Source: a virus. From it: DNA of 64,000 bases. The stretch is from IMG/VR virus record IMGVR_UViG_3300017917_003859, positions 91,028 through 155,027 of that record; one strand, 5' to 3'. How positions within the stretch are numbered: the stretch's first letter is position 1; each line of letters starts with the position of its first letter. The notes under the pieces were generated by a model that was not told where the DNA came from, ran no database searches, and saw only the letters and a program-made list of their open reading frames with translations. Below are positions 1 through 64,000 of this stretch, in pieces. The translations under genes and the position numbers were made by a program.

Positions 1-51
1 GTGCTGGATATGAAAAAGAACAAATAAATAAATTTATAAACACAAAATAAT

Positions 52-555
52 ATGGAAAACAAATACATACCTTTTATCTCTGAGGTAGAAGAATTTAATG
101 AAACAATGGGTAAAGGATGGCAAAATCGTACTACACCAACAATTAATAAAGTAGATGCTGATTTTGTAATTAATTTTATTCAAGAAGAACTTGATGAATT
201 AAAAGAAGCAGTTGAAGAAAATGATATTGTAGGAGTATTTGATGCTATTTTAGATATTACTTATGTAGGATTAGGAAATGGGGCTTTAGTATTTGGATTA
301 AAAGATAAAATATTAGATGGATATGCTGAAGTACAAGCATCTAATATGTCTAAACTTTGCAAATCAGAAGAAGAAGCACGTTTAACAGTTATTAAGCGCT
401 CTGAAGAACAAGGTCGCCCGTGTCATTATGTAAAAGTAGGAGACAATTGGATTGTATATAGAGATGATAAAAAAATTATGAAAAGTTTAAACTATTTTCC
501 TCCAAACCTAAACCAATTTTTTACAGAGGATGAAATAAATTCATGTAAAAAATAG
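52..555 (+). CDS. MazG-like NTP pyrophosphohydrolase
   Basis: The 167-aa product looks like an all-alpha NTP pyrophosphatase of the MazG / phosphoribosyl-ATP pyrophosphohydrolase superfamily, which hydrolyses (d)NTPs to monophosphates. The metal-binding pattern EELDELKEA (about residues 45-53) is followed by a D-x3-D helix (FDAILDITYVGLGNG, about 64-78), as in the family's E-x2-E...D-x3-D signature. The last 60 residues are lysine-rich and not part of the core. It lies upstream of the replication genes, which fits nucleotide-pool control in the infected cell. The family call is good; the substrate is unknown. Confidence 0.7.
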   Translation: MENKYIPFISEVEEFNETMGKGWQNRTTPTINKVDADFVINFIQEELDELKEAVEENDIVGVFDAILDITYVGLGNGALVFGLKDKILDGYAEVQASNMSKLCKSEEEARLTVIKRSEEQGRPCHYVKVGDNWIVYRDDKKIMKSLNYFPPNLNQFFTEDEINSCKK

Positions 556-563
556 ATCTCTTA

Positions 564-571
564 TATATTTA
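564..571 (+). promoter_or_regulatory. Putative -7 box (TATATTTA)
   Basis: A TATATTTA box lies 27 bases before the start of the GIY-YIG gene. It matches the -7 box of the repeated promoters elsewhere in the window but lacks the GGCTTAC upstream element. Confidence 0.3.
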
Positions 572-597
572 TTATCGATAACTAGATAGTAAAATAT

Positions 598-1320
598 ATG
601 ACAAAAATTTATTTAATTGAAAACTGTTTTGGAGATCCAAACAAAGTATATATTGGGAAAACCATTAATAGTAGATATAATCCTCACAAATATATATTTG
701 GAGAAAATATCAAATATACTATTATAGATGAAATTAATTCTTTAGATAAAAAAGATTGGAAACCTTTAGAGTGTTATTGGATTGAACAATTTAAACAGTG
801 GAATTTTAATGTTTTAAATAAAAATAAAGGAGGAAGTGGTCCTTCTTATTTAGATGAAGAACAAAGAAAAAATTTAAGAGTTCCTAAAAAGAATAAAGAA
901 AAATATTCATATCCTAAAACTCAATGTTTTATAAATTCTGTAAAGGGAAAACACAAAATTCACCCTGAAAGTAGAAATAGGAATATAAGTCAATCTTTAA
1001 AAGGATATAAACAAACAGAAGAACATATTGAAAAAAGAATTAAAAAATTAAAAAATAAACCCAATATAAAAAATCGAAAACCAAAACCAGAAGGATTTGG
1101 AAAAATTATTAGTGAAAAGTTGAAAGGAAAAAAACATGATTTTACATCAAAACCTATTATTCAATATGATTTGAATAAAAATCTTATACAAGAATTTCCT
1201 TCCATTACTAATGCATGTGATGTTATATTTAATGATAGATCTAAAAATCCAAATATAACTAAATGTTGTCAAGGAAAAATAAAAACTGCTTATGGATTTA
1301 TTTGGAAATATAAAAATTAA
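598..1320 (+). CDS. GIY-YIG homing endonuclease (free-standing)
   Basis: The N-terminal GIY-YIG nuclease domain reads KIYLI...VYIGKT (about residues 3-22), followed by R26 and a conserved WKPLECYWIEQFKQWNF block. The middle (about 120-150) has NUMOD3-like HPESRNRNIS..LKG repeats. The C-terminus (IIQYDLNKNLIQEFPSI...GFIWKYKN) is a NUMOD1-like DNA-binding module. Such genes spread by cutting alleles that lack them. It sits directly before the DNA polymerase gene, a common homing target, and is a clear paralogue of the gene at 16323. The coding sequence is lysine- and A-rich. Confidence 0.88.
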   Translation: MTKIYLIENCFGDPNKVYIGKTINSRYNPHKYIFGENIKYTIIDEINSLDKKDWKPLECYWIEQFKQWNFNVLNKNKGGSGPSYLDEEQRKNLRVPKKNKEKYSYPKTQCFINSVKGKHKIHPESRNRNISQSLKGYKQTEEHIEKRIKKLKNKPNIKNRKPKPEGFGKIISEKLKGKKHDFTSKPIIQYDLNKNLIQEFPSITNACDVIFNDRSKNPNITKCCQGKIKTAYGFIWKYKN

Positions 1321-1355
1321 TTTATATTTTTATTAAAAATTTAAAACTAAAACAC

Positions 1356-3104
1356 TTGTATCAGTCAATTTACTACGATCACCAATCATATACTTATTAT
1401 CTCCGTGATGATGATATGGGTTGGTCTGAATTTAAATATCAACCAACATATTGGAAACGAGTAGATGAATGGCAAGAAAATGCTCAACCTGTACTGACCG
1501 GAGGATGGGCAGTACCAACTAAAAAATATAATAAAGATGATTCTAATTTATTAGAAAAAGATATTGATAAATGTCTTGTTGTATTACGAGAATTATATTA
1601 CAAATTAGATGATGTTGTGCCTAAATGGCATAACATTGTTTATTTAGATATTGAAATCGAAATGGGAGGTGCTTTAACACCTGAATACATCAAAGCTGCA
1701 CCTATGCCTCTTACATCCATTGCTTTAATTGACATTACCACTAAACAAAAAATATGTTTAATTGTTGATAAAACAGGTGAAATTAAAGAAACAAATCAAG
1801 ATAGCAAACATATTATACCTTGTGGTTCAGAAAAAGAATTAATTAAACGCTTTCTAGATAAATGGGAAGAATTAGACCCAACAATCATCTGTGGATATAA
1901 CTCAGAATATTTTGATGTACCTTACTTGTATTTTAGAATTAAACAAGTACTAGGTGAGGATGAAGTATTGCGTTTATCTCCCATTAAAAAAATTAATTAT
2001 AGAGAATTTGCTGGTCAAATGCAACTTACTATAGGAGGTGTTAACCATTTAGATTATATGCTTTTACATAAAAAGTATATTATGAAAGAAGAACCCTCAT
2101 ATAAATTAGGAGATATAGGAACTAAATATGTTAATTTAGGTAAAATAGAGTATGAAGGTAATTTAAATACTTTATTTAAAAACGATATAAATAAATTTAT
2201 AGATTATAACTTACGAGATGTTGAAATTATAGAAGCATTAGAAGGTAAATTAAAATTTATCGACTTAACAATCATGATTTCTCATATTTGTAATATACCT
2301 TACGAAAGTATTTACTACAATACAGTAATGAATGAAGGTGCTATTTTAAAGTATTTAAGACGTGAAGGCATCATTTCACCAAACAAACCAACTACTCATA
2401 ATCCATCACTTAAAAACATTAAGGAAAGTTATGCTGGTGGTTATTTATTGGAACCTATTCCTGGATTATATTTTGATGTTATTGATTTAGACTTTACTTC
2501 ACTATATCCTTCAATTATTAAATCACTTAATTTAGGTATTGAAACATTAGTAGGTAGAATTAAAGTACCTTACAATGCTACTTACGAGCAAAATCATAGT
2601 TTAGAAAAACTTAAAGAACGCAATCCTGAAGAAGAAATAACTATTGAAAAATTAGACAAAACAAATTATACACTTAAATCAGCTAAAATTAAATTAAAAA
2701 CATTAATTGATATAATTGAAAAAAACAATTACACAATATCTGCTTCAGGTGCTATGTTTGATACTAACGAAAAAAGTATTGTATCTAAAATATTAGCAGG
2801 GTGGTTTGACAAACGAGAGCATTATTGTGGTTTAAAGAAAAAAGCAGGTAAAGCAGAGGATTGGGCCAATTATAAATTATATGATTTGTTTCAACATGCT
2901 TTTAAAATCTTACAAAACGCAATGTATGGCACATTTGCTATTAATGGATGGAGATACACTGATGGTCATTTGATTTGTAGTGCTGCTATTACAAATAGTG
3001 GACAAAGATTAACTATGTCTACTATAGATTTTGTAAATGATAAAATAAACAATGAATATTTACAATTAAGTAAAGATAAGTTAATTACTAAATTTGGTTT
3101 ATGA
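1356..3104 (+). CDS. DNA polymerase family B, N-terminal part (split gene)
   Basis: This 582-aa protein holds the 3'-5' exonuclease and most of the polymerase domain. Exo I is YLDIEIE (about 95-101), Exo II is GYNSEYFD (about 179-186), Exo III is YNLRDV (about 283-288). Motif A is DLDFTSLYPS (about 377-386) and motif B is KILQNAMYG (about 517-525). Motif C is missing here and appears in the gene at 3793, so the enzyme is encoded in two pieces that presumably assemble. Translation seems to start at TTG (1356), because no in-frame ATG lies nearby and the conserved region starts at once. The last residues after NNEYLQL look like junction-derived sequence. A GIY-YIG gene lies immediately upstream. 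Confidence 0.9.
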   Translation: MYQSIYYDHQSYTYYLRDDDMGWSEFKYQPTYWKRVDEWQENAQPVLTGGWAVPTKKYNKDDSNLLEKDIDKCLVVLRELYYKLDDVVPKWHNIVYLDIEIEMGGALTPEYIKAAPMPLTSIALIDITTKQKICLIVDKTGEIKETNQDSKHIIPCGSEKELIKRFLDKWEELDPTIICGYNSEYFDVPYLYFRIKQVLGEDEVLRLSPIKKINYREFAGQMQLTIGGVNHLDYMLLHKKYIMKEEPSYKLGDIGTKYVNLGKIEYEGNLNTLFKNDINKFIDYNLRDVEIIEALEGKLKFIDLTIMISHICNIPYESIYYNTVMNEGAILKYLRREGIISPNKPTTHNPSLKNIKESYAGGYLLEPIPGLYFDVIDLDFTSLYPSIIKSLNLGIETLVGRIKVPYNATYEQNHSLEKLKERNPEEEITIEKLDKTNYTLKSAKIKLKTLIDIIEKNNYTISASGAMFDTNEKSIVSKILAGWFDKREHYCGLKKKAGKAEDWANYKLYDLFQHAFKILQNAMYGTFAINGWRYTDGHLICSAAITNSGQRLTMSTIDFVNDKINNEYLQLSKDKLITKFGL

Positions 3105-3126
3105 TATTTATAACAAATACTGGATT

Positions 3127-3768
3127 ATGAAAAAATCACAACTTAGGCAAATAATTAAAGAAGAAATATTTAAAATATTAAATGAGAATATTTCTAAAAT
3201 CATAGATAATTTTGAACAAGGACTAATGGTTTATATTATGGATGCATATCAACGATTAGACAATGATGAAGCTGAGTTATTAGAACTAAATGAATTATAT
3301 GATTCTATAAATTGGTTTCTTAAAAATACCCCAGAAAAAGAGTTTATAGAATATGAAAAAGAAAATATGGAATTTTTTATAAATAATAGATCTCAAATTG
3401 AACATTATTTAATAGATAATATAAATGAACCTATTAAAGTTCAATGGCCCGGATTACCAGATGTATTTTATTATACTCCATTAGTAAAAAAGAATCAAAT
3501 CTGGATTAAATTAGGGACTACCCCTAATTCAAAATTAGACCCCAAATATGATTACTACAACCCCAGTGAAGATTTAGAGTTCCCTATACGAATTAAAAAT
3601 AAAGATGATTTTGAAAAATATTCTAAAGAATTAGAGGTAAAAGGGTATTATTGGTATGGAGGAAAACCCCCATCATCGTTTAACCCTGCAGAACAAACAA
3701 ACGGAATAGAATATCCTTTTAAATTATTAAGAATAGATAAAAATTCAAAACAGTTAGGATATAATTAA
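3127..3768 (+). CDS. Leader-bearing putative cargo protein inserted in polymerase locus
   Basis: No known fold recognised. I start it at the ATG at 3127 because the product then begins MKKSQLRQIIKEEI..ILNE, a leader shared with the proteins at 8698, 31738, 33314 and 33576. The leader is an amphipathic helix ending in L-x-E, the form of T4-type capsid-targeting sequences cut by the prohead protease. The remaining ~190 residues are acidic, then mixed alpha/beta (GLPDVFYYTPLVKK..WIKLG..). It separates the two polymerase fragments. It is not a nuclease by any motif I can see, so it is an unusual occupant of a split polymerase locus. Confidence 0.75.
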   Translation: MKKSQLRQIIKEEIFKILNENISKIIDNFEQGLMVYIMDAYQRLDNDEAELLELNELYDSINWFLKNTPEKEFIEYEKENMEFFINNRSQIEHYLIDNINEPIKVQWPGLPDVFYYTPLVKKNQIWIKLGTTPNSKLDPKYDYYNPSEDLEFPIRIKNKDDFEKYSKELEVKGYYWYGGKPPSSFNPAEQTNGIEYPFKLLRIDKNSKQLGYN

Positions 3769-3792
3769 ACTAAAATCATTTTAATAAAAGTT

Positions 3793-4674
3793 ATGCAAAA
3801 TATTATTATAAGCGACACAGATAGTTTATACATCTGTTTAGGCCCTATCTTAGAACATATGCGCTCTCAAGGTATCGAAATCAACGACACTAACAAAAAT
3901 GAGATCATATTAAAATTAGCAAACCAAATACAAGAAGAATCAAACGCTAATTTAGATTCAATTAGTAAAAATTTATACAACATCACCCCAGGCTCTCACT
4001 ATTTCCAATTAAAACAAGAAGTAATATGTGCTGGTGTACTTACAACAGGTAAACGTCGTTATGCAATGTATGTTACTAATAAAGAAGGTGTACCTGTTGA
4101 GGAATTAGACATGAAAGGACTTGAATTAATGAAGTCCAACATGAATAAATTATTTAAAAAGTTTGGTGAAGACTTAATTAAGAATGTATTGTTTGGTAAA
4201 CCCAAAAATAAAATAGATAATTCAATAATTGAATTTTACAAATCACTTAAAACATTAGATCCAAGATCACTTGGTAAACCTACAGGAGTAAAACAAATAG
4301 AAGCATATTATGTTCCTGCTCGTGCTGGAGAAATGTTTAGTTCGTTTAAATTAAAAGCCCCAGCTAATACAAAAGCTGCTGTACGATATAATGATTTGCT
4401 TAAATTTAAAAAATTAGATAAAAAATATGAATCTATTATTGAAGGTGATAAAATATTTATTATTAATTTGAAGAAAAACCCATATAATTTAGAAACAATT
4501 GGTTTACCAAATGCTCAAGTACCTAAAGAAATAGAGGAATTTGTTAAAGCATATATTGATATTGAAGAAATATTTGAATCATTGTTAGCAAATAAATTGA
4601 AGAATTTATATGATGATTTAAAATGGGAGTTTCCTCCTCTTAATTCAAATGTTGGAAAATTCTTTGCCTTTTAA
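3793..4674 (+). CDS. DNA polymerase family B, C-terminal part
   Basis: The product opens MQNIIISDTDSLYI, so polymerase motif C (SDTDSLY) lies within its first 15 residues, followed by thumb-like sequence (GVLTTGKRRYAMYV...KGLELMKSN...). It completes the protein at 1356, with the break between motifs B and C. The start at 3793 has the typical leader of this phage, AATAAAAGTT-ATG, so the fragment has its own translation signal and is not just an exon. 293 aa is reasonable for the missing palm and thumb parts. Confidence 0.9.
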   Translation: MQNIIISDTDSLYICLGPILEHMRSQGIEINDTNKNEIILKLANQIQEESNANLDSISKNLYNITPGSHYFQLKQEVICAGVLTTGKRRYAMYVTNKEGVPVEELDMKGLELMKSNMNKLFKKFGEDLIKNVLFGKPKNKIDNSIIEFYKSLKTLDPRSLGKPTGVKQIEAYYVPARAGEMFSSFKLKAPANTKAAVRYNDLLKFKKLDKKYESIIEGDKIFIINLKKNPYNLETIGLPNAQVPKEIEEFVKAYIDIEEIFESLLANKLKNLYDDLKWEFPPLNSNVGKFFAF

Positions 4675-4702
4675 ATTAAATTATTTATATTAAATAAAAG
4701 TT

Positions 4703-5443
4703 ATGATACAAAAATTCGAATTACAAGCAATTATCAACAAATATTACCTAAATGGTTTAGTTGAATCTACTAAATGGGATGTTAAAGATAATAAATTAAA
4801 TATTAAATTTACTTCACCTACTAGAGAAATGGTTGGTGAATTAATATGTGATAAATTTCCATTAGAGAATTCAACATTTGGTATTATAAATACTTCTCAA
4901 CTACTTAAATTAATTAATATTACATCAGGAGATGTATTGTTAAGTTTTGTTAAAAATAATAAAATATTTTCAAAATTAGTAATATCTGATAATCAATTCA
5001 CTACTTATTATACTTTAGCAGATATTTTAACTATACCTAAATCAGGAGAATATAATGGGCCTGATGAATTTGATATAGAAGCAATATTGGATAAAGATAT
5101 AATTAATTCTTTAATTAAAGCTAAAAATGCATTACCTGATAATTCTACAATGATTATTAGGCCATCTATGGGATTAGATGGTGATTTTCAATTAGAATTA
5201 ACATTTGGTGGAGATAATGAATATTCAAATAAAGTTTCTTATTTTCTTTCAAATTTTTCCAAACAAATTACCAATTCAACATTTGAACTAGCATTCAACT
5301 CAGATTTATTTAAAGAAATATTATCTGCTAATAAAGACGTAGATGAAGCTAAGTTATTTATTAATTTACAAGGATTAATTAAATTAGAATTTAAATCTAA
5401 AACAACAACAAATAAATATTATTTAGTTCAAAAAGAAATATAA
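4703..5443 (+). CDS. Sliding clamp, T4 gp45-like
   Basis: At 246 aa it is the size of the T4 gp45 processivity clamp. Its place between the polymerase C-terminal gene and the clamp-loader block supports the call. The sequence has the alternating hydrophobic strands and a FSKLVISDNQFTTYYTL-type inter-strand region seen in such clamps. The C-terminus has the strand TNKYYLVQKEI. The call rests on length, order and general pattern rather than on one diagnostic motif. Its start follows AAATAAAAGTT. Confidence 0.7.
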   Translation: MIQKFELQAIINKYYLNGLVESTKWDVKDNKLNIKFTSPTREMVGELICDKFPLENSTFGIINTSQLLKLINITSGDVLLSFVKNNKIFSKLVISDNQFTTYYTLADILTIPKSGEYNGPDEFDIEAILDKDIINSLIKAKNALPDNSTMIIRPSMGLDGDFQLELTFGGDNEYSNKVSYFLSNFSKQITNSTFELAFNSDLFKEILSANKDVDEAKLFINLQGLIKLEFKSKTTTNKYYLVQKEI

Positions 5444-5646
5444 TGTTAAATATAGTTAATCAATATATTGAATATCAAGGCTGTTTACATAAAATTTTAC
5501 GAACAGTTAAAGAAAGCAGTAAACCAATCATAGATGATTGGAAAGAACATTTAAATGCTGATTTAGTATTAAAAAATGAAGGAATATTTTATTTTGTTCA
5601 AAAAATGGGAGAAGCTGAAATTATTGAAGAAGATAATAAAGCTTGA
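5443..5646 (+). CDS. Small hypothetical protein (67 aa)
   Basis: Its ATG overlaps the TAA of the clamp gene, so the two are translationally coupled. The product contains CLHKILRTVKESSKPIIDDWKEHLNAD and an acidic tail. I recognise no family. Coupling to the clamp suggests a replication-related role, but that is only context. Confidence 0.65.
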   Translation: MLNIVNQYIEYQGCLHKILRTVKESSKPIIDDWKEHLNADLVLKNEGIFYFVQKMGEAEIIEEDNKA

Positions 5647-5665
5647 TAAGTAAATTAAAATTTAT

Positions 5666-5673
5666 TATATTTA
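5666..5673 (+). promoter_or_regulatory. Putative -7 box before groES
   Basis: TATATTTA lies in the 58-base gap before groES, about 32 bases before the start codon. No GGCTTAC element is present upstream. Confidence 0.35.
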
Positions 5674-5704
5674 TTAAAGTAAAACAGTTATAAAAATAAA
5701 ATTT

Positions 5705-5998
5705 ATGTCAAAATTAGAAGCAGTTTTTAATTCAATTATCGTTAAACCTCAAGAAGAGGAAGAAACAACCTACGGCTCAATTGTAGTTCCAGATTTAGGC
5801 AAAGAAAAAGGACTACGTGGAACTATTATTTCAATAGGCCCTGGTTACTACTCAGCCACAGGAACATTTGTTAATACTACTTTGGAAGAAGGACAGAAAG
5901 TAATTCTACCTCCAATAGGACCAGTTAAAATTGAACATGATGGTCAAGAATATTGGTCATGTCAAGAAAATCAAGTACTTGCAATCATTAATGATTAA
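5705..5998 (+). CDS. groES: Co-chaperonin GroES
   Basis: The 97-aa product matches GroES in length and order of elements. The N-terminal strand is VFNSIIVKP, the mobile loop EEEETTYGSIVVPDLGKEK (about 17-35) binds GroEL, then come GTIISIGPG and a C-terminal CQENQVLAIIND strand. The roof-loop region (YYSATGTFVNTTLEEGQKV) is longer than in typical bacterial proteins. It caps the GroEL ring during folding. A groEL gene lies 0.8 kb downstream, separated by one unrelated gene. Confidence 0.93.
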   Translation: MSKLEAVFNSIIVKPQEEEETTYGSIVVPDLGKEKGLRGTIISIGPGYYSATGTFVNTTLEEGQKVILPPIGPVKIEHDGQEYWSCQENQVLAIIND

Positions 5999-6008
5999 TT
6001 AAAAATCG

Positions 6009-8426
<2,418 letters not shown>

Positions 8427-8427
<1 letters not shown>

Positions 8428-8675
8428 TGGAAATTAAAGAAAACTACATACTAATTGCCACCAGGCGTGCGCCTGGTGATAATTGGGTTTTAGTAGATGA
8501 TGATAAACAAATTATTCATAAATCATTGACTGAAACATTAGAGGCTTATTTTCAAAAAACTCAAGCAAGATGTGATTTTAAACTTTCACCTTTGAAAGGT
8601 GAGTTATATATAATTACTACTGAAGAGGTAGCATCTCCTCCACCTAAGAAATTTAATTTATATGGGGATTACTAA
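8427..8675 (+). CDS. Hypothetical protein (82 aa)
   Basis: The start codon overlaps the groEL stop (TAATG), so the genes are coupled. The product (IATRRAPGDNWVLVDDD...) has no family I recognise. A GC-rich hairpin sits 30 bases inside the coding sequence. It could belong to a chaperonin operon with groEL, but the function is unknown. Confidence 0.7.
8459..8478 (+). promoter_or_regulatory. GC-rich RNA hairpin at start of gene
   Basis: CACCAGGC and GCCTGGTG form a perfect 8-bp stem around the loop GTGC. It stands out in a region that is otherwise strongly AT-rich and has no U-run after it, so it is not a classic terminator. Confidence 0.5.
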
Positions 8676-8697
8676 TATTTATAGTAAATATTAACTC

Positions 8698-9135
8698 ATG
8701 AAAAAATCTGAATTACGCCAAATCATTAAAGAAGAAATACATAAAGTATTAAATGAAATAACATATATTGGACCTGATGGAGAATTGATGGGAGATTTTA
8801 CTTTAAATCAACTCCAATTAACCCCAGAAGTAAAAAAATATATAGATAAAATAGTAGAAGATGCTAAAAATGATGGTGAATTTGAAAATTTAATTTCATT
8901 TGGCTATTTTGATACTGAATTACCTATTCATCTTCTTCAAAAATTTAATGGGGATATTATAGAAAAATTATTAGATGTCTCTCCTGAAGATTTAGAATAC
9001 TTAGAATCAGCTATAGAAGATTTAGAGGATCCTGAAGATTTAGAAGATTTAGATATTGATGATGATATTAAAGAAAAATTATATACCTCCATTAGCGATA
9101 GAGTAAAAAGTTATATAGAATCTAAAATAGAATAA
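8698..9135 (+). CDS. Leader-bearing acidic protein, putative capsid cargo
   Basis: The product starts MKKSELRQIIKEEI..VLNE, almost identical to the leader of the gene at 3127. The rest (145 aa in total) is acidic and helical, with a run of E/D-L-D/E repeats (EDLEYLESAIEDLEDPEDLEDL split over about 99-120). No enzyme motif is seen. An acidic body behind a basic cleavable-looking leader resembles internal head proteins or DNA mimics. That reading is inference from the leader and composition. Confidence 0.75.
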   Translation: MKKSELRQIIKEEIHKVLNEITYIGPDGELMGDFTLNQLQLTPEVKKYIDKIVEDAKNDGEFENLISFGYFDTELPIHLLQKFNGDIIEKLLDVSPEDLEYLESAIEDLEDPEDLEDLDIDDDIKEKLYTSISDRVKSYIESKIE

Positions 9136-9138
9136 GTT

Positions 9139-9498
9139 ATGAAACTAGAATTAGAAAAACTTTACAAAGAATATTGTGAAAGTGAATTAGAATCATTAAA
9201 GGGTGAAGATAAATTTATAGACATGATGTTAATGTTTGTAGAATTTAGATTATATGTAAGTGGTGGTAGTGAATATGGTTGTACGGTAAGTATGACAACT
9301 GTAAATAATTTTTTAGATGAAATATTCTTATATGATAATATGATGGATGATTGGGGTGGGGCATATAGAGGAGAGTGTTGTTGGGAAAAGTATAGTTCTT
9401 TAAAAAGATTAGTGAATGAAAGTGAATTAAAAGAAAATATTAAAATTGAAATATTAGAAGGTTATAAGAAAGAAAATGGAATGGATGAAGAATTCTAG
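9139..9498 (+). CDS. Hypothetical protein (119 aa)
   Basis: An acidic, helical protein that starts three bases after the previous gene with the AATAAGTT-ATG leader. It contains a glycine- and tryptophan-rich middle (DDWGGAYRGECCWEKY). No family recognised. Confidence 0.7.
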   Translation: MKLELEKLYKEYCESELESLKGEDKFIDMMLMFVEFRLYVSGGSEYGCTVSMTTVNNFLDEIFLYDNMMDDWGGAYRGECCWEKYSSLKRLVNESELKENIKIEILEGYKKENGMDEEF

Positions 9499-9502
9499 AT
9501 TT

Positions 9503-9531
9503 GGTTTTTTAAAAAAATTTTCATATATTAA
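9503..9531 (+). promoter_or_regulatory. Promoter-like element before clamp loader
   Basis: GGTTTTTT is followed at 21 bases by TATATTAA, the same register as the GGCTTAC promoters. The TATATTAA variant is also seen at 35864. The clamp-loader start is 12 bases downstream. Confidence 0.4.
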
Positions 9532-9542
9532 AAATAAAAGTT

Positions 9543-10475
9543 ATGTCAAAAAGATTACACACTATTCTGAACGAAAAATATCGTCCTGATACTTTAGAAG
9601 GATATATTTGCAAAGATGAAATTAAAACTAAATTTGAGGAATTTATTAAACAACAAGATATTCCTCATCTTTTATTTGCTGGTAAACCAGGTACTGGCAA
9701 GACCACAATTGCTAAAATATTAACTAAAAATATTGACTGTGATTTTATTTACATTAATGCGACTGATGAACGTTCAATAGAAGTGATGAGAGATAAAGTA
9801 GGAGCATTTGCTGCTGCTGGTTCATTTAAGCCACTTAAAATAGTAATTTTAGATGAAGCAACTCATATACTTCAAGCATCACAAGTAGTTCTATTAAACA
9901 TGATAGAAACGTATAGTTTAACTACTCGTTTCATACTAACTGGTAACTACCCAGAACGACTTATACAACCGCTTAGAAGTAGATTACAAGAATTTGATTT
10001 AGTACCTCCAACTAAAAAAATAGTAGCTCAGCATATTGATGATATTTTAAATAAAGAAGGAATAGAACATACACTTGAAGATATAGCAACTATCATTAAA
10101 AAATCATACCCTGATTTTCGTAAAATACTCAATAATTGTCAGTTAAATACTGTTAATAATAAATTGGTTTTAACTAATTCAAATAATGATGATGATTATA
10201 AAGAAAACATTTTAAATGAACTTAAAACACCATCTACTAAATCATTTAATATTATTAGACAAATTATAGCAAATGCTGATTTAGATAATTTTGATGATTT
10301 ATATAAATTTTTATATGAAAAAATGAATGAATATTCTAAAGGTAATGAAGGTATAATAATTTGTACTTTAGAAGAATATCAATACCACTCAGTACTAGTT
10401 CTTGATAAAGAAATTAATATCATGGCTTGTATATCTAAAATATTAGAAACAATTTTAAATAAACGAATAATATGA
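9543..10475 (+). CDS. Clamp loader ATPase subunit (T4 gp44 / RFC-like)
   Basis: AAA+ ATPase of 310 aa. It opens with the RFC-box-like NEKYRPDTLEGYI, then Walker A GKPGTGKT (47-54), Walker B VILDEAT with DEAT in place of DEAD (about 100-106), sensor 1 LTGN (about 137) and LRSRLQEF (about 148), which corresponds to the SRC arginine-finger motif. It opens and loads the sliding clamp at primer ends. The gp62-like partner lies at 10865 and the clamp at 4703. Confidence 0.9.
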   Translation: MSKRLHTILNEKYRPDTLEGYICKDEIKTKFEEFIKQQDIPHLLFAGKPGTGKTTIAKILTKNIDCDFIYINATDERSIEVMRDKVGAFAAAGSFKPLKIVILDEATHILQASQVVLLNMIETYSLTTRFILTGNYPERLIQPLRSRLQEFDLVPPTKKIVAQHIDDILNKEGIEHTLEDIATIIKKSYPDFRKILNNCQLNTVNNKLVLTNSNNDDDYKENILNELKTPSTKSFNIIRQIIANADLDNFDDLYKFLYEKMNEYSKGNEGIIICTLEEYQYHSVLVLDKEINIMACISKILETILNKRII

Positions 10476-10639
10476 ACAACAACAAACACTTAACAATCGA
10501 AATTATTAGAACATTAGAATCTCTTTTACATAAAGAGTATCACCCAGATAATAGTATTATTACTAATCGTTTAGGATTTACTCCTAAACAAGAAGAAGAA
10601 ATTAGAAATAAAATTTTATCACTAATTAAAACCCTATAA
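10472..10639 (+). CDS. Small hypothetical protein (55 aa)
   Basis: The ATG overlaps the TGA of the clamp-loader gene (ATGA). The short helical product (HLTIEIIRTLESLLHKEYHP...) has no known family. Position between the two clamp-loader genes suggests co-translation. Confidence 0.6.
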   Translation: MNNNKHLTIEIIRTLESLLHKEYHPDNSIITNRLGFTPKQEEEIRNKILSLIKTL

Positions 10640-10644
10640 TATAA

Positions 10645-10890
10645 ATGAAAGAACAAATACAAATGAAAGTAGATATTACTCAATCTACACCAATCAAATC
10701 CACAGACGGAAATCAAATATTTCAAGAAGCAGTAATACTTCGCAAAATCAGTAAATTTATTGCTGGTACAAGTGAAGATGCTGTTGTTCCAATTCCTGTA
10801 TTCATCGATACAAAAACAGGAAAAATATTAATTGAAATGTTACCTAAAGAGCTTCGAGCAGAATATGAAGAGTACAACAAAACAGCCTAA
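10645..10890 (+). CDS. Hypothetical protein (81 aa)
   Basis: The ATG at 10645 or the in-frame ATG at 10663 could be the start. The body (VPIPVFIDTKTGKILIEMLPKELRAEYEEYN) suggests a small mixed-fold domain. Its end overlaps the next gene by 26 bases. No family recognised. Confidence 0.6.
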   Translation: MKEQIQMKVDITQSTPIKSTDGNQIFQEAVILRKISKFIAGTSEDAVVPIPVFIDTKTGKILIEMLPKELRAEYEEYNKTA

Positions 10891-11311
10891 ACAATTTTCA
10901 GTATTTGATTTTGTAAAAGCAATTATCGATACTAAACAATCGTGGGAATCATTTACTCCTGAACAGCAAAAACAATTTAATAAATTTATGATTAATAAAA
11001 TATTATCTATGAATCGTAAATATATTGATATTGTTAATTATGTTCAAAAATTAAATATAGAAAATAATAAAAAGGTATATGATGTGTATTGTTGGATGAT
11101 TCCTCAATCAAAAAATACATATTCTCAATTTATTAAATCTGCTTCTAAAAAGTCTACTTCTGATGAATTACTTAATTATATTAAAGAATATTTTGAATGT
11201 TCATTAAAGGAAGCAGAAGAATATATCAAATTAATGGAAAACGAACATGTAATTGATATACTTACTAGTAGAGGAGCAGATGAAAAAGAAATTAAAAAAT
11301 TATTAAAGTAA
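10865..11311 (+). CDS. Clamp loader small subunit (T4 gp62-like)
   Basis: The product aligns by eye with T4 gp62. FSVFDFVKAI matches LFDFINAI, FNKFMINKILSMN matches PFIVNRGLS, YDVYCWMIPQSKNTYSQFIK matches YDFYLNGIPKGKRFSKWAK, and YIKEYFECSLKEAEEY matches LTEYYDYSLREVEE. I choose the ATG at 10865 rather than upstream because the family starts just before FDF; this still overlaps the previous gene. It completes the clamp-loader complex with the gp44-like ATPase. The gene ends in an ATG overlap with the next one. Confidence 0.85.
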   Translation: MKSTTKQPKQFSVFDFVKAIIDTKQSWESFTPEQQKQFNKFMINKILSMNRKYIDIVNYVQKLNIENNKKVYDVYCWMIPQSKNTYSQFIKSASKKSTSDELLNYIKEYFECSLKEAEEYIKLMENEHVIDILTSRGADEKEIKKLLK

Positions 11312-11658
11312 TGGCTGAAAAAGAAATGTCTGTTATTGAACAGTTAGAGAAAGAATACCCTACAATCGCTCAGGGGTATAAACAAATAATAAAAGAACAA
11401 TATACTTTATTTGCAAAAAAGCACCTAGACTATGGAATGTCAAACATTGCAGCTGGTACTCAATTAGCAAATGATGAAGAAAAAGATTTCGCGTTAACTG
11501 GGCTTTGGTATAGACTTTCAGATAAAGTAAACAGATGGAAAAATCTTATTATTACTAAACAAACAAGTAAAAACGAACCATTAACTGATACATATCAAGA
11601 CATTACTAATTATGGTATTATTGCTCAATTAGTAGAGAGAGGATTATGGAAAAAATAA
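11311..11658 (+). CDS. Nucleotide modification associated domain protein (Nmad1, DUF1599)
   Basis: The 115-aa product carries the DUF1599 pattern: KKHLDYGMSNIA (37-48), GLWYRLSDKVNRWKNLI (64-80), NEPLTDTYQDITNYGIIAQL and a terminal GLWKK. The family occurs in phages with modified nucleotides and is thought to act in base-modification pathways, though its reaction is unproven. It sits between the clamp loader and a RecB-like nuclease in a tight operon. Confidence 0.8.
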   Translation: MAEKEMSVIEQLEKEYPTIAQGYKQIIKEQYTLFAKKHLDYGMSNIAAGTQLANDEEKDFALTGLWYRLSDKVNRWKNLIITKQTSKNEPLTDTYQDITNYGIIAQLVERGLWKK

Positions 11659-11659
11659 T

Positions 11660-12613
11660 ATGGCTAAAGATAAAATTCCATCTATAATAAAGAAAATCCA
11701 AAACCATAAACCTAAGGAAATAAACTACTCAATTCATAAAACTATTTCTTATTCTCAAATCTCAATGTATATGCAATGTCCTAAAAAATGGGCGCTGCAA
11801 TATAAAGATGGCCATAAATTATTCACATCTAGTATTAATACAGTATTTGGAACTGCTATTCATGAAACTATACAGCATTATATATCTGAATTGTATAACA
11901 AAAGTGGAGCAGAAGCAGACAGAATTGATTTAGAAGAATATTTCGAAAATAAATTTAGAGAAATATATTTAGAAGAATATAAATCAAACAAAAATACTCA
12001 TTTTAGCAACTCAGAAGAGATGAGAGAATTTTTCGATGATGGGGTTGCAATATTAGATTTTATTAAGAAAAAACGAAGTGAATATTTTGGTAAAAGAGGA
12101 TGGCATTTGGTAGGTATTGAATTACCTATCATTTTATCACCAGATAAACGCTATAACAACATTTTATTCAATGGATATATTGATTTAGTGCTTTACCATG
12201 AACCAACAGAAAAATTCATTATTTACGATATTAAAACAAGTACTCGAGGGTGGGGTGATAGAGAAAAAAAAGATGAATTGAAACAACTCCAAATATTAGT
12301 TTACAAAAATTATTTCAGTGAACAATTTGGAGTACCTAAAGAAAATATAGATGTGGAGTTTTTCATAGTAAAACGTAAAATTTGGGAAGAGAGTGAGTTT
12401 CCTCAAAAAAGAATACAAATTTTTTCTCCGGCTAATGGTAAAACAAAAACCAATAAAGCTGTTACATTAGTAACCCAATTTATAGAAGAAACATTTAATT
12501 TTGATGGAACCTATAAACAAACAGATTACCAAGCTAAACCGGATAAATACAATTGTACATATTGTCCTTTTAAAAATAAAAAAGAACTTTGCAATAAAGC
12601 AATTTTTTCCTAA
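11660..12613 (+). CDS. PD-(D/E)XK nuclease, Cas4/RecB-like with Fe-S cysteines
   Basis: The core shows GTAIHETIQHYI (motif I His), GYIDLVLYH (Asp), YDIKTST (D-x-K) and QLQILVYKNYF (motif QxxxY). Four cysteines, one at C40 (YMQCPKKW) and three near the C-terminus (CTYCPFK....LC), are placed as in the 4Fe-4S cluster of Cas4/AddB/Dna2 nucleases. It probably acts as a 5'-3' exonuclease in recombination or DNA end processing. At 317 aa it is longer than Cas4 (~200). There are no cas1/cas2 genes or CRISPR arrays nearby. Confidence 0.85.
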   Translation: MAKDKIPSIIKKIQNHKPKEINYSIHKTISYSQISMYMQCPKKWALQYKDGHKLFTSSINTVFGTAIHETIQHYISELYNKSGAEADRIDLEEYFENKFREIYLEEYKSNKNTHFSNSEEMREFFDDGVAILDFIKKKRSEYFGKRGWHLVGIELPIILSPDKRYNNILFNGYIDLVLYHEPTEKFIIYDIKTSTRGWGDREKKDELKQLQILVYKNYFSEQFGVPKENIDVEFFIVKRKIWEESEFPQKRIQIFSPANGKTKTNKAVTLVTQFIEETFNFDGTYKQTDYQAKPDKYNCTYCPFKNKKELCNKAIFS

Positions 12614-12620
12614 TTTTCTA

Positions 12621-12628
12621 TATATTTA
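12621..12628 (+). promoter_or_regulatory. Putative -7 box before RHH gene
   Basis: TATATTTA lies 17 bases before the start codon, and the start follows ACGTT-ATG. No GGCTTAC element is seen. Confidence 0.35.
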
Positions 12629-12644
12629 TATATAAACATACGTT

Positions 12645-12833
12645 ATGGAAAACAATACAACATTAACCTCAGTAAAAGTAGATAAGGATCTATTTGAAAC
12701 ATTCAAAATAGAATGTGTAAAACGAAAATTTTCATTAAATAAACTTGTGAATCGAGCAATAGATTTATATCTTAATGATGAAAATTTTAGAAAACAAGTT
12801 GGTAATCACACTAACATAAAAATCCAAGATTAA
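12645..12833 (+). CDS. Ribbon-helix-helix DNA-binding protein
   Basis: The 62-aa product has the RHH pattern: a beta strand LTSVKVDKDLFETFKIECVK, then helix-turn-helix SLNKLVNRAIDLYL. Arc/CopG-type proteins bind operators as dimers. It has its own promoter-like box and lies at the junction between the replication block and the glycan cluster, so it could be a local regulator. No partner toxin gene is adjacent. Confidence 0.75.
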   Translation: MENNTTLTSVKVDKDLFETFKIECVKRKFSLNKLVNRAIDLYLNDENFRKQVGNHTNIKIQD

Positions 12834-12862
12834 TTATTAACAACAAAACAACAATTAGTTTT

Positions 12863-14314
12863 ATGAATTCAAGTTTTGCTTACTTACCTCCCAAAGAGAG
12901 GAAAAAAATCCTTCTAATATGTGATGACCTCAGAGCATATTCAGGAGTAGCAACAGTAGCTAAAGAAATTGTATTAGGAACAGCTCAACATTTCAATTGG
13001 GTAAATATTGCAGGAGCAATGAATCATCCTGATAAAGGGAAAAAATTTGATTTATCCCAAGATATTAACAATCATACAAATATTACAGATTCTTCTGTGG
13101 TAATTTATCCTGTAGATGGTTATGGAGATACAATGTTTATTAGACAAATGATTCAATTAGAAAAACCAGATGCTGTATTTTTAATTACTGATCCTAGGTA
13201 TTTTACTTGGTTATTTAATATTGAAAACGAAATTCGCAAACAAATTCCTATTATTTATTTAAATATTTGGGATAGTCCATATCCATATCCTTTATGGAAT
13301 AAAGTATTTTATGAATCATGTGATGCTTTATTGGCGATTTCTAAACAAACCAAAAATATCAATGAAGTTGTTTTAAATGAAAAAGCTAAATCAAAAATAA
13401 TAAAATATGTTCCTCATGGATTAAATGATAAAACATTTTTCCCTATTGATCCTTCTTATGAAAAATATACTGAGTTTAAGAAATTTAAGTCAGATTTATT
13501 TAAAGGTAAAGAATATGATTTTGTGTTGTTTTTTAATTCTAGAAACATTCGTAGAAAACAAATTCCAGATACTTTACTAGCATTTAGAATGTTCTTAGAT
13601 ACATTACCTAAAGAACAAGCAGATAAATGTTGCATTTTATTACATACAGATTTAGTTAGTGAACATGGAACTGATTTACCTGCAGTAACTAATTATTTAT
13701 TTGATAAATATAGAAACAATATAATTTACCATACTCAAGGATTAGCTCCAGAACAAATGAATTGGCTATATAATTGTTCAGATGGACAAATACTAATTAC
13801 AGACAATGAAGGATGGGGATTAAGTTTAACTGAAGCCTTATTAGCTGGGAAGCCAATTATAGCAAATGTTCAAGGAGGAATGCAAGATCAGATGCGATTT
13901 GAAAATGAAAAAGGTGAATGGATTAATTTTAATTTAGATTTTCCTTCAAACCATAGAGGTACCTATAAAAAACATGGTAGTTGGGCTTTTCCAGTTTATC
14001 CAGCAAGTATTTCAATTCAAGGCTCTCCTCAAACCCCATACATAAGTGCTGATAGAGTTAAACCAGAAGAAGCTGCAGAACAAATATCTGCATTATATAA
14101 TATTCCTAAAGATATTAGAAAACAAATAGGATTAGAGGGAAGAAAATGGGCTACAAGTGATGAAGCAGGTTTTACAACTCAACATCAAGCAAAAAGAATA
14201 ATTGAAGCTTTAGATGAATTGTTTGAAACTTGGGAACCTAGAGAAATTTATGAACTTATAAATGCAACAGAGTATACTCCTGATGTAACTCGTGATCACA
14301 AATTAATTTATTAA
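12863..14314 (+). CDS. Glycosyltransferase, GT-B fold (GT4-like)
   Basis: The N-terminal Rossmann half starts KKILLICDDLRAYSGVATVAKEI, typical of GT4 enzymes with a glycine-containing acceptor loop. The C-terminal half has the donor-binding motif DNEGWGLSLTEALLAGKPIIAN (split about 315-337), with the E-x7-E spacing. It should transfer a sugar from a nucleotide donor. It is the first gene of the 17-kb glycan cluster and is followed 11 bases later by a second GT-B enzyme. The acceptor (virion protein, DNA or host glycan) cannot be told. Confidence 0.85.
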   Translation: MNSSFAYLPPKERKKILLICDDLRAYSGVATVAKEIVLGTAQHFNWVNIAGAMNHPDKGKKFDLSQDINNHTNITDSSVVIYPVDGYGDTMFIRQMIQLEKPDAVFLITDPRYFTWLFNIENEIRKQIPIIYLNIWDSPYPYPLWNKVFYESCDALLAISKQTKNINEVVLNEKAKSKIIKYVPHGLNDKTFFPIDPSYEKYTEFKKFKSDLFKGKEYDFVLFFNSRNIRRKQIPDTLLAFRMFLDTLPKEQADKCCILLHTDLVSEHGTDLPAVTNYLFDKYRNNIIYHTQGLAPEQMNWLYNCSDGQILITDNEGWGLSLTEALLAGKPIIANVQGGMQDQMRFENEKGEWINFNLDFPSNHRGTYKKHGSWAFPVYPASISIQGSPQTPYISADRVKPEEAAEQISALYNIPKDIRKQIGLEGRKWATSDEAGFTTQHQAKRIIEALDELFETWEPREIYELINATEYTPDVTRDHKLIY

Positions 14315-14325
14315 AAATAAAATCT

Positions 14326-15642
14326 ATGAATAAACCGTTATTTGTAATTAGTTGTGCCATCGACACATATAGTGGCTATGGGGCACGTTCTCGTGATATA
14401 GTAAAATCCATTATTGAATTAAAAAAAGATGAATGGGATATTAAAATAATGCCTCAACGTTGGGGTGACTGTAGTTGGGGTTTTATACAAGATAATCCTG
14501 AATGGGAATTCTTAACACAATATTTCCTTAATACTCCACAGTTAAATCAACAACCAGATATTTGGGCTCAAATTACAGTGCCTAATGAATTTCAACCTAT
14601 TGGAAAATACAATATAGGAATTACTGCGGGAATTGAAACCACAATTTGTGCCCCAGAATGGATTGAAGGAGTAAACCGAATGAATATTACTTGGGTTTCA
14701 TCAAACCATTCCAAAAAAGTATTTGAAGATACTAAATATAATAAACAAGATCCTCAAGGTAGAAATGTAGGAGTAGTACAATTAGAAAAACCAATTGAGG
14801 TAGTATTTGAGGGAGCAGATCTAAATAAATATAAATTATTAAGTGATGTTAAGTCAAGTGAAATTGATTTATCATCTATTAAAGAATCATTTTGTTATTT
14901 ATTTGTAGGCCACTGGATTAATTTAAATTCTCCATTAGGTGAAGATAGAAAAAATGTAGGTTTATTAATTAAAGCATTCTTTGAAACATTTAAAAATAAA
15001 CAAAATAAACCAGCATTAATTTTAAAAACATCAAGTGCTGTTAATTCATACATGGATAGGGATGCTATATTAAAAAACATACATGCTATTAAACAAACAG
15101 TAAACAGTACAAATTTACCTAATATTTATTTATTACATGGTGATTTTACTGATGCTGAAATGAATGAGCTTTATAATAATATTAAAGTAAAAGCTATGGT
15201 TTCATTAACTAAAGGAGAAGGTTTTGGTCGTCCATTACTTGAATTTAGTTTAGTTAAAAAACCTATTGTTACTACAAATTGGAGTGGACATATAGATTTC
15301 TTAAATAAAGCAAATGTTACTTTATTAGGTGGAGAATTAAAACCTGTGCACCCAGCAGTATCAAATCAATTTTTACTTAAAGAAAGTTCTTGGTTTAATG
15401 TAAATCCTGTAGAGGTTGGAGAAGCATTAATGGATGTTTATAAAAACTATGACAAATATCTACCAGGTGCTCGTAAACAAGGAGAACAAAATAAAGAGAA
15501 ATTTAGTTTTGATGCGATGAAGCAAGTTGTAAAAGAACAATTAGCTAAAGTACCTGAGTTTCCAAAACAAATTCAATTAAAATTGCCCTCTCTTCGTAAA
15601 ATTGAATTACCAAAACTTACTAAAATAGAAAACAATGATTAA
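14326..15642 (+). CDS. Glycosyltransferase, GT-B fold
   Basis: The N-terminus FVISCAIDTYSGYGARSRDIVKSI and the C-terminal motif TKGEGFGRPLLEFSLVKKP (about 293-311), followed by TTNWSGHIDFL, mark a GT1/GT4-type enzyme. A proline- and lysine-rich tail (about 415-438) is unusual. It overlaps the 2H phosphoesterase start by 8 bases. Confidence 0.85.
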   Translation: MNKPLFVISCAIDTYSGYGARSRDIVKSIIELKKDEWDIKIMPQRWGDCSWGFIQDNPEWEFLTQYFLNTPQLNQQPDIWAQITVPNEFQPIGKYNIGITAGIETTICAPEWIEGVNRMNITWVSSNHSKKVFEDTKYNKQDPQGRNVGVVQLEKPIEVVFEGADLNKYKLLSDVKSSEIDLSSIKESFCYLFVGHWINLNSPLGEDRKNVGLLIKAFFETFKNKQNKPALILKTSSAVNSYMDRDAILKNIHAIKQTVNSTNLPNIYLLHGDFTDAEMNELYNNIKVKAMVSLTKGEGFGRPLLEFSLVKKPIVTTNWSGHIDFLNKANVTLLGGELKPVHPAVSNQFLLKESSWFNVNPVEVGEALMDVYKNYDKYLPGARKQGEQNKEKFSFDAMKQVVKEQLAKVPEFPKQIQLKLPSLRKIELPKLTKIENND

Positions 15643-16183
15643 GCTAGTAGATTTACTTAAAGAAAATAGTGATAGTAAATACAAGTATGGATGTGTAATG
15701 TTATATTTTGATTTTCCCGAAATTAATAAAATACATGATGCTATCAACCCAAATGATATATATGAAGAAGATGGAGATAAAACTTTTGGATTAGAAGATG
15801 AACCCCATACAACTTTACTGTATGGTCTTCACCCTGAAGTTAGTTTAGATGAAGTTAAAAAAATATTAAATTCATACACTTATTATCCTTGTACTATCAA
15901 GAATGCTTCATTATTTAAAAATGAAAAATATGATGTATTAAAATTTGATGTTGAAGGAAAAAATTTACATGAAACTAATAATGATTTAAAACGATATCCA
16001 TTTACAAGTGATTACCCTGATTATCACCCCCACCTTACAATTGGATATATTAAACCTGGATTTGGAAAAAAGTATACTAAAATGTTAAAAGAGATAGAAT
16101 TCAAATTAATCCCCCAGTATGTAGTATATTCTCACCCAGATGGAACTAAAGATAAAATTAAAATAAAAGTAGAAAATTTGTAA
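15635..16183 (+). CDS. 2H phosphoesterase (2'-5' RNA ligase-like; Acb1-type candidate)
   Basis: The two H-x-T motifs are clear: PHTTLLYG (HTT 58-60) and PHLTIGYI (HLT 133-135), about 75 residues apart as in 2H phosphoesterases. These cut 2'-5' or cyclic phosphodiesters. The phage anti-CBASS protein Acb1 (T4 57B) belongs to this superfamily, so degradation of cyclic oligonucleotide signals is one possible role; RNA end repair is another. The N-terminus MIKLVDLLKE is a short helix ending in L-x-E, like a T4-type capsid-targeting leader. Confidence 0.8.
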   Translation: MIKLVDLLKENSDSKYKYGCVMLYFDFPEINKIHDAINPNDIYEEDGDKTFGLEDEPHTTLLYGLHPEVSLDEVKKILNSYTYYPCTIKNASLFKNEKYDVLKFDVEGKNLHETNNDLKRYPFTSDYPDYHPHLTIGYIKPGFGKKYTKMLKEIEFKLIPQYVVYSHPDGTKDKIKIKVENL

Positions 16184-16225
16184 TCTCTTTTGTGATCTTT
16201 ATCTTTTATTTAATATTTATAACCG

Positions 16226-16375
16226 ATGGGAAGAATTAAAAAATACCAAACACCTGAAGAAAAACAAAAAGCTAGGGCAAATGCTTCCAAAAAATATTAC
16301 TGGAAAAATAAAGAACAAGAAGATGAAAAAGCAAGACAACGATATAAAAATAACAAAAATATATCTCGTGACTAA
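16226..16375 (+). CDS. Small basic protein overlapping GIY-YIG gene
   Basis: A 49-aa open frame reading MGRIKKYQTPEEKQKARANA...KYYWKNKE, of the type often found as an N-terminal basic module of phage endonucleases. It overlaps the next gene by 53 bases in another frame. It may be a stand-alone DNA-binding peptide or the frame-disrupted front end of the endonuclease. Confidence 0.5.
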   Translation: MGRIKKYQTPEEKQKARANASKKYYWKNKEQEDEKARQRYKNNKNISRD

Positions 16376-16979
16376 CTGCTATGGAGATCCCAATAAAATT
16401 TATATAGGTAAAACAAAAGGATCAAGAAAAGCAGCTCATAAAAGAAAATTTGGAAAACAAATTGAATATACTTATATTGATGAAGTTTTAAGCTTAAATA
16501 AAATACATTGGAAACCATTAGAAACATTTTGGATCCAACAATTCAAACAGTGGGATTTTAAAATATTAAATGAAAATGAAGGTGGTGGAGGACCAGAATT
16601 TATATCTGAAGAAGTTAAAAGAAAAATTAGTATAAATAACACAGGAAAACCCAAATCAAAAGAACACTGTAATAAAATAAGTCAATCTAAAAAAGGATGT
16701 AAAGTATGGAGTAAAGGTAAAAAATTTTCAAAAGAACATTGTGAAAAAATAAGCAAAAATTCAGCAGGAAAATCAAAACCTTCATCTTCTTATTTAAATA
16801 ATCAACATAGTGCTAAATCTATTTTTCAATATGATTTAAATTTAAATTTTATTAAAGAATGGTCTAGTATTAAAAAAGCAGCTTTAGAACTAAATATAAC
16901 TCCTGAAGCAATTGGGAATTGTTTAAGAAAAGGAACAAATTCATCATCAGGAGGATTTAAATGGAAATATAAAAACTAA
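16323..16979 (+). CDS. GIY-YIG homing endonuclease, second copy
   Basis: Paralogue of the gene at 598. It shares KIYLVTNCYGDPNKIYIGKT, HWKPLETFWIQQFKQWDF, and EGGGGPEFISEE. It has two NUMOD3-like segments (KSKEHCNKISQSKKG; FSKEHCEKISKNSAGK) and a C-terminal NUMOD1-like module (SIFQYDLNLNFIKEWSSI...GGFKWKYKN). I place the start at the ATG at 16323, where the product reads MKKQDNDIKITKIYL; an in-frame ATG at 16281 is also possible. It interrupts the glycan cluster. Confidence 0.85.
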   Translation: MKKQDNDIKITKIYLVTNCYGDPNKIYIGKTKGSRKAAHKRKFGKQIEYTYIDEVLSLNKIHWKPLETFWIQQFKQWDFKILNENEGGGGPEFISEEVKRKISINNTGKPKSKEHCNKISQSKKGCKVWSKGKKFSKEHCEKISKNSAGKSKPSSSYLNNQHSAKSIFQYDLNLNFIKEWSSIKKAALELNITPEAIGNCLRKGTNSSSGGFKWKYKN

Positions 16980-16984
16980 ATAAA

Positions 16985-17443
16985 ATGAATGATAATCTAA
17001 TTATTTGCAACCACTGTAGTGGAGATTGTTGCTATGTAACAGAAAACTCCCCAGAAATAAAAACATACAGTTGTTTCTCCTGCGGATTTACAACAAACAC
17101 CTTAATGAAAGAAGGAGAACAATTTTATATAGAACAAACAGAAATTCTACCTGAACTTTATAAAGATGTAATGTATAAAGATAAAGATGGTTTGATTTGG
17201 ATGCCTACAACTATTAATGTTCCTGATAAAGGTATGGTATTTTACAATGGTACTAAAAAAGAAAATGCTAAATGGGCAGCTGTAAAAGCAGTAGAGGTAT
17301 TAGAAGAAGAAAAAGAAAAATACCCAATCAAAAACAAACCTGGAGAATACTATAAATTTAGAATGGATATGAGTACTATGAAACCATTTGAAATGAAAGA
17401 ATTCATGGATGCTCTTTCATATATTGAAATTCTACCAGAATAA
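16985..17443 (+). CDS. Zinc-ribbon hypothetical protein (152 aa)
   Basis: Two CxxC-type pairs near the N-terminus (ICNHCSGDCC..., YSCFSCGF) suggest a zinc ribbon. The rest includes DGLIWMPTTINVPDKGMVFYNG and a conserved-looking C-terminal helix. I do not know the function. It ends just before a GGCTTAC promoter. Confidence 0.7.
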   Translation: MNDNLIICNHCSGDCCYVTENSPEIKTYSCFSCGFTTNTLMKEGEQFYIEQTEILPELYKDVMYKDKDGLIWMPTTINVPDKGMVFYNGTKKENAKWAAVKAVEVLEEEKEKYPIKNKPGEYYKFRMDMSTMKPFEMKEFMDALSYIEILPE

Positions 17444-17446
17444 TTT

Positions 17447-17475
17447 GGCTTACAAAATATAAATTCATACATTTA
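17447..17475 (+). promoter_or_regulatory. GGCTTAC-type promoter
   Basis: GGCTTAC at 17447 and TACATTTA at 17468, 21 bases apart. The SLOG-family gene starts at 17480. Confidence 0.65.
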
Positions 17476-17479
17476 AAGT

Positions 17480-17821
17480 ATGAAATTAGCTATTATAGGT
17501 AGTCGTACTTTTAATGATTATAAATTGCTTCAAGAAATTCTTGAACAACATAAATCAAAAATAACTTTAGTAGTATCTGGTGCTGCTAAAGGAGCCGATT
17601 CATTAGGAGAAAAATGGGCGTTAGAAAATAATATTCAAACGCTCATTTTTCCTGCTGAGTGGGGTAAATATGGTAAAAGAGCAGGGTATATTAGAAATGA
17701 AGATATAATTAAAAATTGTGATTACTGTATTGCATTTTGGGATGGTGAAAGTAAAGGAACAAAACATTCTATTTCATTATGTAAAAAATATAGCAAACCC
17801 TGTCAAATAATAAAAATATGA
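17480..17821 (+). CDS. SLOG-family nucleotide-binding protein (YspA/DUF2493-like)
   Basis: KLAIIGSRTFNDY and VVSGAAKGADSLGEKWALEN are the phosphate- and ribose-binding signatures of the YspA-like SLOG family. FPAEWGKYGKRAGYIRNEDI follows as usual. These proteins bind nucleotide-derived ligands and are found in phages and in defence loci, but the reaction is not established. 113 aa is a normal length. It has its own promoter and overlaps the next gene (ATGA). Confidence 0.8.
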   Translation: MKLAIIGSRTFNDYKLLQEILEQHKSKITLVVSGAAKGADSLGEKWALENNIQTLIFPAEWGKYGKRAGYIRNEDIIKNCDYCIAFWDGESKGTKHSISLCKKYSKPCQIIKI

Positions 17822-18468
17822 AAATTAGTTATTGTATCACAGCATGTAATGAACATCTTGAATTAGAAAGATTACTTAGATTTCTTAAAAAACATATTAG
17901 AAAACAAGATGAAGTAATTATTCAATTAGACACTAATTATACAAGTGAAGTGTTAGAAGTATGCAATTTATTTACAGGGTTTAATCATCAAGAAAATTTA
18001 GTTGATGCAATTGAAAACAGTCAATTTTATATTTTTGCATTAGATAATAATTTTGCTCAATTCAAAAACCAACTGTCTAAATTTGCAACAGGTGATTATA
18101 TCTTTCAGTTAGATGCAGATGAATTACCTCATGAAGATTTAATTAAAATACTCTATATGTTACTAGAACAAAATTCAGAAGTGGATATGTTTTTAGTTCC
18201 TAGAGTAAACACAGTAGAAGGGCTTACTCAAGAACATATATTAAAATGGGGATGGAATGTTAATGAAAAAGGTTGGGTTAATTTTCCTGATTACCAAACC
18301 AGAATATATAAAAATATTCCTGAAATACATTGGATAGGAAAAGTACATGAAAGAATAAATGGTACTAAAACTTTTTCTCCATTACCCGCTGAAGAGGTTT
18401 GGTGTTTGTATCATCCAAAAAATATAGAAAAACAAGAAAAACAAAACAATTACTACGAGACAATATGA
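17818..18468 (+). CDS. Glycosyltransferase family 2
   Basis: The start MKISYCITACNEHLELERLLRFL and the D-x-D-type motif FQLDADELPHEDL (about 98-110) mark a GT-A fold. It lacks a long C-terminal region, typical of small GT2 enzymes. It overlaps its neighbours on both sides. Confidence 0.8.
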   Translation: MKISYCITACNEHLELERLLRFLKKHIRKQDEVIIQLDTNYTSEVLEVCNLFTGFNHQENLVDAIENSQFYIFALDNNFAQFKNQLSKFATGDYIFQLDADELPHEDLIKILYMLLEQNSEVDMFLVPRVNTVEGLTQEHILKWGWNVNEKGWVNFPDYQTRIYKNIPEIHWIGKVHERINGTKTFSPLPAEEVWCLYHPKNIEKQEKQNNYYETI

Positions 18469-18986
18469 AATTACATTTAGGTTGTGGAACTAAACATCTT
18501 GAAGGATACACTAATATAGATATTAGATACCTCCCAGGAGTAGATGAAGTGAATAATATTCGCTTTTTACGAAATTATAAAGAAAATTCAGTTGATGAAA
18601 TTTATGCTTGCCATGTTCTAGAACATTTTGGTAGGTGGGAATATAAAGAAGTACTTAAACGTTGGTTAGAGATTCTAAAACCAGAAGGAAAATTACGTTT
18701 AGCTATTCCTAATTTTCAATCAATTTGTACTTATTATACTAAAACTGGTGATTTAAATTCATTGATTGGACTACTTTATGGAGGCCAAGATTATGATGAA
18801 AATTACCACTATATCACTTTTGATTATTTAACTTTATCTAGAGATTTAAAAAACATTGGATACAAAACTATTGATATTTGGAATGCTGAAGATTATCAAG
18901 GAGATGATTTTAGTAAAGCATATCTTCCTCACATGGATAAAGAAAACGGAATATTAATGAGTTTAAATATATTAGCAATAAAATAA
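18465..18986 (+). CDS. SAM-dependent methyltransferase
   Basis: I start it at 18465 so that the protein begins MKLHLGCGTKHLEGYTNIDI, the SAM-binding motif I of class I enzymes. DEIYACHVLEHFGRWEYKEVL (motif IV region) and LKPEGKLRLAIPN follow. This type is common in glycan clusters, where it methylates sugars or acts on glycan-linked substrates. It overlaps the GT2 gene by 4 bases. Confidence 0.82.
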   Translation: MKLHLGCGTKHLEGYTNIDIRYLPGVDEVNNIRFLRNYKENSVDEIYACHVLEHFGRWEYKEVLKRWLEILKPEGKLRLAIPNFQSICTYYTKTGDLNSLIGLLYGGQDYDENYHYITFDYLTLSRDLKNIGYKTIDIWNAEDYQGDDFSKAYLPHMDKENGILMSLNILAIK

Positions 18987-18987
18987 C

Positions 18988-19545
18988 ATGGAACATTTTT
19001 ACAAAACATTAGGAGAAAATTGGTTTACATACCCAGAACTCTATACTTACATGGTAAATAAATTCCCAACAAATTCACATTTCGTTGAAGTAGGAACTTG
19101 GAAAGGAATGAGTGCAGCTTATATGGCTGTAGAAATCATCAATTCAGGAAAAAATATTAAATTCGATTGTATTGATACTTGGGATTTTGTAGATTCACAA
19201 AAAGAAATTACTCAAGAAATGTGTGAAGGATTATATGAAACATTTCTTAAAAATATAGAACCTGTAAAACATCAAATCAACCCAATTAAGGCTTTATCAT
19301 GGGATGGAGCTGCATTTTATAAAGATAATTCATTAGATTTTGTTTTCATTGATGCTGCTCATGATTATGAATCAGTAAAAAAAGATATTAATGCTTGGTT
19401 TCCTAAAGTTAAAAAAGGAGGAGTAATAGCAGGTCATGATTATACTTGGTGTGCTGATGTGCAAAAAGCAGTTAATGAATTTTTTAAAGGAAAAACAATT
19501 TATGAAACTGAAGGATGTTGGGCTTATTTTACTGAAGAAGAATAA
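18988..19545 (+). CDS. Class I methyltransferase (Methyltransf_24-like)
   Basis: SAM-binding motif HFVEVGTWKGMSAAYMA (about 31-47), acidic loop FDCIDTWDF and SLDFVFIDAAHDYESVKKDI, then GGVIAGHDYTW. The pattern is that of family 24 methyltransferases, found in glycan clusters. 185 aa. Confidence 0.82.
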   Translation: MEHFYKTLGENWFTYPELYTYMVNKFPTNSHFVEVGTWKGMSAAYMAVEIINSGKNIKFDCIDTWDFVDSQKEITQEMCEGLYETFLKNIEPVKHQINPIKALSWDGAAFYKDNSLDFVFIDAAHDYESVKKDINAWFPKVKKGGVIAGHDYTWCADVQKAVNEFFKGKTIYETEGCWAYFTEEE

Positions 19546-20354
19546 TGAAAATATTTAGTAAATTTTTTAATCCAAAAACATTTGAAGAAAAATTACCACA
19601 TTTAAAACATGTAGATTTTTCTTTATTTGTAGATGAAGTTCCTCAAAAACAAGAAGATTTATCTTCAATTAATATAATGGTGCTAGCTGAACCAAATGAA
19701 TATTTTGGTTTACATGATTGGACTATACAAAATAAACACCTATTCTCAGTTATATTAACTTGGGATGATAAAATTTTAAATACTTGTGATAATTCATTAT
19801 TTTTCCCATTTGGTCAGACTTGGTTCAAACCTGAACAATATGAAAAAGAACATGAGAAAAAATTTGAAGTGGCACACTTATGTGGTGTTCTTTTAAAATC
19901 ATATGGACATCAAATGCGTCATGAAATTTTAGTAAGAGAAAACGAATTTAAAATACCTACAAATTTCTATAAAACAATAGGAGATAGACATAATGAAGAT
20001 GATGCTCGTATTGGTAAAGAAACGGTGTTTGGTAATTCAATGTTCGGGATAGTAATTGAGAATTTTTCACATAGAGGATATTTTAGTGAAAAAATATTAG
20101 ATTGTTTTTTAATGAAAACTATTCCTATATATTGGGGGTGTTCTAATATATATAATTATTTTTTTGAACCTGGATTTTTTAAATTTGAAAATGTTGATGA
20201 TTTAATATACCTTTCAAACAAATTTACCCCAGAGATATATGAATCAAGAAAAGATGCTATAGAACATAATTATAAATTAGCTCTTAATTATGTTAATTAT
20301 GAACAAAGTATTATAAATAAATTAGAAGAAATATTTAAATTAAATGGGTTATGA
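19545..20354 (+). CDS. Glycosyltransferase family 10 (fucosyltransferase-like)
   Basis: The C-terminal donor-site motif reads FGIVIENFSHRGYFSEKILDCFLMKTIPIYWGC (about 167-200), the alpha-1,3-fucosyltransferase signature FxFENS..GYvTEKi.da.l...vPIYWG. 269 aa is within the bacterial range. It probably adds fucose or a related deoxysugar. Its start overlaps the previous stop by one base. Confidence 0.83.
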   Translation: MKIFSKFFNPKTFEEKLPHLKHVDFSLFVDEVPQKQEDLSSINIMVLAEPNEYFGLHDWTIQNKHLFSVILTWDDKILNTCDNSLFFPFGQTWFKPEQYEKEHEKKFEVAHLCGVLLKSYGHQMRHEILVRENEFKIPTNFYKTIGDRHNEDDARIGKETVFGNSMFGIVIENFSHRGYFSEKILDCFLMKTIPIYWGCSNIYNYFFEPGFFKFENVDDLIYLSNKFTPEIYESRKDAIEHNYKLALNYVNYEQSIINKLEEIFKLNGL

Positions 20355-21226
20355 TTCAAATAGTTATACACACTTTACCGCATGAAATAGATCAATTAGA
20401 ACAAACTTTAATTCGTTTAAAATATAATGCTAATTATTTAACTGATGAAAAAATATTAGTAGACGTTGTTTTAAATTGCAATTTAGTTGATTGGAACACT
20501 TCAATTATACCTAAATCATTTTTTATAAATAAATTTAATCAACTAGAACAATTAACCAAAACATGGGCCCAGACTAAATTTGAGATGAATGAAGATGGAA
20601 CTATTCAAGGATGTGTTTCTCATAGAAGAAAATCTATTAATGAAACAAATGCTGATGCTTTGCTTATTTTAGATACAGATATATTTTTTAATAATACATT
20701 ACTTTATCTTATATATAATGCAGTCGAACATTTAAAAAATGAAAATCCATATTTTATATTAACACCTCAAACTACCCCAATGTGGGATAATAGTTGGGAT
20801 CCAATTGTTAATGATAAATTTAAAGATGATGGTATTCATTTCCAAAATAGAGATCCATATAAATCATTTCAACCTCTTTCAGATAATGTTATGATCAAAC
20901 CTATAAATGGATTTAAATTTGGAGGAGGATGGGCTACAGTAATTAGTACCAAATTAGCTAAAAAAATAGGTGTACCTGAATCATTAGGACATTATGGGTT
21001 AGAAGATACATTTATAATGTATTGCTCTTATATGATGCAACAAAAAGGTTTAGGTGTGGTACAATATATTTTAGAAAATGAAGTAATAGTAGAAGATCAT
21101 TTATATAGATTTAATCCATATAAAGATTACCTAACTATAATTAATAAACAAGAAGAATTTAAAAAAATCGCCCATGAAAATTTTCAAGAAGAATTAATTA
21201 AATTTGGGAATTTATTAAATAAATAA
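20351..21226 (+). CDS. GT-A-type glycosyltransferase (putative)
   Basis: LLILDTDIFFNNTLLY (about 104-119) is a D-x-D motif in a GT-A setting; GFKFGGGWATVIS and GLEDTFIMYC follow as in several glycosyltransferases. The N-terminus IQIVIHTLPHEIDQLEQTL is a typical beta-alpha start. The family assignment is uncertain. Confidence 0.65.
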   Translation: MIQIVIHTLPHEIDQLEQTLIRLKYNANYLTDEKILVDVVLNCNLVDWNTSIIPKSFFINKFNQLEQLTKTWAQTKFEMNEDGTIQGCVSHRRKSINETNADALLILDTDIFFNNTLLYLIYNAVEHLKNENPYFILTPQTTPMWDNSWDPIVNDKFKDDGIHFQNRDPYKSFQPLSDNVMIKPINGFKFGGGWATVISTKLAKKIGVPESLGHYGLEDTFIMYCSYMMQQKGLGVVQYILENEVIVEDHLYRFNPYKDYLTIINKQEEFKKIAHENFQEELIKFGNLLNK

Positions 21227-21234
21227 TATATTTA
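21227..21234 (+). promoter_or_regulatory. Putative -7 box inside glycan cluster
   Basis: TATATTTA lies in the 14-base gap after the previous gene, seven bases before the next ATG. The short distance would give a nearly leaderless mRNA. Confidence 0.3.
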
Positions 21235-21240
21235 CTTTAT

Positions 21241-22131
21241 ATGAAACAATATAAAAAAATCTTTATAGCAGGAGCTAATGGAATGTTAGGTACTACTCTA
21301 CAAAATATTGTTAATACCAAAAATTTCTTACTCACAGATAAAGAAACATCAGAAAATATTAGTTGGTGTGATATTAGAGATCTACAATATACAACCAACC
21401 TAATTAAAGAATACCAACCAGACATAATCTTAAATTTTGCAGCATTAGTAGATTTAGAATATTGTGAAAAAAACCAAGACGATTGTTATTCAACAAATAC
21501 AATTGCTGCCATCCATTTATTTAATTTAGCTAAAGATTTAAATATTCCATACGTGTTTATAAGTACAGCAGGTATATTTGGTAATGATAAAGAATTTTAC
21601 ACGGAAGAAGACCAACCATACCCATTAAGTGCTTATGGCAAAAGTAAATATTTTACAGAACAGCTTTTACTAAATCAAAATTACCCTAAATATTGGATAT
21701 TCAGAGCAGGATGGATGATGGGTGGTGGGCCTGAAAAAGATAAGAAATTTGTTAATAAAATTATGAAACAAGTTAAATCTGGGGTTAAAGAACTATTTGT
21801 TGTAGATGATAAATTAGGAGTACCTACTTATACTAAAGATTTTGCTAGTTCAATTTTAAAACATATAGAAGAAGAATTACCTTATGGTTTATATAATATG
21901 GTAAGCCAAGGTGAAGCAAGTAGATATGATACTGCTGTTGCTATAAATGAATATCTTAATTTAGGATTAAAAATAAATAAAGTAGATAGTAACCACTTCA
22001 ATCAAGAATATTTTGCTCCACGCCCATACTCAGAAAAACTAATAAATAAATCATTAAATGATTTAGGACGAAATTATATGAGAGATTGGAAATTATGTTT
22101 ACATGAATATTTAAATGAATATTACAAATGA
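21241..22131 (+). CDS. RmlD-like dTDP-4-dehydrorhamnose reductase family protein
   Basis: The NAD(P)-binding motif IFIAGANGMLGTTL (about 6-19) and the active-site YGKSK (about 132-136) identify an extended SDR of the RmlD-like type. CDIRDLQ and PDIILNFAALVDLEYCE match the family. It should reduce a nucleotide-linked 4-keto sugar. It starts a run with a DegT-like protein, ATP-grasp and SDR, suggesting synthesis of a modified deoxysugar or its amide-linked adduct. Confidence 0.82.
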   Translation: MKQYKKIFIAGANGMLGTTLQNIVNTKNFLLTDKETSENISWCDIRDLQYTTNLIKEYQPDIILNFAALVDLEYCEKNQDDCYSTNTIAAIHLFNLAKDLNIPYVFISTAGIFGNDKEFYTEEDQPYPLSAYGKSKYFTEQLLLNQNYPKYWIFRAGWMMGGGPEKDKKFVNKIMKQVKSGVKELFVVDDKLGVPTYTKDFASSILKHIEEELPYGLYNMVSQGEASRYDTAVAINEYLNLGLKINKVDSNHFNQEYFAPRPYSEKLINKSLNDLGRNYMRDWKLCLHEYLNEYYK

Positions 22132-22778
22132 AAAATGTTTACGATATAACAAATGAATTTGAAAAAAAATTAGGAGAATATACTGGAGCTCCATACGTAG
22201 TAACTTTAGATAACCAAAGTAATGCTTTATTTCTAGCATTATATTATGAACACTACATAACCAAAAATATAACCTCAGAGTATATTACTATCCCATCTAG
22301 AACTTATCCTTCAGTACCATGTGAAATTATTCATGCTGGTTTGAAAGTAAAATTTAGACAAGTAGAAGGTAAAACTATTAAAGGCGCTTATCAACTAGAA
22401 GGCTCAAATGTATGGGACTCAGCTCTATCCTTTACCACCAATATGTACAAACCAGAACAACACATGTGTATTAGTTTTACTGGACCTTATAAACATTTTA
22501 AATTAAGTAAAGGAGGAGCAATATTAACTGATAATTATGAAGCTTACCTATGGTTCAAAAGAGCTAGATATTCAGGAAGAAGAGAATGTTCATATCATGA
22601 TGATAATTTAGATATGTTGGGGTGGAATTTTTATATGATGCCTGAATTAGCAGCACGTGGATTATTATTAATGGGGCAATTTTATAATGGAGAAGGAAAA
22701 CCAAAACATAATGCTGATTTAGAATTACCATATCCAGACCTATCCAAATTTCCTGTCTATACAAATTTTAATAAATAA
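22128..22778 (+). CDS. Short DegT/DnrJ/EryC1-like PLP protein
   Basis: The N-terminal half follows sugar aminotransferases: FEKKLGEYTGAPYVVTLDNQSNALFLAL. VWDSALSF contains the Asp expected to bind the PLP ring. TGPYKHFKLSKGGAILTD holds the likely Schiff-base Lys before the GG motif. At 216 aa it lacks most of the C-terminal domain of the ~370-aa family. I see no frameshift and no remnant downstream, so it is a natural short form. Confidence 0.7.
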   Translation: MKNVYDITNEFEKKLGEYTGAPYVVTLDNQSNALFLALYYEHYITKNITSEYITIPSRTYPSVPCEIIHAGLKVKFRQVEGKTIKGAYQLEGSNVWDSALSFTTNMYKPEQHMCISFTGPYKHFKLSKGGAILTDNYEAYLWFKRARYSGRRECSYHDDNLDMLGWNFYMMPELAARGLLLMGQFYNGEGKPKHNADLELPYPDLSKFPVYTNFNK

Positions 22779-22780
22779 GT

Positions 22781-24025
22781 ATGAAAAAATTATTAATTTT
22801 AGGAGCAAATCCTGAAACTATACCACTTATTGAAACAGCTAAGGCTATGGGTGTGTATACTATAGTTACTGATCACAACCCTGAAGCACCCGCTAAAAAA
22901 TTTGCCGATAAAGGTATTAACATTAACGGAATGGATGTTGATGCTTTAGTAAATTTTTGTAGGCAAGAAAATGTAGATGGTGTTTTAGTAGGTGTTGCTG
23001 ATAGATTAATAGAACCTTATCAAAAGGTATGTGAAGCTTTGAATTTACCATGTTATGGTAATCAATACCAATGTGAAGTACTTACAAATAAAGGAAAATT
23101 TAATGATTTATGCAAAAAATATAATCTTAATACAATTCCTTCATTTAAATATTTTAAAAATAAATTTTATAGCCAACATAGATTCAACTATCCATTATTT
23201 ATAAAACCAATAGATAAAAACTCAGGAAAAGGTATGTCTTTGGTTTATAATATAGATGAATTAGTTGAAGGAATTGAAAAAGCATTTAAGAATACTAATA
23301 GTGAATATGTTTTAATAGAAAAATATATGGATTGTCCTGATGTTATGATTAATTATACTATCATAAATGGAAATCCTGTATTATCTGCTATTACTGATAG
23401 ATTTACAACTAATGAACAAACAAATGCAAGTAAAGTATGTTTAGGAAATATATATCCATCTAATTTATTAGATAAATATTTAAATACTGAGCATTTAAAA
23501 GTTTCAAATTTACTAAAAGATATAGGTTTAAAAAATGCTATATTTACTGTATCTGCATTTGTTGAAAATGATAAATTTTATTATTATGACCCTGGATTTA
23601 GACTTCAAGGTGAAGCTCCTAATCTCCATATCCAACAAGTAAGTGGATTTGATCAAAAAGAATTTTTAATAGATATAGCTTTATATAATATTATTATCAA
23701 TAAATATAATATTACACAGCAAAATGATAAAGCTTATTCTGCTACTATATGGTTTTTATTAAAAAAAGGAACAATAGAACAAATATTGGGTTTTGATAAA
23801 ATTAAAGAAGATCCATCTGTATTTTATATTTCAAAACGATTATCTGAAAATGATACAATTACTGATGAAGATGTAGGAACTGAAGCTCAAGTTTTAGCTA
23901 GAGTATATGTAATTTGTAAAACAAAAGATGAATTAAAAAATAAAATTATAAAAATTCAAAATACTATAAAAGTATTTGATACTGAGGGTAATAATCAACT
24001 TCTCAATGGATTTAAATATGAATAA
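22781..24025 (+). CDS. ATP-grasp enzyme
   Basis: KKLLILGANPETIPLIETAKAMGVYTIVTDHNPEAP is the pre-ATP-grasp domain of the PurK/carbamoyl-phosphate-synthase group. The central domain has FIKPIDKNSGKGMSLVYN (Lys and Gly-rich loop for ATP), VLIEKYMDCPDVMINYT, and FYYYDPGFRLQGEAPN near the metal site. Such proteins ligate a carboxylate to an amine or thiol; in glycan clusters they often attach amino acids to sugars. 414 aa, typical length. Confidence 0.82.
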   Translation: MKKLLILGANPETIPLIETAKAMGVYTIVTDHNPEAPAKKFADKGININGMDVDALVNFCRQENVDGVLVGVADRLIEPYQKVCEALNLPCYGNQYQCEVLTNKGKFNDLCKKYNLNTIPSFKYFKNKFYSQHRFNYPLFIKPIDKNSGKGMSLVYNIDELVEGIEKAFKNTNSEYVLIEKYMDCPDVMINYTIINGNPVLSAITDRFTTNEQTNASKVCLGNIYPSNLLDKYLNTEHLKVSNLLKDIGLKNAIFTVSAFVENDKFYYYDPGFRLQGEAPNLHIQQVSGFDQKEFLIDIALYNIIINKYNITQQNDKAYSATIWFLLKKGTIEQILGFDKIKEDPSVFYISKRLSENDTITDEDVGTEAQVLARVYVICKTKDELKNKIIKIQNTIKVFDTEGNNQLLNGFKYE

Positions 24026-24776
24026 AAAAACATTTGTTATAGCAGGAGGAACTACTGGGGTAGCTAGACAAGTAGTAATTGAACTTGTTAAAATGGGCCA
24101 TAATGTAGTTTTTGGTGATGTGGGTACAATGGTTAATGTTGATCATCTTCTAGATGAATTAAAAAAATACAATGGAAAAGCCCATTTTATTCCAACCAAC
24201 GTAGCCAACATAAAAGATTGTAAAATATTATTTGATTATGCTAAAGAAAAATTTGAACACATTGATGGATTCTTTAGCTATGCGGGAATCACCCCAGCAC
24301 AATCATTATTAGAATGTACTGAGGATGTTTATGATGATATATTTGATATAAATGTTAAAGGAGCTCTATTTTGTTCTAAATATGCTGTAAAATATATGAA
24401 AGAAAATGGAGGTGGTTCTATAGTATTTACTGGATCTCCTCATTCCGATGCTGGTGAAATAGATAGAGTGGCATATGCTTGCTCAAAAGGAGCAGTAGTT
24501 ACATTATCAAATCATATAGCTAAAAATTATGGAAAACACAATATCCGCTCTAATTATATTACTATGGGGTGGACACCAACAGAAGGTGAATTAAATTTAA
24601 GAAAAAGTCAAGGTATTACAAAAGAAGATTTAGAAAAAACTGCTAAACAGATTGTTCCTATGGGTAGAATGAACACATATGAAGATATTGTTCCAGCAAT
24701 TATATATCTATTATCTGATAATTCATTAATGGTGTCAGGTTCTAATATTAGAATTACTGGTGGTTGGTTTATGTAA
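24018..24776 (+). CDS. Short-chain dehydrogenase/reductase
   Basis: I choose the ATG at 24018 (MNKKTFVIAGGTTGVARQVVIEL), overlapping the previous gene by 8 bases. TGxxxGxG appears as GGTTGVARQ, then NVAN. The catalytic region has GSIVFTGSP, AYACSKGA (Y-x3-K) and a C-terminal SGSNIRITGGWF. A classical SDR of about 250 aa that oxidises or reduces a sugar or polyol. Confidence 0.88.
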   Translation: MNKKTFVIAGGTTGVARQVVIELVKMGHNVVFGDVGTMVNVDHLLDELKKYNGKAHFIPTNVANIKDCKILFDYAKEKFEHIDGFFSYAGITPAQSLLECTEDVYDDIFDINVKGALFCSKYAVKYMKENGGGSIVFTGSPHSDAGEIDRVAYACSKGAVVTLSNHIAKNYGKHNIRSNYITMGWTPTEGELNLRKSQGITKEDLEKTAKQIVPMGRMNTYEDIVPAIIYLLSDNSLMVSGSNIRITGGWFM

Positions 24777-24784
24777 AATTAGTT

Positions 24785-25981
24785 ATGAATAAATTAGTAA
24801 GCATAATAATTCCTATATATAACAGTGAAGAATTTCTAGATAAATGCATTCAAAGTGCTATAAATCAATCTTATAAGAATATTGAAATTGTTCTTGTTAA
24901 TGATGGTTCAACAGATTCGAGTAAATCAATATGTGATAGTTATGCTTCTAAAGATAATCGAATTAAAGTAATTCATAAAAATAATGGGGGGTTAGTTAGT
25001 TCTCGCAAAGCAGGACTTAAAGTCTCTACTGGGGAATATATTTTGTATATTGATGGAGATGATTGGATTGAACCTGAATTAGTACAACATTATATGAATC
25101 AAGTATTTGAATTTAATGCTGATGTTGTAATATCATCTCATATAGTGAATTTAGAAGGTAGAGAAGATATTTTACCAAATTCACTTCCACCCGGAGTTTA
25201 CAATAAAGATCAACTTAATTCAATTGTATACCCAAAAATGCTACATACTGGAAAATTCTCTCAGTTTGGCATATTTTCATATTCGTGGGGGAAATTATAT
25301 AAAAAAGAAATATTGTTTGAAAATCAATTAAATGTTGATGAAAGTATAACTATCGGAGAAGATGCATTATGTTTGTATCCTACATTATTAGATACTAATA
25401 AATTAGTTATTTTAAAACAACCTTATTATCATTATAGACAACGAGCTAATTCTTTAATTAAAACTTTAAGAACTATTGATATTCTTAAAATGCAAAAAGT
25501 ATATGATGACCTTAAAAATGTATTTTCCAACAAAAAAGTTTTAGATATAATGTTACCTCAATTACAACATTATCTTTTAAGTTTATTAATCATCAATACT
25601 AAAGGACCAGATTTCATTAATACAAATATATATCCATTTGATAATATTAATAATAAATCAAATCTAGTTATATATGGTGGAGGTACATTTGGGCAACATT
25701 TATATAAAAAAATCACCACTCATAGTTCTCACAACATAGTAGCTTGGGTAGATGAAAAATATAAACATTATTCCAAACTAAATCTCCCAGTAACTGGATT
25801 TGAGAGTATTCAAAATCTTGAATATGATGCTGTTTTGATAGCTTTAATTGATGAAGATAACTCTAATCAAGCATTATTAAAATTAATAAGTTATGGAGTA
25901 AATAATAAAAAAATAATTCAAATACCTTATTACAAAACTAACATACAAGAATCATTACTTAAATATGAAATTAAATTATAA
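24785..25981 (+). CDS. Glycosyltransferase family 2 with C-terminal Rossmann domain
   Basis: The GT2 domain begins VSIIIPIYNSEEFLDKCIQSAINQSYKNIEIVLVNDGSTDSSKS (split over about 4-45), with YIDGDDW as the D-x-D motif. After about residue 290 a second domain starts NLVIYGGGTFGQHLYKKI, a PglD-like nucleotide-binding fold. Start taken at 24785 after AAAATTAGTT. Confidence 0.85.
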   Translation: MNKLVSIIIPIYNSEEFLDKCIQSAINQSYKNIEIVLVNDGSTDSSKSICDSYASKDNRIKVIHKNNGGLVSSRKAGLKVSTGEYILYIDGDDWIEPELVQHYMNQVFEFNADVVISSHIVNLEGREDILPNSLPPGVYNKDQLNSIVYPKMLHTGKFSQFGIFSYSWGKLYKKEILFENQLNVDESITIGEDALCLYPTLLDTNKLVILKQPYYHYRQRANSLIKTLRTIDILKMQKVYDDLKNVFSNKKVLDIMLPQLQHYLLSLLIINTKGPDFINTNIYPFDNINNKSNLVIYGGGTFGQHLYKKITTHSSHNIVAWVDEKYKHYSKLNLPVTGFESIQNLEYDAVLIALIDEDNSNQALLKLISYGVNNKKIIQIPYYKTNIQESLLKYEIKL

Positions 25982-26804
25982 AAATTTAGACTTAATTTTT
26001 CATGCCGGATCAAGTTTATTAGAAGGCCCAATATGGGATAACAAAAATAAATTAATATATTGCGTATCAATAGAACAAGGGCTAATTTACCAAATCAACC
26101 CATCCTCAGGAGAAGTACAATCATATCCTACTAAAGGAAATGTAGGGTGTGTAGCTTTAATCCCAGGTGGAGATTTAATTTCAGCAGAAAAAGAAGGTAT
26201 TTTTGTTACAAATCCTAAAACAAAAGAAAAAATATATATTGATCAATTTGAATCAAATCCCGATTTACGATATAATGATGGTAGATTTGATCCTGTTGGT
26301 AGATTTCTTGTTGGAACAAAAAGTGAAAAAGATTTTTTTCTTGAAAAAGAAATTGAGAAAGGTAAATTGTTTTCGTATTTTCAAGGTGAATGTAAAGTAT
26401 TATTAGATAATTTACTAATATCAAATGGAATTGGATTTTCTCTTGATAATAAAAAAATGTATTTTATAGACACTCCTACAAAAAAAGTAGCTCAATATGA
26501 ATATAATTTAAACACAGGGGATATTAAATTTGAAAAATATATAGTAGAAATTGATGGACCAGGATGGCCTGATGGTATGTGTGTTGATTTAGATGGGAAT
26601 ATTTGGGTAGCCGAATGGGAGGGATGGGGAATCAGAAAATGGGATGTAAATACTGGAAAAATGTTAGATGAAATACTTTTGCCTTGTCCAAGAGTAACTT
26701 CATGTTGTTTAGGTGGAGAAAATATGAATGAAATTTTTATTACAACCGCTAAAAGTGAAGGTAATATTTTTGGAGGAGGTTTATTTAAAACAAAATTAAA
26801 ATAA
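25965..26804 (+). CDS. SMP-30/gluconolactonase-like beta-propeller
   Basis: LLEGPIWDNKNKLIYCVSIEQGLIYQ starts a six-bladed propeller. The metal-binding Glu is E18 in LEGP, with NGIGFSLDNKKMYFIDT (Asn) and PDGMCVDLDGNIWVAEWEGWGI (Asp) matching the other ligands. Such enzymes hydrolyse sugar lactones. It overlaps the GT2 gene by 17 bases. Confidence 0.85.
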   Translation: MKLNYKNLDLIFHAGSSLLEGPIWDNKNKLIYCVSIEQGLIYQINPSSGEVQSYPTKGNVGCVALIPGGDLISAEKEGIFVTNPKTKEKIYIDQFESNPDLRYNDGRFDPVGRFLVGTKSEKDFFLEKEIEKGKLFSYFQGECKVLLDNLLISNGIGFSLDNKKMYFIDTPTKKVAQYEYNLNTGDIKFEKYIVEIDGPGWPDGMCVDLDGNIWVAEWEGWGIRKWDVNTGKMLDEILLPCPRVTSCCLGGENMNEIFITTAKSEGNIFGGGLFKTKLK

Positions 26805-26807
26805 TAT

Positions 26808-27386
26808 ATGGCTACACCATCAAAATTTGATAATGATACTTTTTTAATGACTAGAGAACATTTAAATTCTTTTATTAATAGAGTAGCTAAAATATATAAT
26901 CAAGAAGGAAAAAAATTACTTGAAATAGGTTCCCAAGATAGATCTGAAGTTAAAGAAGCTTTTAATAAATGTAGTATTGAAACTCTAGACCTAGTATCTG
27001 ATTACAACCCCGATATTATAGGTGATATTACTAAATATAATGCTCATATAAACGATTCTACATATGATATTATAACTTGTTTAGAAATATTAGAACATAC
27101 TTTAAATCCATTTTCTGCTATAGAAGAATTAAGACGCATCTGTAAACATGAAGGATATATTTTGTTTTCTGCCCCATTAAATTGGAGAATTCATGGTCCT
27201 GTTCCTGATTGTTGGAGATTTACAGAATTTGGTTGGAGAGTATTATTAAAAGATTTTGATATTATTGAAATAGACAAATTAGAAACACCAGATAGGAATT
27301 TGTTTCCTATTAAATATAATATTTTAGCAAGATGTAATAAAAACAAAAATACTCAAGAACATGAATTAAAATTTCAAAGAATCTAA
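26808..27386 (+). CDS. SAM-dependent methyltransferase
   Basis: Motif I is KKLLEIGSQD (about 35-44). TLDLVSDYNPDIIGDI supplies the acidic loop and YDIITCLEILEHTLNPFSAIEEL is motif IV. WRIHGPVPDCWRFTEFGW follows, a segment I associate with glycan-cluster methyltransferases. 192 aa. Confidence 0.83.
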   Translation: MATPSKFDNDTFLMTREHLNSFINRVAKIYNQEGKKLLEIGSQDRSEVKEAFNKCSIETLDLVSDYNPDIIGDITKYNAHINDSTYDIITCLEILEHTLNPFSAIEELRRICKHEGYILFSAPLNWRIHGPVPDCWRFTEFGWRVLLKDFDIIEIDKLETPDRNLFPIKYNILARCNKNKNTQEHELKFQRI

Positions 27387-27390
27387 ATTT

Positions 27391-28077
27391 ATGAAAATAC
27401 ATATATTTTATAGCCACTATAATGTAACTGGAACTGATAATAAAAGTAGACCAAACTGGTTTGATTATGAAAAATGTTTTGTTAATTTATTAGAAACTAT
27501 CAAAACCAAAAACAATATTATCCTTAATGTTGTTATGGATGGAAAAATAGAAAATAATTGGATTAATAAATACAAACAATATTTCAACACATATGAATTT
27601 ACAGGTGGTAATATGGAAATTGTTACTAAAGCTGTATATAATATTATAAAAGAATACAAATGTGATGATGGTGATTTGATTTATATATTAGAAAATGATT
27701 ATTTACATCTTGAAAATTGGAGTGATAAAGTAATTGAACTTTATAAAACATTTAATGGATTAAACTATATTAGTCTGTATGATCACAATGATAAATATTT
27801 TTTACCTCAATATGAAGATTTAATATCAAAAATAATAGTTACAAATTCTCATCATTGGAGGACAACTCCAAGTACTTGCGGTTCATATATTGTTCCAAAA
27901 CATATTTTTAATGATGATTATGAAATCCAAACCACAGTAATAGGGGATCATGTTAAACATGTTTACCTTAATGAACATAAAGGAAGATTTATACTAACAC
28001 CAGTTCCTGGTTTGTCAACTCATTGTATGGAATATTTATTAAGTCCTACTATTGATTGGCAAAAAATAAATAATTAA
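27391..28077 (+). CDS. Putative glycosyltransferase-like protein
   Basis: IHIFYSHYNVTGTDNKSRPNWFDY begins the protein, and DLIYILENDYLHLENWSDKVIELY resembles an acidic GT-A active site. A likely metal or sugar contact lies at TPSTCGSYIVP. The fold is only suggested by context and pattern. The stop overlaps the next ATG by none; the genes abut. Confidence 0.55.
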   Translation: MKIHIFYSHYNVTGTDNKSRPNWFDYEKCFVNLLETIKTKNNIILNVVMDGKIENNWINKYKQYFNTYEFTGGNMEIVTKAVYNIIKEYKCDDGDLIYILENDYLHLENWSDKVIELYKTFNGLNYISLYDHNDKYFLPQYEDLISKIIVTNSHHWRTTPSTCGSYIVPKHIFNDDYEIQTTVIGDHVKHVYLNEHKGRFILTPVPGLSTHCMEYLLSPTIDWQKINN

Positions 28078-28722
28078 ATGAGAAAATATAAATACGATAC
28101 CCAAAGTTATAATTTTGCAGATGGTTTAAGAAATATTTTTGATATATATCATCTTGATAGAATAAATGAAAATAGAGATGTATTAAAACGAGAAGAAGAT
28201 CAAAGTACTAGATATCATAAATTATATTATGGGTGGGCCAGAACTGAAAAATTTACTAAAATGTATGAATCTTTAATTCAACATATAATTAAAAAACATG
28301 TATACAACAATGAATCTATAGTATACCAAGCCATTCCTACTTTTAGAATAGCCTTTCCTAACAACATAGCTGTTGGTGAATGGCATAAAGATAAATGGTA
28401 TAGAAATGGAGAATGGGCTTCTAAAGTAAAAGAAATGAATTTTTTCCTTCCTATCACAGATGCATTCGATACAAATACTATTTGGGCAGAAACAGAAGAA
28501 GATAAAGAAGATTTTATTCCTATGAATTGCAATTATGGAGAAATAATTCAGTGGGATGGATGTAATTTAACACATGGGAATAAAATTAATGAGACTGGGA
28601 GAACTAGAATTTCAATTGATTTTAGAGTCATAGAATATAAAAATTATATTCCAAGTGATCATGGATCAATAAACACAAAAACTCCATTTGCTATTGGAGG
28701 TTATTATAAATTAATGAAATAA
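28078..28722 (+). CDS. Fe(II)/2-oxoglutarate dioxygenase-like (StrG-like)
   Basis: The facial-triad pattern is visible: GEWHKDKWY (H103, D105) and LTHGNKINETGRTRISIDFR (H166, with R175 or R177 for 2-oxoglutarate). The flanking AIPTFRIAFPNNIAVGEWH resembles StrG-type proteins from aminoglycoside pathways. It probably oxidises a sugar or aminocyclitol made by the cluster. 214 aa. Confidence 0.72.
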   Translation: MRKYKYDTQSYNFADGLRNIFDIYHLDRINENRDVLKREEDQSTRYHKLYYGWARTEKFTKMYESLIQHIIKKHVYNNESIVYQAIPTFRIAFPNNIAVGEWHKDKWYRNGEWASKVKEMNFFLPITDAFDTNTIWAETEEDKEDFIPMNCNYGEIIQWDGCNLTHGNKINETGRTRISIDFRVIEYKNYIPSDHGSINTKTPFAIGGYYKLMK

Positions 28723-28723
28723 T

Positions 28724-29506
28724 ATGGAAAAAATAAGTGTAATTATACCTACATTCAAGACACCTCAAGCTCTTGATTTATGCCTTAAATCAGCAATTTT
28801 AGGTCAACATGATAGAAAAAATCAAATTATTGTTGTTGTAGATGGACATTATGATATAAATAAAGAGGTACTTGAAAAATGGAAAGAACATATTGATGTA
28901 TTAAATCTAGAAGAAAATGTAGGAACAGTTAGAGCTACTAATTTAGGAGTATATAATGCCCAACATGAAAAAATATTAATAGCAAACGATGACAATGTGT
29001 TCCCTGATGATTGGGATTTAAATTTACTAGAAAGTTACTGGCCTAACTCAGTCATGTCTCCAAACCAAATTGAACCATACCCAAGTATTTTTTCTCAATT
29101 TATTATTGAAGATTTAGGACGTGATCCTAAAACATTTGATTTAGAAAAATTTTGGAAATTTGATAAGGAACATGCTTCTAGAGATAAAATAGATCAAACT
29201 GGTTCAACATTTCCATTTTTTATGAATAAAAGAGATTATATGCGAGTAGGTGGATTTGCTGAAGATTACCCTTCACCTAGTGGGTTTGTCGCTGATTGGG
29301 AATTTTTTATGAAATGTCAAATGAATGGATTAAATATGATGAGAGCACATAATTGTCATTTTTATCATTTTGTTTCATTAAGTGCTAAGACTCCTGAACA
29401 GTTAGCTCAATCAAAACAATATGAAATTGCTTGCCATGAATATGCTAAATATAAATGGGGTTCTTATATAAAGCATGATCCTAAAACTAATTTAAAATTT
29501 ATATAA
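28724..29506 (+). CDS. Glycosyltransferase family 2
   Basis: The N-terminus KISVIIPTFKTPQALDLCLKSA, NVGTVRATNLGV, and the acidic motif IANDDNVFPDDWDLNLL (about 86-102) mark a GT2 enzyme. C-terminal AHNCHFYHFVSLSAKTPEQ is a common end. It is the last gene of the glycan cluster. Confidence 0.85.
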   Translation: MEKISVIIPTFKTPQALDLCLKSAILGQHDRKNQIIVVVDGHYDINKEVLEKWKEHIDVLNLEENVGTVRATNLGVYNAQHEKILIANDDNVFPDDWDLNLLESYWPNSVMSPNQIEPYPSIFSQFIIEDLGRDPKTFDLEKFWKFDKEHASRDKIDQTGSTFPFFMNKRDYMRVGGFAEDYPSPSGFVADWEFFMKCQMNGLNMMRAHNCHFYHFVSLSAKTPEQLAQSKQYEIACHEYAKYKWGSYIKHDPKTNLKFI

Positions 29507-29514
29507 TTTAAATA

Positions 29515-29542
29515 GGCTTTAAAATATTTATTAGTATATTTA
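29515..29542 (+). promoter_or_regulatory. GGCTT-type promoter variant
   Basis: GGCTTTA at 29515 and TATATTTA at 29535 (register 20 rather than 21). It follows the end of the glycan cluster and precedes the gene at 29555. Confidence 0.5.
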
Positions 29543-29554
29543 AAAAAAGAAATT

Positions 29555-29737
29555 ATGGGAGCTAAAAAATTATATATATGTTACTTGAAAAGTGATCCTA
29601 ATAAAGAACCAATAAATAGAATTAGTGCATATTCATACGAGGAAGCACTTGAATTTTTCTCTCAGAGGAAAAAAATAGATAAACAAGCATTTTTAAGTAT
29701 ATTTGAAATAGAGGTATATGAAACTGAATCTAAATAA
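29555..29737 (+). CDS. Small hypothetical protein (60 aa)
   Basis: Reads MGAKKLYICYLKSDPNKEP.., with a helical middle (SYEEALEFFSQRKK). It overlaps the next gene by 20 bases. No family recognised. Confidence 0.65.
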   Translation: MGAKKLYICYLKSDPNKEPINRISAYSYEEALEFFSQRKKIDKQAFLSIFEIEVYETESK

Positions 29738-30119
29738 TTTTGGTAGTAAATTAAAAATTACTCAAAAAGAAGAAAAAACTAAATTTATTACTGAGGAGCA
29801 ATTGTTTATTGAAACGGTTGATCGATTAGATACATGTTGGAGTAAATCAAATAAATTATATGAAATATTTAAAATAAATGCTCTAGAATATGAAGAGGAT
29901 TTTTATCAAGTAATTGAAGATTTATTTTTACTTAAATATGGTCCTTGGAAAACAGAAATAGTAATGTGGTATATTTTCGGTAGAATAGATATCGATGGGA
30001 ATATGTATCCTTTAATAGTTCAACTAGATGAGGATGACGAAGAAAAAGAAGTACTCCTTAAAACTCCTAAAGAGTTGTGGGATTTTTTAATAATGGTAGA
30101 AAAAAAAAGAAAAAAATAA
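29718..30119 (+). CDS. Hypothetical protein (133 aa)
   Basis: Acidic helical protein with NALEYEEDFYQVIEDLFLLKYGPWKTEIVMWYIFGRID and LIVQLDEDDEEKE. I associate this pattern with other marine T4-like phage proteins but know no function. Ends with a lysine-rich tail. Confidence 0.7.
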   Translation: MKLNLNNFGSKLKITQKEEKTKFITEEQLFIETVDRLDTCWSKSNKLYEIFKINALEYEEDFYQVIEDLFLLKYGPWKTEIVMWYIFGRIDIDGNMYPLIVQLDEDDEEKEVLLKTPKELWDFLIMVEKKRKK

Positions 30120-30120
30120 T

Positions 30121-30411
30121 ATGAAACTTTGTATATCTTGTGGAAAAGAAATACACCCAAAACGTTTGGAAATTCTTCCTAACGCAACTAAATGTGTAGA
30201 TTGTTCAACCACAAATAAAAAAGCAGGTGTAACTGTTACTAAAGGAAAGGGAGACCATACTTACAATGACATAGTAATTATGGATCATGAAGACTATCTT
30301 AAATATCAAGAACTAGAAAACAAAACCTACAAACGTAGAACAGATGAAATATCTCATCCTGATGAAACAGATGATGTTGAAGACACTGAATCTACTGAAC
30401 CTAATATTTAA
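30121..30411 (+). CDS. DksA/TraR-type zinc-finger protein
   Basis: CISCGKEIHPKRLEILPNATKCVDCS (C4, C7 and C25, C28) is the C4 zinc finger of DksA/TraR proteins, which bind the secondary channel of RNA polymerase. The long coiled coil of DksA is missing: the N-terminus begins at the finger, and an acidic tail (DETDDVEDTEST) follows. It may modulate host transcription, but without the coiled coil this is uncertain. Confidence 0.72.
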   Translation: MKLCISCGKEIHPKRLEILPNATKCVDCSTTNKKAGVTVTKGKGDHTYNDIVIMDHEDYLKYQELENKTYKRRTDEISHPDETDDVEDTESTEPNI

Positions 30412-30416
30412 TTAGT

Positions 30417-31106
30417 ATGCCTAAAGCAAAACCATTAACTAAAGAACAAGTACTAATGGCTATGCAGCATACCAAATCAAATAAAGCTGCGGCCCGTTAT
30501 TTAAATTGCTCATACATTCACTACAAAAGGTATGCCAAAATGTACCGTGAATTTGATGGTGGAAGAACACTATTTGAAATCCATAAAAATCAATGTGGTA
30601 AAGGAATTTCTAAATATGGATCAGGAAATAATGCAATGCAAGCCAGAAAAAACTGGAGAGTAATAGATGTGGTTGAGGGAAGACTATCCCCACATCATTA
30701 CAAACCTGAATTAATTAAACAAAAAATGATTGAGGAAGGATTATTGAAGGAGGAATGTGCGTTGTGTGGTTTTCATGAGCGAAGAGTAAATGACTATAAA
30801 ATACCCTTAATATTAAATTTCAAAGATAATAATTCAAATCATTATAATTTAGGAAATGTTAGATTTTTGTGTTACAATTGTTATTTTTTAAATATTGGAA
30901 ATATTTTCAATCAACAAGACATGAAACAATTGGAAACGCACCAACCAACTTTTGGTATTACTAAAACACAAATTGGAGATAGAAAATTTGAAAAAGCAAT
31001 AGATTTCCAATTAGATGAATTCCAATTAGCCCAATTAGAAAAACTAGGCCTTTATCAGCCACCCAAACCCGAGGATGATGGTTCTGAGTTTATTTCAAGA
31101 CTTTAA
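30417..31106 (+). CDS. HNH-like treble-clef protein with N-terminal HTH
   Basis: The N-terminus (TKEQVLMAMQHTKSNKAAARYLNCSYIHYKRYA) looks like a helix-turn-helix. The middle has CALCGFHERRVNDYKIPLILNF...NLGNVRFLCYNCY (about 118-166), a zinc-binding HNH layout. The catalytic first His of HNH is absent (IPLILNF), so it may have lost nuclease activity and act as a DNA-binding protein. 229 aa. Confidence 0.65.
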   Translation: MPKAKPLTKEQVLMAMQHTKSNKAAARYLNCSYIHYKRYAKMYREFDGGRTLFEIHKNQCGKGISKYGSGNNAMQARKNWRVIDVVEGRLSPHHYKPELIKQKMIEEGLLKEECALCGFHERRVNDYKIPLILNFKDNNSNHYNLGNVRFLCYNCYFLNIGNIFNQQDMKQLETHQPTFGITKTQIGDRKFEKAIDFQLDEFQLAQLEKLGLYQPPKPEDDGSEFISRL

Positions 31107-31118
31107 ATATTTATTATC

Positions 31119-31274
31119 ATGAAACATCAAAAACATGATAAGATAGTTAAAGACTACCAAAACCAAAAATCAGAGCATCTTGATAAGTTGGCTACTAAAA
31201 TGTTGAAAAATGATGAGAAGATGCAAAAGTTAAAAACTAAAAAAATTAATAAAAATTTCCTAAACTTATTTTAA
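31119..31274 (+). CDS. Small basic protein (51 aa)
   Basis: A Lys-rich helical product (MKHQKHDKIVKDYQNQKSEH...KKINKNFLNLF). It fills the gap between two larger genes and shares a base with no neighbour. Basic composition suggests nucleic-acid or virion binding, but this is only composition. Confidence 0.55.
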   Translation: MKHQKHDKIVKDYQNQKSEHLDKLATKMLKNDEKMQKLKTKKINKNFLNLF

Positions 31275-31275
31275 T

Positions 31276-31581
31276 ATGAAGCCAAAAGAATTTAAAGTTA
31301 ATACACTTGAAGATTTCCAACAAATGGTAGATAATAAAACCTTTAGTATATCTGAGGCTTTAGTAAATTCTATTTTAAATAATTTAAAGACACGTAAAAA
31401 AAACATACATGTTCTTTCTGTAAAATGTATTAATGAGAATACAGAATTTGATATAACTTTGGAAAAGCGTCACTTTGTTGAAACTCTTAAAGAAAATTTA
31501 AAATATTATGAAGAGCGCGAAATGTATGAAGAGTGTTCGAAAATAAATAAAGCTATTAAAGATTTAACAAAAACTAAATAA
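31276..31581 (+). CDS. Hypothetical protein with UVR-like C-terminus (101 aa)
   Basis: The C-terminal helices LKYYEEREMYEECSKINKAIKDL resemble the UVR motif of UvrB/UvrC and ClpC (a short antiparallel coiled coil). The N-terminal half is unassigned. The role is unknown; the motif usually mediates protein contacts. Confidence 0.6.
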   Translation: MKPKEFKVNTLEDFQQMVDNKTFSISEALVNSILNNLKTRKKNIHVLSVKCINENTEFDITLEKRHFVETLKENLKYYEEREMYEECSKINKAIKDLTKTK

Positions 31582-31600
31582 TTCTGCAATATGTATAGTC

Positions 31601-31741
31601 ATGGCAAAATTAAAAGAACAAATCATTAGTTTTTTCAACAAATTCAAGAAAAAACGCAAGGGTATACATAGTAAGAAAAAATCTAGTAAACTTAAAACTA
31701 GCAAAAATTACAAAAAACCATATAAAGGACAAGGTAGATGA
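31601..31741 (+). CDS. Small basic conserved-type protein (46 aa)
   Basis: MAKLKEQIISFFNKFKKKRKGIHSKKKSS..KNYKKPYKGQGR is very basic. I associate this pattern with short proteins in marine T4-like phages, without a known function. Its TGA overlaps the ATG of the next gene (ATGA), so the two are coupled. Confidence 0.65.
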   Translation: MAKLKEQIISFFNKFKKKRKGIHSKKKSSKLKTSKNYKKPYKGQGR

Positions 31742-32265
31742 AGCGCTCAGAACTCAAACAAATTATTAAGGAAGAATTAGCAGAAGCTAAGAAAAAAGAT
31801 AAAACAGGTTTATCATTTGCTCTAGCAGCAAACCTTGAAAAATACGGAAAACCTCAAACCCCAAAAGGCGCTAAACCTGTTGATTTTACTAAAAAACAAG
31901 AAAAACACGTAAAGAAAACAGCAGAAAAACTTAAAAAATCAATTAAAGAAGATTTAGGTAACTACATGTTTTTCCAAAACCTTAAAACCATTAAACAAAT
32001 GGTTGATGATTTACTTAAGTTAGATGAAAAAATGGTTGATGGTATTTTAGCAAGTGGGCATGATTGGGCTGAAGATCATATTGCAACATCAAAAGATGAT
32101 GTTGAAGAAGTACATAATTTTCTAATGAATAAAAAAGTTGCTATGCCTGTTGGGATGAATGAAAAGAAACAATTGTCTCCTAAACAAAAGAAAATAGCAG
32201 CAGCTGCTCCACCAGAAGATGAAATAACGGGTGCTGATTTTAAAGTATTAAGAAATAAAAAATAA
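31738..32265 (+). CDS. Leader-bearing putative head/cargo protein
   Basis: Starts MKRSELKQIIKEELAE, the same kind of leader as at 3127 and 8698, here shorter with L-A-E at 14-16. The C-terminus (KQKKIAAAAPPEDEITGADFKVL) is a tail I associate with marine phage proteins of the prohead or core type. The middle is helical (NYMFFQNLKTIKQMVDDLL). It is a good candidate for a packaged protein. Confidence 0.7.
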   Translation: MKRSELKQIIKEELAEAKKKDKTGLSFALAANLEKYGKPQTPKGAKPVDFTKKQEKHVKKTAEKLKKSIKEDLGNYMFFQNLKTIKQMVDDLLKLDEKMVDGILASGHDWAEDHIATSKDDVEEVHNFLMNKKVAMPVGMNEKKQLSPKQKKIAAAAPPEDEITGADFKVLRNKK

Positions 32266-32271
32266 ATTGAA

Positions 32272-32305
32272 GGCTTGGCTTCCAATGTAAATTAATATAT
32301 ATTTA
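32272..32305 (+). promoter_or_regulatory. GGCTTGG-type promoter, hairpin degenerate
   Basis: GGCTTGG at 32272 and TATATTTA at 32298, the same 26-base register as the hairpin modules, but the hairpin is broken (only GAAG/CTTC remains). It precedes the gene at 32323. Confidence 0.5.
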
Positions 32306-32322
32306 TATTAAACAATTAAACA

Positions 32323-32721
32323 ATGAAACAACAACTCAACGAAGAATTCTGTCGCATGCAAAAACTTGCAGGAATTAAATTAAATGAAAATGAAAACTCA
32401 CGTGAAGGAATTATAAGCTTTGGTCCATTTAAAAATGTAGAATGGTATTTACGTGACAATAATCAAGTATTTTTAACTGTTACTGAAAGTGATAATTTTA
32501 GAAAAATAGAAAATGAACTTGAATACACTAGTGATGAACTTACTGATGAACAGAAATCATTTTTAGATAATGAAGTAAATAATTTAGCTGAGGAAATGAG
32601 TGATTATTTAATGTCTATTGGAGTTAAAAATGAAATATATGATAATCCAATTGGTTATGGTCAAGAAATTGACAATTTAGTGGTTGCTTTTGATAAAAAT
32701 GATTTATCTAAACTTAAATAA
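32323..32721 (+). CDS. RMQKLAGI-leader protein (132 aa)
   Basis: The start MKQQLNEEFCRMQKLAGI followed by LNE is a second leader type seen in marine phages, again ending in L-x-E. The body (GIISFGPFKNVEWYLRDNNQVFLTVTE...) is predicted alpha/beta and acidic. Function unknown; co-location with other leader-bearing genes suggests virion packaging. Confidence 0.7.
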   Translation: MKQQLNEEFCRMQKLAGIKLNENENSREGIISFGPFKNVEWYLRDNNQVFLTVTESDNFRKIENELEYTSDELTDEQKSFLDNEVNNLAEEMSDYLMSIGVKNEIYDNPIGYGQEIDNLVVAFDKNDLSKLK

Positions 32722-32745
32722 TAGAATTATATAAAAATTAAATAA

Positions 32746-32781
32746 AAGGCTTGGGAAACCAAGCCTTCTTTCTTATATTTA
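32746..32781 (+). promoter_or_regulatory. Composite terminator-promoter module
   Basis: AAGGCTTGG-GAAA-CCAAGCCTT (32746-32767) forms a 9-bp stem with a GAAA tetraloop. TATATTTA follows at 32774, 26 bases from GGCTTGG. It likely stops upstream transcription and restarts it for the AT-hook gene. Confidence 0.7.
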
Positions 32782-32798
32782 CGTTAAATAAATAAGTT

Positions 32799-33260
32799 AT
32801 GAAAGTAGTTACAGACAACAGTGTATTCCCTCCCCGCAAACATTACGAGGATGTAGAATTAAAATTTACAAAATTTACCCCAAAATGTCGTGTTCTCCCA
32901 GCAAATTATTTTGAAGAACCAAACACCCATTTTATCCTTAAAGCTAGATATGAACCTGGTGAAAATAAATTTTTCCCAATGGGTGGATTTGAAGTAAAAC
33001 ATTCCGAAGGAGGCACATACAATTATTATTTAGATGAAGTAATTGTTCATCCGTATGAATTAGGAATGAATAAATTTTTCACTAAAGCCCCACCAGAAAT
33101 TAAAGAAAAAGTAAAAGACCCAAATGCTCCTAAAGGAAAACGTGGTCGTAAAGCATTAGATCCTGAAGTAAAAGCTGCTAAAGAAGCAACAAAATTGGCT
33201 GAAGCTGAGGAAAGACGTAAGCGAAGCGGTGGAAAACGTGGAAGACCGAAGAAGTCATAA
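32799..33260 (+). CDS. AT-hook DNA-binding protein
   Basis: The C-terminal third has two AT-hook-like basic motifs, KRGRK (114-118) and KRGRPKK (146-152), separated by a charged helix. AT-hooks insert in the minor groove of A/T-rich DNA, fitting this AT-rich genome. The N-terminal 100 residues (PPRKHYEDVELKFTKFTPKCRVLP) are a separate unknown domain. It may organise phage DNA or act as a regulator. It has its own terminator-promoter module. Confidence 0.75.
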   Translation: MKVVTDNSVFPPRKHYEDVELKFTKFTPKCRVLPANYFEEPNTHFILKARYEPGENKFFPMGGFEVKHSEGGTYNYYLDEVIVHPYELGMNKFFTKAPPEIKEKVKDPNAPKGKRGRKALDPEVKAAKEATKLAEAEERRKRSGGKRGRPKKS

Positions 33261-33313
33261 TATGTATAATAGTCATGAACGACGAATATCAAACTTATCA
33301 ATATTGGAATAAT

Positions 33314-33574
33314 ATGAAAAAACAACAACTCAAACAAATAATCAGAGAAGAAGTACGCAAAGTATTAACTGAAGGATTAAAATTTGGAAATGTAGGAAAA
33401 GGTGAAGAATATTTTGCTACTGAAGATTTTAGTATTTTTAAAAAAGGTGATAAAGTATATGTAGATACTGTTAGAAATTCAGGAACTGAAGTTGTTCTTG
33501 AATTATCTAATGATGCTGGAGAGCATGATTCTATTAAAGGTGATTTAAACGACGAAATTGAAGTATTTGATTAA
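33314..33574 (+). CDS. Leader-bearing small protein
   Basis: I choose 33314 as start, giving MKKQQLKQIIREEVRKVLTE, the shared leader ending in L-T-E. The short remainder reads GEEYFATEDFSIFKKGDKVYVDTVRN, a small SH3- or KOW-like beta fold. Total 86 aa. It sits in the same run as the other leader-bearing genes. Confidence 0.7.
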   Translation: MKKQQLKQIIREEVRKVLTEGLKFGNVGKGEEYFATEDFSIFKKGDKVYVDTVRNSGTEVVLELSNDAGEHDSIKGDLNDEIEVFD

Positions 33575-33575
33575 T

Positions 33576-33920
33576 ATGAAAAAAATTGAATTAAAAGAAA
33601 TTATACGTAAAGAAGTACGCGAAGCTCTAGACTCAGAATTCGAAAAGGCTCAAGACAAATTATATACTTCAGTAACTGGAAAAGAACCAGGTTCAAAAGG
33701 TTTAAATAAATTTAGAACCGATTCTAGTAATCCTAACAAAAAATATATAGTATCATATTGGTATACTACTAATAATGGTAATGATGTTGATAACGATTAT
33801 ATAACAGATGTTATAGCTACTTCTCCTGAAGAAGCTATTGAGGTGGTAATGAATAATAGGTTTGAGTATGGTGTTCCTAGAACTGCTAAAAATTTTAAAG
33901 CAACAGAACAAAAAAATTAA
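33576..33920 (+). CDS. Leader-bearing protein (114 aa)
   Basis: Starting at 33576 gives MKKIELKEIIRKEVREALDSE, the most diverged copy of the leader. The body has YIVSYWYTTNNGNDVDNDYITDVIATSPEEAIEVVMNN, a compact alpha/beta domain. Function unknown; candidate virion cargo by the leader. Confidence 0.68.
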   Translation: MKKIELKEIIRKEVREALDSEFEKAQDKLYTSVTGKEPGSKGLNKFRTDSSNPNKKYIVSYWYTTNNGNDVDNDYITDVIATSPEEAIEVVMNNRFEYGVPRTAKNFKATEQKN

Positions 33921-33946
33921 ATTAAATATTAAATAAATTTTAATTG

Positions 33947-33982
33947 AAGGCTTGGGAAACCAAGCCTTTGTTTGTATATTTA
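33947..33982 (+). promoter_or_regulatory. Composite terminator-promoter module
   Basis: AAGGCTTGG-GAAA-CCAAGCCTT (33947-33968), then TATATTTA at 33975, with GGCTTGG exactly 26 bases upstream of the box. The next gene starts at 34000. Confidence 0.7.
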
Positions 33983-33999
33983 CATTAAATAAATAAGTT

Positions 34000-34254
34000 A
34001 TGGAAAAAAAGATTATTACAAAGACTTTCAAATCGCTTAACGGAGTTATTAGTACTTGGTTTTATGAAGAAGACAAATTAAACCTAGGACCATTTAAAGT
34101 ATTAATCAAATATCCTGATGATTATACTTCAGATGCTGAAGATATAAGAAATAAAAATAAAAAACTTCCAAAAACAAAACAAAAATATTTCAACCCAGCA
34201 AATGGGAAAATGATCGGATACAACCGTGCAGTGCAGTTGGGATTAATAAAATAA
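34000..34254 (+). CDS. Hypothetical protein (84 aa)
   Basis: Basic product with FKVLIKYPDDYTSDAEDIRNKNKK. No family recognised. First gene after the terminator-promoter module and start leader AATAAGTT. Confidence 0.65.
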   Translation: MEKKIITKTFKSLNGVISTWFYEEDKLNLGPFKVLIKYPDDYTSDAEDIRNKNKKLPKTKQKYFNPANGKMIGYNRAVQLGLIK

Positions 34255-34258
34255 GATT

Positions 34259-34693
34259 ATGAAAGATGAATTTGTAACATATGAACAGGCACTAGCTCTT
34301 AAAGAGTTAGGGTTTGATGAGTCTTGTTTGGCTTATTGGTTTAATACAACCCCACCTAATCCAGAAGGACCGTGTATTGTTTATCATGAGAAACCGTATA
34401 ATAATAGAGAAATAATTAAAAATGTAATTAGGGAATTTTGTTGGGCACCACTCAAACAACAAGCCTTTAGATGGTTTAGGGATAAACATAATTTGTTAGT
34501 CACTATTCAAGCTATGATGAAAGATAGTTGGTTACTTACTATACAATCTACTGATTCAACTACTGCTAATGGTGTTTATAATGGTAAAAGATGGGAATTA
34601 GATAATGATGAAGGTTATGTTGAACCAAAGTCATATGAAGAAGCAGAACAAGCCTGTCTAGATAAATTAATAGAAATTTGTAAAAATAAATAA
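34259..34693 (+). CDS. Paralogous phage hypothetical, copy 1
   Basis: FVTYEQALALKELGFDES...APLKQQAFRWFRDKHNLL...YEEAEQACLDKLIEI is a pattern I associate with Bacteroidota phage hypotheticals. The next gene is a clear tandem paralogue. Function unknown. Confidence 0.75.
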   Translation: MKDEFVTYEQALALKELGFDESCLAYWFNTTPPNPEGPCIVYHEKPYNNREIIKNVIREFCWAPLKQQAFRWFRDKHNLLVTIQAMMKDSWLLTIQSTDSTTANGVYNGKRWELDNDEGYVEPKSYEEAEQACLDKLIEICKNK

Positions 34694-34700
34694 GACTAAT

Positions 34701-35093
34701 ATGGAAAAAGAATTTGTAACATATGAACAAGCTCTAGCTCTTGAAGAATTGGGTTTTGATGAACCTGTAATTAATGTATATGATCTTAAATCTAAGGAAC
34801 TAGTATTAGATGAAGATGATGAAATGATATGGGCACCAGTTCTTCATAATAATGGAGCAACTATTTCAGCCCCACTTTACCAACAAGCATTTAGATGGTT
34901 TAGAGAGAAGTATAAATTGATATCTTTTATAGGTTGTGATGAAAAGTTTTTCTTTTCAATAACTGACATACCCTATAAAGATAAATACTATTCTTCCCAT
35001 GATGGGTTAGAACATAATGCGTTTTATGAAACTTATGAAGAAACAGAACAAGCCTGTCTAGATAAACTAATAGAAATAACTAAAAACAAATAA
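34701..35093 (+). CDS. Paralogous phage hypothetical, copy 2
   Basis: FVTYEQALALEELGFDEP...APLYQQAFRWFREKYKL...EETEQACLDKLIEI mirrors the preceding gene, while the middle parts diverge. Tandem duplication is the simplest explanation. Confidence 0.75.
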   Translation: MEKEFVTYEQALALEELGFDEPVINVYDLKSKELVLDEDDEMIWAPVLHNNGATISAPLYQQAFRWFREKYKLISFIGCDEKFFFSITDIPYKDKYYSSHDGLEHNAFYETYEETEQACLDKLIEITKNK

Positions 35094-35099
35094 TAGGTT

Positions 35100-35357
35100 A
35101 TGAAAAAAGAAAAAGGAATTATTACCAAAACCTGGTTAGAGGTAAAAAAATTCATTGAAGAAAAACAATTCGATAAAGCAGAAGAAACAATAGATGTAGG
35201 AATTGCTCTATTATCTAAACTTACTTTGGATGGGTATGGAGATAAAGATGTAATTGAAAAAGTAAAAATGGAAGTGTGGAAAGAACGCTTCTGGATTACT
35301 CTAGAAAATCACATATGGGCTCGTCGTCCAGACTATAAAGAAAACTGGAAATGTTAA
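35100..35357 (+). CDS. Hypothetical protein (85 aa)
   Basis: Helical: GIITKTWLEVKKFIEEKQFDKAEETIDVGIALLSKL. Start after AATAGGTT. No family recognised. Confidence 0.6.
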   Translation: MKKEKGIITKTWLEVKKFIEEKQFDKAEETIDVGIALLSKLTLDGYGDKDVIEKVKMEVWKERFWITLENHIWARRPDYKENWKC

Positions 35358-35361
35358 TACA

Positions 35362-35556
35362 ATGAGAAAAAAACAAATTCAACAAAATCCTCAATACATT
35401 ATTTTAAATGAACACGCTCAGGTATGGGTTGGGATTCGTGGTGAAGGATTATCATTTAGTGATAATTTGGATGAAGCAAAACCATTAGAAACCGATGAAC
35501 AATTCAATCATTTGAAAAGAATGACTTTATTTAAATTAGAAAAAATATTTGTATAA
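35362..35556 (+). CDS. Small hypothetical protein (64 aa)
   Basis: YIILNEHAQVWVGIRGEGLSFSDNLDEAKPLETDEQFNHLKRM resembles short phage proteins that I have seen described only as hypothetical. It abuts the next gene. Confidence 0.6.
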   Translation: MRKKQIQQNPQYIILNEHAQVWVGIRGEGLSFSDNLDEAKPLETDEQFNHLKRMTLFKLEKIFV

Positions 35557-35832
35557 ATGGCTGAAAAACGAGGAAATACAGGTAAATTAAATTACGACTT
35601 TAATCAAGCTGCAAATCTAGAGGTACAAATAAATGATGTTTGGTATAGAGTAACACCTAGAGAATTTCGTTCATTTAGTGGGCCACGCCGCATCAATGAA
35701 GCACAATATGCTGGTCCAACATATCTATTCGGAACAAATCAAATCATTACTAAATTTCCTAAAGTAGGAATTATGTTTTTGAATGATGTAGATCCTAGAG
35801 TAAAAAGCACCAAAAAATATTATTGGGAATAA
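35557..35832 (+). CDS. Hypothetical protein (91 aa)
   Basis: A beta-rich product with VQINDVWYRVTPREFRSFSGPRRI and FKT-like ends. No family. Ends just before a promoter. Confidence 0.6.
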   Translation: MAEKRGNTGKLNYDFNQAANLEVQINDVWYRVTPREFRSFSGPRRINEAQYAGPTYLFGTNQIITKFPKVGIMFLNDVDPRVKSTKKYYWE

Positions 35833-35842
35833 TAAAAAACTT

Positions 35843-35871
35843 GGCTTACAAAATCCAATTTCATATATTAA
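35843..35871 (+). promoter_or_regulatory. GGCTTAC-type promoter
   Basis: GGCTTAC at 35843, TATATTAA at 35864 (21 apart). It drives the short gene at 35890 and likely the ClpP-like gene. Confidence 0.65.
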
Positions 35872-35889
35872 CTTTAAAACAAACAAATT

Positions 35890-35994
35890 ATGAGTAAATC
35901 AAGTAACAAATCAAAAGTAGAAACACTTAAAACGTGGTTAGAAGATTTAAAAAAACGTAGAAAAACAAATTATTCAAACTACCAAAAACACTAA
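35890..35994 (+). CDS. Very small basic protein (34 aa)
   Basis: MSKSSNKSKVETLKTWLEDL..RRKTNYSNYQKH follows a clear promoter and precedes the protease gene. Its reality is supported by position only. Confidence 0.45.
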   Translation: MSKSSNKSKVETLKTWLEDLKKRRKTNYSNYQKH

Positions 35995-36000
35995 CCTACC

Positions 36001-36723
36001 ATGGCTCGTACCAGTAAAGAATCAATAGATAATTGGTTTGATAATAATTTAGATTTAACTAACAGAATCATGTATGTAGGCTCAGTTCATAATGCTCATG
36101 AACATGAATCTGGAGTTGATGCTTATATGGCAGAATATGCCATAAAAGGAATTCAATTACTTGAATTAAGAAACTCAGAACCTATTACTATTATTATGAA
36201 TAATCCTGGTGGGGATTTTTTTCATGGATTAGCAATTTATGATACTATAAAATATTCTTCATGTCATTGTACTATTAAAGTATATGGTCATGCTATGAGT
36301 ATGGGTAGTTTGATTTTACAAGCTGCTGATAAACGTATAATGATGCCTAACGCTAGATTTATGATTCATTATGGGTATGATGCTAAATATGATAATGTAA
36401 AAACTGTAGAAAAGTGGATTGATGAAGGAAAACGTTTAGCATATGAAATGGAAAATATATATTTGGATGTTATGTTGGAAAAAGAAGAAAAAGAAGGACA
36501 CGGTTATTTAGCTAAAATCATTTCGGGAATCATGGCTAGACAATCTGCTTTAGAATATCCTCTTCCAACAACTAAAATATATTCATTTTCTAAAAATTTA
36601 GATAAAAAAAGAGAAGAAATACGAGCAGTATTAAAAGAAATGCTTAATTTTGATACTATATTAAATGCTGAAGAAACAGTAGCTTTAGGATTTGCAGATG
36701 AAATTTATAAGTTAAAAAAATAG
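36001..36723 (+). CDS. ClpP-like serine protease
   Basis: The nucleophile is S100 in GHAMSMGSLIL, the His is H123 in ARFMIHYG, and the oxyanion-region NNPGGDFFHG (67-76) precedes them, as in ClpP. 240 aa is slightly longer than bacterial ClpP (~200), with an N-terminal extension and a C-terminal helix. It could be a phage ClpP homologue or a ClpP-type prohead protease; no capsid gene is next to it to decide. The leader-bearing proteins could be its substrates, but that link is not shown. Confidence 0.85.
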   Translation: MARTSKESIDNWFDNNLDLTNRIMYVGSVHNAHEHESGVDAYMAEYAIKGIQLLELRNSEPITIIMNNPGGDFFHGLAIYDTIKYSSCHCTIKVYGHAMSMGSLILQAADKRIMMPNARFMIHYGYDAKYDNVKTVEKWIDEGKRLAYEMENIYLDVMLEKEEKEGHGYLAKIISGIMARQSALEYPLPTTKIYSFSKNLDKKREEIRAVLKEMLNFDTILNAEETVALGFADEIYKLKK

Positions 36724-36751
36724 GCTTACAAAATTTATCAATGTATATTTA
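36723..36751 (+). promoter_or_regulatory. GGCTTAC-type promoter
   Basis: GGCTTAC begins on the last base of the ClpP-like stop codon; TATATTTA at 36744. The endolysin starts 12 bases after the box start, at 36756. Confidence 0.7.
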
Positions 36752-36755
36752 GATT

Positions 36756-37334
36756 ATGAAAATATTTAAATATAATAAAAAAACACTCAATTTTGAGTCA
36801 ATAAAATCATACAAATTATGGTTATCAATTATTAGTGCTTTATTAATCCTATTCTTAATAGGATGGGCTTCAGGTACTAATAAATATATTATTAATAAAA
36901 TTGTAAATAAAACAGAAATCACTGATACATTAGTAGTTCATGGGCAAAAATTTAGTGAAGAAGCATTAGTTGAATTACTTAAAGATTGCCATGTAAAATT
37001 TCCATACATAGTACTAGCCCAAGCCAAACTTGAGTCAGGCAATTTTACAAGTAAATTATTTAAAAATAATAATAATATGTTTGGCATGCGTAAAGCACGA
37101 CAACGTGTTACTACTGCTCAAGGGGAAAAGAATGAATATGCTTATTATAGAGATTGGATTGATTGTGTTTACGATTACGCTATGTGGAGTACTTGTGCTA
37201 CAAGTGGATTATCAACAGAAAATGATTATTTTAATAAATTAAGTGAAAGATATGCTGAAGATTCAACATATGTTATTAAACTTAAAGATATTATTAAGAA
37301 AGAAAAATTAGAAAGGTTATTTGAGGATCAATAA
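36756..37334 (+). CDS. Membrane-anchored glucosaminidase (GH73-like lysin)
   Basis: A hydrophobic segment at about 21-38 (LWLSIISALLILFLIGWA) follows a lysine-rich N-terminus and forms a signal anchor. The enzyme domain has YIVLAQAKLESGNFTSKLF (Glu93 likely catalytic), NNNNMFGMRKARQRVTTAQG and YAYYRDWIDCVYDYAMW, the endo-beta-N-acetylglucosaminidase (GH73) layout. It probably cuts host peptidoglycan from the periplasmic side, either at lysis or at entry. Confidence 0.85.
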   Translation: MKIFKYNKKTLNFESIKSYKLWLSIISALLILFLIGWASGTNKYIINKIVNKTEITDTLVVHGQKFSEEALVELLKDCHVKFPYIVLAQAKLESGNFTSKLFKNNNNMFGMRKARQRVTTAQGEKNEYAYYRDWIDCVYDYAMWSTCATSGLSTENDYFNKLSERYAEDSTYVIKLKDIIKKEKLERLFEDQ

Positions 37335-37339
37335 TTTTG

Positions 37340-37347
37340 TATATTTA
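37340..37347 (+). promoter_or_regulatory. Putative -7 box before structural genes
   Basis: TTTTG-TATATTTA lies 20 bases before the start of the gene at 37367. No GGCTTAC element is present. Confidence 0.35.
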
Positions 37348-37366
37348 TAATTAAATATATAAATAA

Positions 37367-38491
37367 ATGACATTAGTATTACGCACAGTTAAAGGATCTC
37401 CTTTAACTTATCAAGAACTAGATGATAATTTTACATACCTATCTTCATCAATAACTAACATAAGTGGTAGTGGTGGTGGGTTCCCATACACTGGATCTGC
37501 AGATATTAGTGGTAGTTTTTCATTAATAGGATCTGCATCTCTTAATGGTCCTGTAATATTAGAAGGAAGTTCCAATACAATATTAGTAAGCAGTAGTACA
37601 GGTGTAAATGAAATTACTCTTAACACTCCTTTTGATGGGACTAAAGCACGTTTTACTACTATAGCTGGAGTTAACGATTGGGCTGCGTTTACTATAAATG
37701 CTGCTTATGATAATGGATGGAATTTAGATAAAACTGAAAGTATAGGAGGATTTTTTAAATTAGATGCTCGAGATGCTTATCAAAGTATATCATTTTATAC
37801 TATCCCTACAGGATCAAATCCTCACATAGATGAGTCTTATATACTAGATATTAATTTAAATAATAAAATAGTATCTATAGCCTCAGATGGTGCTTTAAAT
37901 TCTCCAAACATAACTGGATCTTTATTAGGAACTGCTAGTTATGCTTTAAATGCTGAATCAGCAAATGCTTTCCCATACACTGGAAGTGCAGGAATATCTG
38001 GGAGTTTATTAATAAATGGATCTGGTTCTAGCATATTAAAAATCAATGGAACACAAGGAGAATTATTTAATGTAAATGATAGTTTATCCGGTTCTCTATT
38101 TAGCGTAAATAATATTTCTGGGTTTCCTCAATTAGAAACATTTTCTGATGGTGTAACAAAATTAGGCAATTATACAGCTAGAACTTTATATCATACAGCA
38201 TATTTAACTTCATCTGCTGCTAATGTATCTCACTCTGTATATTCTTTTAGTACTAGTAGTTATAATTCTGCTTTCTTTGAATATGTAGCTATCAGTGCAT
38301 CAAATGTAGTTGTAGGAAATATAAAAGGAGCATGGGCTGGAAGTAATATAGTATACACAGATGTATCTTCATCTGCTGGAAATCCTACCCCCATAACTTT
38401 ATCTTTAATAATATCCCAAAGTCAAGCTCAACTAATTTTACTATCATCAGGGAGCAGTTGGGAATTCAAAACAATAATAAAAGCAATATAA
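37367..38491 (+). CDS. Putative virion/tail-fibre protein
   Basis: The N-terminus MTLVLRTVKGSPLTYQELDDNFTYL is a typical start of phage fibre or structural proteins. The body is Ser/Gly/Thr-rich with repeated short beta motifs (FPYTGSADISGSFSLIGSA; FPYTGSAGISGSLLINGSG). These repeats suggest a trimeric beta fibre. 374 aa. Host receptor binding is likely but not shown. Confidence 0.7.
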   Translation: MTLVLRTVKGSPLTYQELDDNFTYLSSSITNISGSGGGFPYTGSADISGSFSLIGSASLNGPVILEGSSNTILVSSSTGVNEITLNTPFDGTKARFTTIAGVNDWAAFTINAAYDNGWNLDKTESIGGFFKLDARDAYQSISFYTIPTGSNPHIDESYILDINLNNKIVSIASDGALNSPNITGSLLGTASYALNAESANAFPYTGSAGISGSLLINGSGSSILKINGTQGELFNVNDSLSGSLFSVNNISGFPQLETFSDGVTKLGNYTARTLYHTAYLTSSAANVSHSVYSFSTSSYNSAFFEYVAISASNVVVGNIKGAWAGSNIVYTDVSSSAGNPTPITLSLIISQSQAQLILLSSGSSWEFKTIIKAI

Positions 38492-38492
38492 T

Positions 38493-39251
38493 ATGTCAAC
38501 AAATATAAATTGGAAAGGTCCTGAAATTAATAGTAAAGGTTTAGTATTTTATTCTGATATTGGTTCTCCTAATTCATATTATGGAGAAAGTACAGTATAT
38601 GATTTAATGTCTAGATATGTTGGTTCATTTACTGGCAGCATAGCATATACTGGTTCTAATGATGGGTTTGTCTGTGTATCTAACAATGTTGGAGTTGCTG
38701 CTAGAATAGGAGTTGGAACTCAATTGAATGACATATTTTATACTACATCTTCTAAATTCACTATACAAACAGCTGTTCGTTTTAATACATTTAGTAATGC
38801 TAATGCTCCATATGGATGTGTATTGTTTGGTAACATGTATGATAATTTAGTTTATGGAGGAATCCAATTTAGAGTTTCTGCAGATGCCTATCCTGGAGTA
38901 TATTTGGTAACTTATGATGGGGGTGCTTCATATATGTATAAATTTCATGCTAATGAACTTTCAACTGGTATCTGGTATTTGCTAAGTTTAGTATATGAAG
39001 GTACAGGAATAACAGACGGAATTAAACTTTATGTTAATGGTGCTCTAACCACTGGTTCTTTTAATGAAGGAACTAATGGAAGTATAAATAGTTTTTATTC
39101 TACTGAGCCTTATTATATTGGTTCTTCAACTAATGTTACTCCAGGTCAAATGGATGGAGATTTTGCTTTAATGCAAATATATAATAGAGCACTATCTAGT
39201 GATGAAATATATAATAATTATACACAATATAAATCTAGATTTGGAATTTAA
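38493..39251 (+). CDS. LamG/concanavalin-like lectin structural protein
   Basis: The C-terminal region has GIWYLLSLVYEGTGITDGIKLYVNGAL and the ending FALMQIYNRALSSDEI, the signature of LamG-like jelly-roll domains. It likely binds a carbohydrate on the host or virion. It follows the fibre gene by one base. Confidence 0.75.
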   Translation: MSTNINWKGPEINSKGLVFYSDIGSPNSYYGESTVYDLMSRYVGSFTGSIAYTGSNDGFVCVSNNVGVAARIGVGTQLNDIFYTTSSKFTIQTAVRFNTFSNANAPYGCVLFGNMYDNLVYGGIQFRVSADAYPGVYLVTYDGGASYMYKFHANELSTGIWYLLSLVYEGTGITDGIKLYVNGALTTGSFNEGTNGSINSFYSTEPYYIGSSTNVTPGQMDGDFALMQIYNRALSSDEIYNNYTQYKSRFGI

Positions 39252-39253
39252 TT

Positions 39254-39490
39254 ATGAAACGCGATTTAACAGACGGTCTTAAATTTTTTCCATGGTTATG
39301 GAAATATAGAAAAGGACATTTATTAGGGTTATTAGGAAATCTTGGCTTAGGATGGGGAGCTTTTATATATTCTTACCCAGACATTTCAGGAATACTAGTT
39401 ACTGCATTTTTTGGGACTTTAGTTCCTATTTTATTTGGTTTTTTATTAAGAAGAGATTATAACGACGCTAAACAAGGCTTTTCACGATGA
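39254..39490 (+). CDS. Small membrane protein (78 aa), possible holin
   Basis: Two hydrophobic segments (about 22-40 and 45-65) with a basic C-terminus. It lies 2 kb after the lysin gene and before a strong terminator. Size and topology fit a holin, but this is inference. Its TGA overlaps the next start (ATGA). Confidence 0.65.
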   Translation: MKRDLTDGLKFFPWLWKYRKGHLLGLLGNLGLGWGAFIYSYPDISGILVTAFFGTLVPILFGFLLRRDYNDAKQGFSR

Positions 39491-39984
39491 TTTTTAATAT
39501 AAGAAAAAGCCATCATCACTCTGATGGCTTTCTTTTTAAATTATTTAGTTCAATTCATATTTCAAATAGACTAGAATATATAGTTGAATTTGATCCTTCA
39601 TGTATATATGAATTACCAAATGAAGATCAATATGATATAAATAAATTATTTGGTTTTTCATCAGGCTATCATCACACCAACTCAGCTAGATTTGGATGGA
39701 ATTGGGATGGAAAACATTTACATATTTATTCATATTGTTATATAAATAAAAAAAGAGATATTTCTTATATTTGTTCTATAGAATTAGAAAAAGAATACAA
39801 ATTTATTATTATTGATAAAAAAACACAATACTTATTTACAATAATAGACCAAGAAATAAATCACATATATCAAACATCCATCAATAAACAATCTACACTT
39901 CTTCCAGGTTATCAATTATGGCCTTATTTTGGAGGTAATTGTAAAGCACCTCATAATATAAAAATTTCTTTAAAAACTTGTTAA
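39487..39984 (+). CDS. Hypothetical protein with terminator in its 5' end (165 aa)
   Basis: FDPSCIYELPNEDQYDINKLFGFSSGYHHTNSARFGWNWDGKHLHIYSYCYINKKRD is a pattern I associate with conserved hypotheticals of Bacteroidota and their phages. No other Met occurs, so the ATG at 39487 is the likely start. The first 17 codons contain a perfect terminator hairpin, so most transcripts may stop before the gene is read. Confidence 0.7.
   Translation: MIFNIRKSHHHSDGFLFKLFSSIHISNRLEYIVEFDPSCIYELPNEDQYDINKLFGFSSGYHHTNSARFGWNWDGKHLHIYSYCYINKKRDISYICSIELEKEYKFIIIDKKTQYLFTIIDQEINHIYQTSINKQSTLLPGYQLWPYFGGNCKAPHNIKISLKTC
39504..39537 (+). terminator. Rho-independent terminator
   Basis: AAAGCCATCA (39506-39515) pairs with TGATGGCTTT (39522-39531) around TCACTC. 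Flanking A and T runs make it bidirectional. It lies just after the stop of the membrane-protein gene. Confidence 0.85.
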
Positions 39985-39993
39985 AGAAAATTT

Positions 39994-40022
39994 GGCTTAC
40001 AGAATCCACTTTCATATGTTAA
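39994..40022 (+). promoter_or_regulatory. GGCTTAC-type promoter
   Basis: GGCTTAC at 39994 and TATGTTAA at 40015, 21 apart. It precedes the HTH gene by 45 bases, leaving an unusually long leader. Confidence 0.65.
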
Positions 40023-40066
40023 TATAAGTTAAATAAATAAGTTATAAACCAAAAACAAAAATCAAA

Positions 40067-40297
40067 ATGACAAGTAACAGTAACAGTAAGTCGCTTAAGC
40101 GCAGAATGAACCAAACCGCAATTTTATCTTTCTTTAAAGCTCGTGAATATCGCGGTGATTTAACTCGTATCTCTGATGAAACTGGGTATTCATTATCTCA
40201 TGTTTCAAATGTTAAAGCTGGTCGTCGTCGCATCAATGATGAGTTGGCTAACTCAATGTACTACATTAGTCGTCGTCGTGTTAAGCAAACCGCTTAA
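40067..40297 (+). CDS. Helix-turn-helix DNA-binding protein
   Basis: RGDLTRISDETGYSLSHVSNVKAGRRRIND is a typical XRE-type HTH. The 76-aa protein is basic (many Arg). Codon use differs from neighbours: several CGT/CGC Arg codons where this genome favours AGA. It has its own promoter and a strong terminator, so it forms a monocistronic unit, perhaps highly expressed. Likely a transcription regulator. Confidence 0.8.
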   Translation: MTSNSNSKSLKRRMNQTAILSFFKAREYRGDLTRISDETGYSLSHVSNVKAGRRRINDELANSMYYISRRRVKQTA

Positions 40298-40322
40298 TAA
40301 TTAGTGCGCTAATACAATTATC

Positions 40323-40346
40323 AAGGTGGGCGCAAGCCCACCTTTT
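40323..40346 (+). terminator. Rho-independent terminator
   Basis: AAGGTGGGC-GCAA-GCCCACCTT has a GC-rich stem with a GCAA tetraloop and is followed by TTACATTTTT. It ends the HTH gene unit. Confidence 0.85.
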
Positions 40347-40365
40347 ACATTTTTAAATAAGTGTT

Positions 40366-40794
40366 ATGAAACCAAACGAATTAAGGATAGGGAATATAGT
40401 AATGCGTAAAAGCTTTATGCATGAATCTACCCCAGAAGGGAAATTGTTTTATCAAACAATAATAACCCCGAATGATATTCAGGCGTGCCTTATAAGTCCG
40501 GAGCATTTTAACCCTATTCCATTAACAGAAGAATGGTTAGTCAAGCTTGGATTAATTAAAGAAAACTTTACTGATAAAGTAGCAGAAGATTTAGGAGAAG
40601 AATTTCGTAAACCAGATATTGATGAAGATGGCAATGTTTGGTATTATTGGGTTAAAGGATTATTTAATCTAGAAATACAAAATAACGGTGAAATTTGGTT
40701 TGAAATATATTCTCACTATAAACATTTAGAATATGTTCATCAACTTCAAAATCTTTATTTTATATTAACAGATGAAGAATTAACAATAAAATAA
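40366..40794 (+). CDS. Paralogous phage hypothetical, ELRIGN family copy 1
   Basis: MKPNELRIGNIV...FNPIPLTEEWLVKLGL...YVHQLQNLYFILTDEELTIK is a pattern I associate with Bacteroidota phage hypotheticals. The neighbour at 40795 is a paralogue. Function unknown. Confidence 0.75.
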   Translation: MKPNELRIGNIVMRKSFMHESTPEGKLFYQTIITPNDIQACLISPEHFNPIPLTEEWLVKLGLIKENFTDKVAEDLGEEFRKPDIDEDGNVWYYWVKGLFNLEIQNNGEIWFEIYSHYKHLEYVHQLQNLYFILTDEELTIK

Positions 40795-41157
40795 ATGAAA
40801 CCAACCGAATTAAGGCTAGGTAATTACGTATATCCATTTGATGATATAGAATTATGTTCAAATGAAGAAATATTTAAAAATTGCATTGAAGTAGATGGAG
40901 GAGTAATAATTTCTACTAGCACCTATTATCCAATTCCATTAACAGAAGAATGGCTTTTGAAATTTGGGTTTGTAAAGATTGGTACTTATAGAATTGAATT
41001 TGTAAAATATTCTAAATATAAAGATTTTGAAATTGAAGTTAGTTTATATATAAATGATGGTAAAATTGTAACAGGACAGGACTTTGAAATAAACTACGTA
41101 CACCAATTACAAAACCTTTACTTTGCTTTAACAGGGGAGGAATTAGAGATAAAATAA
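40795..41157 (+). CDS. Paralogous phage hypothetical, ELRIGN family copy 2
   Basis: TELRLGNYVYPFDD...YPIPLTEEWLLKFGF...YVHQLQNLYFALTGEELEIK mirrors the previous gene and directly abuts its stop. A tandem duplication. Confidence 0.75.
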   Translation: MKPTELRLGNYVYPFDDIELCSNEEIFKNCIEVDGGVIISTSTYYPIPLTEEWLLKFGFVKIGTYRIEFVKYSKYKDFEIEVSLYINDGKIVTGQDFEINYVHQLQNLYFALTGEELEIK

Positions 41158-41163
41158 TTTATT

Positions 41164-41487
41164 ATGTTTAAAATAGGACAAGAAGTAGTTTGTGTAGATG
41201 ATACTCCAAACCCAAACAAAAAAACCCATCCTAAAATGAAATGGGTAAAAAAAGGAAAACACTACATTGTTAGAGACATATATAAACCTTATAAAGCTAC
41301 AGGTAATGAAATAGCTATTTTACTTGAGGAAATAGTAAATGATATTTATGTTTTAGGTAGAGAAATTGGGTATAACTCTGATAGATTCAAACCTGTAGAT
41401 ATGATTGAAGAATCTCAAGAATGGGCTGAAAGTATTTTAGAAGAAATAGAACAAGAAATAGAAACTGAAGTATGTATTGATATATAA
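41164..41487 (+). CDS. Hypothetical protein (107 aa)
   Basis: A beta-strand-rich domain (KIGQEVVCVDDTPN...VKKGKHYIVRDIY) suggests an SH3-like fold, followed by an acidic helical tail. Function unknown. Confidence 0.65.
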   Translation: MFKIGQEVVCVDDTPNPNKKTHPKMKWVKKGKHYIVRDIYKPYKATGNEIAILLEEIVNDIYVLGREIGYNSDRFKPVDMIEESQEWAESILEEIEQEIETEVCIDI

Positions 41488-41503
41488 TTAATTATTGTCA
41501 ATT

Positions 41504-41671
41504 ATGAATATCCTATTAAAATTAAAAGCATTTTACCTATTAGGTAAAATAGTATACATCCCAGAAAATAAAATAATAAAAGGATATTTATATTCAGTCA
41601 CTAAAGATGGATGGGGAAAAGTATATCCTGGTGGGCATGTAGTTCACGTATCTAAAATAAAAAAATTCTAG
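41504..41671 (+). CDS. Small hypothetical protein (55 aa)
   Basis: FYLLGKIVYIPENKIIKGYLYSVTKDGWGKVYPGGHVVHVSKIK is beta-rich, like a short SH3-type domain. It ends just before a promoter. Confidence 0.6.
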   Translation: MNILLKLKAFYLLGKIVYIPENKIIKGYLYSVTKDGWGKVYPGGHVVHVSKIKKF

Positions 41672-41676
41672 AATTA

Positions 41677-41705
41677 GGCTTACAAAAAAATAGGTTATAT
41701 ATTTA
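41677..41705 (+). promoter_or_regulatory. GGCTTAC-type promoter
   Basis: GGCTTAC at 41677 and TATATTTA at 41698, 21 apart. It drives the gene at 41722 (leader AATAAAAAGTT). Confidence 0.7.
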
Positions 41706-41721
41706 CAGTAAATAAAAAGTT

Positions 41722-41946
41722 ATGGCAGATATTACAATGTGTACAGGTACTAATTGCCCTGTTAAAGAGAAATGCTACAGATTTACAGCAACCCCAAATG
41801 AGTTATGGGAATCATGGTTTATAGAATCACCAATTACAGACGGTAAATGTGAAATGTATTGGGGAGAGAAATCTGAATCTGTATTTAATCAATTAAAAGA
41901 TATAACAAATGACACCAAAAGAGAAAGCAGAAGAATTAATCGATAA
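41722..41946 (+). CDS. Cys-rich small protein (74 aa)
   Basis: CTGTNCPVKEKCYRFTATP...DGKCEMYWG has four cysteines (7, 12, 18, 43) that could bind zinc or an iron-sulfur cluster. A pattern I associate with Bacteroidota phages. Its end overlaps the next gene by 38 bases. Confidence 0.65.
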   Translation: MADITMCTGTNCPVKEKCYRFTATPNELWESWFIESPITDGKCEMYWGEKSESVFNQLKDITNDTKRESRRINR

Positions 41947-42106
41947 ATTCTTAGAATTTACAGCAATTGGAAACTTTCCTAGCATAAATGCTAAAGAATG
42001 CGCTTTAATAGCAGTTGATGAGGTATTAAATAATATTGAATTAATTAATAATAAATATCAAATAAATTATTGGCGAGAAGTTAAACAAGAAATAGAAAAG
42101 CTATGA
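41909..42106 (+). CDS. TPKEKA-family small protein, copy 1
   Basis: MTPKEKAEELIDKF...ECALIAVDEVLNNIE...YWREVKQEIEKL. The same pattern is found at 51547 and 53515. A short helical protein of unknown role, seemingly repeated across the accessory region. Confidence 0.65.
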   Translation: MTPKEKAEELIDKFLEFTAIGNFPSINAKECALIAVDEVLNNIELINNKYQINYWREVKQEIEKL

Positions 42107-42435
42107 CAAAAGAGGAATTTATATTTTATGTAAAAGGTATTATTGCCTCTGAGATGGAAAAAGGTAGAGTAGATTCATTAAAGATGAATACTTCAAATGC
42201 TGATATACACCTCATAGGCCCACTCAAACTAATTAAAGATGCTTTAGACAGCATCCAACCAGACTTCACACCTACACCAGGTTTCACTTTAGAAGAACCT
42301 AATACTAACTATTATAGAATGTATTATAATGCTAAACCAAAATCACATTTTGATACATGTCCTTGCAACCCAAAAAATGGTGGTAGTGGAGTGTGTGGAT
42401 GTGTTTTAGGATCATTAACAACATATTGTAAATAA
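42103..42435 (+). CDS. Hypothetical protein (110 aa)
   Basis: An N-terminal helix (TKEEFIFYVKGIIASEMEKG) then a Cys-rich tail (CPCNPKNGGSGVCGCVLGS) that may bind a metal. Overlaps both neighbours by a few bases. No family. Confidence 0.6.
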   Translation: MTKEEFIFYVKGIIASEMEKGRVDSLKMNTSNADIHLIGPLKLIKDALDSIQPDFTPTPGFTLEEPNTNYYRMYYNAKPKSHFDTCPCNPKNGGSGVCGCVLGSLTTYCK

Positions 42436-42575
42436 TGACAAAAGAAGAAGCAAAAGATGCACTAATTGAAGTGCTAATGAATCAAGTAGCAGATTTATCA
42501 ATGATGTCTAAAATTGAGTTAGGTGATGATGTAATCGCTGAGATTAAACGATTAAAAGAGATTATTAATGGATAG
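42435..42575 (+). CDS. Small acidic helical protein (46 aa)
   Basis: TKEEAKDALIEVLMNQVADLSMMSKIELG; the ATG overlaps the preceding TAA (TAATG) and its end overlaps the next start by 8 bases. Unknown. Confidence 0.55.
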   Translation: MTKEEAKDALIEVLMNQVADLSMMSKIELGDDVIAEIKRLKEIING

Positions 42576-42936
42576 GAACGAAATATCAATAACCTTAACA
42601 AAGGAAGAATGGAGTAGGGTTAATACCTGGATTCAATCTTGTAGTAGACAGACATTTGAAAGAGTGGGTGATCAATGGTTCACGGAATTGTTAGATATCG
42701 TAAAACCATTTTATATGTCTTTGTACTTTTCTGATGATTATTCCGCTTGGAATATACCTCACGATTCTGAACATACATTAGTAATGAAAGGTGTATATTT
42801 TAGATACTTGGTTTTTTCTGTTGGTAGAATTGCTTATGATTTTGATGTTAAACCGATTACATCACAAATGGCTTATGACATTGTTACAAAATTAGAAAAA
42901 CAAGGTGATGATAAGTGGAAAAAAAACAGATGGTAA
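42568..42936 (+). CDS. Hypothetical protein (122 aa)
   Basis: MDRNEISITLTKEEWSRVNTWIQSCSRQ... alpha/beta mixed, no family. It precedes the gene at 42941 by 4 bases. Confidence 0.62.
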   Translation: MDRNEISITLTKEEWSRVNTWIQSCSRQTFERVGDQWFTELLDIVKPFYMSLYFSDDYSAWNIPHDSEHTLVMKGVYFRYLVFSVGRIAYDFDVKPITSQMAYDIVTKLEKQGDDKWKKNRW

Positions 42937-42940
42937 TAAT

Positions 42941-43150
42941 ATGAACAGACTCATTAAAACACAACAAGAACATGAAGAGTATCAAAAAGAGGTTCGTAAC
43001 AGACAATACGAAACAAATCCTGTAACGGTTAGTTTTAGTGATGATTGGGATAATATGGAACCTTATAATTTTGATATTGAGTATATAAAAGTTACAAGAA
43101 CCGATAATCACGAAATTATAGAACGAGTAAAATATGAACAACATAGATAA
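42941..43150 (+). CDS. Hypothetical protein (69 aa)
   Basis: I take the ATG at 42941 (MNRLIKTQQEHEEYQKEV). Charged, helical, no family. Its end overlaps the next gene by 17 bases. Confidence 0.55.
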   Translation: MNRLIKTQQEHEEYQKEVRNRQYETNPVTVSFSDDWDNMEPYNFDIEYIKVTRTDNHEIIERVKYEQHR

Positions 43151-43445
43151 AGATTTAAAATCTGTATTAAAAAGAGGTGGTGGTATAGCTTTGATTGTTT
43201 CTATGGTTGAATGTCCTAATTGTAACAAAGATATTTGGGTAGAAATGGGAAGTCATTGTGGATTTGATGGTACTTTAGATTTTGCCGTTGATACTCATTG
43301 TTATGAATGTTGTGAACCTATTAAAGTTGTATTTGAAACTAGTAACATAAAAGATACTGGATTTATGACTATATCGGAATCTACAGATTTTACATTTAAT
43401 AAGTTTATAAAAAATTGTAAAAACAAATATGAACAACCTAGATAA
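43134..43445 (+). CDS. Hypothetical zinc-binding-like protein (103 aa)
   Basis: Two Cys pairs (VECPNCNKDIW, HCYECCEPIK) suggest a zinc site. The coding end overlaps the first copy of a 23-bp repeat that also forms the start of the thymidylate synthase gene. Confidence 0.6.
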   Translation: MNNIDKDLKSVLKRGGGIALIVSMVECPNCNKDIWVEMGSHCGFDGTLDFAVDTHCYECCEPIKVVFETSNIKDTGFMTISESTDFTFNKFIKNCKNKYEQPR

Positions 43446-43481
43446 ACAATAGAAAGTTATGAACAACCTAGATAAACAATA
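43429..43481 (+). repeat. Tandem 23-bp direct repeat at thymidylate synthase start
   Basis: The 23 bases beginning ATGAACAACCTAGATAAACA occur at 43429 and again at 43459, a 30-bp period. The first copy reads MNNLDKQ then a stop; the second is the real start of the gene. It looks like a small duplication. Confidence 0.8.
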
Positions 43482-44790
43482 CACAGACCTACTCCAAGAC
43501 ATTTTGGATAATGGTTACACTAAAGGTGACCGTACAGGTACAGGAACACTATCAGTATTCGGAAGACAAATACGTCATAAAATGAGTGATGGATTTCCTT
43601 TACTTACAACTAAAAAGATGGCTTGGAAATCAATCGTAACTGAGTTGATTTGGTTTTTAAGAGGTGATACCAATATCAAATACTTAGTTGATAATGACTG
43701 TCATATTTGGGATGGAGATGCGTATAAGAGATATGTAAAATGGGTTGAATCGGCTAAAAACCAGAATAATGAAAATGAGATAGTCAAAATACCTATGTCT
43801 AAAGAAGATTTTATTGAAACCATTAAAGGTAATGATGAGATATTAAAAAAAATGGGTAAAAGATATTGTGATGAGTTTGCTAAGAAGTGGGGTGAGTTAG
43901 GTCCAATTTATGGTAAGCAATGGAGAAGTTGGTACAAAAGAGAGGTAAGACTTAGAAGTGATGTTGTTGGTGAACCACTAACGCTACCTGAAATTTTTGA
44001 AGTTAAAATACCAATAGACCAAATCTCAAACCTAATCAACGACCTCAAAACAAACCCAGACTCAAGACGATTAATGGTTAATGCTTGGAATGCAGGTGAA
44101 TTAGACCAAATGGTACTTCCACCCTGTCATTATGGATTTCAAGTTTATACAAGAGAGTTGAGTTTAAAAGAGAGGTTATCTTTATGGGATAAAAGATTTG
44201 GGTTTGCAAATGAAGAACAACAAAATCAATTCAATCCCGATGTACATTTAGATACACATGGAATACCTAAACCAGCAATCTCTTTAATGTGGAATCAACG
44301 TTCAGTAGATACATTCTTAGGTTTACCATTCAACATTGCTTCTTATGGATTGTTATTAGAAATCATTGCTAAGGCAGTGAATATGGTTCCTGATGAATTG
44401 ATTGGTAACTTAGGTGATGTACATTTGTATTCAAATCATATTGAACAAGCCAAGGAACAGATTGGTAGAGAATTGAGTTTGGAAGAAAGACAAGATTTGT
44501 ATTATAAATTAAATCCAGAGTTCAGATTGTTACATGATGACATGAACGAACATATGAATAAACATAATGTTCCAAAACGAACAAGAGAACCATTTCCACT
44601 ACCAACATTAAACATCAATACAGAGTTTTGGCCTTATGAAGGTGGTGAGTGTGGTGTAGGTCCATTAGATGCTATTAAAGTATTTGAATCATTTAAAGAT
44701 GACAACTTTTGTAAATGTTTATTGGAAGAAGATATACAATTAAGTAATTATCAATCACACCCAACAATTAAAGCACCTTTATCAAATTAA
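43459..44790 (+). CDS. thyA: Thymidylate synthase (ThyA type) with insertions
   Basis: DRTGTGTLSVFGRQIRHKM and FPLLTTKKMAWKSI give the N-terminal fold; catalytic C223 lies in VLPPCHYGFQVY; SLMWNQRSVDTFLGLPFNIASY and LGDVHLYSNHIEQ complete the active site. At 443 aa it is far longer than the usual ~264. Extra blocks lie at about 95-145, 230-260 and 325-375. It methylates dUMP to dTMP, supplying the high T demand of this genome. With MazG-like and Nmad1 proteins it forms a nucleotide-pool module. Confidence 0.93.
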   Translation: MNNLDKQYTDLLQDILDNGYTKGDRTGTGTLSVFGRQIRHKMSDGFPLLTTKKMAWKSIVTELIWFLRGDTNIKYLVDNDCHIWDGDAYKRYVKWVESAKNQNNENEIVKIPMSKEDFIETIKGNDEILKKMGKRYCDEFAKKWGELGPIYGKQWRSWYKREVRLRSDVVGEPLTLPEIFEVKIPIDQISNLINDLKTNPDSRRLMVNAWNAGELDQMVLPPCHYGFQVYTRELSLKERLSLWDKRFGFANEEQQNQFNPDVHLDTHGIPKPAISLMWNQRSVDTFLGLPFNIASYGLLLEIIAKAVNMVPDELIGNLGDVHLYSNHIEQAKEQIGRELSLEERQDLYYKLNPEFRLLHDDMNEHMNKHNVPKRTREPFPLPTLNINTEFWPYEGGECGVGPLDAIKVFESFKDDNFCKCLLEEDIQLSNYQSHPTIKAPLSN

Positions 44791-44814
44791 TAAACAAATA
44801 AACAATTATAAAAA

Positions 44815-44994
44815 ATGAGTAACGAAACAACATCCGGCATCAGCTTTTCAGGGCTGCTAACTATTGTCTTTATTGTATTAAAATTAACCAACTATATTGA
44901 TTGGTCTTGGTGGTGGGTACTATCTCCAATATGGATTCCAATTGCGGTATTGGTAGTAGTAATGTTAATTTATAAATCGTTTTTCGATAAATAA
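44815..44994 (+). CDS. Small transmembrane protein (Fragile-X-F-like)
   Basis: MSNETTSGISFSGLLTIVF then a two-segment membrane protein (59 aa) with WSWWWVLSPIWIPI, a pattern I associate with proteins named transmembrane Fragile-X-F in Bacteroidota phages. Function unknown; possible role in lysis or superinfection exclusion. Confidence 0.7.
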   Translation: MSNETTSGISFSGLLTIVFIVLKLTNYIDWSWWWVLSPIWIPIAVLVVVMLIYKSFFDK

Positions 44995-45117
44995 ATGGAA
45001 TTTTTACATGTGTTGGGCTTGTGCCCTGATTCAATTTCTCATTTAGATTTGATAGATATACTTATATCTAATTACAATGAATTAATTAGGATCTACCAGT
45101 TGTATATAAGTAAATAA
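44995..45117 (+). CDS. Very small protein (40 aa)
   Basis: MEFLHVLGLCPDSISHLDLIDILISNYNELIRIYQLYISK. Its ATG abuts the previous stop. Unknown, supported only by position and open frame. Confidence 0.45.
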   Translation: MEFLHVLGLCPDSISHLDLIDILISNYNELIRIYQLYISK

Positions 45118-45140
45118 AACCCTAAATATTTATAAATGTA

Positions 45141-45148
45141 TATATTTA
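45141..45148 (+). promoter_or_regulatory. Putative -7 box
   Basis: TATATTTA occurs 14 bases before the start at 45155. No GGCTTAC lies upstream. Confidence 0.35.
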
Positions 45149-45154
45149 TAAGTA

Positions 45155-45850
45155 ATGGCTGATTTTTCAAAATACAATCCAAAAGCTACACTACGTTTTG
45201 TAGTGAGTGAATCATTCAATAATGGTCCAATCATTGGTTTTTCTGCTTCATTAGAAGTAACTAAATCTACTGTTGAGTTATCTACAGTTTGGGGTGTAAG
45301 TGATTATGGAATAACTGAATTTAATCGAATGAGATTAAATAATGTTAATACAACTGATGAAGGAAAAATACTTAGTTGGTTTGGTTCATCACTTATAAAT
45401 GCTGGAGTTGATTATGCAGCTACTTGCTCTCAAATCCTAACTAATTATATTACAGGAGCAGACATATATACACTGTTTTCTTCATCTGGAGTGATTTTGG
45501 AACCATACCCAACAGGTACAATTTATATAGTTACTTCCTCATTACAATTCCCAGCAACTGCTGTAGATTCACAAAGTACAGATTTATCATTTGGTGTCAG
45601 TGCTAGGTATTTAGTTGAAGGTGACTTAACAATAACACCTCCATCTCAATTCCAAATATCATTAACTAGTGGAAGTGGATATACTTCAGGTTCATTAATA
45701 CTATCTCAAAGTAGTTATGCTACAGTAAGTAGTAGTACAGTACATGTTGTATTTACTCCTAATTCAATTGGTGACTACAACTATTACGTAACTTGTTCTG
45801 TGGTAAGTGGTTCAAGTAAATATGTAAATGTTTCTGGTAGCGGAATTTAA
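45155..45850 (+). CDS. Putative virion protein with Ig-like C-terminus
   Basis: Ser/Thr-rich beta protein (231 aa). The C-terminal 90 residues (ITPPSQFQISLTSGSGYTSGSLILS...VHVVFTPNSIGDYNYYVTCSV) resemble an Ig-like fold. The N-terminus MADFSKYNPKATLRFVVS is also beta. Likely a decoration or fibre part. A terminator-promoter module follows. Confidence 0.65.
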   Translation: MADFSKYNPKATLRFVVSESFNNGPIIGFSASLEVTKSTVELSTVWGVSDYGITEFNRMRLNNVNTTDEGKILSWFGSSLINAGVDYAATCSQILTNYITGADIYTLFSSSGVILEPYPTGTIYIVTSSLQFPATAVDSQSTDLSFGVSARYLVEGDLTITPPSQFQISLTSGSGYTSGSLILSQSSYATVSSSTVHVVFTPNSIGDYNYYVTCSVVSGSSKYVNVSGSGI

Positions 45851-45874
45851 AAATTAATTAAATAAACTTTAATC

Positions 45875-45911
45875 AAAGGCTTGGGAAACCAGGCCTTTGT
45901 TTGTATATTTA
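45875..45911 (+). promoter_or_regulatory. Composite terminator-promoter module
   Basis: AAAGGCTTGG-GAAA-CCAGGCCTTT (45875-45898, one G-U pair) then TATATTTA at 45904, with GGCTTGG 26 bases before the box. The next gene starts at 45928. Confidence 0.7.
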
Positions 45912-45927
45912 AATTAAATAAATAAAT

Positions 45928-46269
45928 ATGGAAAAAAAGTTTTCACTAACACAATTCACAAACATCATCATTGAAAAACAACTTGATGATAAAGAAATAT
46001 GGAAAGAAGACATTGATCCTCTCAACCCATACTCCAAACGTCTCACTCTATTAGCAACACTAGATACAAACTCTCACAAATGGAGCTTTGTATCACCAAA
46101 TTTCTTTGAATTAGTAAAACAACATTCATCTGTATTTAAAAACAATCTATTCAAACCAATGTTGAAGCCAAATGAAATATCATTTGAAAAACAGTTTGAA
46201 TGCTTTAAACGTAGAGTAAATATATCAGTTACTAGAACATTAAATAAAATCAGATGTGGTTCAAAATAA
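45928..46269 (+). CDS. Hypothetical protein (113 aa)
   Basis: Basic protein with LDPLNPYSKRLTLLATLDTNSHKW. It overlaps the next gene by 16 bases. No family. Confidence 0.6.
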   Translation: MEKKFSLTQFTNIIIEKQLDDKEIWKEDIDPLNPYSKRLTLLATLDTNSHKWSFVSPNFFELVKQHSSVFKNNLFKPMLKPNEISFEKQFECFKRRVNISVTRTLNKIRCGSK

Positions 46270-46448
46270 AATATTTATTCAACAAATTATTTAGAAAAAA
46301 AATTGTTATTCCATTAGTTAGAAAGGGAGTAAAAACTGGGATGTGGGTTGAGTGCTATAAAGGAGATAGTACATATAAAAAATTAATTAAGGTGTATGGT
46401 TTTCCACTTCCTAAAACTATAGAGGCTGTTCCTCTAGAAGAAAATTAG
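46254..46448 (+). CDS. Small hypothetical protein (64 aa)
   Basis: Basic N-terminal half (MWFKIKYLFNKLFRKKIVIPLV), then GVKTGMWVECYKGDS. Its stop lies on the GGCTTAC promoter. Unknown. Confidence 0.55.
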   Translation: MWFKIKYLFNKLFRKKIVIPLVRKGVKTGMWVECYKGDSTYKKLIKVYGFPLPKTIEAVPLEEN

Positions 46449-46476
46449 GCTTACAAAATTTTCTAATATATATTCA
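46448..46476 (+). promoter_or_regulatory. GGCTTAC-type promoter
   Basis: GGCTTAC at 46448 and TATATTCA at 46469, 21 apart; the next gene starts at 46481. Confidence 0.65.
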
Positions 46477-46480
46477 TTAA

Positions 46481-46651
46481 ATGAAAATAATACGAAATAT
46501 ATTAAATAAATTATTTACAAAAAATAAACATGTTGTTTGTGAACATGGGTTTGAAATACATGAGGTTATGAATTTAAAAATAGACCCTATTTGTAAAAAA
46601 TGTGGTAAAAGTCTAAATGAAATAAATAATAAATATATTAATTATGGATAG
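46481..46651 (+). CDS. Small Cys-containing protein (56 aa)
   Basis: VVCEHGFEIHEVMNLKIDPICKKCGKS has a C-x2-H and C-x2-C layout that could bind zinc. Overlaps the next start (8 bases). Unknown function. Confidence 0.6.
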   Translation: MKIIRNILNKLFTKNKHVVCEHGFEIHEVMNLKIDPICKKCGKSLNEINNKYINYG

Positions 46652-47042
46652 AAAAATCAAGACAACATATGTAGCAATCATAGATTCATCACCTATTATG
46701 TCTGCAGATTCTTTTGAGAATCTTAAATTAGGATTAGATGAATATTTTGGGTGTGATGGTAGAGGAGGTGAATATTTATGTTTTGTTCCTCATGTAACTA
46801 AATATTATGATGATTATGAAGGTTATTTTGAATATAAAACTATTTTTTCTTCTATAGAATGTATTGATAAGGTAAGAGTATATTCAGTTGAATTTTACCC
46901 ACCCACAAATTTTTCCTATGACATTAATAAAATAACAATAGGTCAATGGGATCCAAATAAACCATTAACAGAAGAACCTTTAATATTTAAAAATATTGAG
47001 GATGCATTTGAATATTTTAAAAATTTTAAAACAAAAGAGTAA
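46644..47042 (+). CDS. Hypothetical protein (132 aa)
   Basis: Alpha/beta protein with VAIIDSSPIMSADSFENLKLGLDEYFGCDG. No family. Confidence 0.62.
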   Translation: MDRKIKTTYVAIIDSSPIMSADSFENLKLGLDEYFGCDGRGGEYLCFVPHVTKYYDDYEGYFEYKTIFSSIECIDKVRVYSVEFYPPTNFSYDINKITIGQWDPNKPLTEEPLIFKNIEDAFEYFKNFKTKE

Positions 47043-47053
47043 TATATAAATAA

Positions 47054-47368
47054 ATGAAATTAGGAGAATTTATTAAAAACTTTAGTCACAATAATGTGAT
47101 AAGATTGGTTTATAAAAACAAAAGTGACTACGAGGTTGTATTAACTGATTGGAATGATGTATCAATGGATTGGGAAGTAAATAAACAAAAAGGCAAATTC
47201 AGACATTATATTAATAATGAAGTGTTGGGATTGGCTACAATATCATTTGGTTCTGGTCAAGGAATATATCATACTGATGCTTTAAATATTATCATTGAAA
47301 AACTCAATAATCAACCATTCATTGAAGAGTTGATAGAAAATAATGTATATCAAGAAGCAAACAATTAA
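47054..47368 (+). CDS. Hypothetical protein (104 aa)
   Basis: Reads MKLGEFIKNFSHNNVIRLVYKNKSDYEVVLTDW... and has beta-rich features like phage early hypotheticals. Unknown. Confidence 0.6.
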   Translation: MKLGEFIKNFSHNNVIRLVYKNKSDYEVVLTDWNDVSMDWEVNKQKGKFRHYINNEVLGLATISFGSGQGIYHTDALNIIIEKLNNQPFIEELIENNVYQEANN

Positions 47369-47383
47369 AAAATAAAATAATAT

Positions 47384-47623
47384 ATGAAAGTAGACGCATA
47401 TAAAGATGGAAAAGGCAACATTGTTATTACCGAAGATTCATTTGAAATGTTATTAGCATGTTTGGATAATCAAAAATTTATTAACGAATCTCCACAAAAC
47501 GGAGATAGTATTTCTGTTGGAGAAGAAAAATATAAATCAACGCAGACAGAAATTCAAGAAGCAATTGATGACTATAATAGAGAATGTAGAAGAATATTAC
47601 ATCCAAAAACTCCAAAAATATAA
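47384..47623 (+). CDS. Hypothetical protein (79 aa)
   Basis: A short protein with SFEMLLACLDNQKFINES, an acidic N-terminal half and a charged tail. No family. Confidence 0.58.
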   Translation: MKVDAYKDGKGNIVITEDSFEMLLACLDNQKFINESPQNGDSISVGEEKYKSTQTEIQEAIDDYNRECRRILHPKTPKI

Positions 47624-47627
47624 AATT

Positions 47628-47969
47628 ATGGGATATTTTGATTTTTTAATAGACCAAGGTAATGGTAAGCCTAAACCAGGCATGGAGTATATCTATCGTC
47701 TTAATATGTGTTGGAGACCAGGGCAACTTGGATATATTCCTATGAAAATAGGAACCATAATGATAGACGTAGTTCAATTAGAAAATAAGAGCTACGAATT
47801 TACAAATAAAGAAACTGGCGAAAGATTGAGAACAAATTATGCTTGGTCATTAGCTGAAAATACACCAGATAATATCAAAAAAATAGAAGAATATGATAAA
47901 GAGTACACTAAGTTTAAAGAACACGAAAAACAAGTTAATAATCTTTTTAAAAAAATAAAAACCGTATAA
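47628..47969 (+). CDS. Hypothetical protein (113 aa)
   Basis: I start it at 47628 (MGYFDFLIDQGNGKPKPGMEYIYRLN), because an upstream extension would cover the previous gene in another frame. C-terminal half is charged and helical. Unknown. Confidence 0.6.
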   Translation: MGYFDFLIDQGNGKPKPGMEYIYRLNMCWRPGQLGYIPMKIGTIMIDVVQLENKSYEFTNKETGERLRTNYAWSLAENTPDNIKKIEEYDKEYTKFKEHEKQVNNLFKKIKTV

Positions 47970-47974
47970 ATAAA

Positions 47975-48400
47975 ATGGAAACAACAAAAAATGAAAATGT
48001 AAATAGTGATTTTAAAAATCCACCTCTTACAGCTTATGATTTAATAAGGTCTGCAACTTCAGAAATTGATTTAGTAGCATATCAATTGCAAGAAAAATTA
48101 ATTGAATCAGGTAAATTATTAGATGAAAAAAATATGTTTTATAAAATTTCACTCAAATATGAAGTGGATACTATACCAGAAAATCAAAAAATTATTGAAT
48201 GTGGAGAATACACATATTTCATATCAAGTAAACAATCGCCAGATGAATTAAAGAACATGGCTAAAGAGTATTTTTATTCAAAATACAAAGCACATACTGT
48301 TGTGCATATTGAAATACAGGAGATAAATTTATCTCAAGGTGTTTTATATGAATCGGATTTTACAAGAGCATTTTTTGTAAAAGAAATTAAAAAAGTGTAA
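47975..48400 (+). CDS. Hypothetical protein (141 aa)
   Basis: Helical N-terminus (TAYDLIRSATSEIDLVAYQLQEKL), then YISSKQSPDELKNMAKEYF-like stretch. No family recognised. Confidence 0.6.
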   Translation: METTKNENVNSDFKNPPLTAYDLIRSATSEIDLVAYQLQEKLIESGKLLDEKNMFYKISLKYEVDTIPENQKIIECGEYTYFISSKQSPDELKNMAKEYFYSKYKAHTVVHIEIQEINLSQGVLYESDFTRAFFVKEIKKV

Positions 48401-48402
48401 GT

Positions 48403-48648
48403 ATGAAAAGAACATTTTTAAAAGTTACTAAAAAGAAATTAAGTGCTATAACTTGTAAATGGTATGGAGCTGGTAAAGAATTGCAAATTAATGATAAGGT
48501 TTGTAGTGGATTTACAATAAATTATGCAAATCTTAATGGAACTCCGTCATCTGAATATAATCCAAATGAAGTTATCTTATCATTAAAAATGTTCGTTGAA
48601 AAAGACGGTGTATTGTATGAACTATATAAAAACTCAAAACAAAAATAA
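48403..48648 (+). CDS. Hypothetical protein (81 aa)
   Basis: Basic, beta-rich (FLKVTKKKLSAITCKWYG...). Last gene before a 370-base stretch with little coding. Unknown. Confidence 0.58.
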   Translation: MKRTFLKVTKKKLSAITCKWYGAGKELQINDKVCSGFTINYANLNGTPSSEYNPNEVILSLKMFVEKDGVLYELYKNSKQK

Positions 48649-48680
48649 TAAATTATGCAAAAAGTAAAAGAAAAAATAAA

Positions 48681-48800
48681 ATGTATAATTTACTCGACTT
48701 AGAAGAAAATACAGTGTTGGAAAATGCAACACTAGAACAAATAGAAATATTTCTTGAAGATAAAGATTCAAATATGTTTCTTTTAGAAGAATCAATATAA
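48681..48800 (+). CDS. Very small acidic protein (39 aa)
   Basis: MYNLLDLEENTVLENATLEQIEIFLEDKD.. is an open frame in a short gap. It has no distinct promoter and its reality is uncertain. Confidence 0.35.
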   Translation: MYNLLDLEENTVLENATLEQIEIFLEDKDSNMFLLEESI

Positions 48801-48804
48801 ATAA

Positions 48805-48990
48805 AATATTTTATTTGGAGTCCAAAATTCTCCTTCTTATATTTATGATATAGAAAAAGAAATTCTTAAAAAATTTAAACATTCTAAAGTTGTTCCACAA
48901 AATGAATTTCCGGGTCAAACAGAATGTTTAGATGTAAAATGTTTAGAAGATTTAATGTTATTTATAAAATCAAAGTATGAACCAATTTAA
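48805..48990 (+). pseudogene. Remnant of a GIY-YIG-type protein
   Basis: In one frame from 48805 an open run without a good start codon reads IEKEILKKFKHSKVVPQNEFPGQTECLDVK, like the C-terminal end of GIY-YIG/T5orf172-type nuclease domains. It ends at a TAA (48988). There is no N-terminal catalytic part upstream, so it is a decayed fragment. Confidence 0.45.
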
Positions 48991-48999
48991 CACCAATAG

Positions 49000-49039
49000 T
49001 CCGAGAGAAGCCACTATGAAAATATGGCATATCTCGGAC
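49000..49039 (+). promoter_or_regulatory. RNA hairpin over phosphoesterase start
   Basis: GTCCGAGA (about 49000-49007) and TCTCGGAC (about 49032-49039) form an 8-bp stem that would enclose both candidate ATGs (49016, 49024) in its loop. It could lower translation. No U-run follows. Confidence 0.5.
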
Positions 49040-49716
49040 ACTTAACTCACGGTTTCCACAAACAACTAACAATCCCAGAAGGAATTGATTTAGTTATTCA
49101 CACTGGTGATTGTAGTAATCATATTGACCCATATCTAAATGAATGGGAAGTAAAAGACTTTTTGATGTGGTATGAACAAGTACCTATTCCAAACAAAATC
49201 TATATTCCCGGAAACCACGACACATCAATTGAGAAAAATTTAGTAACTGCAGCAGATTTTACATCAAGAGGGATACACTTACTAGTCCATGATTGGATTA
49301 ATATAGGTGGTGATTACGATGGAATAAGGGTATTTGGTTCACCTTACACCCCAACTTTTGGTAATTGGTCGTTTATGAAATCAAGAGAAACTATAAATAG
49401 AATTTGGGAACAAATCCCTGAAGGGATGGATATTGTTGGTGTGCATGGACCATGTAAAGGAATACTTGATTTATCTTACAACAGACAAAATGAACTGGAG
49501 TTTTGTGGAGATAATGCTTTACGCAAACATATTTTGAATAGAGTAAAACCAAAATATTTCTTATCAGGACACATTCATAATTTTGAAGATATTATTAATA
49601 CTGGATTTAGACATTTACCTGATTATGAAATTACTTTTAGTAATGCAGCAGCAGTAACTGATAGAAAATTTAATTTAGGGATAACTTATAATGGAAATAT
49701 ATTTGAAATAAATTAG
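49024..49716 (+). CDS. Metallophosphoesterase, 5' frameshifted
   Basis: Calcineurin-type motifs are present: TGDCSN (about 28-33), IPGNHDT (about 62-68), GVHGP (about 141-145) and SGHIHN (about 181-186). The natural start at 49016 would read MKIWHISDT, then a stop; a 5-base stretch (TAACT, 49043-49047) breaks the frame before HGFHKQL. Only the start at 49024 in the other frame gives the full protein, and it changes the DTH metal ligand to LTH. The enzyme may therefore lack one metal ligand unless a frameshift or error is involved. Confidence 0.8.
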   Translation: MAYLGHLTHGFHKQLTIPEGIDLVIHTGDCSNHIDPYLNEWEVKDFLMWYEQVPIPNKIYIPGNHDTSIEKNLVTAADFTSRGIHLLVHDWINIGGDYDGIRVFGSPYTPTFGNWSFMKSRETINRIWEQIPEGMDIVGVHGPCKGILDLSYNRQNELEFCGDNALRKHILNRVKPKYFLSGHIHNFEDIINTGFRHLPDYEITFSNAAAVTDRKFNLGITYNGNIFEIN

Positions 49717-49836
49717 TCAGGTGGCGGAATTGGTTAGACGCTAACAAAAAGGGTTAAGATAGGAAAAGAAAGATCGTTAAAAAGATACCCACTTTGTCTT
49801 ATGACTATCATACAGGTTCGAATCCTGTCCTGACTA
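49715..49836 (+). tRNA. Oversized tRNA-Leu-like element (122 nt)
   Basis: Acceptor AGTCAGG/CCTGACT, D-arm GCGGAATTGGTTAGACGC, and T-arm ACAGG-TTCGAAT-CCTGT are all intact. The arm in anticodon position is TAAC-AAAAAGG-GTTA with no T33. It is followed by a ~52-base arm closed by GATAG/CTATC, far larger than any normal variable arm. GGGT in the loop can pair with ACCC in this arm. It could be a tRNA with a small intron, a pseudo-tRNA or a different functional RNA. It overlaps the phosphoesterase stop by 2 bases. Confidence 0.5.
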
Positions 49837-49959
49837 CGCGATCGCAGCTGCAACCTGCTAAACGGTGGGAGAGGGTACCCAGGCCTCTCAAAACAAGTAG
49901 AAACAACATCTCCCCAGTTTCTTGTTCTATGCATGGAAAGGATTTATAAGGAGATATTT
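49837..49959 (+). ncRNA. Structured spacer between tRNA-like elements
   Basis: This 123-base piece is GC-richer than its surroundings. It begins with GCGATCGC and GCAGCTGC palindromes. GAGAGG (49869-49874) pairs with CCTCTC (49884-49889); alternatively GGGAGA (49867-49872) pairs with TCTCCC (49909-49914). The two hairpins exclude each other. No open frame or tRNA fits. Confidence 0.4.
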
Positions 49960-50091
49960 AGTCAGGTGGCGAAATGGTAGACGCTACATACTCTGAGGTG
50001 CAAAAACAGAGGTAAGATGGAAACGATAACTTAAATGATTATCAGCTACTGCACCGCACCATCCGTACAGGTTCGAATCCTGTCCTGACTA
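49960..50091 (+). tRNA. Oversized tRNA-Leu-like element (132 nt)
   Basis: Acceptor and T-arm are identical to those of the element at 49715, and the D-arm is GCGAAATGGTAGACGC. The arm in anticodon position is TAC-ata-CTCTG, an 11-base loop AGGTGCAAAAA, then CAGAG-GTA, not a normal seven-base loop. A ~48-base arm closed by GATGG/CCATC follows, with an internal GATAA/TTATC hairpin. GGTGCA in the loop is exactly complementary to TGCACC (50050-50055), a pseudoknot. The anticodon cannot be assigned. Confidence 0.5.
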
Positions 50092-50096
50092 TAAGG

Positions 50097-50168
50097 GCTC
50101 CTGTCGTCTAGGGGTTAGGACGCATCCCTTTCACGGATGAAACGGCGGTTCGATTCCGCTCAGGAGTA
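50097..50168 (+). tRNA. tRNA-Glu (UUC)
   Basis: Regular cloverleaf of 72 bases: acceptor GCTCCTG/CAGGAGT (first pair G-U), D-arm GTCTAGGGGTTAGGAC, anticodon loop CTTTCAC with TTC, T-arm GGCGGTTCGATTCCGCT region. Discriminator A at 50168. No encoded CCA. Confidence 0.9.
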
Positions 50169-50194
50169 CAAAATGAATATTAATAAATAAAAAA

Positions 50195-50341
50195 ATGAAA
50201 ACACTAAACGTAATTTCAGCAACGTTTGCTTTTTTAGCAATACTAGCTTCAATAAGTGAAAAAGATTATTCAGAAATGATGGCCTGGATAGTTGTATTTC
50301 TCTTTAATGTAAAAGATTATATTTATACTGAATCAAAATAA
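50195..50341 (+). CDS. Small membrane protein (48 aa)
   Basis: Two hydrophobic stretches (LNVISATFAFLAILA; MMAWIVVFLF) with a charged centre. Follows the tRNA cluster. Unknown. Confidence 0.5.
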   Translation: MKTLNVISATFAFLAILASISEKDYSEMMAWIVVFLFNVKDYIYTESK

Positions 50342-50353
50342 AAAACAAACAAT

Positions 50354-50617
50354 ATGCCAAGTTTTACAGAATACAGTGTCCCAGTAGATGTGGATGTAGA
50401 CATCGAAGTGGATGAATTTTTAGATGAATGTGATGATAAAGAAATAGAAGAAGTAATTAGGTGGTTGAAACTTAGTGGATATACTTTACCAACCCCCGAA
50501 TCACAAAACATATTTGATGATGAGTGGAACAATACTCTAGAAAAATTAGTAGGTATTCGCTTACGAATGTCTGAAGAAGACATTGAGACAATTAGAGCAA
50601 TAGCTAAAAAATATTAA
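50354..50617 (+). CDS. Acidic hypothetical protein (87 aa)
   Basis: YSVPVDVDVDIEVDEFLDECDDKEIEEVIRWL begins the product; strongly acidic and helical. Possibly a DNA mimic, but there is no direct evidence. Confidence 0.6.
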   Translation: MPSFTEYSVPVDVDVDIEVDEFLDECDDKEIEEVIRWLKLSGYTLPTPESQNIFDDEWNNTLEKLVGIRLRMSEEDIETIRAIAKKY

Positions 50618-50624
50618 TTGATTG

Positions 50625-50653
50625 GGCTTACAAAATTTTTGAATATATATTTA
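50625..50653 (+). promoter_or_regulatory. GGCTTAC-type promoter
   Basis: GGCTTAC at 50625, TATATTTA at 50646. It drives the DUF932-like gene at 50680. Confidence 0.7.
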
Positions 50654-50679
50654 CATCAAATAATTAAAAAATAAAAGTT

Positions 50680-51480
50680 ATGTTAGACATTAGTAAAGCA
50701 ACCAAATTCAAAACAATTGAAGAAATTAAATCAGTAGCTCCTTCAATTTTCACTTCAAAAGCATTTGATGAAGTATCAAAAAACTACATCCACATCCCAA
50801 CAAACCAAATCGTTGAAGATATGGAAGCATTAGGATGGAAAGTAGTTGATGCAAAACAAGTTAAAAGTAGAAAAGACAAATACAAAGGATACCAAAAACA
50901 CCTCCTAGTATTTCGAAATACAGATGTAGTCATTAATGGAGAAAATGGCGATACAGTTTTCCCTCAAATTCTAATTTCCAATTCACATGATGGTAAATCA
51001 GCGTTTGTGTTTAGAGCTGGTCTTTATCGACTCGTGTGTGAAAATGGTTTAGTAGTAGCTAATAAAGAATTTGAACGTGTTTCAATTCGTCACGTAGGTT
51101 ATTCATTTGAAGAATTAAGAAAAACTATTTCAATGATGGTAGAAAAACTCCCACTCACAGTTGACTCAATGAATAAATTGAGAAAAATTCAAATGGATGA
51201 GAAACAGAAAGAGGAATTTGCCAAACGAGCATTCAAATTACGTTTCAATCAAGAAGTAAAATTTGATTTAAATGAATTAATCAAACCAACACGCCCAGAA
51301 GATGCTGGAAGTGATGTTTGGTCTGTGTATAATGTGATTCAAGAAAAACTAATTAATGGAGGATTTGAATACACTAATGAAAATGGGAAATTCCGAAAAG
51401 GAAGAAAAATAAAGAACTTCCAACAAGACATTAAATTGAACGAACAATTATATGAACTAGCCACCGAATATGCTTGTTAA
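50680..51480 (+). CDS. DUF932 (phage/plasmid-like) protein
   Basis: The region FVFRAGLYRLVCENGLVVANKEFERVSIRHVG is the core of DUF932 proteins. 266 aa, common in phages and plasmids, without proven reaction. It forms a single-gene unit between a promoter and a terminator-promoter module. Confidence 0.8.
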   Translation: MLDISKATKFKTIEEIKSVAPSIFTSKAFDEVSKNYIHIPTNQIVEDMEALGWKVVDAKQVKSRKDKYKGYQKHLLVFRNTDVVINGENGDTVFPQILISNSHDGKSAFVFRAGLYRLVCENGLVVANKEFERVSIRHVGYSFEELRKTISMMVEKLPLTVDSMNKLRKIQMDEKQKEEFAKRAFKLRFNQEVKFDLNELIKPTRPEDAGSDVWSVYNVIQEKLINGGFEYTNENGKFRKGRKIKNFQQDIKLNEQLYELATEYAC

Positions 51481-51494
51481 TTGAGTTAAATAGA

Positions 51495-51529
51495 GGGTTT
51501 GGGAAACCAAACCCTTTTTTGTATATTTA
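51495..51529 (+). promoter_or_regulatory. Composite terminator-promoter module
   Basis: GGGTTTGG-GAAA-CCAAACCC-TTTTTT (51495-51520) then TATATTTA at 51522, with GGTTTGG 26 bases before the box. The next gene starts at 51547. Confidence 0.72.
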
Positions 51530-51546
51530 CTATAAATAAATAAGTT

Positions 51547-51753
51547 ATGAGTCCAAAAGAAAAAGCCAGACAAGGAGTAGACCATTTTGTAGAACAAATA
51601 TACGAAAAAACAGGTCGCGCATATCAATATTCAACAGCAAGACAACTAGCAATAGAAAATATTGATTTGGTAATTAATAAAACAACAAATGAAGACGATA
51701 TAAAATATTTGCTAGAAGTAAAACAAGAATTAAATGAAGGTTATGGAAAATAA
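51547..51753 (+). CDS. TPKEKA-family small protein, copy 2
   Basis: MSPKEKARQGVDHFVEQI...ARQLAIENIDLVI...YLLEVKQEL is a diverged paralogue of the proteins at 41909 and 53515. Unknown function. Confidence 0.62.
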   Translation: MSPKEKARQGVDHFVEQIYEKTGRAYQYSTARQLAIENIDLVINKTTNEDDIKYLLEVKQELNEGYGK

Positions 51754-51961
51754 AATACCAACAGCAGAAGAATTATTAGAAAAGCTTGCCAATGCGCCTA
51801 CTGGAAGTATTGAAGATTTAATGATTGAATTTGCTAAACTTCATGTACAAGCAGCACTTAAAGCTGCTAGTGATACTGAAGTACTATATCTTAGGAATGG
51901 TAACGCATACACAGATGAAAAAGCAATTATTAATTCATACCCTTTAACTAATATAAAGTAG
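51743..51961 (+). CDS. Phage hypothetical (72 aa)
   Basis: I take 51743 as start (MENKIPTAEELLEKLANAP). FAKLHVQAALKAASDTEVLY is a pattern I associate with Bacteroidota phages. Unknown. Confidence 0.65.
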   Translation: MENKIPTAEELLEKLANAPTGSIEDLMIEFAKLHVQAALKAASDTEVLYLRNGNAYTDEKAIINSYPLTNIK

Positions 51962-51962
51962 T

Positions 51963-52667
51963 ATGCAACATAAACTAATAAACACAGGAGATTATCTGCT
52001 AATAGTAGATGAATCAGAGATTAAAGAAGGTGATTTGGCTTTATTATCAAGTTATGTAGGTATTGTAATTGTAGGAAGCATTGATGATATGCCTTACACT
52101 ACAGTCCATAGAAATTGGATAGGATTAAATTGTGATACTTGTTATGATGTGGCTGATGTTAAAGATTTTAAAAAAATTATATCACACTTACCGCTCAACA
52201 ACTCACCAATACTTGAAGGTGTAGATTTATTGCCACCATTTGAAGATGAGGTTGAGAAGATAGCTAACCAAGAAGCTGAAAAATTACATGACAAAAGTAA
52301 ACATGATGATTGGGACATTTATAATCAACTTGTTCATGAAGATACTGAGATGATTAAGATTGGCTACAACAAAGCCAAAGAGAAGTATAAGTACACAGAG
52401 GAGGATTTGAGAAAGGCTATTGATATGAGTAGAGATATAAAAATGGACCATTATCTATTAGAAAAAAAATGCTATGTTACATTTTCAATAGATGAAATCA
52501 TCCAATCCCTCCAACAACCAAAGGTACCTGTTGGTTTTAAGTGTGAAATGGAAAAACCAAGTAGTAGTTTTGGTGCACATATGGCTAATTTCTTTGGTCA
52601 ATCAATACCTAAAACAACAACTAACTCACAAGGTCTTACTCAATGGGTAGGAGAATATATTTATTAA
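51963..52667 (+). CDS. Phage hypothetical (234 aa)
   Basis: LINTGDYLLIVDESEIKEGDLAL, then a long helical middle (EEDLRKAIDMSRDIKMDHY) and IIQSLQQPKVPVGFKCEME. A pattern I associate with Bacteroidota phages, function unknown. Confidence 0.7.
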   Translation: MQHKLINTGDYLLIVDESEIKEGDLALLSSYVGIVIVGSIDDMPYTTVHRNWIGLNCDTCYDVADVKDFKKIISHLPLNNSPILEGVDLLPPFEDEVEKIANQEAEKLHDKSKHDDWDIYNQLVHEDTEMIKIGYNKAKEKYKYTEEDLRKAIDMSRDIKMDHYLLEKKCYVTFSIDEIIQSLQQPKVPVGFKCEMEKPSSSFGAHMANFFGQSIPKTTTNSQGLTQWVGEYIY

Positions 52668-52678
52668 ACAAGACTAAT

Positions 52679-52855
52679 ATGTGGCATTATATAAAATACT
52701 TTTTAAAGCTAATATTTGGCTTTATGATTATTATAGCATTAGATGTTATGCTTAGAAAAGCAGACCCAAATATAGGATTGGGGTGGTTTTACATAACGTT
52801 GGGTTTGTATAATGGCTATTGCTACTTAGAATATAGATTAACAGATAAAGATTAA
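52679..52855 (+). CDS. Small membrane protein (58 aa)
   Basis: I start at 52679 (MWHYIKYFLKLIFGFMIIIALDVML). Two membrane segments, then a charged end. Unknown. Confidence 0.58.
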   Translation: MWHYIKYFLKLIFGFMIIIALDVMLRKADPNIGLGWFYITLGLYNGYCYLEYRLTDKD

Positions 52856-53092
52856 ATGAAAACAAGACTACTAAAATCATTACGTAAAAATTGCGAATAT
52901 AAATTCAAAAGTGGAGAATGCTATGTGTTGTGGAAAAAAACAAACTACGTATTCCCATCAATAGAGAAAATGCTATCTGAAATATATCGTTTCAATAGTG
53001 CTTATCATGATAGGCCATTTGATTGGTTTTGGGATCGAATTTATTATAAACAGTTGGATAAAATAGAAAAAAGAAAATTCAATAAACTATGA
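52856..53092 (+). CDS. Hypothetical protein (78 aa)
   Basis: Basic, aromatic-rich (ECYVLWKKTNYVFPSIEKMLSEIYRFN). Abuts the previous stop. Unknown. Confidence 0.58.
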   Translation: MKTRLLKSLRKNCEYKFKSGECYVLWKKTNYVFPSIEKMLSEIYRFNSAYHDRPFDWFWDRIYYKQLDKIEKRKFNKL

Positions 53093-53331
53093 AACAAAAA
53101 ACAGAAAAATATCATGGCTTAATATTTTGGCTTAACCTAAAAGATATATTCATTATACCAACCATCCAAATAGAAAAAGACGACTACAATGAACAGGATT
53201 GGGGAGTTACGGATTACAATATATGTTTATATATTTTTTGTTTTTGTATTAAATATCATTTGATTATTGATAAATACAATTTCTACGATAAACCAGACAT
53301 GAAATTTAAAGTTTATTTTAGACGCAAATAA
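53089..53331 (+). CDS. Hypothetical protein (80 aa)
   Basis: Aromatic-rich (GLIFWLNLKDIFIIPTIQ; YICLYIFCFCIKYHLI-like stretch). Possibly membrane-associated. Overlaps the previous gene by 4 bases. Confidence 0.55.
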   Translation: MKQKTEKYHGLIFWLNLKDIFIIPTIQIEKDDYNEQDWGVTDYNICLYIFCFCIKYHLIIDKYNFYDKPDMKFKVYFRRK

Positions 53332-53335
53332 AAAT

Positions 53336-53509
53336 ATGACACCAAAAGAAATAAACAACATAAGATACTACTACTATTTTAGTAAAAAAATGGTTGGAAT
53401 TGGTTTTATGTTAAATACAGATCCAGCATTTGCAATGAGAGAAGTATCGTTTGAAATAGATTTCAAATTTATGTTTGTTGGGTTTTGGATAGTAAAATTT
53501 AAAAACTAA
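53336..53509 (+). CDS. Small hypothetical protein (57 aa)
   Basis: MTPKEINNIRYYYYFSKKMVG... with hydrophobic FKFMFVGFWIVKF end. Starts like the TPKEKA proteins but diverges. Unknown. Confidence 0.55.
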   Translation: MTPKEINNIRYYYYFSKKMVGIGFMLNTDPAFAMREVSFEIDFKFMFVGFWIVKFKN

Positions 53510-53514
53510 AGTAT

Positions 53515-53709
53515 ATGACACCAAAAGAAAAAGCAAAAGAATTAGTGAATAAATACAATTTGGTTGTATTAGATACTGCATTAGGTGGTAGCAATAGAAG
53601 AGTAAAACAATGTGCTCTAATATGCTGTGATGAAGTATTAGGATACATGGGTGCAGATAGAGGTACTGAGTTTTGGGTTGAAGTTAAACAGGAAATAAAT
53701 AAACTATGA
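53515..53709 (+). CDS. TPKEKA-family small protein, copy 3
   Basis: MTPKEKAKELVNKYN...KQCALICCDEVLGYM...FWVEVKQEINKL is the closest paralogue of the protein at 41909. Unknown function; overlaps the next start by 4 bases. Confidence 0.65.
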   Translation: MTPKEKAKELVNKYNLVVLDTALGGSNRRVKQCALICCDEVLGYMGADRGTEFWVEVKQEINKL

Positions 53710-53990
53710 GTGGAGGACATTTTGATTATCAACAATACCGCATCAGAGAAATAACTGATAAGATAGAGCAAATCATTTTACAAAATGGTAAGAAAAAAGA
53801 ACAACGAGCATCATGGGAGGATGAGTATTATTATCAATACCCACCTGAAGTAATTGAAAAATTCAAAGAAGGATTAACTATACTTAAACAAGCAGAAGTA
53901 TACGCTCAACGTATTGATTGGCTGCTATCAGGAGATGATGGTGAAGAAACATTTTTTGAACGCTTAAAAGAAGATTTAGAGAAACTATGA
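53706..53990 (+). CDS. Phage hypothetical (94 aa)
   Basis: MSGGHFDYQQYRIREITDKIEQII is a start I associate with several phage hypotheticals. Helical. Its end overlaps the next ATG (ATGA). Confidence 0.7.
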   Translation: MSGGHFDYQQYRIREITDKIEQIILQNGKKKEQRASWEDEYYYQYPPEVIEKFKEGLTILKQAEVYAQRIDWLLSGDDGEETFFERLKEDLEKL

Positions 53991-54112
53991 GTAAAACAGA
54001 CTTAATGTTGTTTTGTAAAAAATGTAATAAAACAATGTTTTTTGAATATCTACCATCCCAAAAACACATTGGTAAACCATATAAATGCCCTGGATGTGGC
54101 TCTAGAAAATAA
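53987..54112 (+). CDS. Small zinc-ribbon protein (41 aa)
   Basis: MLFCKKCNKTMFFEYLP...YKCPGCGSRK has two CxxC pairs typical of a zinc ribbon. Could bind nucleic acid or RNA polymerase; no direct evidence. Confidence 0.6.
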   Translation: MSKTDLMLFCKKCNKTMFFEYLPSQKHIGKPYKCPGCGSRK

Positions 54113-54115
54113 ATT

Positions 54116-54286
54116 ATGACAAAATTAATTTTAAAAATAATTATTGGGTATTTAGTAGCATTTGCAATAGAAATGATTCTTATTAAAGAATATCCAAATT
54201 TAACAAAAAATAATTGGTGGGGATATGTTACACCTGCATTATATTCTTTATATTGTTTTATAGAATTTATAGAAGAAAATGAATAA
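54116..54286 (+). CDS. Small membrane protein (56 aa)
   Basis: LKIIIGYLVAFAIEMILI and a second hydrophobic stretch (YVTPALYSLYCFIEF). Unknown. Confidence 0.52.
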   Translation: MTKLILKIIIGYLVAFAIEMILIKEYPNLTKNNWWGYVTPALYSLYCFIEFIEENE

Positions 54287-54289
54287 AAT

Positions 54290-54391
54290 ATGACAACAAC
54301 AGAAATAATAGGAGGTATAGTATTAGTGTTACTAGTAATTTGGGTAGCATATGAAATAAAAAAAGCACCGGTACGAGATGATTGGGACTAA
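54290..54391 (+). CDS. Very small membrane protein (33 aa)
   Basis: MTTTEIIGGIVLVLLVIWVAYEIKK is a single hydrophobic helix with a short charged end. Unknown. Confidence 0.48.
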   Translation: MTTTEIIGGIVLVLLVIWVAYEIKKAPVRDDWD

Positions 54392-54416
54392 TAAAAACAA
54401 AAAACTTGTTTTATTA

Positions 54417-54445
54417 GGCTTACAAAATAAATTAATGTATATTCA
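54417..54445 (+). promoter_or_regulatory. GGCTTAC-type promoter
   Basis: GGCTTAC at 54417 and TATATTCA at 54438; drives the cREC gene (start 54461). Confidence 0.7.
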
Positions 54446-54460
54446 TACCAAATAAATCAA

Positions 54461-54868
54461 ATGAAAACATTACTTTGGTTAGATGATATTAGGAATCCAT
54501 TTGAAGATCATTGGGGTATATCATTTAGTCCAATACCATCAAATGAATTAGGCCATATTGAATGGGTTAAATCATATGCTGAATTCACAAAATGGATCAT
54601 AGACAATGGTTTACCTGATGCAATTTGTTTTGATCATGATTTAGGAATGGATATTGCACTTAAAGCAAGAGAAAAAGGAATGTCCAAACGTAAATCAAGA
54701 GCACTAAAACAAGAAGAAAAAACAGGATTTGACTGCGCTAAATGGTTAGTTGATTATTGCATTGACAACAACAAATCACTTCCACCATACAATATCCAAT
54801 CAGCAAACCCAGTTGGAAAAGAAAATATAGATGCTTTATTAAAAAATTTTATTAGGCTTACAAAATAA
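54461..54868 (+). CDS. Cyclic-phosphate-processing receiver (cREC) domain protein
   Basis: LLWLDDIRNPF (D8, D9, R11), AICFDHDLGMD (D58, D60) and the C-terminal SANPVGKENI are the conserved parts of the cREC receiver-like family, linked to processing of cyclic phosphates in RNA repair. 135 aa is a normal length. Its last codons (IRLTK-stop) lie inside the next promoter. The gene is flanked by identical 35-bp repeats. Confidence 0.78.
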   Translation: MKTLLWLDDIRNPFEDHWGISFSPIPSNELGHIEWVKSYAEFTKWIIDNGLPDAICFDHDLGMDIALKAREKGMSKRKSRALKQEEKTGFDCAKWLVDYCIDNNKSLPPYNIQSANPVGKENIDALLKNFIRLTK

Positions 54869-54883
54869 ATTAATGTATATTTA
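54855..54883 (+). promoter_or_regulatory. GGCTTAC-type promoter (overlaps gene end)
   Basis: GGCTTAC at 54855, TATATTTA at 54876; the element overlaps the last 14 bases of the cREC gene. Drives the gene at 54910. Confidence 0.7.
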
Positions 54884-54909
54884 CTTCAAATAATTAAAAA
54901 ATAAAGGTT

Positions 54910-55101
54910 ATGTTAGATACAAGTAAAATTAGAGTAACATCTGTAGCAGATGTTGATACAAAAGATTATCCAGATTTCTGTGATGCATATATTGAAGAAG
55001 CAGAATGGGAAGATGGTACTTCATTAACAGATGATGAATTAGAAGAATTAAATGAAGATGGAGAGTTTGTTTATGAAGCAATAATGAATTGGTTATATTA
55101 A
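54910..55101 (+). CDS. Small acidic protein (63 aa)
   Basis: AYIEEAEWEDGTSLTDDELEELNEDGEFVYEAIMNWLY; strongly acidic and helical. Unknown, possible DNA mimic by charge only. Confidence 0.65.
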   Translation: MLDTSKIRVTSVADVDTKDYPDFCDAYIEEAEWEDGTSLTDDELEELNEDGEFVYEAIMNWLY

Positions 55102-55114
55102 AAATAACACGCAC

Positions 55115-55342
55115 ATGACTGGAATCACATTCATCAAAATCCAACCTAAATACTTCAGCAAGGGGGATATCATTTCGGATTATTCACCTCTATTACCTGA
55201 TTCTGAATATTATGAAGTTGTAAATGTATATAAATATAATATTCATTTACGAAATGTAAATACAAAAACCAATTTACATATAGAATACAGTAGTAAATCA
55301 TATTGGTATTGCTTGGAATTAACAGATGGGTGCCTTGGCTAG
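55115..55342 (+). CDS. Hypothetical protein (75 aa)
   Basis: Beta-rich (TFIKIQPKYFSKGDIISDYSPLL...YEVVNVYKYNIHLRNV). Unknown. Its stop shares a base with the next promoter. Confidence 0.6.
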   Translation: MTGITFIKIQPKYFSKGDIISDYSPLLPDSEYYEVVNVYKYNIHLRNVNTKTNLHIEYSSKSYWYCLELTDGCLG

Positions 55343-55370
55343 GCTTACAAAATCTTTGAATGTATATTTA
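55342..55370 (+). promoter_or_regulatory. GGCTTAC-type promoter
   Basis: GGCTTAC at 55342, TATATTTA at 55363; next start at 55378, only 7 bases after the box. Confidence 0.68.
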
Positions 55371-55377
55371 TCACATT

Positions 55378-55536
55378 ATGAAAAAAGATAAGAAATATAA
55401 ACTAAAGGAACATTGGTCAAAGAGACTAGGTAAATTACAGTTTATAAACAATCAAAACGAAAGGTTTCTAATTGGTAAAAATCATTCAGACATTCGTTTT
55501 AGATTAACTCAATTAGCAATTAAATTCAAATTATAA
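55378..55536 (+). CDS. Small basic protein (52 aa)
   Basis: MKKDKKYKLKEHWSKRLGKLQFINN... is basic throughout. Its stop overlaps the next ATG (TAATG). Unknown. Confidence 0.55.
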   Translation: MKKDKKYKLKEHWSKRLGKLQFINNQNERFLIGKNHSDIRFRLTQLAIKFKL

Positions 55537-55799
55537 TGGAAACAAAACACACAAAAGGAGAATGGATTTTTGAAAAAGAAAGCCAAATATATTCAAACGG
55601 TATAGGTATATTTATTAAATCAAGAAAAGATAATTCAACAATTTGTCACATGGCTTGTGAAAGTGATTTAGATGTAGCCAACGCTAAATTAATATCAGCA
55701 GCTCCTGAATTATTAGAGGCTTTAGAGTATGCTCTTGAATTTTTACCTAAAGACGTTCAAAGAAAAGCTAAACAAGCAATTAACAAAGCAACAAAATAA
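55536..55799 (+). CDS. Phage hypothetical (87 aa, AAPELLEAL family)
   Basis: NAKLISAAPELLEALEYALEFL is a common phage pattern, in many phages associated with early hypotheticals. Function unknown. Confidence 0.72.
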   Translation: METKHTKGEWIFEKESQIYSNGIGIFIKSRKDNSTICHMACESDLDVANAKLISAAPELLEALEYALEFLPKDVQRKAKQAINKATK

Positions 55800-55800
55800 T

Positions 55801-55878
55801 ATGAAACATAGTCTAATTTTTCCAAAACAAGCATTTTTAAGTGATTATTTGGAAGCAATAATTATTTGCTTAAATTAA
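55801..55878 (+). CDS. Very small protein (25 aa)
   Basis: MKHSLIFPKQAFLSDYLEAIIICLN fills the gap before the next promoter. Evidence is the open frame only. Confidence 0.3.
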   Translation: MKHSLIFPKQAFLSDYLEAIIICLN

Positions 55879-55880
55879 TA

Positions 55881-55909
55881 GGCTTACATAATCTATTAAT
55901 GTATATTTA
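55881..55909 (+). promoter_or_regulatory. GGCTTAC-type promoter
   Basis: GGCTTAC at 55881, TATATTTA at 55902; drives the gene at 55932. Confidence 0.7.
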
Positions 55910-55931
55910 GTTAAATTAAAAAATAAAGGTT

Positions 55932-56168
55932 ATGAAAAGATTAAGTAAAGAAGCAACTGATAGAGTTGAAGGTTTAACAAACACGATTGCTCTAAATTTA
56001 TTCAAAACATCAATTAATGTAATCATACAAGATATGGTTAGTGAAGGATGGGAACATGAAGATGTAAGAGATTACATGTTTGATACAATTGAATCCAAAA
56101 TTGAGGAGCATCAACATCAAGATAAAGAAGAAGATTGGAAACAATATTGGGTATTTGAAAGTTGTTAG
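55932..56168 (+). CDS. Hypothetical protein (78 aa)
   Basis: Helical (RVEGLTNTIALNLFKTSINVIIQDMVSEGW...). Unknown. Its stop touches the next promoter. Confidence 0.62.
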   Translation: MKRLSKEATDRVEGLTNTIALNLFKTSINVIIQDMVSEGWEHEDVRDYMFDTIESKIEEHQHQDKEEDWKQYWVFESC

Positions 56169-56196
56169 GCTTACAAAATCCACTTACATATATTTA
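56168..56196 (+). promoter_or_regulatory. GGCTTAC-type promoter
   Basis: GGCTTAC at 56168, TATATTTA at 56189; next start at 56223. Confidence 0.7.
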
Positions 56197-56222
56197 GTCT
56201 AAATAAATAAAAATAATAGGTT

Positions 56223-56483
56223 ATGACTGATAGTTTCGATTATATTGATAATTGGTTTTGGGATTATAATGACCGTTGTTGGAAAGTAAAATTACTAAAT
56301 GAGAAGATTATCCAACCAGGTGATAGAGTACTAATCAAATTCAGTAATGGAAATTTTACAGGTACTGTAAAACAAGTAGCTGGGTTTGGTTCAAATGAAG
56401 ATAGAGCAGTCATATCTGTTTTATTTCCAGGTAGATCTAAAGGTAAAAAAATACATATTACAAATGTATTAGATAAAGTCTAA
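56223..56483 (+). CDS. Hypothetical protein (86 aa)
   Basis: Beta-rich with DRVLIKFSNGNFTGTVKQVAGFGS, resembling an SH3/KOW-like fold. Unknown. Confidence 0.6.
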   Translation: MTDSFDYIDNWFWDYNDRCWKVKLLNEKIIQPGDRVLIKFSNGNFTGTVKQVAGFGSNEDRAVISVLFPGRSKGKKIHITNVLDKV

Positions 56484-56493
56484 AATAAAGGTT

Positions 56494-56745
56494 ATGAAAA
56501 AAACAATATATTATTGGTATCGCAATGAAAAACCAATTACTGGTGAATTAATTGAAAAAACTACTGAAAAAGAGAATGGAGAAGTAATAGAATATTTAGA
56601 AATAAAAACTAAATATGTTATAGCATTTTTTTGGAGAGAAGAAGGAACAGATCAATGGTATGATGAACATACAAATGAAGTATTTGTAAGTCATAAAAAA
56701 CCAAAATATAAAAAACCAGAACATATATTTCCACTTTATGATTAA
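56494..56745 (+). CDS. Hypothetical protein (83 aa)
   Basis: YYWYRNEKPITGELIEKTTEKENGEVIEYLEIKTKYV is beta-rich. Leader AATAAAGGTT. Unknown. Confidence 0.58.
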   Translation: MKKTIYYWYRNEKPITGELIEKTTEKENGEVIEYLEIKTKYVIAFFWREEGTDQWYDEHTNEVFVSHKKPKYKKPEHIFPLYD

Positions 56746-56755
56746 ATAATAGGTT

Positions 56756-56998
56756 ATGAAAAAAGCATTTGAAGCATTAGTATCACTAGTTCAACTAGCA
56801 TTAGCAATATTACTTATATGGATGTATATTGAGGTATGGATTAATGCTTGGAAAGAAAAAAAATACATTAAATTCATAATAATGAGTATTATACCAGCAA
56901 TAATAATACACGCTGTAATTGAACAAGAGTACAAAAACTCAAAATATGTACTTCACCATCCCGTAGTAAATAATCCAGACTTAATTAGAAACAAATAA
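56756..56998 (+). CDS. Membrane protein (80 aa)
   Basis: Two hydrophobic segments (VSLVQLALAILLIWMYIEVW and IIMSIIPAIIIHAVI). Unknown role. Confidence 0.58.
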   Translation: MKKAFEALVSLVQLALAILLIWMYIEVWINAWKEKKYIKFIIMSIIPAIIIHAVIEQEYKNSKYVLHHPVVNNPDLIRNK

Positions 56999-56999
56999 T

Positions 57000-57224
57000 A
57001 TGAAGTTAATTGAAATAGAACACAGCCAACTCAAACCTGGAGACCACGTTTGTGATATAAGTAATGTTGAACGAGGAATAATGTTTGAAGTAATTAAAGT
57101 AGATCAAGATATAGCATATATGAAACTACTTAGTAAAGACAAATATGTGCCTTACATTATGTATGGTGATGATAAAGAGTATTATCCTTTTAATCCGTGT
57201 TTTTGGTATTTAATTAATTATTAG
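57000..57224 (+). CDS. Hypothetical protein (74 aa)
   Basis: Acidic/beta (LIEIEHSQLKPGDHVCDISNVERGIMFEVIKV). Unknown. Confidence 0.58.
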   Translation: MKLIEIEHSQLKPGDHVCDISNVERGIMFEVIKVDQDIAYMKLLSKDKYVPYIMYGDDKEYYPFNPCFWYLINY

Positions 57225-57225
57225 T

Positions 57226-57447
57226 ATGAAGACTAAAGAAGAAATAGAAACCCATTTATCAGAGCTTCAAGCCCAATACAATCAACTTACAGAATGGCAT
57301 GACAAAGCATATCAAAAATATATCGATGATAAAAGATGGTGGGGTAGAGATGCTGATAGGGGAGAAGTAGATCACACCAATGATTTATTAAGTGAATGTC
57401 ATAATGAAATAAAATTATTAAAATGGGTGTTAAATATAGTTGATTAA
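57226..57447 (+). CDS. Hypothetical helical protein (73 aa)
   Basis: Reads KEEIETHLSELQAQYNQLTEWHDKAYQ, an extended coiled-coil-like helix. Unknown. A promoter follows. Confidence 0.58.
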   Translation: MKTKEEIETHLSELQAQYNQLTEWHDKAYQKYIDDKRWWGRDADRGEVDHTNDLLSECHNEIKLLKWVLNIVD

Positions 57448-57454
57448 TTTATTA

Positions 57455-57483
57455 GGCTTACAAAATTTTCAAACATATATTTA
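57455..57483 (+). promoter_or_regulatory. GGCTTAC-type promoter
   Basis: GGCTTAC at 57455, TATATTTA at 57476; the gene starts at 57525. Confidence 0.7.
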
Positions 57484-57524
57484 CAACAATTAAATAAATA
57501 AATAACAATTAAAACCATACAACC

Positions 57525-57872
57525 ATGAAAAAACAAACTAAAGAAAAAACACCATTCACAATTTTCATTAATCCAAAAATTGAAAAACAATTAGAAAACG
57601 GACCATTACTCAGAGCAACAGGACAAGTAATAGTATATAAAACAACAGAAGGAAAATGGGGTGCTGATGTTGAAATAATAGAAATAAATGAAATTATACT
57701 GATGGGAGTATCAATTAAAGAATATAAAGAACAAAAAGCTGCAATAGAACATTTCAAAAACATGGGTATTAATTTATATGATGTAATGGATAAAGAATTA
57801 GATGAAATATTTGCATGTAGTGGAGATGTAGAACAATTTGTGTTTGAACAAATAGGAATTAAATTAACGTAG
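57525..57872 (+). CDS. Hypothetical protein (115 aa)
   Basis: An N-terminal basic part, then TIFINPKIEKQLENGPLLRATGQVIVYKTTEGKW (beta-rich) and an acidic helical C-terminus. Unknown. Confidence 0.62.
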   Translation: MKKQTKEKTPFTIFINPKIEKQLENGPLLRATGQVIVYKTTEGKWGADVEIIEINEIILMGVSIKEYKEQKAAIEHFKNMGINLYDVMDKELDEIFACSGDVEQFVFEQIGIKLT

Positions 57873-57884
57873 TTGTGTGTGAAT

Positions 57885-57907
57885 GGTTGGGGGTGTAAAA
57901 AGCCCCC
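57885..57907 (+). terminator. Possible terminator hairpin
   Basis: GGGGG and CCCCC, separated by TGTAAAAAG, then TTCTATTTT. The stem is short and the U-run weak. Confidence 0.45.
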
Positions 57908-57920
57908 TTCTATTTTACTA

Positions 57921-57949
57921 GGCATACACTATTAATTAACATATATTCA
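57921..57949 (+). promoter_or_regulatory. GGCATAC-type promoter
   Basis: GGCATAC at 57921 (one change from the consensus) and TATATTCA at 57942; the gene starts at 57965. Confidence 0.6.
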
Positions 57950-57964
57950 AACAAATTAAATAAT

Positions 57965-58198
57965 ATGATACCTGAAATTCACGGATACTACCAATGTTCA
58001 AACGCTTGTAGTTATGGTGTCCATATCTCAGATGATATGGAACAAGCCAAATTAATTATGAATGATGAAGACTGTACAGTTACAGACTGGCTAGATATAG
58101 AATGGATAGCATCAAATGATGATGATGAAGAATACGAACCGGTCATTGATCCAAATGGATATAACGTGCCATTAAATCTAGTTATCAAAAAGAACTAG
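57965..58198 (+). CDS. Hypothetical protein (77 aa)
   Basis: Acidic, WIASNDDDEEYEPVIDPNGYNVPLNLV. Unknown. Its stop ends on the next promoter. Confidence 0.62.
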   Translation: MIPEIHGYYQCSNACSYGVHISDDMEQAKLIMNDEDCTVTDWLDIEWIASNDDDEEYEPVIDPNGYNVPLNLVIKKN

Positions 58199-58226
58199 GC
58201 TTACAAAATTTACTAACATATATTTA
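58198..58226 (+). promoter_or_regulatory. GGCTTAC-type promoter
   Basis: GGCTTAC at 58198, TATATTTA at 58219; gene at 58248 (leader AATAAAGGTT). Confidence 0.7.
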
Positions 58227-58247
58227 TATAAATTAAAAATAAAGGTT

Positions 58248-58508
58248 ATGAGTAAAAAGAAAAAATATTCAGATACAGAATTAATCACAGCAGATTGGAA
58301 AGACATAGGTGGGGCTTTTGACTCAATGGTTAAAGCAGCACAAGCTATGGGTCTATATGTTTATTCTGCTCCATCTTTTGAAGGTGGTGATGATTATGCT
58401 TTAATTATTTCTAAAGTACCTTATAAAAGTAATGAAGAAGCAGAAGCTGCAGCTATGGGGTTTAATAAAAAAGAATATAAAAAATATTTGAATGGAGAAG
58501 AGGTTTAA
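58248..58508 (+). CDS. Hypothetical protein (86 aa)
   Basis: FDSMVKAAQAMGLYVYSAPSFEGGDDYALIISKV is the core. A short alpha/beta domain of unknown function. Confidence 0.62.
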   Translation: MSKKKKYSDTELITADWKDIGGAFDSMVKAAQAMGLYVYSAPSFEGGDDYALIISKVPYKSNEEAEAAAMGFNKKEYKKYLNGEEV

Positions 58509-58519
58509 TTAATCCATTA

Positions 58520-58548
58520 GGCTTACACTACTTTTTAACATATATTTA
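58520..58548 (+). promoter_or_regulatory. GGCTTAC-type promoter
   Basis: GGCTTAC at 58520, TATATTTA at 58541; gene at 58566. Confidence 0.7.
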
Positions 58549-58565
58549 CTTTAAATAATTAAAAT

Positions 58566-58766
58566 ATGTCACACACAAATAAATACACATTTCAAGGTAT
58601 TCGATGGATACCTGGGTATAATGATTTTGATCATGATGATTATGAAATTGAAGCTCAAGATGAAAAAGAAGCATGGGATAAATTAAGAAAAACATCCAAA
58701 TATTGGAAAGCAGTAGATATAACTCACATTAATGGGATATCTGTAGATAAAAACAACATTAAATAA
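58566..58766 (+). CDS. Hypothetical protein (66 aa)
   Basis: Reads YTFQGIRWIPGYNDFDHDDYEIEAQDEKEAWDKLRKTSKYWKAVD, a small alpha/beta domain with a conserved-looking tryptophan pattern. Unknown. Confidence 0.6.
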   Translation: MSHTNKYTFQGIRWIPGYNDFDHDDYEIEAQDEKEAWDKLRKTSKYWKAVDITHINGISVDKNNIK

Positions 58767-58781
58767 TTAAAAAACACACAT

Positions 58782-59576
58782 ATGGAAAATATCGTTAAAC
58801 AAACACTCGAAAAAACACTAAATGAACTTTACGACCAAATCGAAACCAAACAACAAGGACACGACCAATTACTATCAAATGGTGTTCATGAAATAGTAGA
58901 TTCTATTGATGACTTATTCAAAGAATTCATCATCAAGGTTTCAGAAACAGAAATATCATTTAAGCATAAAGAAAACCATTCATGGTATGACTTCAGAATA
59001 AATCGAACTACCAACTATGGTTCAGAAGAAAAAACATTTAAGGAAGCAAAACTATCCTACAGTTCATATAGTGAACTAGACAAAACAGGTCTTGAAATGA
59101 CTGTTTGTATAGGATCACTAGCACGCCACTGCTTATATAACACAAATGAATGGAGAGATTTAGTTGGTTTAATGAACTACTCATTGGAACTATATAAAAC
59201 TGAAATTAAAGAGCTAAGTAGTCAAACATACAAAATACGTAATGAAATAAAACGTATTGAAGATGAAGAAAAAAACAACCAATTCAATGATATATTCAAC
59301 AAAGGTACATTCAAATTAAAAGAATCAATTCGTTTTGATTATGGACCTAGTAGATATGACTATGTTAAATCAGATGAATTTTTTTGGGAAGAAAATAAAG
59401 GCGGAAAAACATATACATTAAGTTATATGGAACATAGAAGATCAAACCCACACATGAATGAGAATGGAGATATACTAGAACCGGTTTATGAAAGAGTAAA
59501 ACGTATGGTTCATAAACGAATCAAGAAAGCAGATCTAGAGCGATTCATAAAATATAATGTAAATAAAATAGTGTAG
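58782..59576 (+). CDS. Hypothetical protein with coiled coil (264 aa)
   Basis: Long helical N-terminus (EKTLNELYDQIETKQQGHDQLLSNGVHEI), a mid beta region (SWYDFRINRTTNYGSEEKTF), then a second helical segment around 160-185 (TYKIRNEIKRIEDEEKNNQF). Largest gene of this tail region. Unknown. Confidence 0.7.
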   Translation: MENIVKQTLEKTLNELYDQIETKQQGHDQLLSNGVHEIVDSIDDLFKEFIIKVSETEISFKHKENHSWYDFRINRTTNYGSEEKTFKEAKLSYSSYSELDKTGLEMTVCIGSLARHCLYNTNEWRDLVGLMNYSLELYKTEIKELSSQTYKIRNEIKRIEDEEKNNQFNDIFNKGTFKLKESIRFDYGPSRYDYVKSDEFFWEENKGGKTYTLSYMEHRRSNPHMNENGDILEPVYERVKRMVHKRIKKADLERFIKYNVNKIV

Positions 59577-59583
59577 GCTGTTA

Positions 59584-59612
59584 GGCTTACACAATCTACT
59601 AACATATATTTA
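59584..59612 (+). promoter_or_regulatory. GGCTTAC-type promoter
   Basis: GGCTTAC at 59584, TATATTTA at 59605; followed by a 23-codon frame at 59628 and the gene at 59716. Confidence 0.7.
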
Positions 59613-59627
59613 CTTCAAATAAAAATA

Positions 59628-59699
59628 ATGGAAGATAGAGAAGCAGATTTTATTATATATTGTACAATAATAATATTAATTATTGCGCTTTTTTTATAA
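59628..59699 (+). CDS. Very small membrane peptide (23 aa)
   Basis: MEDREADFIIYCTIIILIIALFL is a single hydrophobic helix right after a promoter. Its reality is supported by position only. Confidence 0.35.
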   Translation: MEDREADFIIYCTIIILIIALFL

Positions 59700-59715
59700 T
59701 TAAAAAATAAAGGTT

Positions 59716-60066
59716 ATGAAAACAATTACAACTCACACCAACGGTGATTTTCAATTGACTAAACAAGAAAGACATGAAATCTACAAACAAATGGTAGAAC
59801 ATGACTTCTACTTATGTATCAAAGCTAGAGATATACTTACTGAAAAATATATGTATATAGATGATATGTTTCACAAAACAGATATTGATTCTTATGGTTT
59901 AGTTAAAAAATATTTACCTGAATTATATATGTTTGTTGAGAATACATGTGGTGATGCTCTGGAAGTTTTATGTCCTGGGTTTGGTTCGTTTGAAGTTGGA
60001 AAAATTAGAAAAATAATAGTAGATTTTTGTGTGGAGATGACTAAACCTGAAAAAAATAAAAGATAA
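59716..60066 (+). CDS. Hypothetical protein (116 aa)
   Basis: Helical, with TKQERHEIYKQMVEHDFYLCIKARDIL and a Cys-containing middle (NTCGDALEVLCPGFGSFE). Unknown. Confidence 0.64.
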   Translation: MKTITTHTNGDFQLTKQERHEIYKQMVEHDFYLCIKARDILTEKYMYIDDMFHKTDIDSYGLVKKYLPELYMFVENTCGDALEVLCPGFGSFEVGKIRKIIVDFCVEMTKPEKNKR

Positions 60067-60099
60067 ATTTGAATATATTTTTTATTTTAAAATTTATTA

Positions 60100-60128
60100 G
60101 GCTTACATAATCTACCAACATATATTTA
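60100..60128 (+). promoter_or_regulatory. GGCTTAC-type promoter
   Basis: GGCTTAC at 60100, TATATTTA at 60121; gene at 60157. Confidence 0.7.
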
Positions 60129-60156
60129 CTTTATTATAAAATTAAATATTAAACAT

Positions 60157-60534
60157 ATGAAAATCACACTCACACCTCAAGAATCGGAAAACTATTTCCA
60201 CTCAGCATTATGTAACAGTTTAGATTATATGTCTGGATACGGACTGGAGTTAGACTATGAAGCAACCGCCTATAAAGAAGCCAGAACCAAACTAGACAAT
60301 CCATGTTTTGAAGATGTACTAATACAATTACTCAAAGATGGTGGAACATTAACATTAGTAGATATAGAAAACGAAGGAGACATGACTAGATCTATTAATA
60401 TTCAAGATGTACATGAACGAGTACAACACACTCCATTCAGTCATTTAGTAGATATGGTAAATGAAGAAGACGACGCTACAACAGGTGACGTAATACTACA
60501 AACAGTATTCTTTTCAGAAATAATATTTGGTTAG
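60157..60534 (+). CDS. Phage hypothetical (125 aa)
   Basis: CFEDVLIQLLKDGGTLTLVDIENEGDMTRSINIQDVHERV is typical of several phage hypotheticals. Function unknown. Its stop overlaps the next promoter. Confidence 0.66.
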   Translation: MKITLTPQESENYFHSALCNSLDYMSGYGLELDYEATAYKEARTKLDNPCFEDVLIQLLKDGGTLTLVDIENEGDMTRSINIQDVHERVQHTPFSHLVDMVNEEDDATTGDVILQTVFFSEIIFG

Positions 60535-60562
60535 GCTTACACAATCTACTAACATATATTTA
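60534..60562 (+). promoter_or_regulatory. GGCTTAC-type promoter
   Basis: GGCTTAC at 60534, TATATTTA at 60555; gene at 60588, whose leader is ACACACAACT rather than AAGGTT. Confidence 0.7.
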
Positions 60563-60587
60563 CATTAAATAATTAAAACACACAACT

Positions 60588-61181
60588 ATGAATCCATTTG
60601 ATAAACCATTCAACACTTGGACAATCGAAGATTTTCAAGACGCACTAAAAATCACTCAGGCAAATCAAAACAAACCAACAACAATTCAAATTGGACCTAC
60701 ATCACTAAACGTTACAGCTCATTTTTCAAAATCAATAGGTCTACCTATACCACCTACAATTGATATAGTTGAACTAGAACGAGACGAACCAATTGTAGAA
60801 AAACAACCCAAAATAAAAGATACAAAATATACTCGAATGAAAGCATTTCATAAAGAGTTACAAGCATTTATCAGTACATTACAAGGCAAAAATGGTAAAT
60901 TGGATGTAAAAACAATTAAACTAGCAATAAATAAATTACCTAGAACACATTCAGTACATACCACTTACAGAGCATATCTAGAAAAATGTAGATGGAAACA
61001 AAGACAACACTACTTAGAGAAATGGGGCACAACAGGATGTTTTTGGGAATTAACTGATTATGATAGGTTAAGTAAACATATGAAATATATGAATGGATAT
61101 TATTATGAGTTCGCTTATAAGGCAAGATTAGGATACTTAGGTGCACAAGTAAGTGTATATAAAAATTATATAAAATGCTAG
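60588..61181 (+). CDS. Hypothetical protein (197 aa)
   Basis: N-terminus MNPFDKPFNTWTIEDFQDAL, a proline-rich linker about 75-95, then a helical basic region with ten aromatic residues (YLEKCRWKQRQHYLEKWG). Unknown. Confidence 0.66.
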   Translation: MNPFDKPFNTWTIEDFQDALKITQANQNKPTTIQIGPTSLNVTAHFSKSIGLPIPPTIDIVELERDEPIVEKQPKIKDTKYTRMKAFHKELQAFISTLQGKNGKLDVKTIKLAINKLPRTHSVHTTYRAYLEKCRWKQRQHYLEKWGTTGCFWELTDYDRLSKHMKYMNGYYYEFAYKARLGYLGAQVSVYKNYIKC

Positions 61182-61209
61182 GCTTACAAAATCTACTAAC
61201 ATATATTTA
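61181..61209 (+). promoter_or_regulatory. GGCTTAC-type promoter
   Basis: GGCTTAC at 61181, TATATTTA at 61202; gene at 61237. Confidence 0.7.
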
Positions 61210-61236
61210 CAACAATTAAATAAATAATATACACAT

Positions 61237-61434
61237 ATGAAAACAACATTTGAATTCATTAAAGAAACAGACGCTACGGGTGAAACATATTACTATACTA
61301 AAAAAGATGGAGAACTAGTATCCGGCACCCTATCATTTGATTATGATTTAGCCCTTGAAAGATATAACAAAGTAATAAATGGGGTTAAAAAAATAGTAGA
61401 GGTACTCAAAACAGAAACTATAGAATATAAATAG
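61237..61434 (+). CDS. Small hypothetical protein (65 aa)
   Basis: FIKETDATGETYYYTKKDGELVSGTLSFDYDLALERYN; a compact beta/alpha domain. Unknown. Confidence 0.6.
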   Translation: MKTTFEFIKETDATGETYYYTKKDGELVSGTLSFDYDLALERYNKVINGVKKIVEVLKTETIEYK

Positions 61435-61443
61435 ATTTTATTA

Positions 61444-61472
61444 GGCCTACACTATCTTTTAACATATATTTA
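61444..61472 (+). promoter_or_regulatory. GGCCTAC-type promoter
   Basis: GGCCTAC at 61444 (one change) and TATATTTA at 61465; gene at 61518. Confidence 0.65.
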
Positions 61473-61517
61473 TATTATAAATTTAAAAAATAAATAATAA
61501 TTTAAAAACACACAATT

Positions 61518-61856
61518 ATGACACAACTAGAACAACTAAAACAAGACCTAGCAAACTTAACAGAACGTGTTAACTGCGCAATGGCATTAACTGATGGCTC
61601 AATCTACCTAACACGAGACCAACTAAAAGACCTAATCAACACAATCACACAACAAACAATGGAACACTTTGAAAACGAACTAAAAGATATAGACCTAGAT
61701 ATAGAGGATTATATTAATTTAGATTTAGATTATAACAGAACAATTCAAGTAGACTTTGATAATGGATCATACTTTAGGGATATCAAAGCTAACCTAACAG
61801 AACCTGATGAAATCACAGATGAGGATATTGATGCAATTGTGGAAAAATATAAATAA
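61518..61856 (+). CDS. Hypothetical protein (112 aa)
   Basis: Helical N-terminus (LEQLKQDLANLTERVNCAMALT), then an acidic half (DIDLDIEDYINLDLDYN). Unknown. Confidence 0.62.
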   Translation: MTQLEQLKQDLANLTERVNCAMALTDGSIYLTRDQLKDLINTITQQTMEHFENELKDIDLDIEDYINLDLDYNRTIQVDFDNGSYFRDIKANLTEPDEITDEDIDAIVEKYK

Positions 61857-61864
61857 ATTCATTA

Positions 61865-61893
61865 GGCTTACATAATTTACTAACATATGTTTA
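61865..61893 (+). promoter_or_regulatory. GGCTTAC-type promoter
   Basis: GGCTTAC at 61865, TATGTTTA at 61886; gene at 61919. Confidence 0.68.
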
Positions 61894-61918
61894 CCTTAAA
61901 TAATTAAAACACACAACT

Positions 61919-62611
61919 ATGGAAAACATTAATGAAAAAAACGTATTAGATTCATGTCCACAAGTAATCTATAATTATCCAAAACAAGAAGGTAAAAAAC
62001 AACTCTCCCCAGATGTAGATATTATACATATACATGCCTGTAAAGATGTATTTTATATTACTATACAAATCACACCCTGGGATATAGAATGGATAGATAA
62101 TCAAACATATAAAACATTAGAATCTGCTATTGATATATTTAAAAAGAGAGGTTATGATAAAGCAGTTGAACTATATGGTAAAACAAACTGTATGGAATTA
62201 ATTGAAAACAATACTATCTTCGACAAACTAGTTCCAGGATATGGCGCTGCCTCTACAATAGAGGGAGAAATGTTAAGAGCATACGCTAAAATAAACTATA
62301 GATTTTGTAATGATGGAGATGTAGTTGGGATAGGATATGGAAAAGAAACAACTGGAGCACCATATGCTTTTTTAATGGATATGGCAAAAATGTATCCTTA
62401 TGATTTTAGTGGGCTTGAGTATAAATTAGATGATTTGAGAAACGAAAATGAAGATAAAGAAAGCTACAGATGTATTCTAGAAGAAATAGGAACAGACATT
62501 GCTAAAGGTATCGTTTTAAAAGGCACTCAATTAACACCTGATAGATACGATATGCTTTCAGATGAATATTATAATAAAGCTATAAAGATGTTTGGTAAAT
62601 TTGATGAATAA
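61919..62611 (+). CDS. Hypothetical protein (230 aa)
   Basis: KDVFYITIQITPWDIEWIDNQTYKTLESAIDIFKKRGYDKAVELY then NDGDVVGIGYGKETTGAPYAFLMDMA. Mixed fold, no family. It precedes a G-rich non-coding stretch. Confidence 0.66.
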   Translation: MENINEKNVLDSCPQVIYNYPKQEGKKQLSPDVDIIHIHACKDVFYITIQITPWDIEWIDNQTYKTLESAIDIFKKRGYDKAVELYGKTNCMELIENNTIFDKLVPGYGAASTIEGEMLRAYAKINYRFCNDGDVVGIGYGKETTGAPYAFLMDMAKMYPYDFSGLEYKLDDLRNENEDKESYRCILEEIGTDIAKGIVLKGTQLTPDRYDMLSDEYYNKAIKMFGKFDE

Positions 62612-62618
62612 TTCATTA

Positions 62619-62647
62619 GGCTTACACAATCTACTAACATATATTTA
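62619..62647 (+). promoter_or_regulatory. GGCTTAC-type promoter
   Basis: GGCTTAC at 62619, TATATTTA at 62640. No clear gene follows; the transcript would run into the G-rich stretch. Confidence 0.68.
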
Positions 62648-62689
62648 CTTCAAATAAAAATAAATAAAACGTTATGTGACAAATTAGGG

Positions 62690-62815
62690 ATGAGTGGTGT
62701 TGGATGGGTGGAAGACTGTTGTGTGTGTGAACAAGGGTGGTGATAGGTGGGGGTGGTGGTGTTGGCGAAAATCCAACCCCCTCATTCACCTCACCACCTC
62801 TTTTCTTATAGACAA
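62690..62815 (+). other. G-rich non-coding stretch
   Basis: About 125 bases full of GG runs on the + strand (62690-62765), then a C-rich part (CCAACCCCC..CACCTCACCACC). GTTGG-CGAAAAT-CCAAC forms a hairpin, and GG tracts could form a two-layer G-quadruplex. The T-rich TCTTTTCTT end could terminate. I see no credible gene. Confidence 0.5.
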
Positions 62816-62837
62816 CAGATATCTGTATATACTGTTA

Positions 62838-62866
62838 GGCTTACACCGTAAAGTCACATATATTTA
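62838..62866 (+). promoter_or_regulatory. GGCTTAC-type promoter
   Basis: GGCTTAC at 62838, TATATTTA at 62859; drives the gene at 62940. Confidence 0.68.
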
Positions 62867-62939
62867 CATTATAAGTTACGGAAAATCACAAACACAGCCA
62901 ACATCTTTACGGAAAATGGCAAAAACAAAACACACAACT

Positions 62940-63158
62940 ATGGAAACAACAAACTACAAAACAGAATTAAGTTCAAGAATAATAAACTTGATAGCAGAGT
63001 GTTGGGATTACAACCTGAAAGTATTAGTGGAAGTGGAAAAAGACAATTTAGAAAAAGCTGATTTATATAAAATGGTATGTGAGGATATAGAAGAGGAAAT
63101 TGAAGTGTTGATGTTAATAGAGGATGCATTGTACAATAATAGACCTAACATTAAGTAA
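62940..63158 (+). CDS. Hypothetical helical protein (72 aa)
   Basis: I use the ATG at 62940 because the leader ACACAACT-ATG matches nearby genes; an upstream ATG at 62916 is possible. Helical and acidic (LVEVEKDNLEKADLYKMVCEDIEEEIEVLMLIEDAL). Unknown. Confidence 0.6.
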   Translation: METTNYKTELSSRIINLIAECWDYNLKVLVEVEKDNLEKADLYKMVCEDIEEEIEVLMLIEDALYNNRPNIK

Positions 63159-63184
63159 CGTACAAAACAACTATTTAAAAACTA

Positions 63185-63213
63185 GGCCTACAAAATTATA
63201 GTACATATATTTA
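63185..63213 (+). promoter_or_regulatory. GGCCTAC-type promoter
   Basis: GGCCTAC at 63185, TATATTTA at 63206; gene at 63220, only 6 bases after the box. Confidence 0.65.
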
Positions 63214-63219
63214 TATTAA

Positions 63220-63351
63220 ATGAAAAGTAATTTAAAACAAATAGAAGTAACTATTCAGGATATTTGGAATGCATCACGTCCAACAATCCAACGTAACAAG
63301 AAAAAATATACAAGAAAAGACAAACATAGAAGTAAAATGTTTGGCAATTAA
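63220..63351 (+). CDS. Small basic protein (43 aa)
   Basis: IEVTIQDIWNASRPTIQRNKKKY..RKDKHRSKMFGN is basic and helical. Follows a promoter closely. Unknown. Confidence 0.55.
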   Translation: MKSNLKQIEVTIQDIWNASRPTIQRNKKKYTRKDKHRSKMFGN

Positions 63352-63363
63352 AGATATTTTTTG

Positions 63364-63371
63364 TATATTTA
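63364..63371 (+). promoter_or_regulatory. Putative -7 box before candidate RNA
   Basis: TTTTTTG-TATATTTA directly precedes a non-coding stretch at 63374. No GGCTTAC upstream. Confidence 0.4.
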
Positions 63372-63373
63372 TT

Positions 63374-63660
63374 ATGGAACACAAATCCAAACCACTACGG
63401 GCTTCCTACGGGATGTAACTCCAAAAATAGTGTTTTAGGTAATGGTTCAAACAAACGTTCATTATTAGTTTAGGCAAACAAAAGCATTAATGCACCCGGT
63501 CCACATAACCGGATTTTAATTTGACAAGAACACCCGTACCGCTAGCCGACCTAGCTAGATGCGTGAATGGTGTGAGTTGATAGTAGAGCAAGACGATGTG
63601 AGTTAAAATTGATATAAATGCTGGTCAACAATCTCGGGCCGGCTCTCATACTGCTTGTTT
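63374..63660 (+). ncRNA. Candidate structured RNA
   Basis: A 287-base stretch that is GC-richer than its surroundings and has only a 14-codon frame at its start. Features: CTACGGG repeated twice within 20 bases, a CCGG..CCGG hairpin around 63500, and CTAGC/GCTAG hairpin near 63543 inside outer ACACC/GGTGT arms. It has a -7 box just upstream. No tRNA or tmRNA fits. Confidence 0.4.
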
Positions 63661-63672
63661 AATCAATAGTTA

Positions 63673-63701
63673 GGCTTACAGAACAACCTAACATATATTT
63701 A
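63673..63701 (+). promoter_or_regulatory. GGCTTAC-type promoter
   Basis: GGCTTAC at 63673, TATATTTA at 63694; gene at 63729. Confidence 0.7.
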
Positions 63702-63728
63702 CAACATAATAATAAAATAATAAAGGTT

Positions 63729-63899
63729 ATGGAAGAATTAATTATTAAAAAACTAACAGGTGGTTTATTAGGTATGAAAAATGGTACTAAAAAACCAACC
63801 GATGTTGCTCCTTGGTTAAATAAATTAAAACCTATCAATCCAGGAATGTATGAGGACTATCTAGTTAAGTATAAAGAAACATTAAATTCAATTAAATAA
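63729..63899 (+). CDS. Small hypothetical protein (56 aa)
   Basis: MEELIIKKLTGGLLGMKNGTKKP... APWLNKLKPINPGMYEDYLVKY. Leader AATAAAGGTT. Unknown function. Confidence 0.6.
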   Translation: MEELIIKKLTGGLLGMKNGTKKPTDVAPWLNKLKPINPGMYEDYLVKYKETLNSIK

Positions 63900-63902
63900 T
63901 TA

Positions 63903-63931
63903 GGCTTACATAATATGTTAACGTATATTTA
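63903..63931 (+). promoter_or_regulatory. GGCTTAC-type promoter
   Basis: GGCTTAC at 63903, TATATTTA at 63924. The gene it should drive lies beyond the window end. Confidence 0.68.
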
Positions 63932-63978
63932 GTTTAAATAAATAAAACCACCACACCCAAACACAACCAACCCAGAAC

Positions 63979-63999
63979 GGGGGGGGGGGGGGGGGGGGG
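63979..63999. other. Terminal run of 21 G (likely artefact)
   Basis: Twenty-one G bases before a single final A at 64000. In an AT-rich genome this fits a sequencing or assembly artefact at a contig end. Confidence 0.6.
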
Positions 64000-64000
64000 A

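What the first reader, a model, noticed from the sequence alone, without database searches (positions are those of the whole stretch)
49715..50091. Two tandem oversized tRNA-Leu-like RNAs with identical ends and unrelated cores
Elements of 122 and 132 nt share acceptor stem, nearly the same D-arm and an identical T-arm, so one likely arose from the other. Their centres differ but have the same plan: a short arm in anticodon position, a ~50-nt arm closed by GATRG/CYATC, and a loop complementary to that arm (GGTGCA/TGCACC in one, GGGT/ACCC in the other). Neither has a normal anticodon loop. They could be tRNAs with small introns, tRNA mimics or guide-like RNAs, for example decoys for host tRNA-cutting defence.
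Basis: partly seen in the sequence, partly recalled or inferred. Interest (0 to 1): 0.75.

Follow-up and report, generated by a model that had tools for sequence, protein, structure and literature searches.

The report
Phage tRNA-shaped RNAs with swappable cores
The two odd RNAs belong to a large, apparently undescribed set of phage RNAs that keep the top half of a leucine tRNA but replace its codon-reading arm with one of hundreds of unrelated structured inserts; phage T4's long-unexplained 'RNA C' is built on the same plan.

Summary
Confirmed, and larger than reported. Both elements (49715-49836, 49960-50091) share a tRNA-Leu-type acceptor stem, D-arm and T-arm but have unrelated centres and no anticodon loop. 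Two IMG/VR scans, one per end, each stopped at about 120 contigs. By geometry I found 358 elements with this acceptor type in 261 core families, up to 13 copies per contig. Two thirds exceed 95 nt, while tRNA-like hits with other acceptors in the same loci are mostly normal-sized. The conserved positions (A14, A15, G18G19, U48, A73) match the published E. coli leucine identity set; the parts LeuRS ignores vary. Cores are structured: a helix in variable-arm position covaries strongly, and a pseudoknot with the anticodon side is supported in some families. In the window it is significant for element 2, not element 1. Cores recur on other chassis, including in a GenBank phage. T4 RNA C, a stable RNA of unknown function, also has a tRNA-like acceptor and T-arm with constant ends and variable core. 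Between the two elements lies another conserved RNA ('Y'), circularly permuted in some phages. Best reading: non-decoding, tRNA-processed, probably leucylatable chassis carrying effector domains. What the cores do is unknown; counter-defence is a guess.

The parts
49715..49836 (+). Element 1: chassis RNA, 122 nt (acceptor AGTCAGG/CCTGACT, Leu-type D-arm, T-arm, orphan core of about 70 nt); its first base overlaps the stop codon of the upstream phosphoesterase gene
49758..49762 (+). Element 1 variable-arm-position helix, 5' strand GATAG (partner CTATC 49805-49809)
   Evidence: this helix position covaries across families
49805..49809 (+). Element 1 variable-arm-position helix, 3' strand CTATC, two bases before the T-stem
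49846..49955 (+). Spacer RNA 'Y': conserved RNA with a pseudoknot, circularly permuted in other phages, not in Rfam
49960..50091 (+). Element 2: chassis RNA, 132 nt, same ends, orphan core of about 80 nt
49991..50011 (+). Element 2 hairpin CTCTG/CAGAG in anticodon position, 11-nt loop containing GGTGCA (49997-50002)
50016..50020 (+). Element 2 variable-arm-position helix, 5' strand GATGG (partner CCATC 50059-50063)
50050..50055 (+). Element 2 TGCACC, complementary to GGTGCA 49997-50002 (pseudoknot; better than 60 of 60 shuffles)
50059..50063 (+). Element 2 variable-arm-position helix, 3' strand CCATC, three bases before the T-stem
50097..50169 (+). Ordinary tRNA-Glu(TTC), the only tRNA called in the 155-kb contig

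Best explanation
They are non-decoding 'chassis' RNAs derived from a phage tRNA-Leu. The acceptor stem, D-arm and T-arm (upper half of the L) are kept; the anticodon and variable arms are replaced by a family-specific structured core, usually with a helix in variable-arm position and in some families a pseudoknot between it and the anticodon side. Likely steps: (1) they are cut from a longer transcript by the tRNA machinery (RNase P, 3' processing, CCA addition) [inferred]; (2) the tRNA elbow makes them stable and, because the leucine identity set is intact, probably chargeable by host LeuRS [inferred from conserved residues and published identity work]; (3) the core, which differs between copies in one phage and recurs between phages, carries the activity [that cores are structured and conserved within families is shown; an activity is not]. 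Patchy spread and many versions would fit an arms-race role such as neutralising host defence or toxin proteins, but that last step is a guess.
For: Family: two scans selecting opposite ends each gave about 120 contigs; 358 AGTCAGG-type elements, broad length range, 67% over 95 nt for acceptor AGTCAGG itself, against 272 with other acceptors that are mostly of normal size; elements selected by neither pattern show the same link of oversize and acceptor (75 of 96 over 95 nt against 40 of 291 shorter); 261 core families; up to 13 per contig. Non-decoding: ARAGORN/358 against 244/272. Leucine set judged on the unselected end: A14A15 89%, G18G19 93%, U48 97%, A73 90%; in E. coli A73, A15-U48, G18G19 and A20a are the leucine set and tRNA-Leu lacking anticodon and long arms is still charged (PMC9976931). 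Structured cores: the variable-arm-position helix predicted from one member is compensatory in 47% and broken in 19% of changed cells, chance helices 7% and 56%; covariation in families 0 and 6. Core mobility: same cores on other acceptors (GenBank MW202828). Independent parallel: T4 RNA C, a Northern-confirmed late RNA (PMC9697503).
Against: No expression, processing or charging data for any AGTCAGG element. The fixed acceptor sequence is not part of the known E. coli LeuRS set and is unexplained. The crossing (pseudoknot) helix is only weakly supported over all families (compensatory 15%, broken 40%) and absent by statistics in element 1. Cores of the two window elements have no relatives found. 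No protein partner known.
Confidence: 0.6

Rival explanations
1. Decoys: the conserved upper half is the active part and soaks up a host factor that attacks or binds tRNA elbows or 3' tails (for example tail-cutting Cas12a3 or variable-loop-cutting Septu). The core merely prevents decoding or is varied to escape recognition.
For: Constant ends and variable core; several copies per phage; host defences that cut tRNA tails or the variable loop exist (PMC12851939; PMC13096335).
Against: Cores are structured, covary and keep unpaired bases conserved within families, which a mere filler would not need. Cores persist when the acceptor changes.
Confidence: 0.15
2. Processing punctuation: tRNA-like elements between genes that guide RNase P and 3' tRNA processing to cut polycistronic messages, like mitochondrial tRNA punctuation; cores are free to drift.
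For: Many elements lie directly between genes; element 1 begins inside the stop codon of the upstream gene, others sit just upstream of start codons.
Against: Clustered with tRNAs and small genes rather than spread between all genes; does not need a fixed acceptor sequence, the leucine set or covarying cores.
Confidence: 0.08
3. tRNA-Leu genes with small introns whose removal restores a normal anticodon arm.
For: Leu-type ends; the best-represented isotype among the few ARAGORN calls is Leu (18 of 69).
Against: No shared exon besides D- and T-arm across 261 families; the smallest cores are one small hairpin and too short to hold an anticodon arm plus intron; the helix next to the T-arm covaries as part of the final fold; no Rfam intron match.
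Confidence: 0.05
4. Guide or antisense RNAs: the core base-pairs with target RNA or DNA and the tRNA ends give stability.
For: Cores differ between copies within one phage.
Against: No excess match of cores to their own phage locus: mean longest match 9.4 against 9.2 in shuffles, and none for the two window cores in 155 kb; much of the core is paired internally. Host targets not tested.
Confidence: 0.08
5. Decaying tRNA pseudogenes.
For: The two window cores are unique and lack an anticodon.
Against: Both ends stay intact and paired in hundreds of copies, cores covary, and core families recur across phages.
Confidence: 0.03

Closest known systems
Phage T4 RNA C (species 1 RNA) and its homologs in T-even phages
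   Same: Small stable RNA in a tRNA cluster, 139 nt, T-arm plus acceptor strand pairing with the 5' end; constant ends with an unrelated 5' core in VPA32 and NM4.3
   Different: Other acceptor (CGATTCG/CGTTTCG with two constant U.U mismatches), no clear D-arm, its own core; common descent not shown
tmRNA (ssrA)
   Same: Upper half of a tRNA joined to a pseudoknot-bearing domain instead of an anticodon arm (PMC3985003)
   Different: Much shorter; D-arm intact with G18G19; U3-A70 instead of the alanine G3.U70; ARAGORN finds no tmRNA; cores differ between hundreds of families
tRNA-Leu
   Same: Leu-type D-arm, A14, A15-U48, A73, T-arm
   Different: No anticodon arm; 65-200 nt; ARAGORN misses 81%
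Theta ribozymes next to phage tRNAs (PMC10879173)
   Same: Phage tRNA with a conserved RNA placed at its 3' end (here spacer Y after element 1)
   Different: Y has no Rfam match; theta ribozymes are not inserted into the tRNA; the published motif was not run
tRNA-like 3' ends of plant virus RNAs; engineered tRNA scaffolds
   Same: A tRNA shape used for something other than decoding (background knowledge)
   Different: Those are ends of viral genomes or man-made; here separate phage genes with many different cores

Membership tests
Decoding tRNA (tRNA-Leu) | 7-bp acceptor stem, D-arm with G18G19, 5-bp T-arm with TTCRANY loop, A73 | tested here: met
Decoding tRNA (tRNA-Leu) | 5-bp anticodon stem with 7-nt loop and anticodon | tested here: not met
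   ARAGORN finds neither element; 69/358 in the family against 244/272 of other tRNA-like hits
Intron-bearing tRNA | Exons that give a normal tRNA after splicing | tested here: inconclusive
   No shared exon beyond D- and T-arm, no Rfam intron; splicing itself not testable here
tmRNA | Alanine identity G3.U70 | tested here: not met
   acceptor has U3-A70
tmRNA | Tag reading frame and conserved tmRNA structure | tested here: not met
   ARAGORN, which also searches tmRNA, and Rfam give no tmRNA hit
T4 RNA C family | tRNA-like acceptor and T-arm around an oversized core with constant ends and variable core | tested here: met
   for RNA C; for this family
T4 RNA C family | RNA C sequence (CGRTTCGAGGA ... 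TAGCGTCAACTA ... CGTTYCG) | tested here: not met
   ends differ; kinship of build, not membership
Leucylated RNA | A73, A14, A15-U48, G18G19 (E. coli set) | tested here: met
Leucylated RNA | Charging by LeuRS | not testable with these tools
   needs an in vitro assay
HDV-like (theta) ribozyme, for spacer Y | HDV-like fold matched by Rfam models | tested here: not met
   no ribozyme match for the window's Y region up to E = 5 nor for a homolog in L158 up to E = 3; the published theta motif itself was not run

The most novel reading that the evidence does not exclude
Phages of many kinds run a modular RNA arsenal: a leucylatable, anticodon-less tRNA-Leu chassis on which hundreds of exchangeable structured effector domains are mounted, several per genome, interspersed with other unknown conserved RNAs (Y, Z and a covarying GGAAAGAC hairpin); T4 RNA C belongs to the same functional class.
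Probability: 0.35. Interest if true: 0.95.

Novelty: new variant of a known kind. Interest (0 to 1): 0.8.

Why it matters
It points to a large class of phage RNA genes that tRNA finders mostly skip or mislabel and that Rfam does not hold. The conserved residues give a sharp testable prediction (leucylation without an anticodon). It also gives T4 RNA C, known for decades and still without a function, a context: RNAs of the same constant-ends, variable-core design in many other phages, so its role can be approached by comparing and swapping cores.

Tried and rejected
Rfam scans of the window, of the elements with relaxed thresholds, of spacer Y and of a dozen loci gave only tRNA or sub-threshold chance hits. 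Literature searches for tRNA-like, hypervariable, unusual or decoy phage tRNAs found no description of this class; the library is open-access only. A universal pseudoknot in all cores: rejected as a general rule. Host origin of the chassis: no close tRNA in 199 genomes of one order. Guide hypothesis against own phage DNA: negative. Relatives of the two window cores: none; the single pattern hit lies in a long open stretch without chassis ends and looks like coincidence. Neighbouring phosphoesterase gene as anchor: of five related loci only L005 shows AGTCAGG elements on the DNA held. Most of the 120 matches to the 16-base Y pattern are chance; only those also carrying the GTAGAAAC...GTTTC part were kept. 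A first Y alignment had wrong coordinates and was redone.

Full report
Setting. The window is the last 64 kb of a 155,027-base IMG/VR virus contig. It carries a family-B DNA polymerase of T4 type (nearest named relatives Microcystis phage Mel-JY01 at 31.7% and KVP40-like phages at 28-29% identity), a GroEL and a thymidylate synthase. The host is unknown. Related phosphoesterase genes lie in Flavobacterium phages, and two of the four genome contigs holding the chassis end are Chitinophagaceae-type MAGs, so a Bacteroidota host is an inference. One ordinary tRNA (Glu, 50097-50169) is called in the whole contig.

The observation. Both elements are as described: identical acceptor AGTCAGG/CCTGACT, identical T-arm, near-identical Leu-type D-arm, unrelated cores, no anticodon loop. 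The closing helices GATAG/CTATC and GATGG/CCATC differ by a compensatory pair. In element 2 the crossing helix GGTGCA/TGCACC beats all 60 shuffles; in element 1 the crossing pairing is at chance level.

The family. In 3.3 Mb of fetched loci a geometric search for acceptor plus T-arm found 630 tRNA-like elements. Of the 272 with other acceptors, 187 are 70-75 nt and 49 are 80-90 nt. The 358 with AGTCAGG-type acceptors run from 65 to about 200 nt; for acceptor AGTCAGG itself 67% exceed 95 nt. Grouped by core similarity they fall into 261 families, 203 of them single. Up to 13 copies of the 3' end sit in one contig. Elements selected by neither scan pattern show the same link: 75 of 96 over 95 nt have this acceptor type, against 40 of 291 shorter ones. 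ARAGORN recognises 69 of 358, against 244 of 272 of the others. The end is not a host tRNA: in 199 genomes of the order of the Sediminibacterium MAG every other match has three mismatches.

What is conserved. Judging each scan only by the end it did not select: A14A15 89% and G18G19 93% in the 3'-selected set; U48 97%, A73 90% and T-stem ACAGG 82% in the 5'-selected set. In E. coli the leucine identity set is A73, A15-U48, G18G19 and A20a, the anticodon and long arm are not read, and tRNA-Leu variants missing both arms stay active (PMC9976931). The elements therefore keep the published leucine set and free the rest. This predicts charging and does not prove it; the constant acceptor sequence stays unexplained.

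The cores. For families with two or more members I predicted helices from one member and scored the others. The helix just before the T-arm (variable-arm position) is compensatory in 47% and broken in 19% of changed cells; chance helices give 7% and 56%. The crossing helix that would make a pseudoknot is intermediate (15% and 40%). In single sequences the crossing helix is the favoured arrangement where the variable-arm helix is strong (mean z -0.51 against -0.13 and -0.05). Clear cases: family 0, eight sequences, crossing helix with two doubly changed pairs and many invariant unpaired bases; family 6, five sequences, including an unannotated copy in GenBank phage MW202828 whose acceptor is AGTGCAG/CTGCACT, so the core persists while three acceptor pairs change on both sides. 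Other cores also occur on other chassis, and one conserved spacer RNA ('Z') lies inside a chassis in L270.

The spacer between the two elements. Window 49846-49955 is a conserved RNA ('Y') found in about ten other phage contigs in the same order and circularly permuted in others. The three helices tested, one of them crossing, have five pairs changed on both sides against 1.4 in shuffles. It has no Rfam match. Permutation and strong sequence conservation suggest a ribozyme; untested.

T4 RNA C. The T4 tRNA cluster holds RNA C (139 nt), a late RNA seen by Northern blot and without known role (PMC3014915, PMC9697503). Its 3' end is a T-arm followed by an acceptor strand that pairs with its 5' end. 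Across six T-even phages one acceptor pair and one T-stem pair change on both sides, two U.U mismatches are constant, the stem before the T-arm covaries, and two phages carry a different core between the same ends. This is likeness of build, not proven descent. I could not check whether older subscription papers noted the tRNA-likeness.

Verdict. Shown: the family, its constant ends, its variable and structured cores, core movement, the conserved leucine set, the T4 parallel. Inferred: tRNA processing, stability, charging. Guessed: a counter-defence role of the cores. I file it as a new variant of tRNA-like RNA rather than categorically new because tmRNA already shows the principle of an upper tRNA half joined to another domain; but it fails the tests for tmRNA and for decoding tRNA and matches no Rfam family other than, weakly, tRNA itself.

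Noticed in passing
window 49846-49955; L140, L148, L193, L224, L162, L244: Conserved RNA 'Y' (AGCTKCAACCTGCTAAACGGT ... GTAGAAACAAC ... GTTTCTTG ... GGATTTATAAGGAG); its two halves occur in reversed order (circular permutation) in the listed loci. Ribozyme-like, not in Rfam.
   Followed up: partly
L007, L025, L074 (spacers after element 3' ends); L270 (inside a chassis): Conserved RNA 'Z' (ACACGCACGGCA ... GTGCGTAGGTAA-TTTCAA) is a free spacer in three phages and the core of a tRNA chassis in a fourth.
   Followed up: partly
L007, L029, L051, L054, L071, L108, L111, L127, L131 and others, just upstream of elements: Short covarying hairpin GAC-R-stem-GGAAAGAC-stem-(A)ACAT a few bases 5' of chassis elements (stems CTCG/CGAG, CTTG/CAAG, CCTCG/CGAGG, GCTG/CAGC).
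   Followed up: partly
L017, L043, L074, L144, L159, L306: A second oversized tRNA-like family (141-175 nt) with a conserved core (CTCGTCT ... GGGTTGACCACAAAGC) but varying acceptors.
   Followed up: no
L391 (Klebsiella phage VPA32), L392 (Citrobacter phage NM4.3): RNA C homologs keep both ends but have a 5' core unrelated to T4's; unannotated in VPA32, and in NM4.3 a hypothetical ORF is annotated over part of it.
   Followed up: partly
window 43459-44790: Thymidylate synthase of 443 aa; the Pfam match spans residues 6-339 for profile positions 1-226, suggesting an internal insertion of about 100 residues.
   Followed up: no
window 6796-8427: Phage-encoded GroEL-like chaperonin.
   Followed up: no
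window 46449-46480 and 50624-50655: Two similar intergenic stretches, CTTACAAAATTTT(C/TG)TAATATATATT-like, perhaps a phage promoter.
   Followed up: no
L015/L131, L037/L135: ARAGORN reports some chassis-type elements as tRNAs with four-base anticodons (caag, atga).
   Followed up: no
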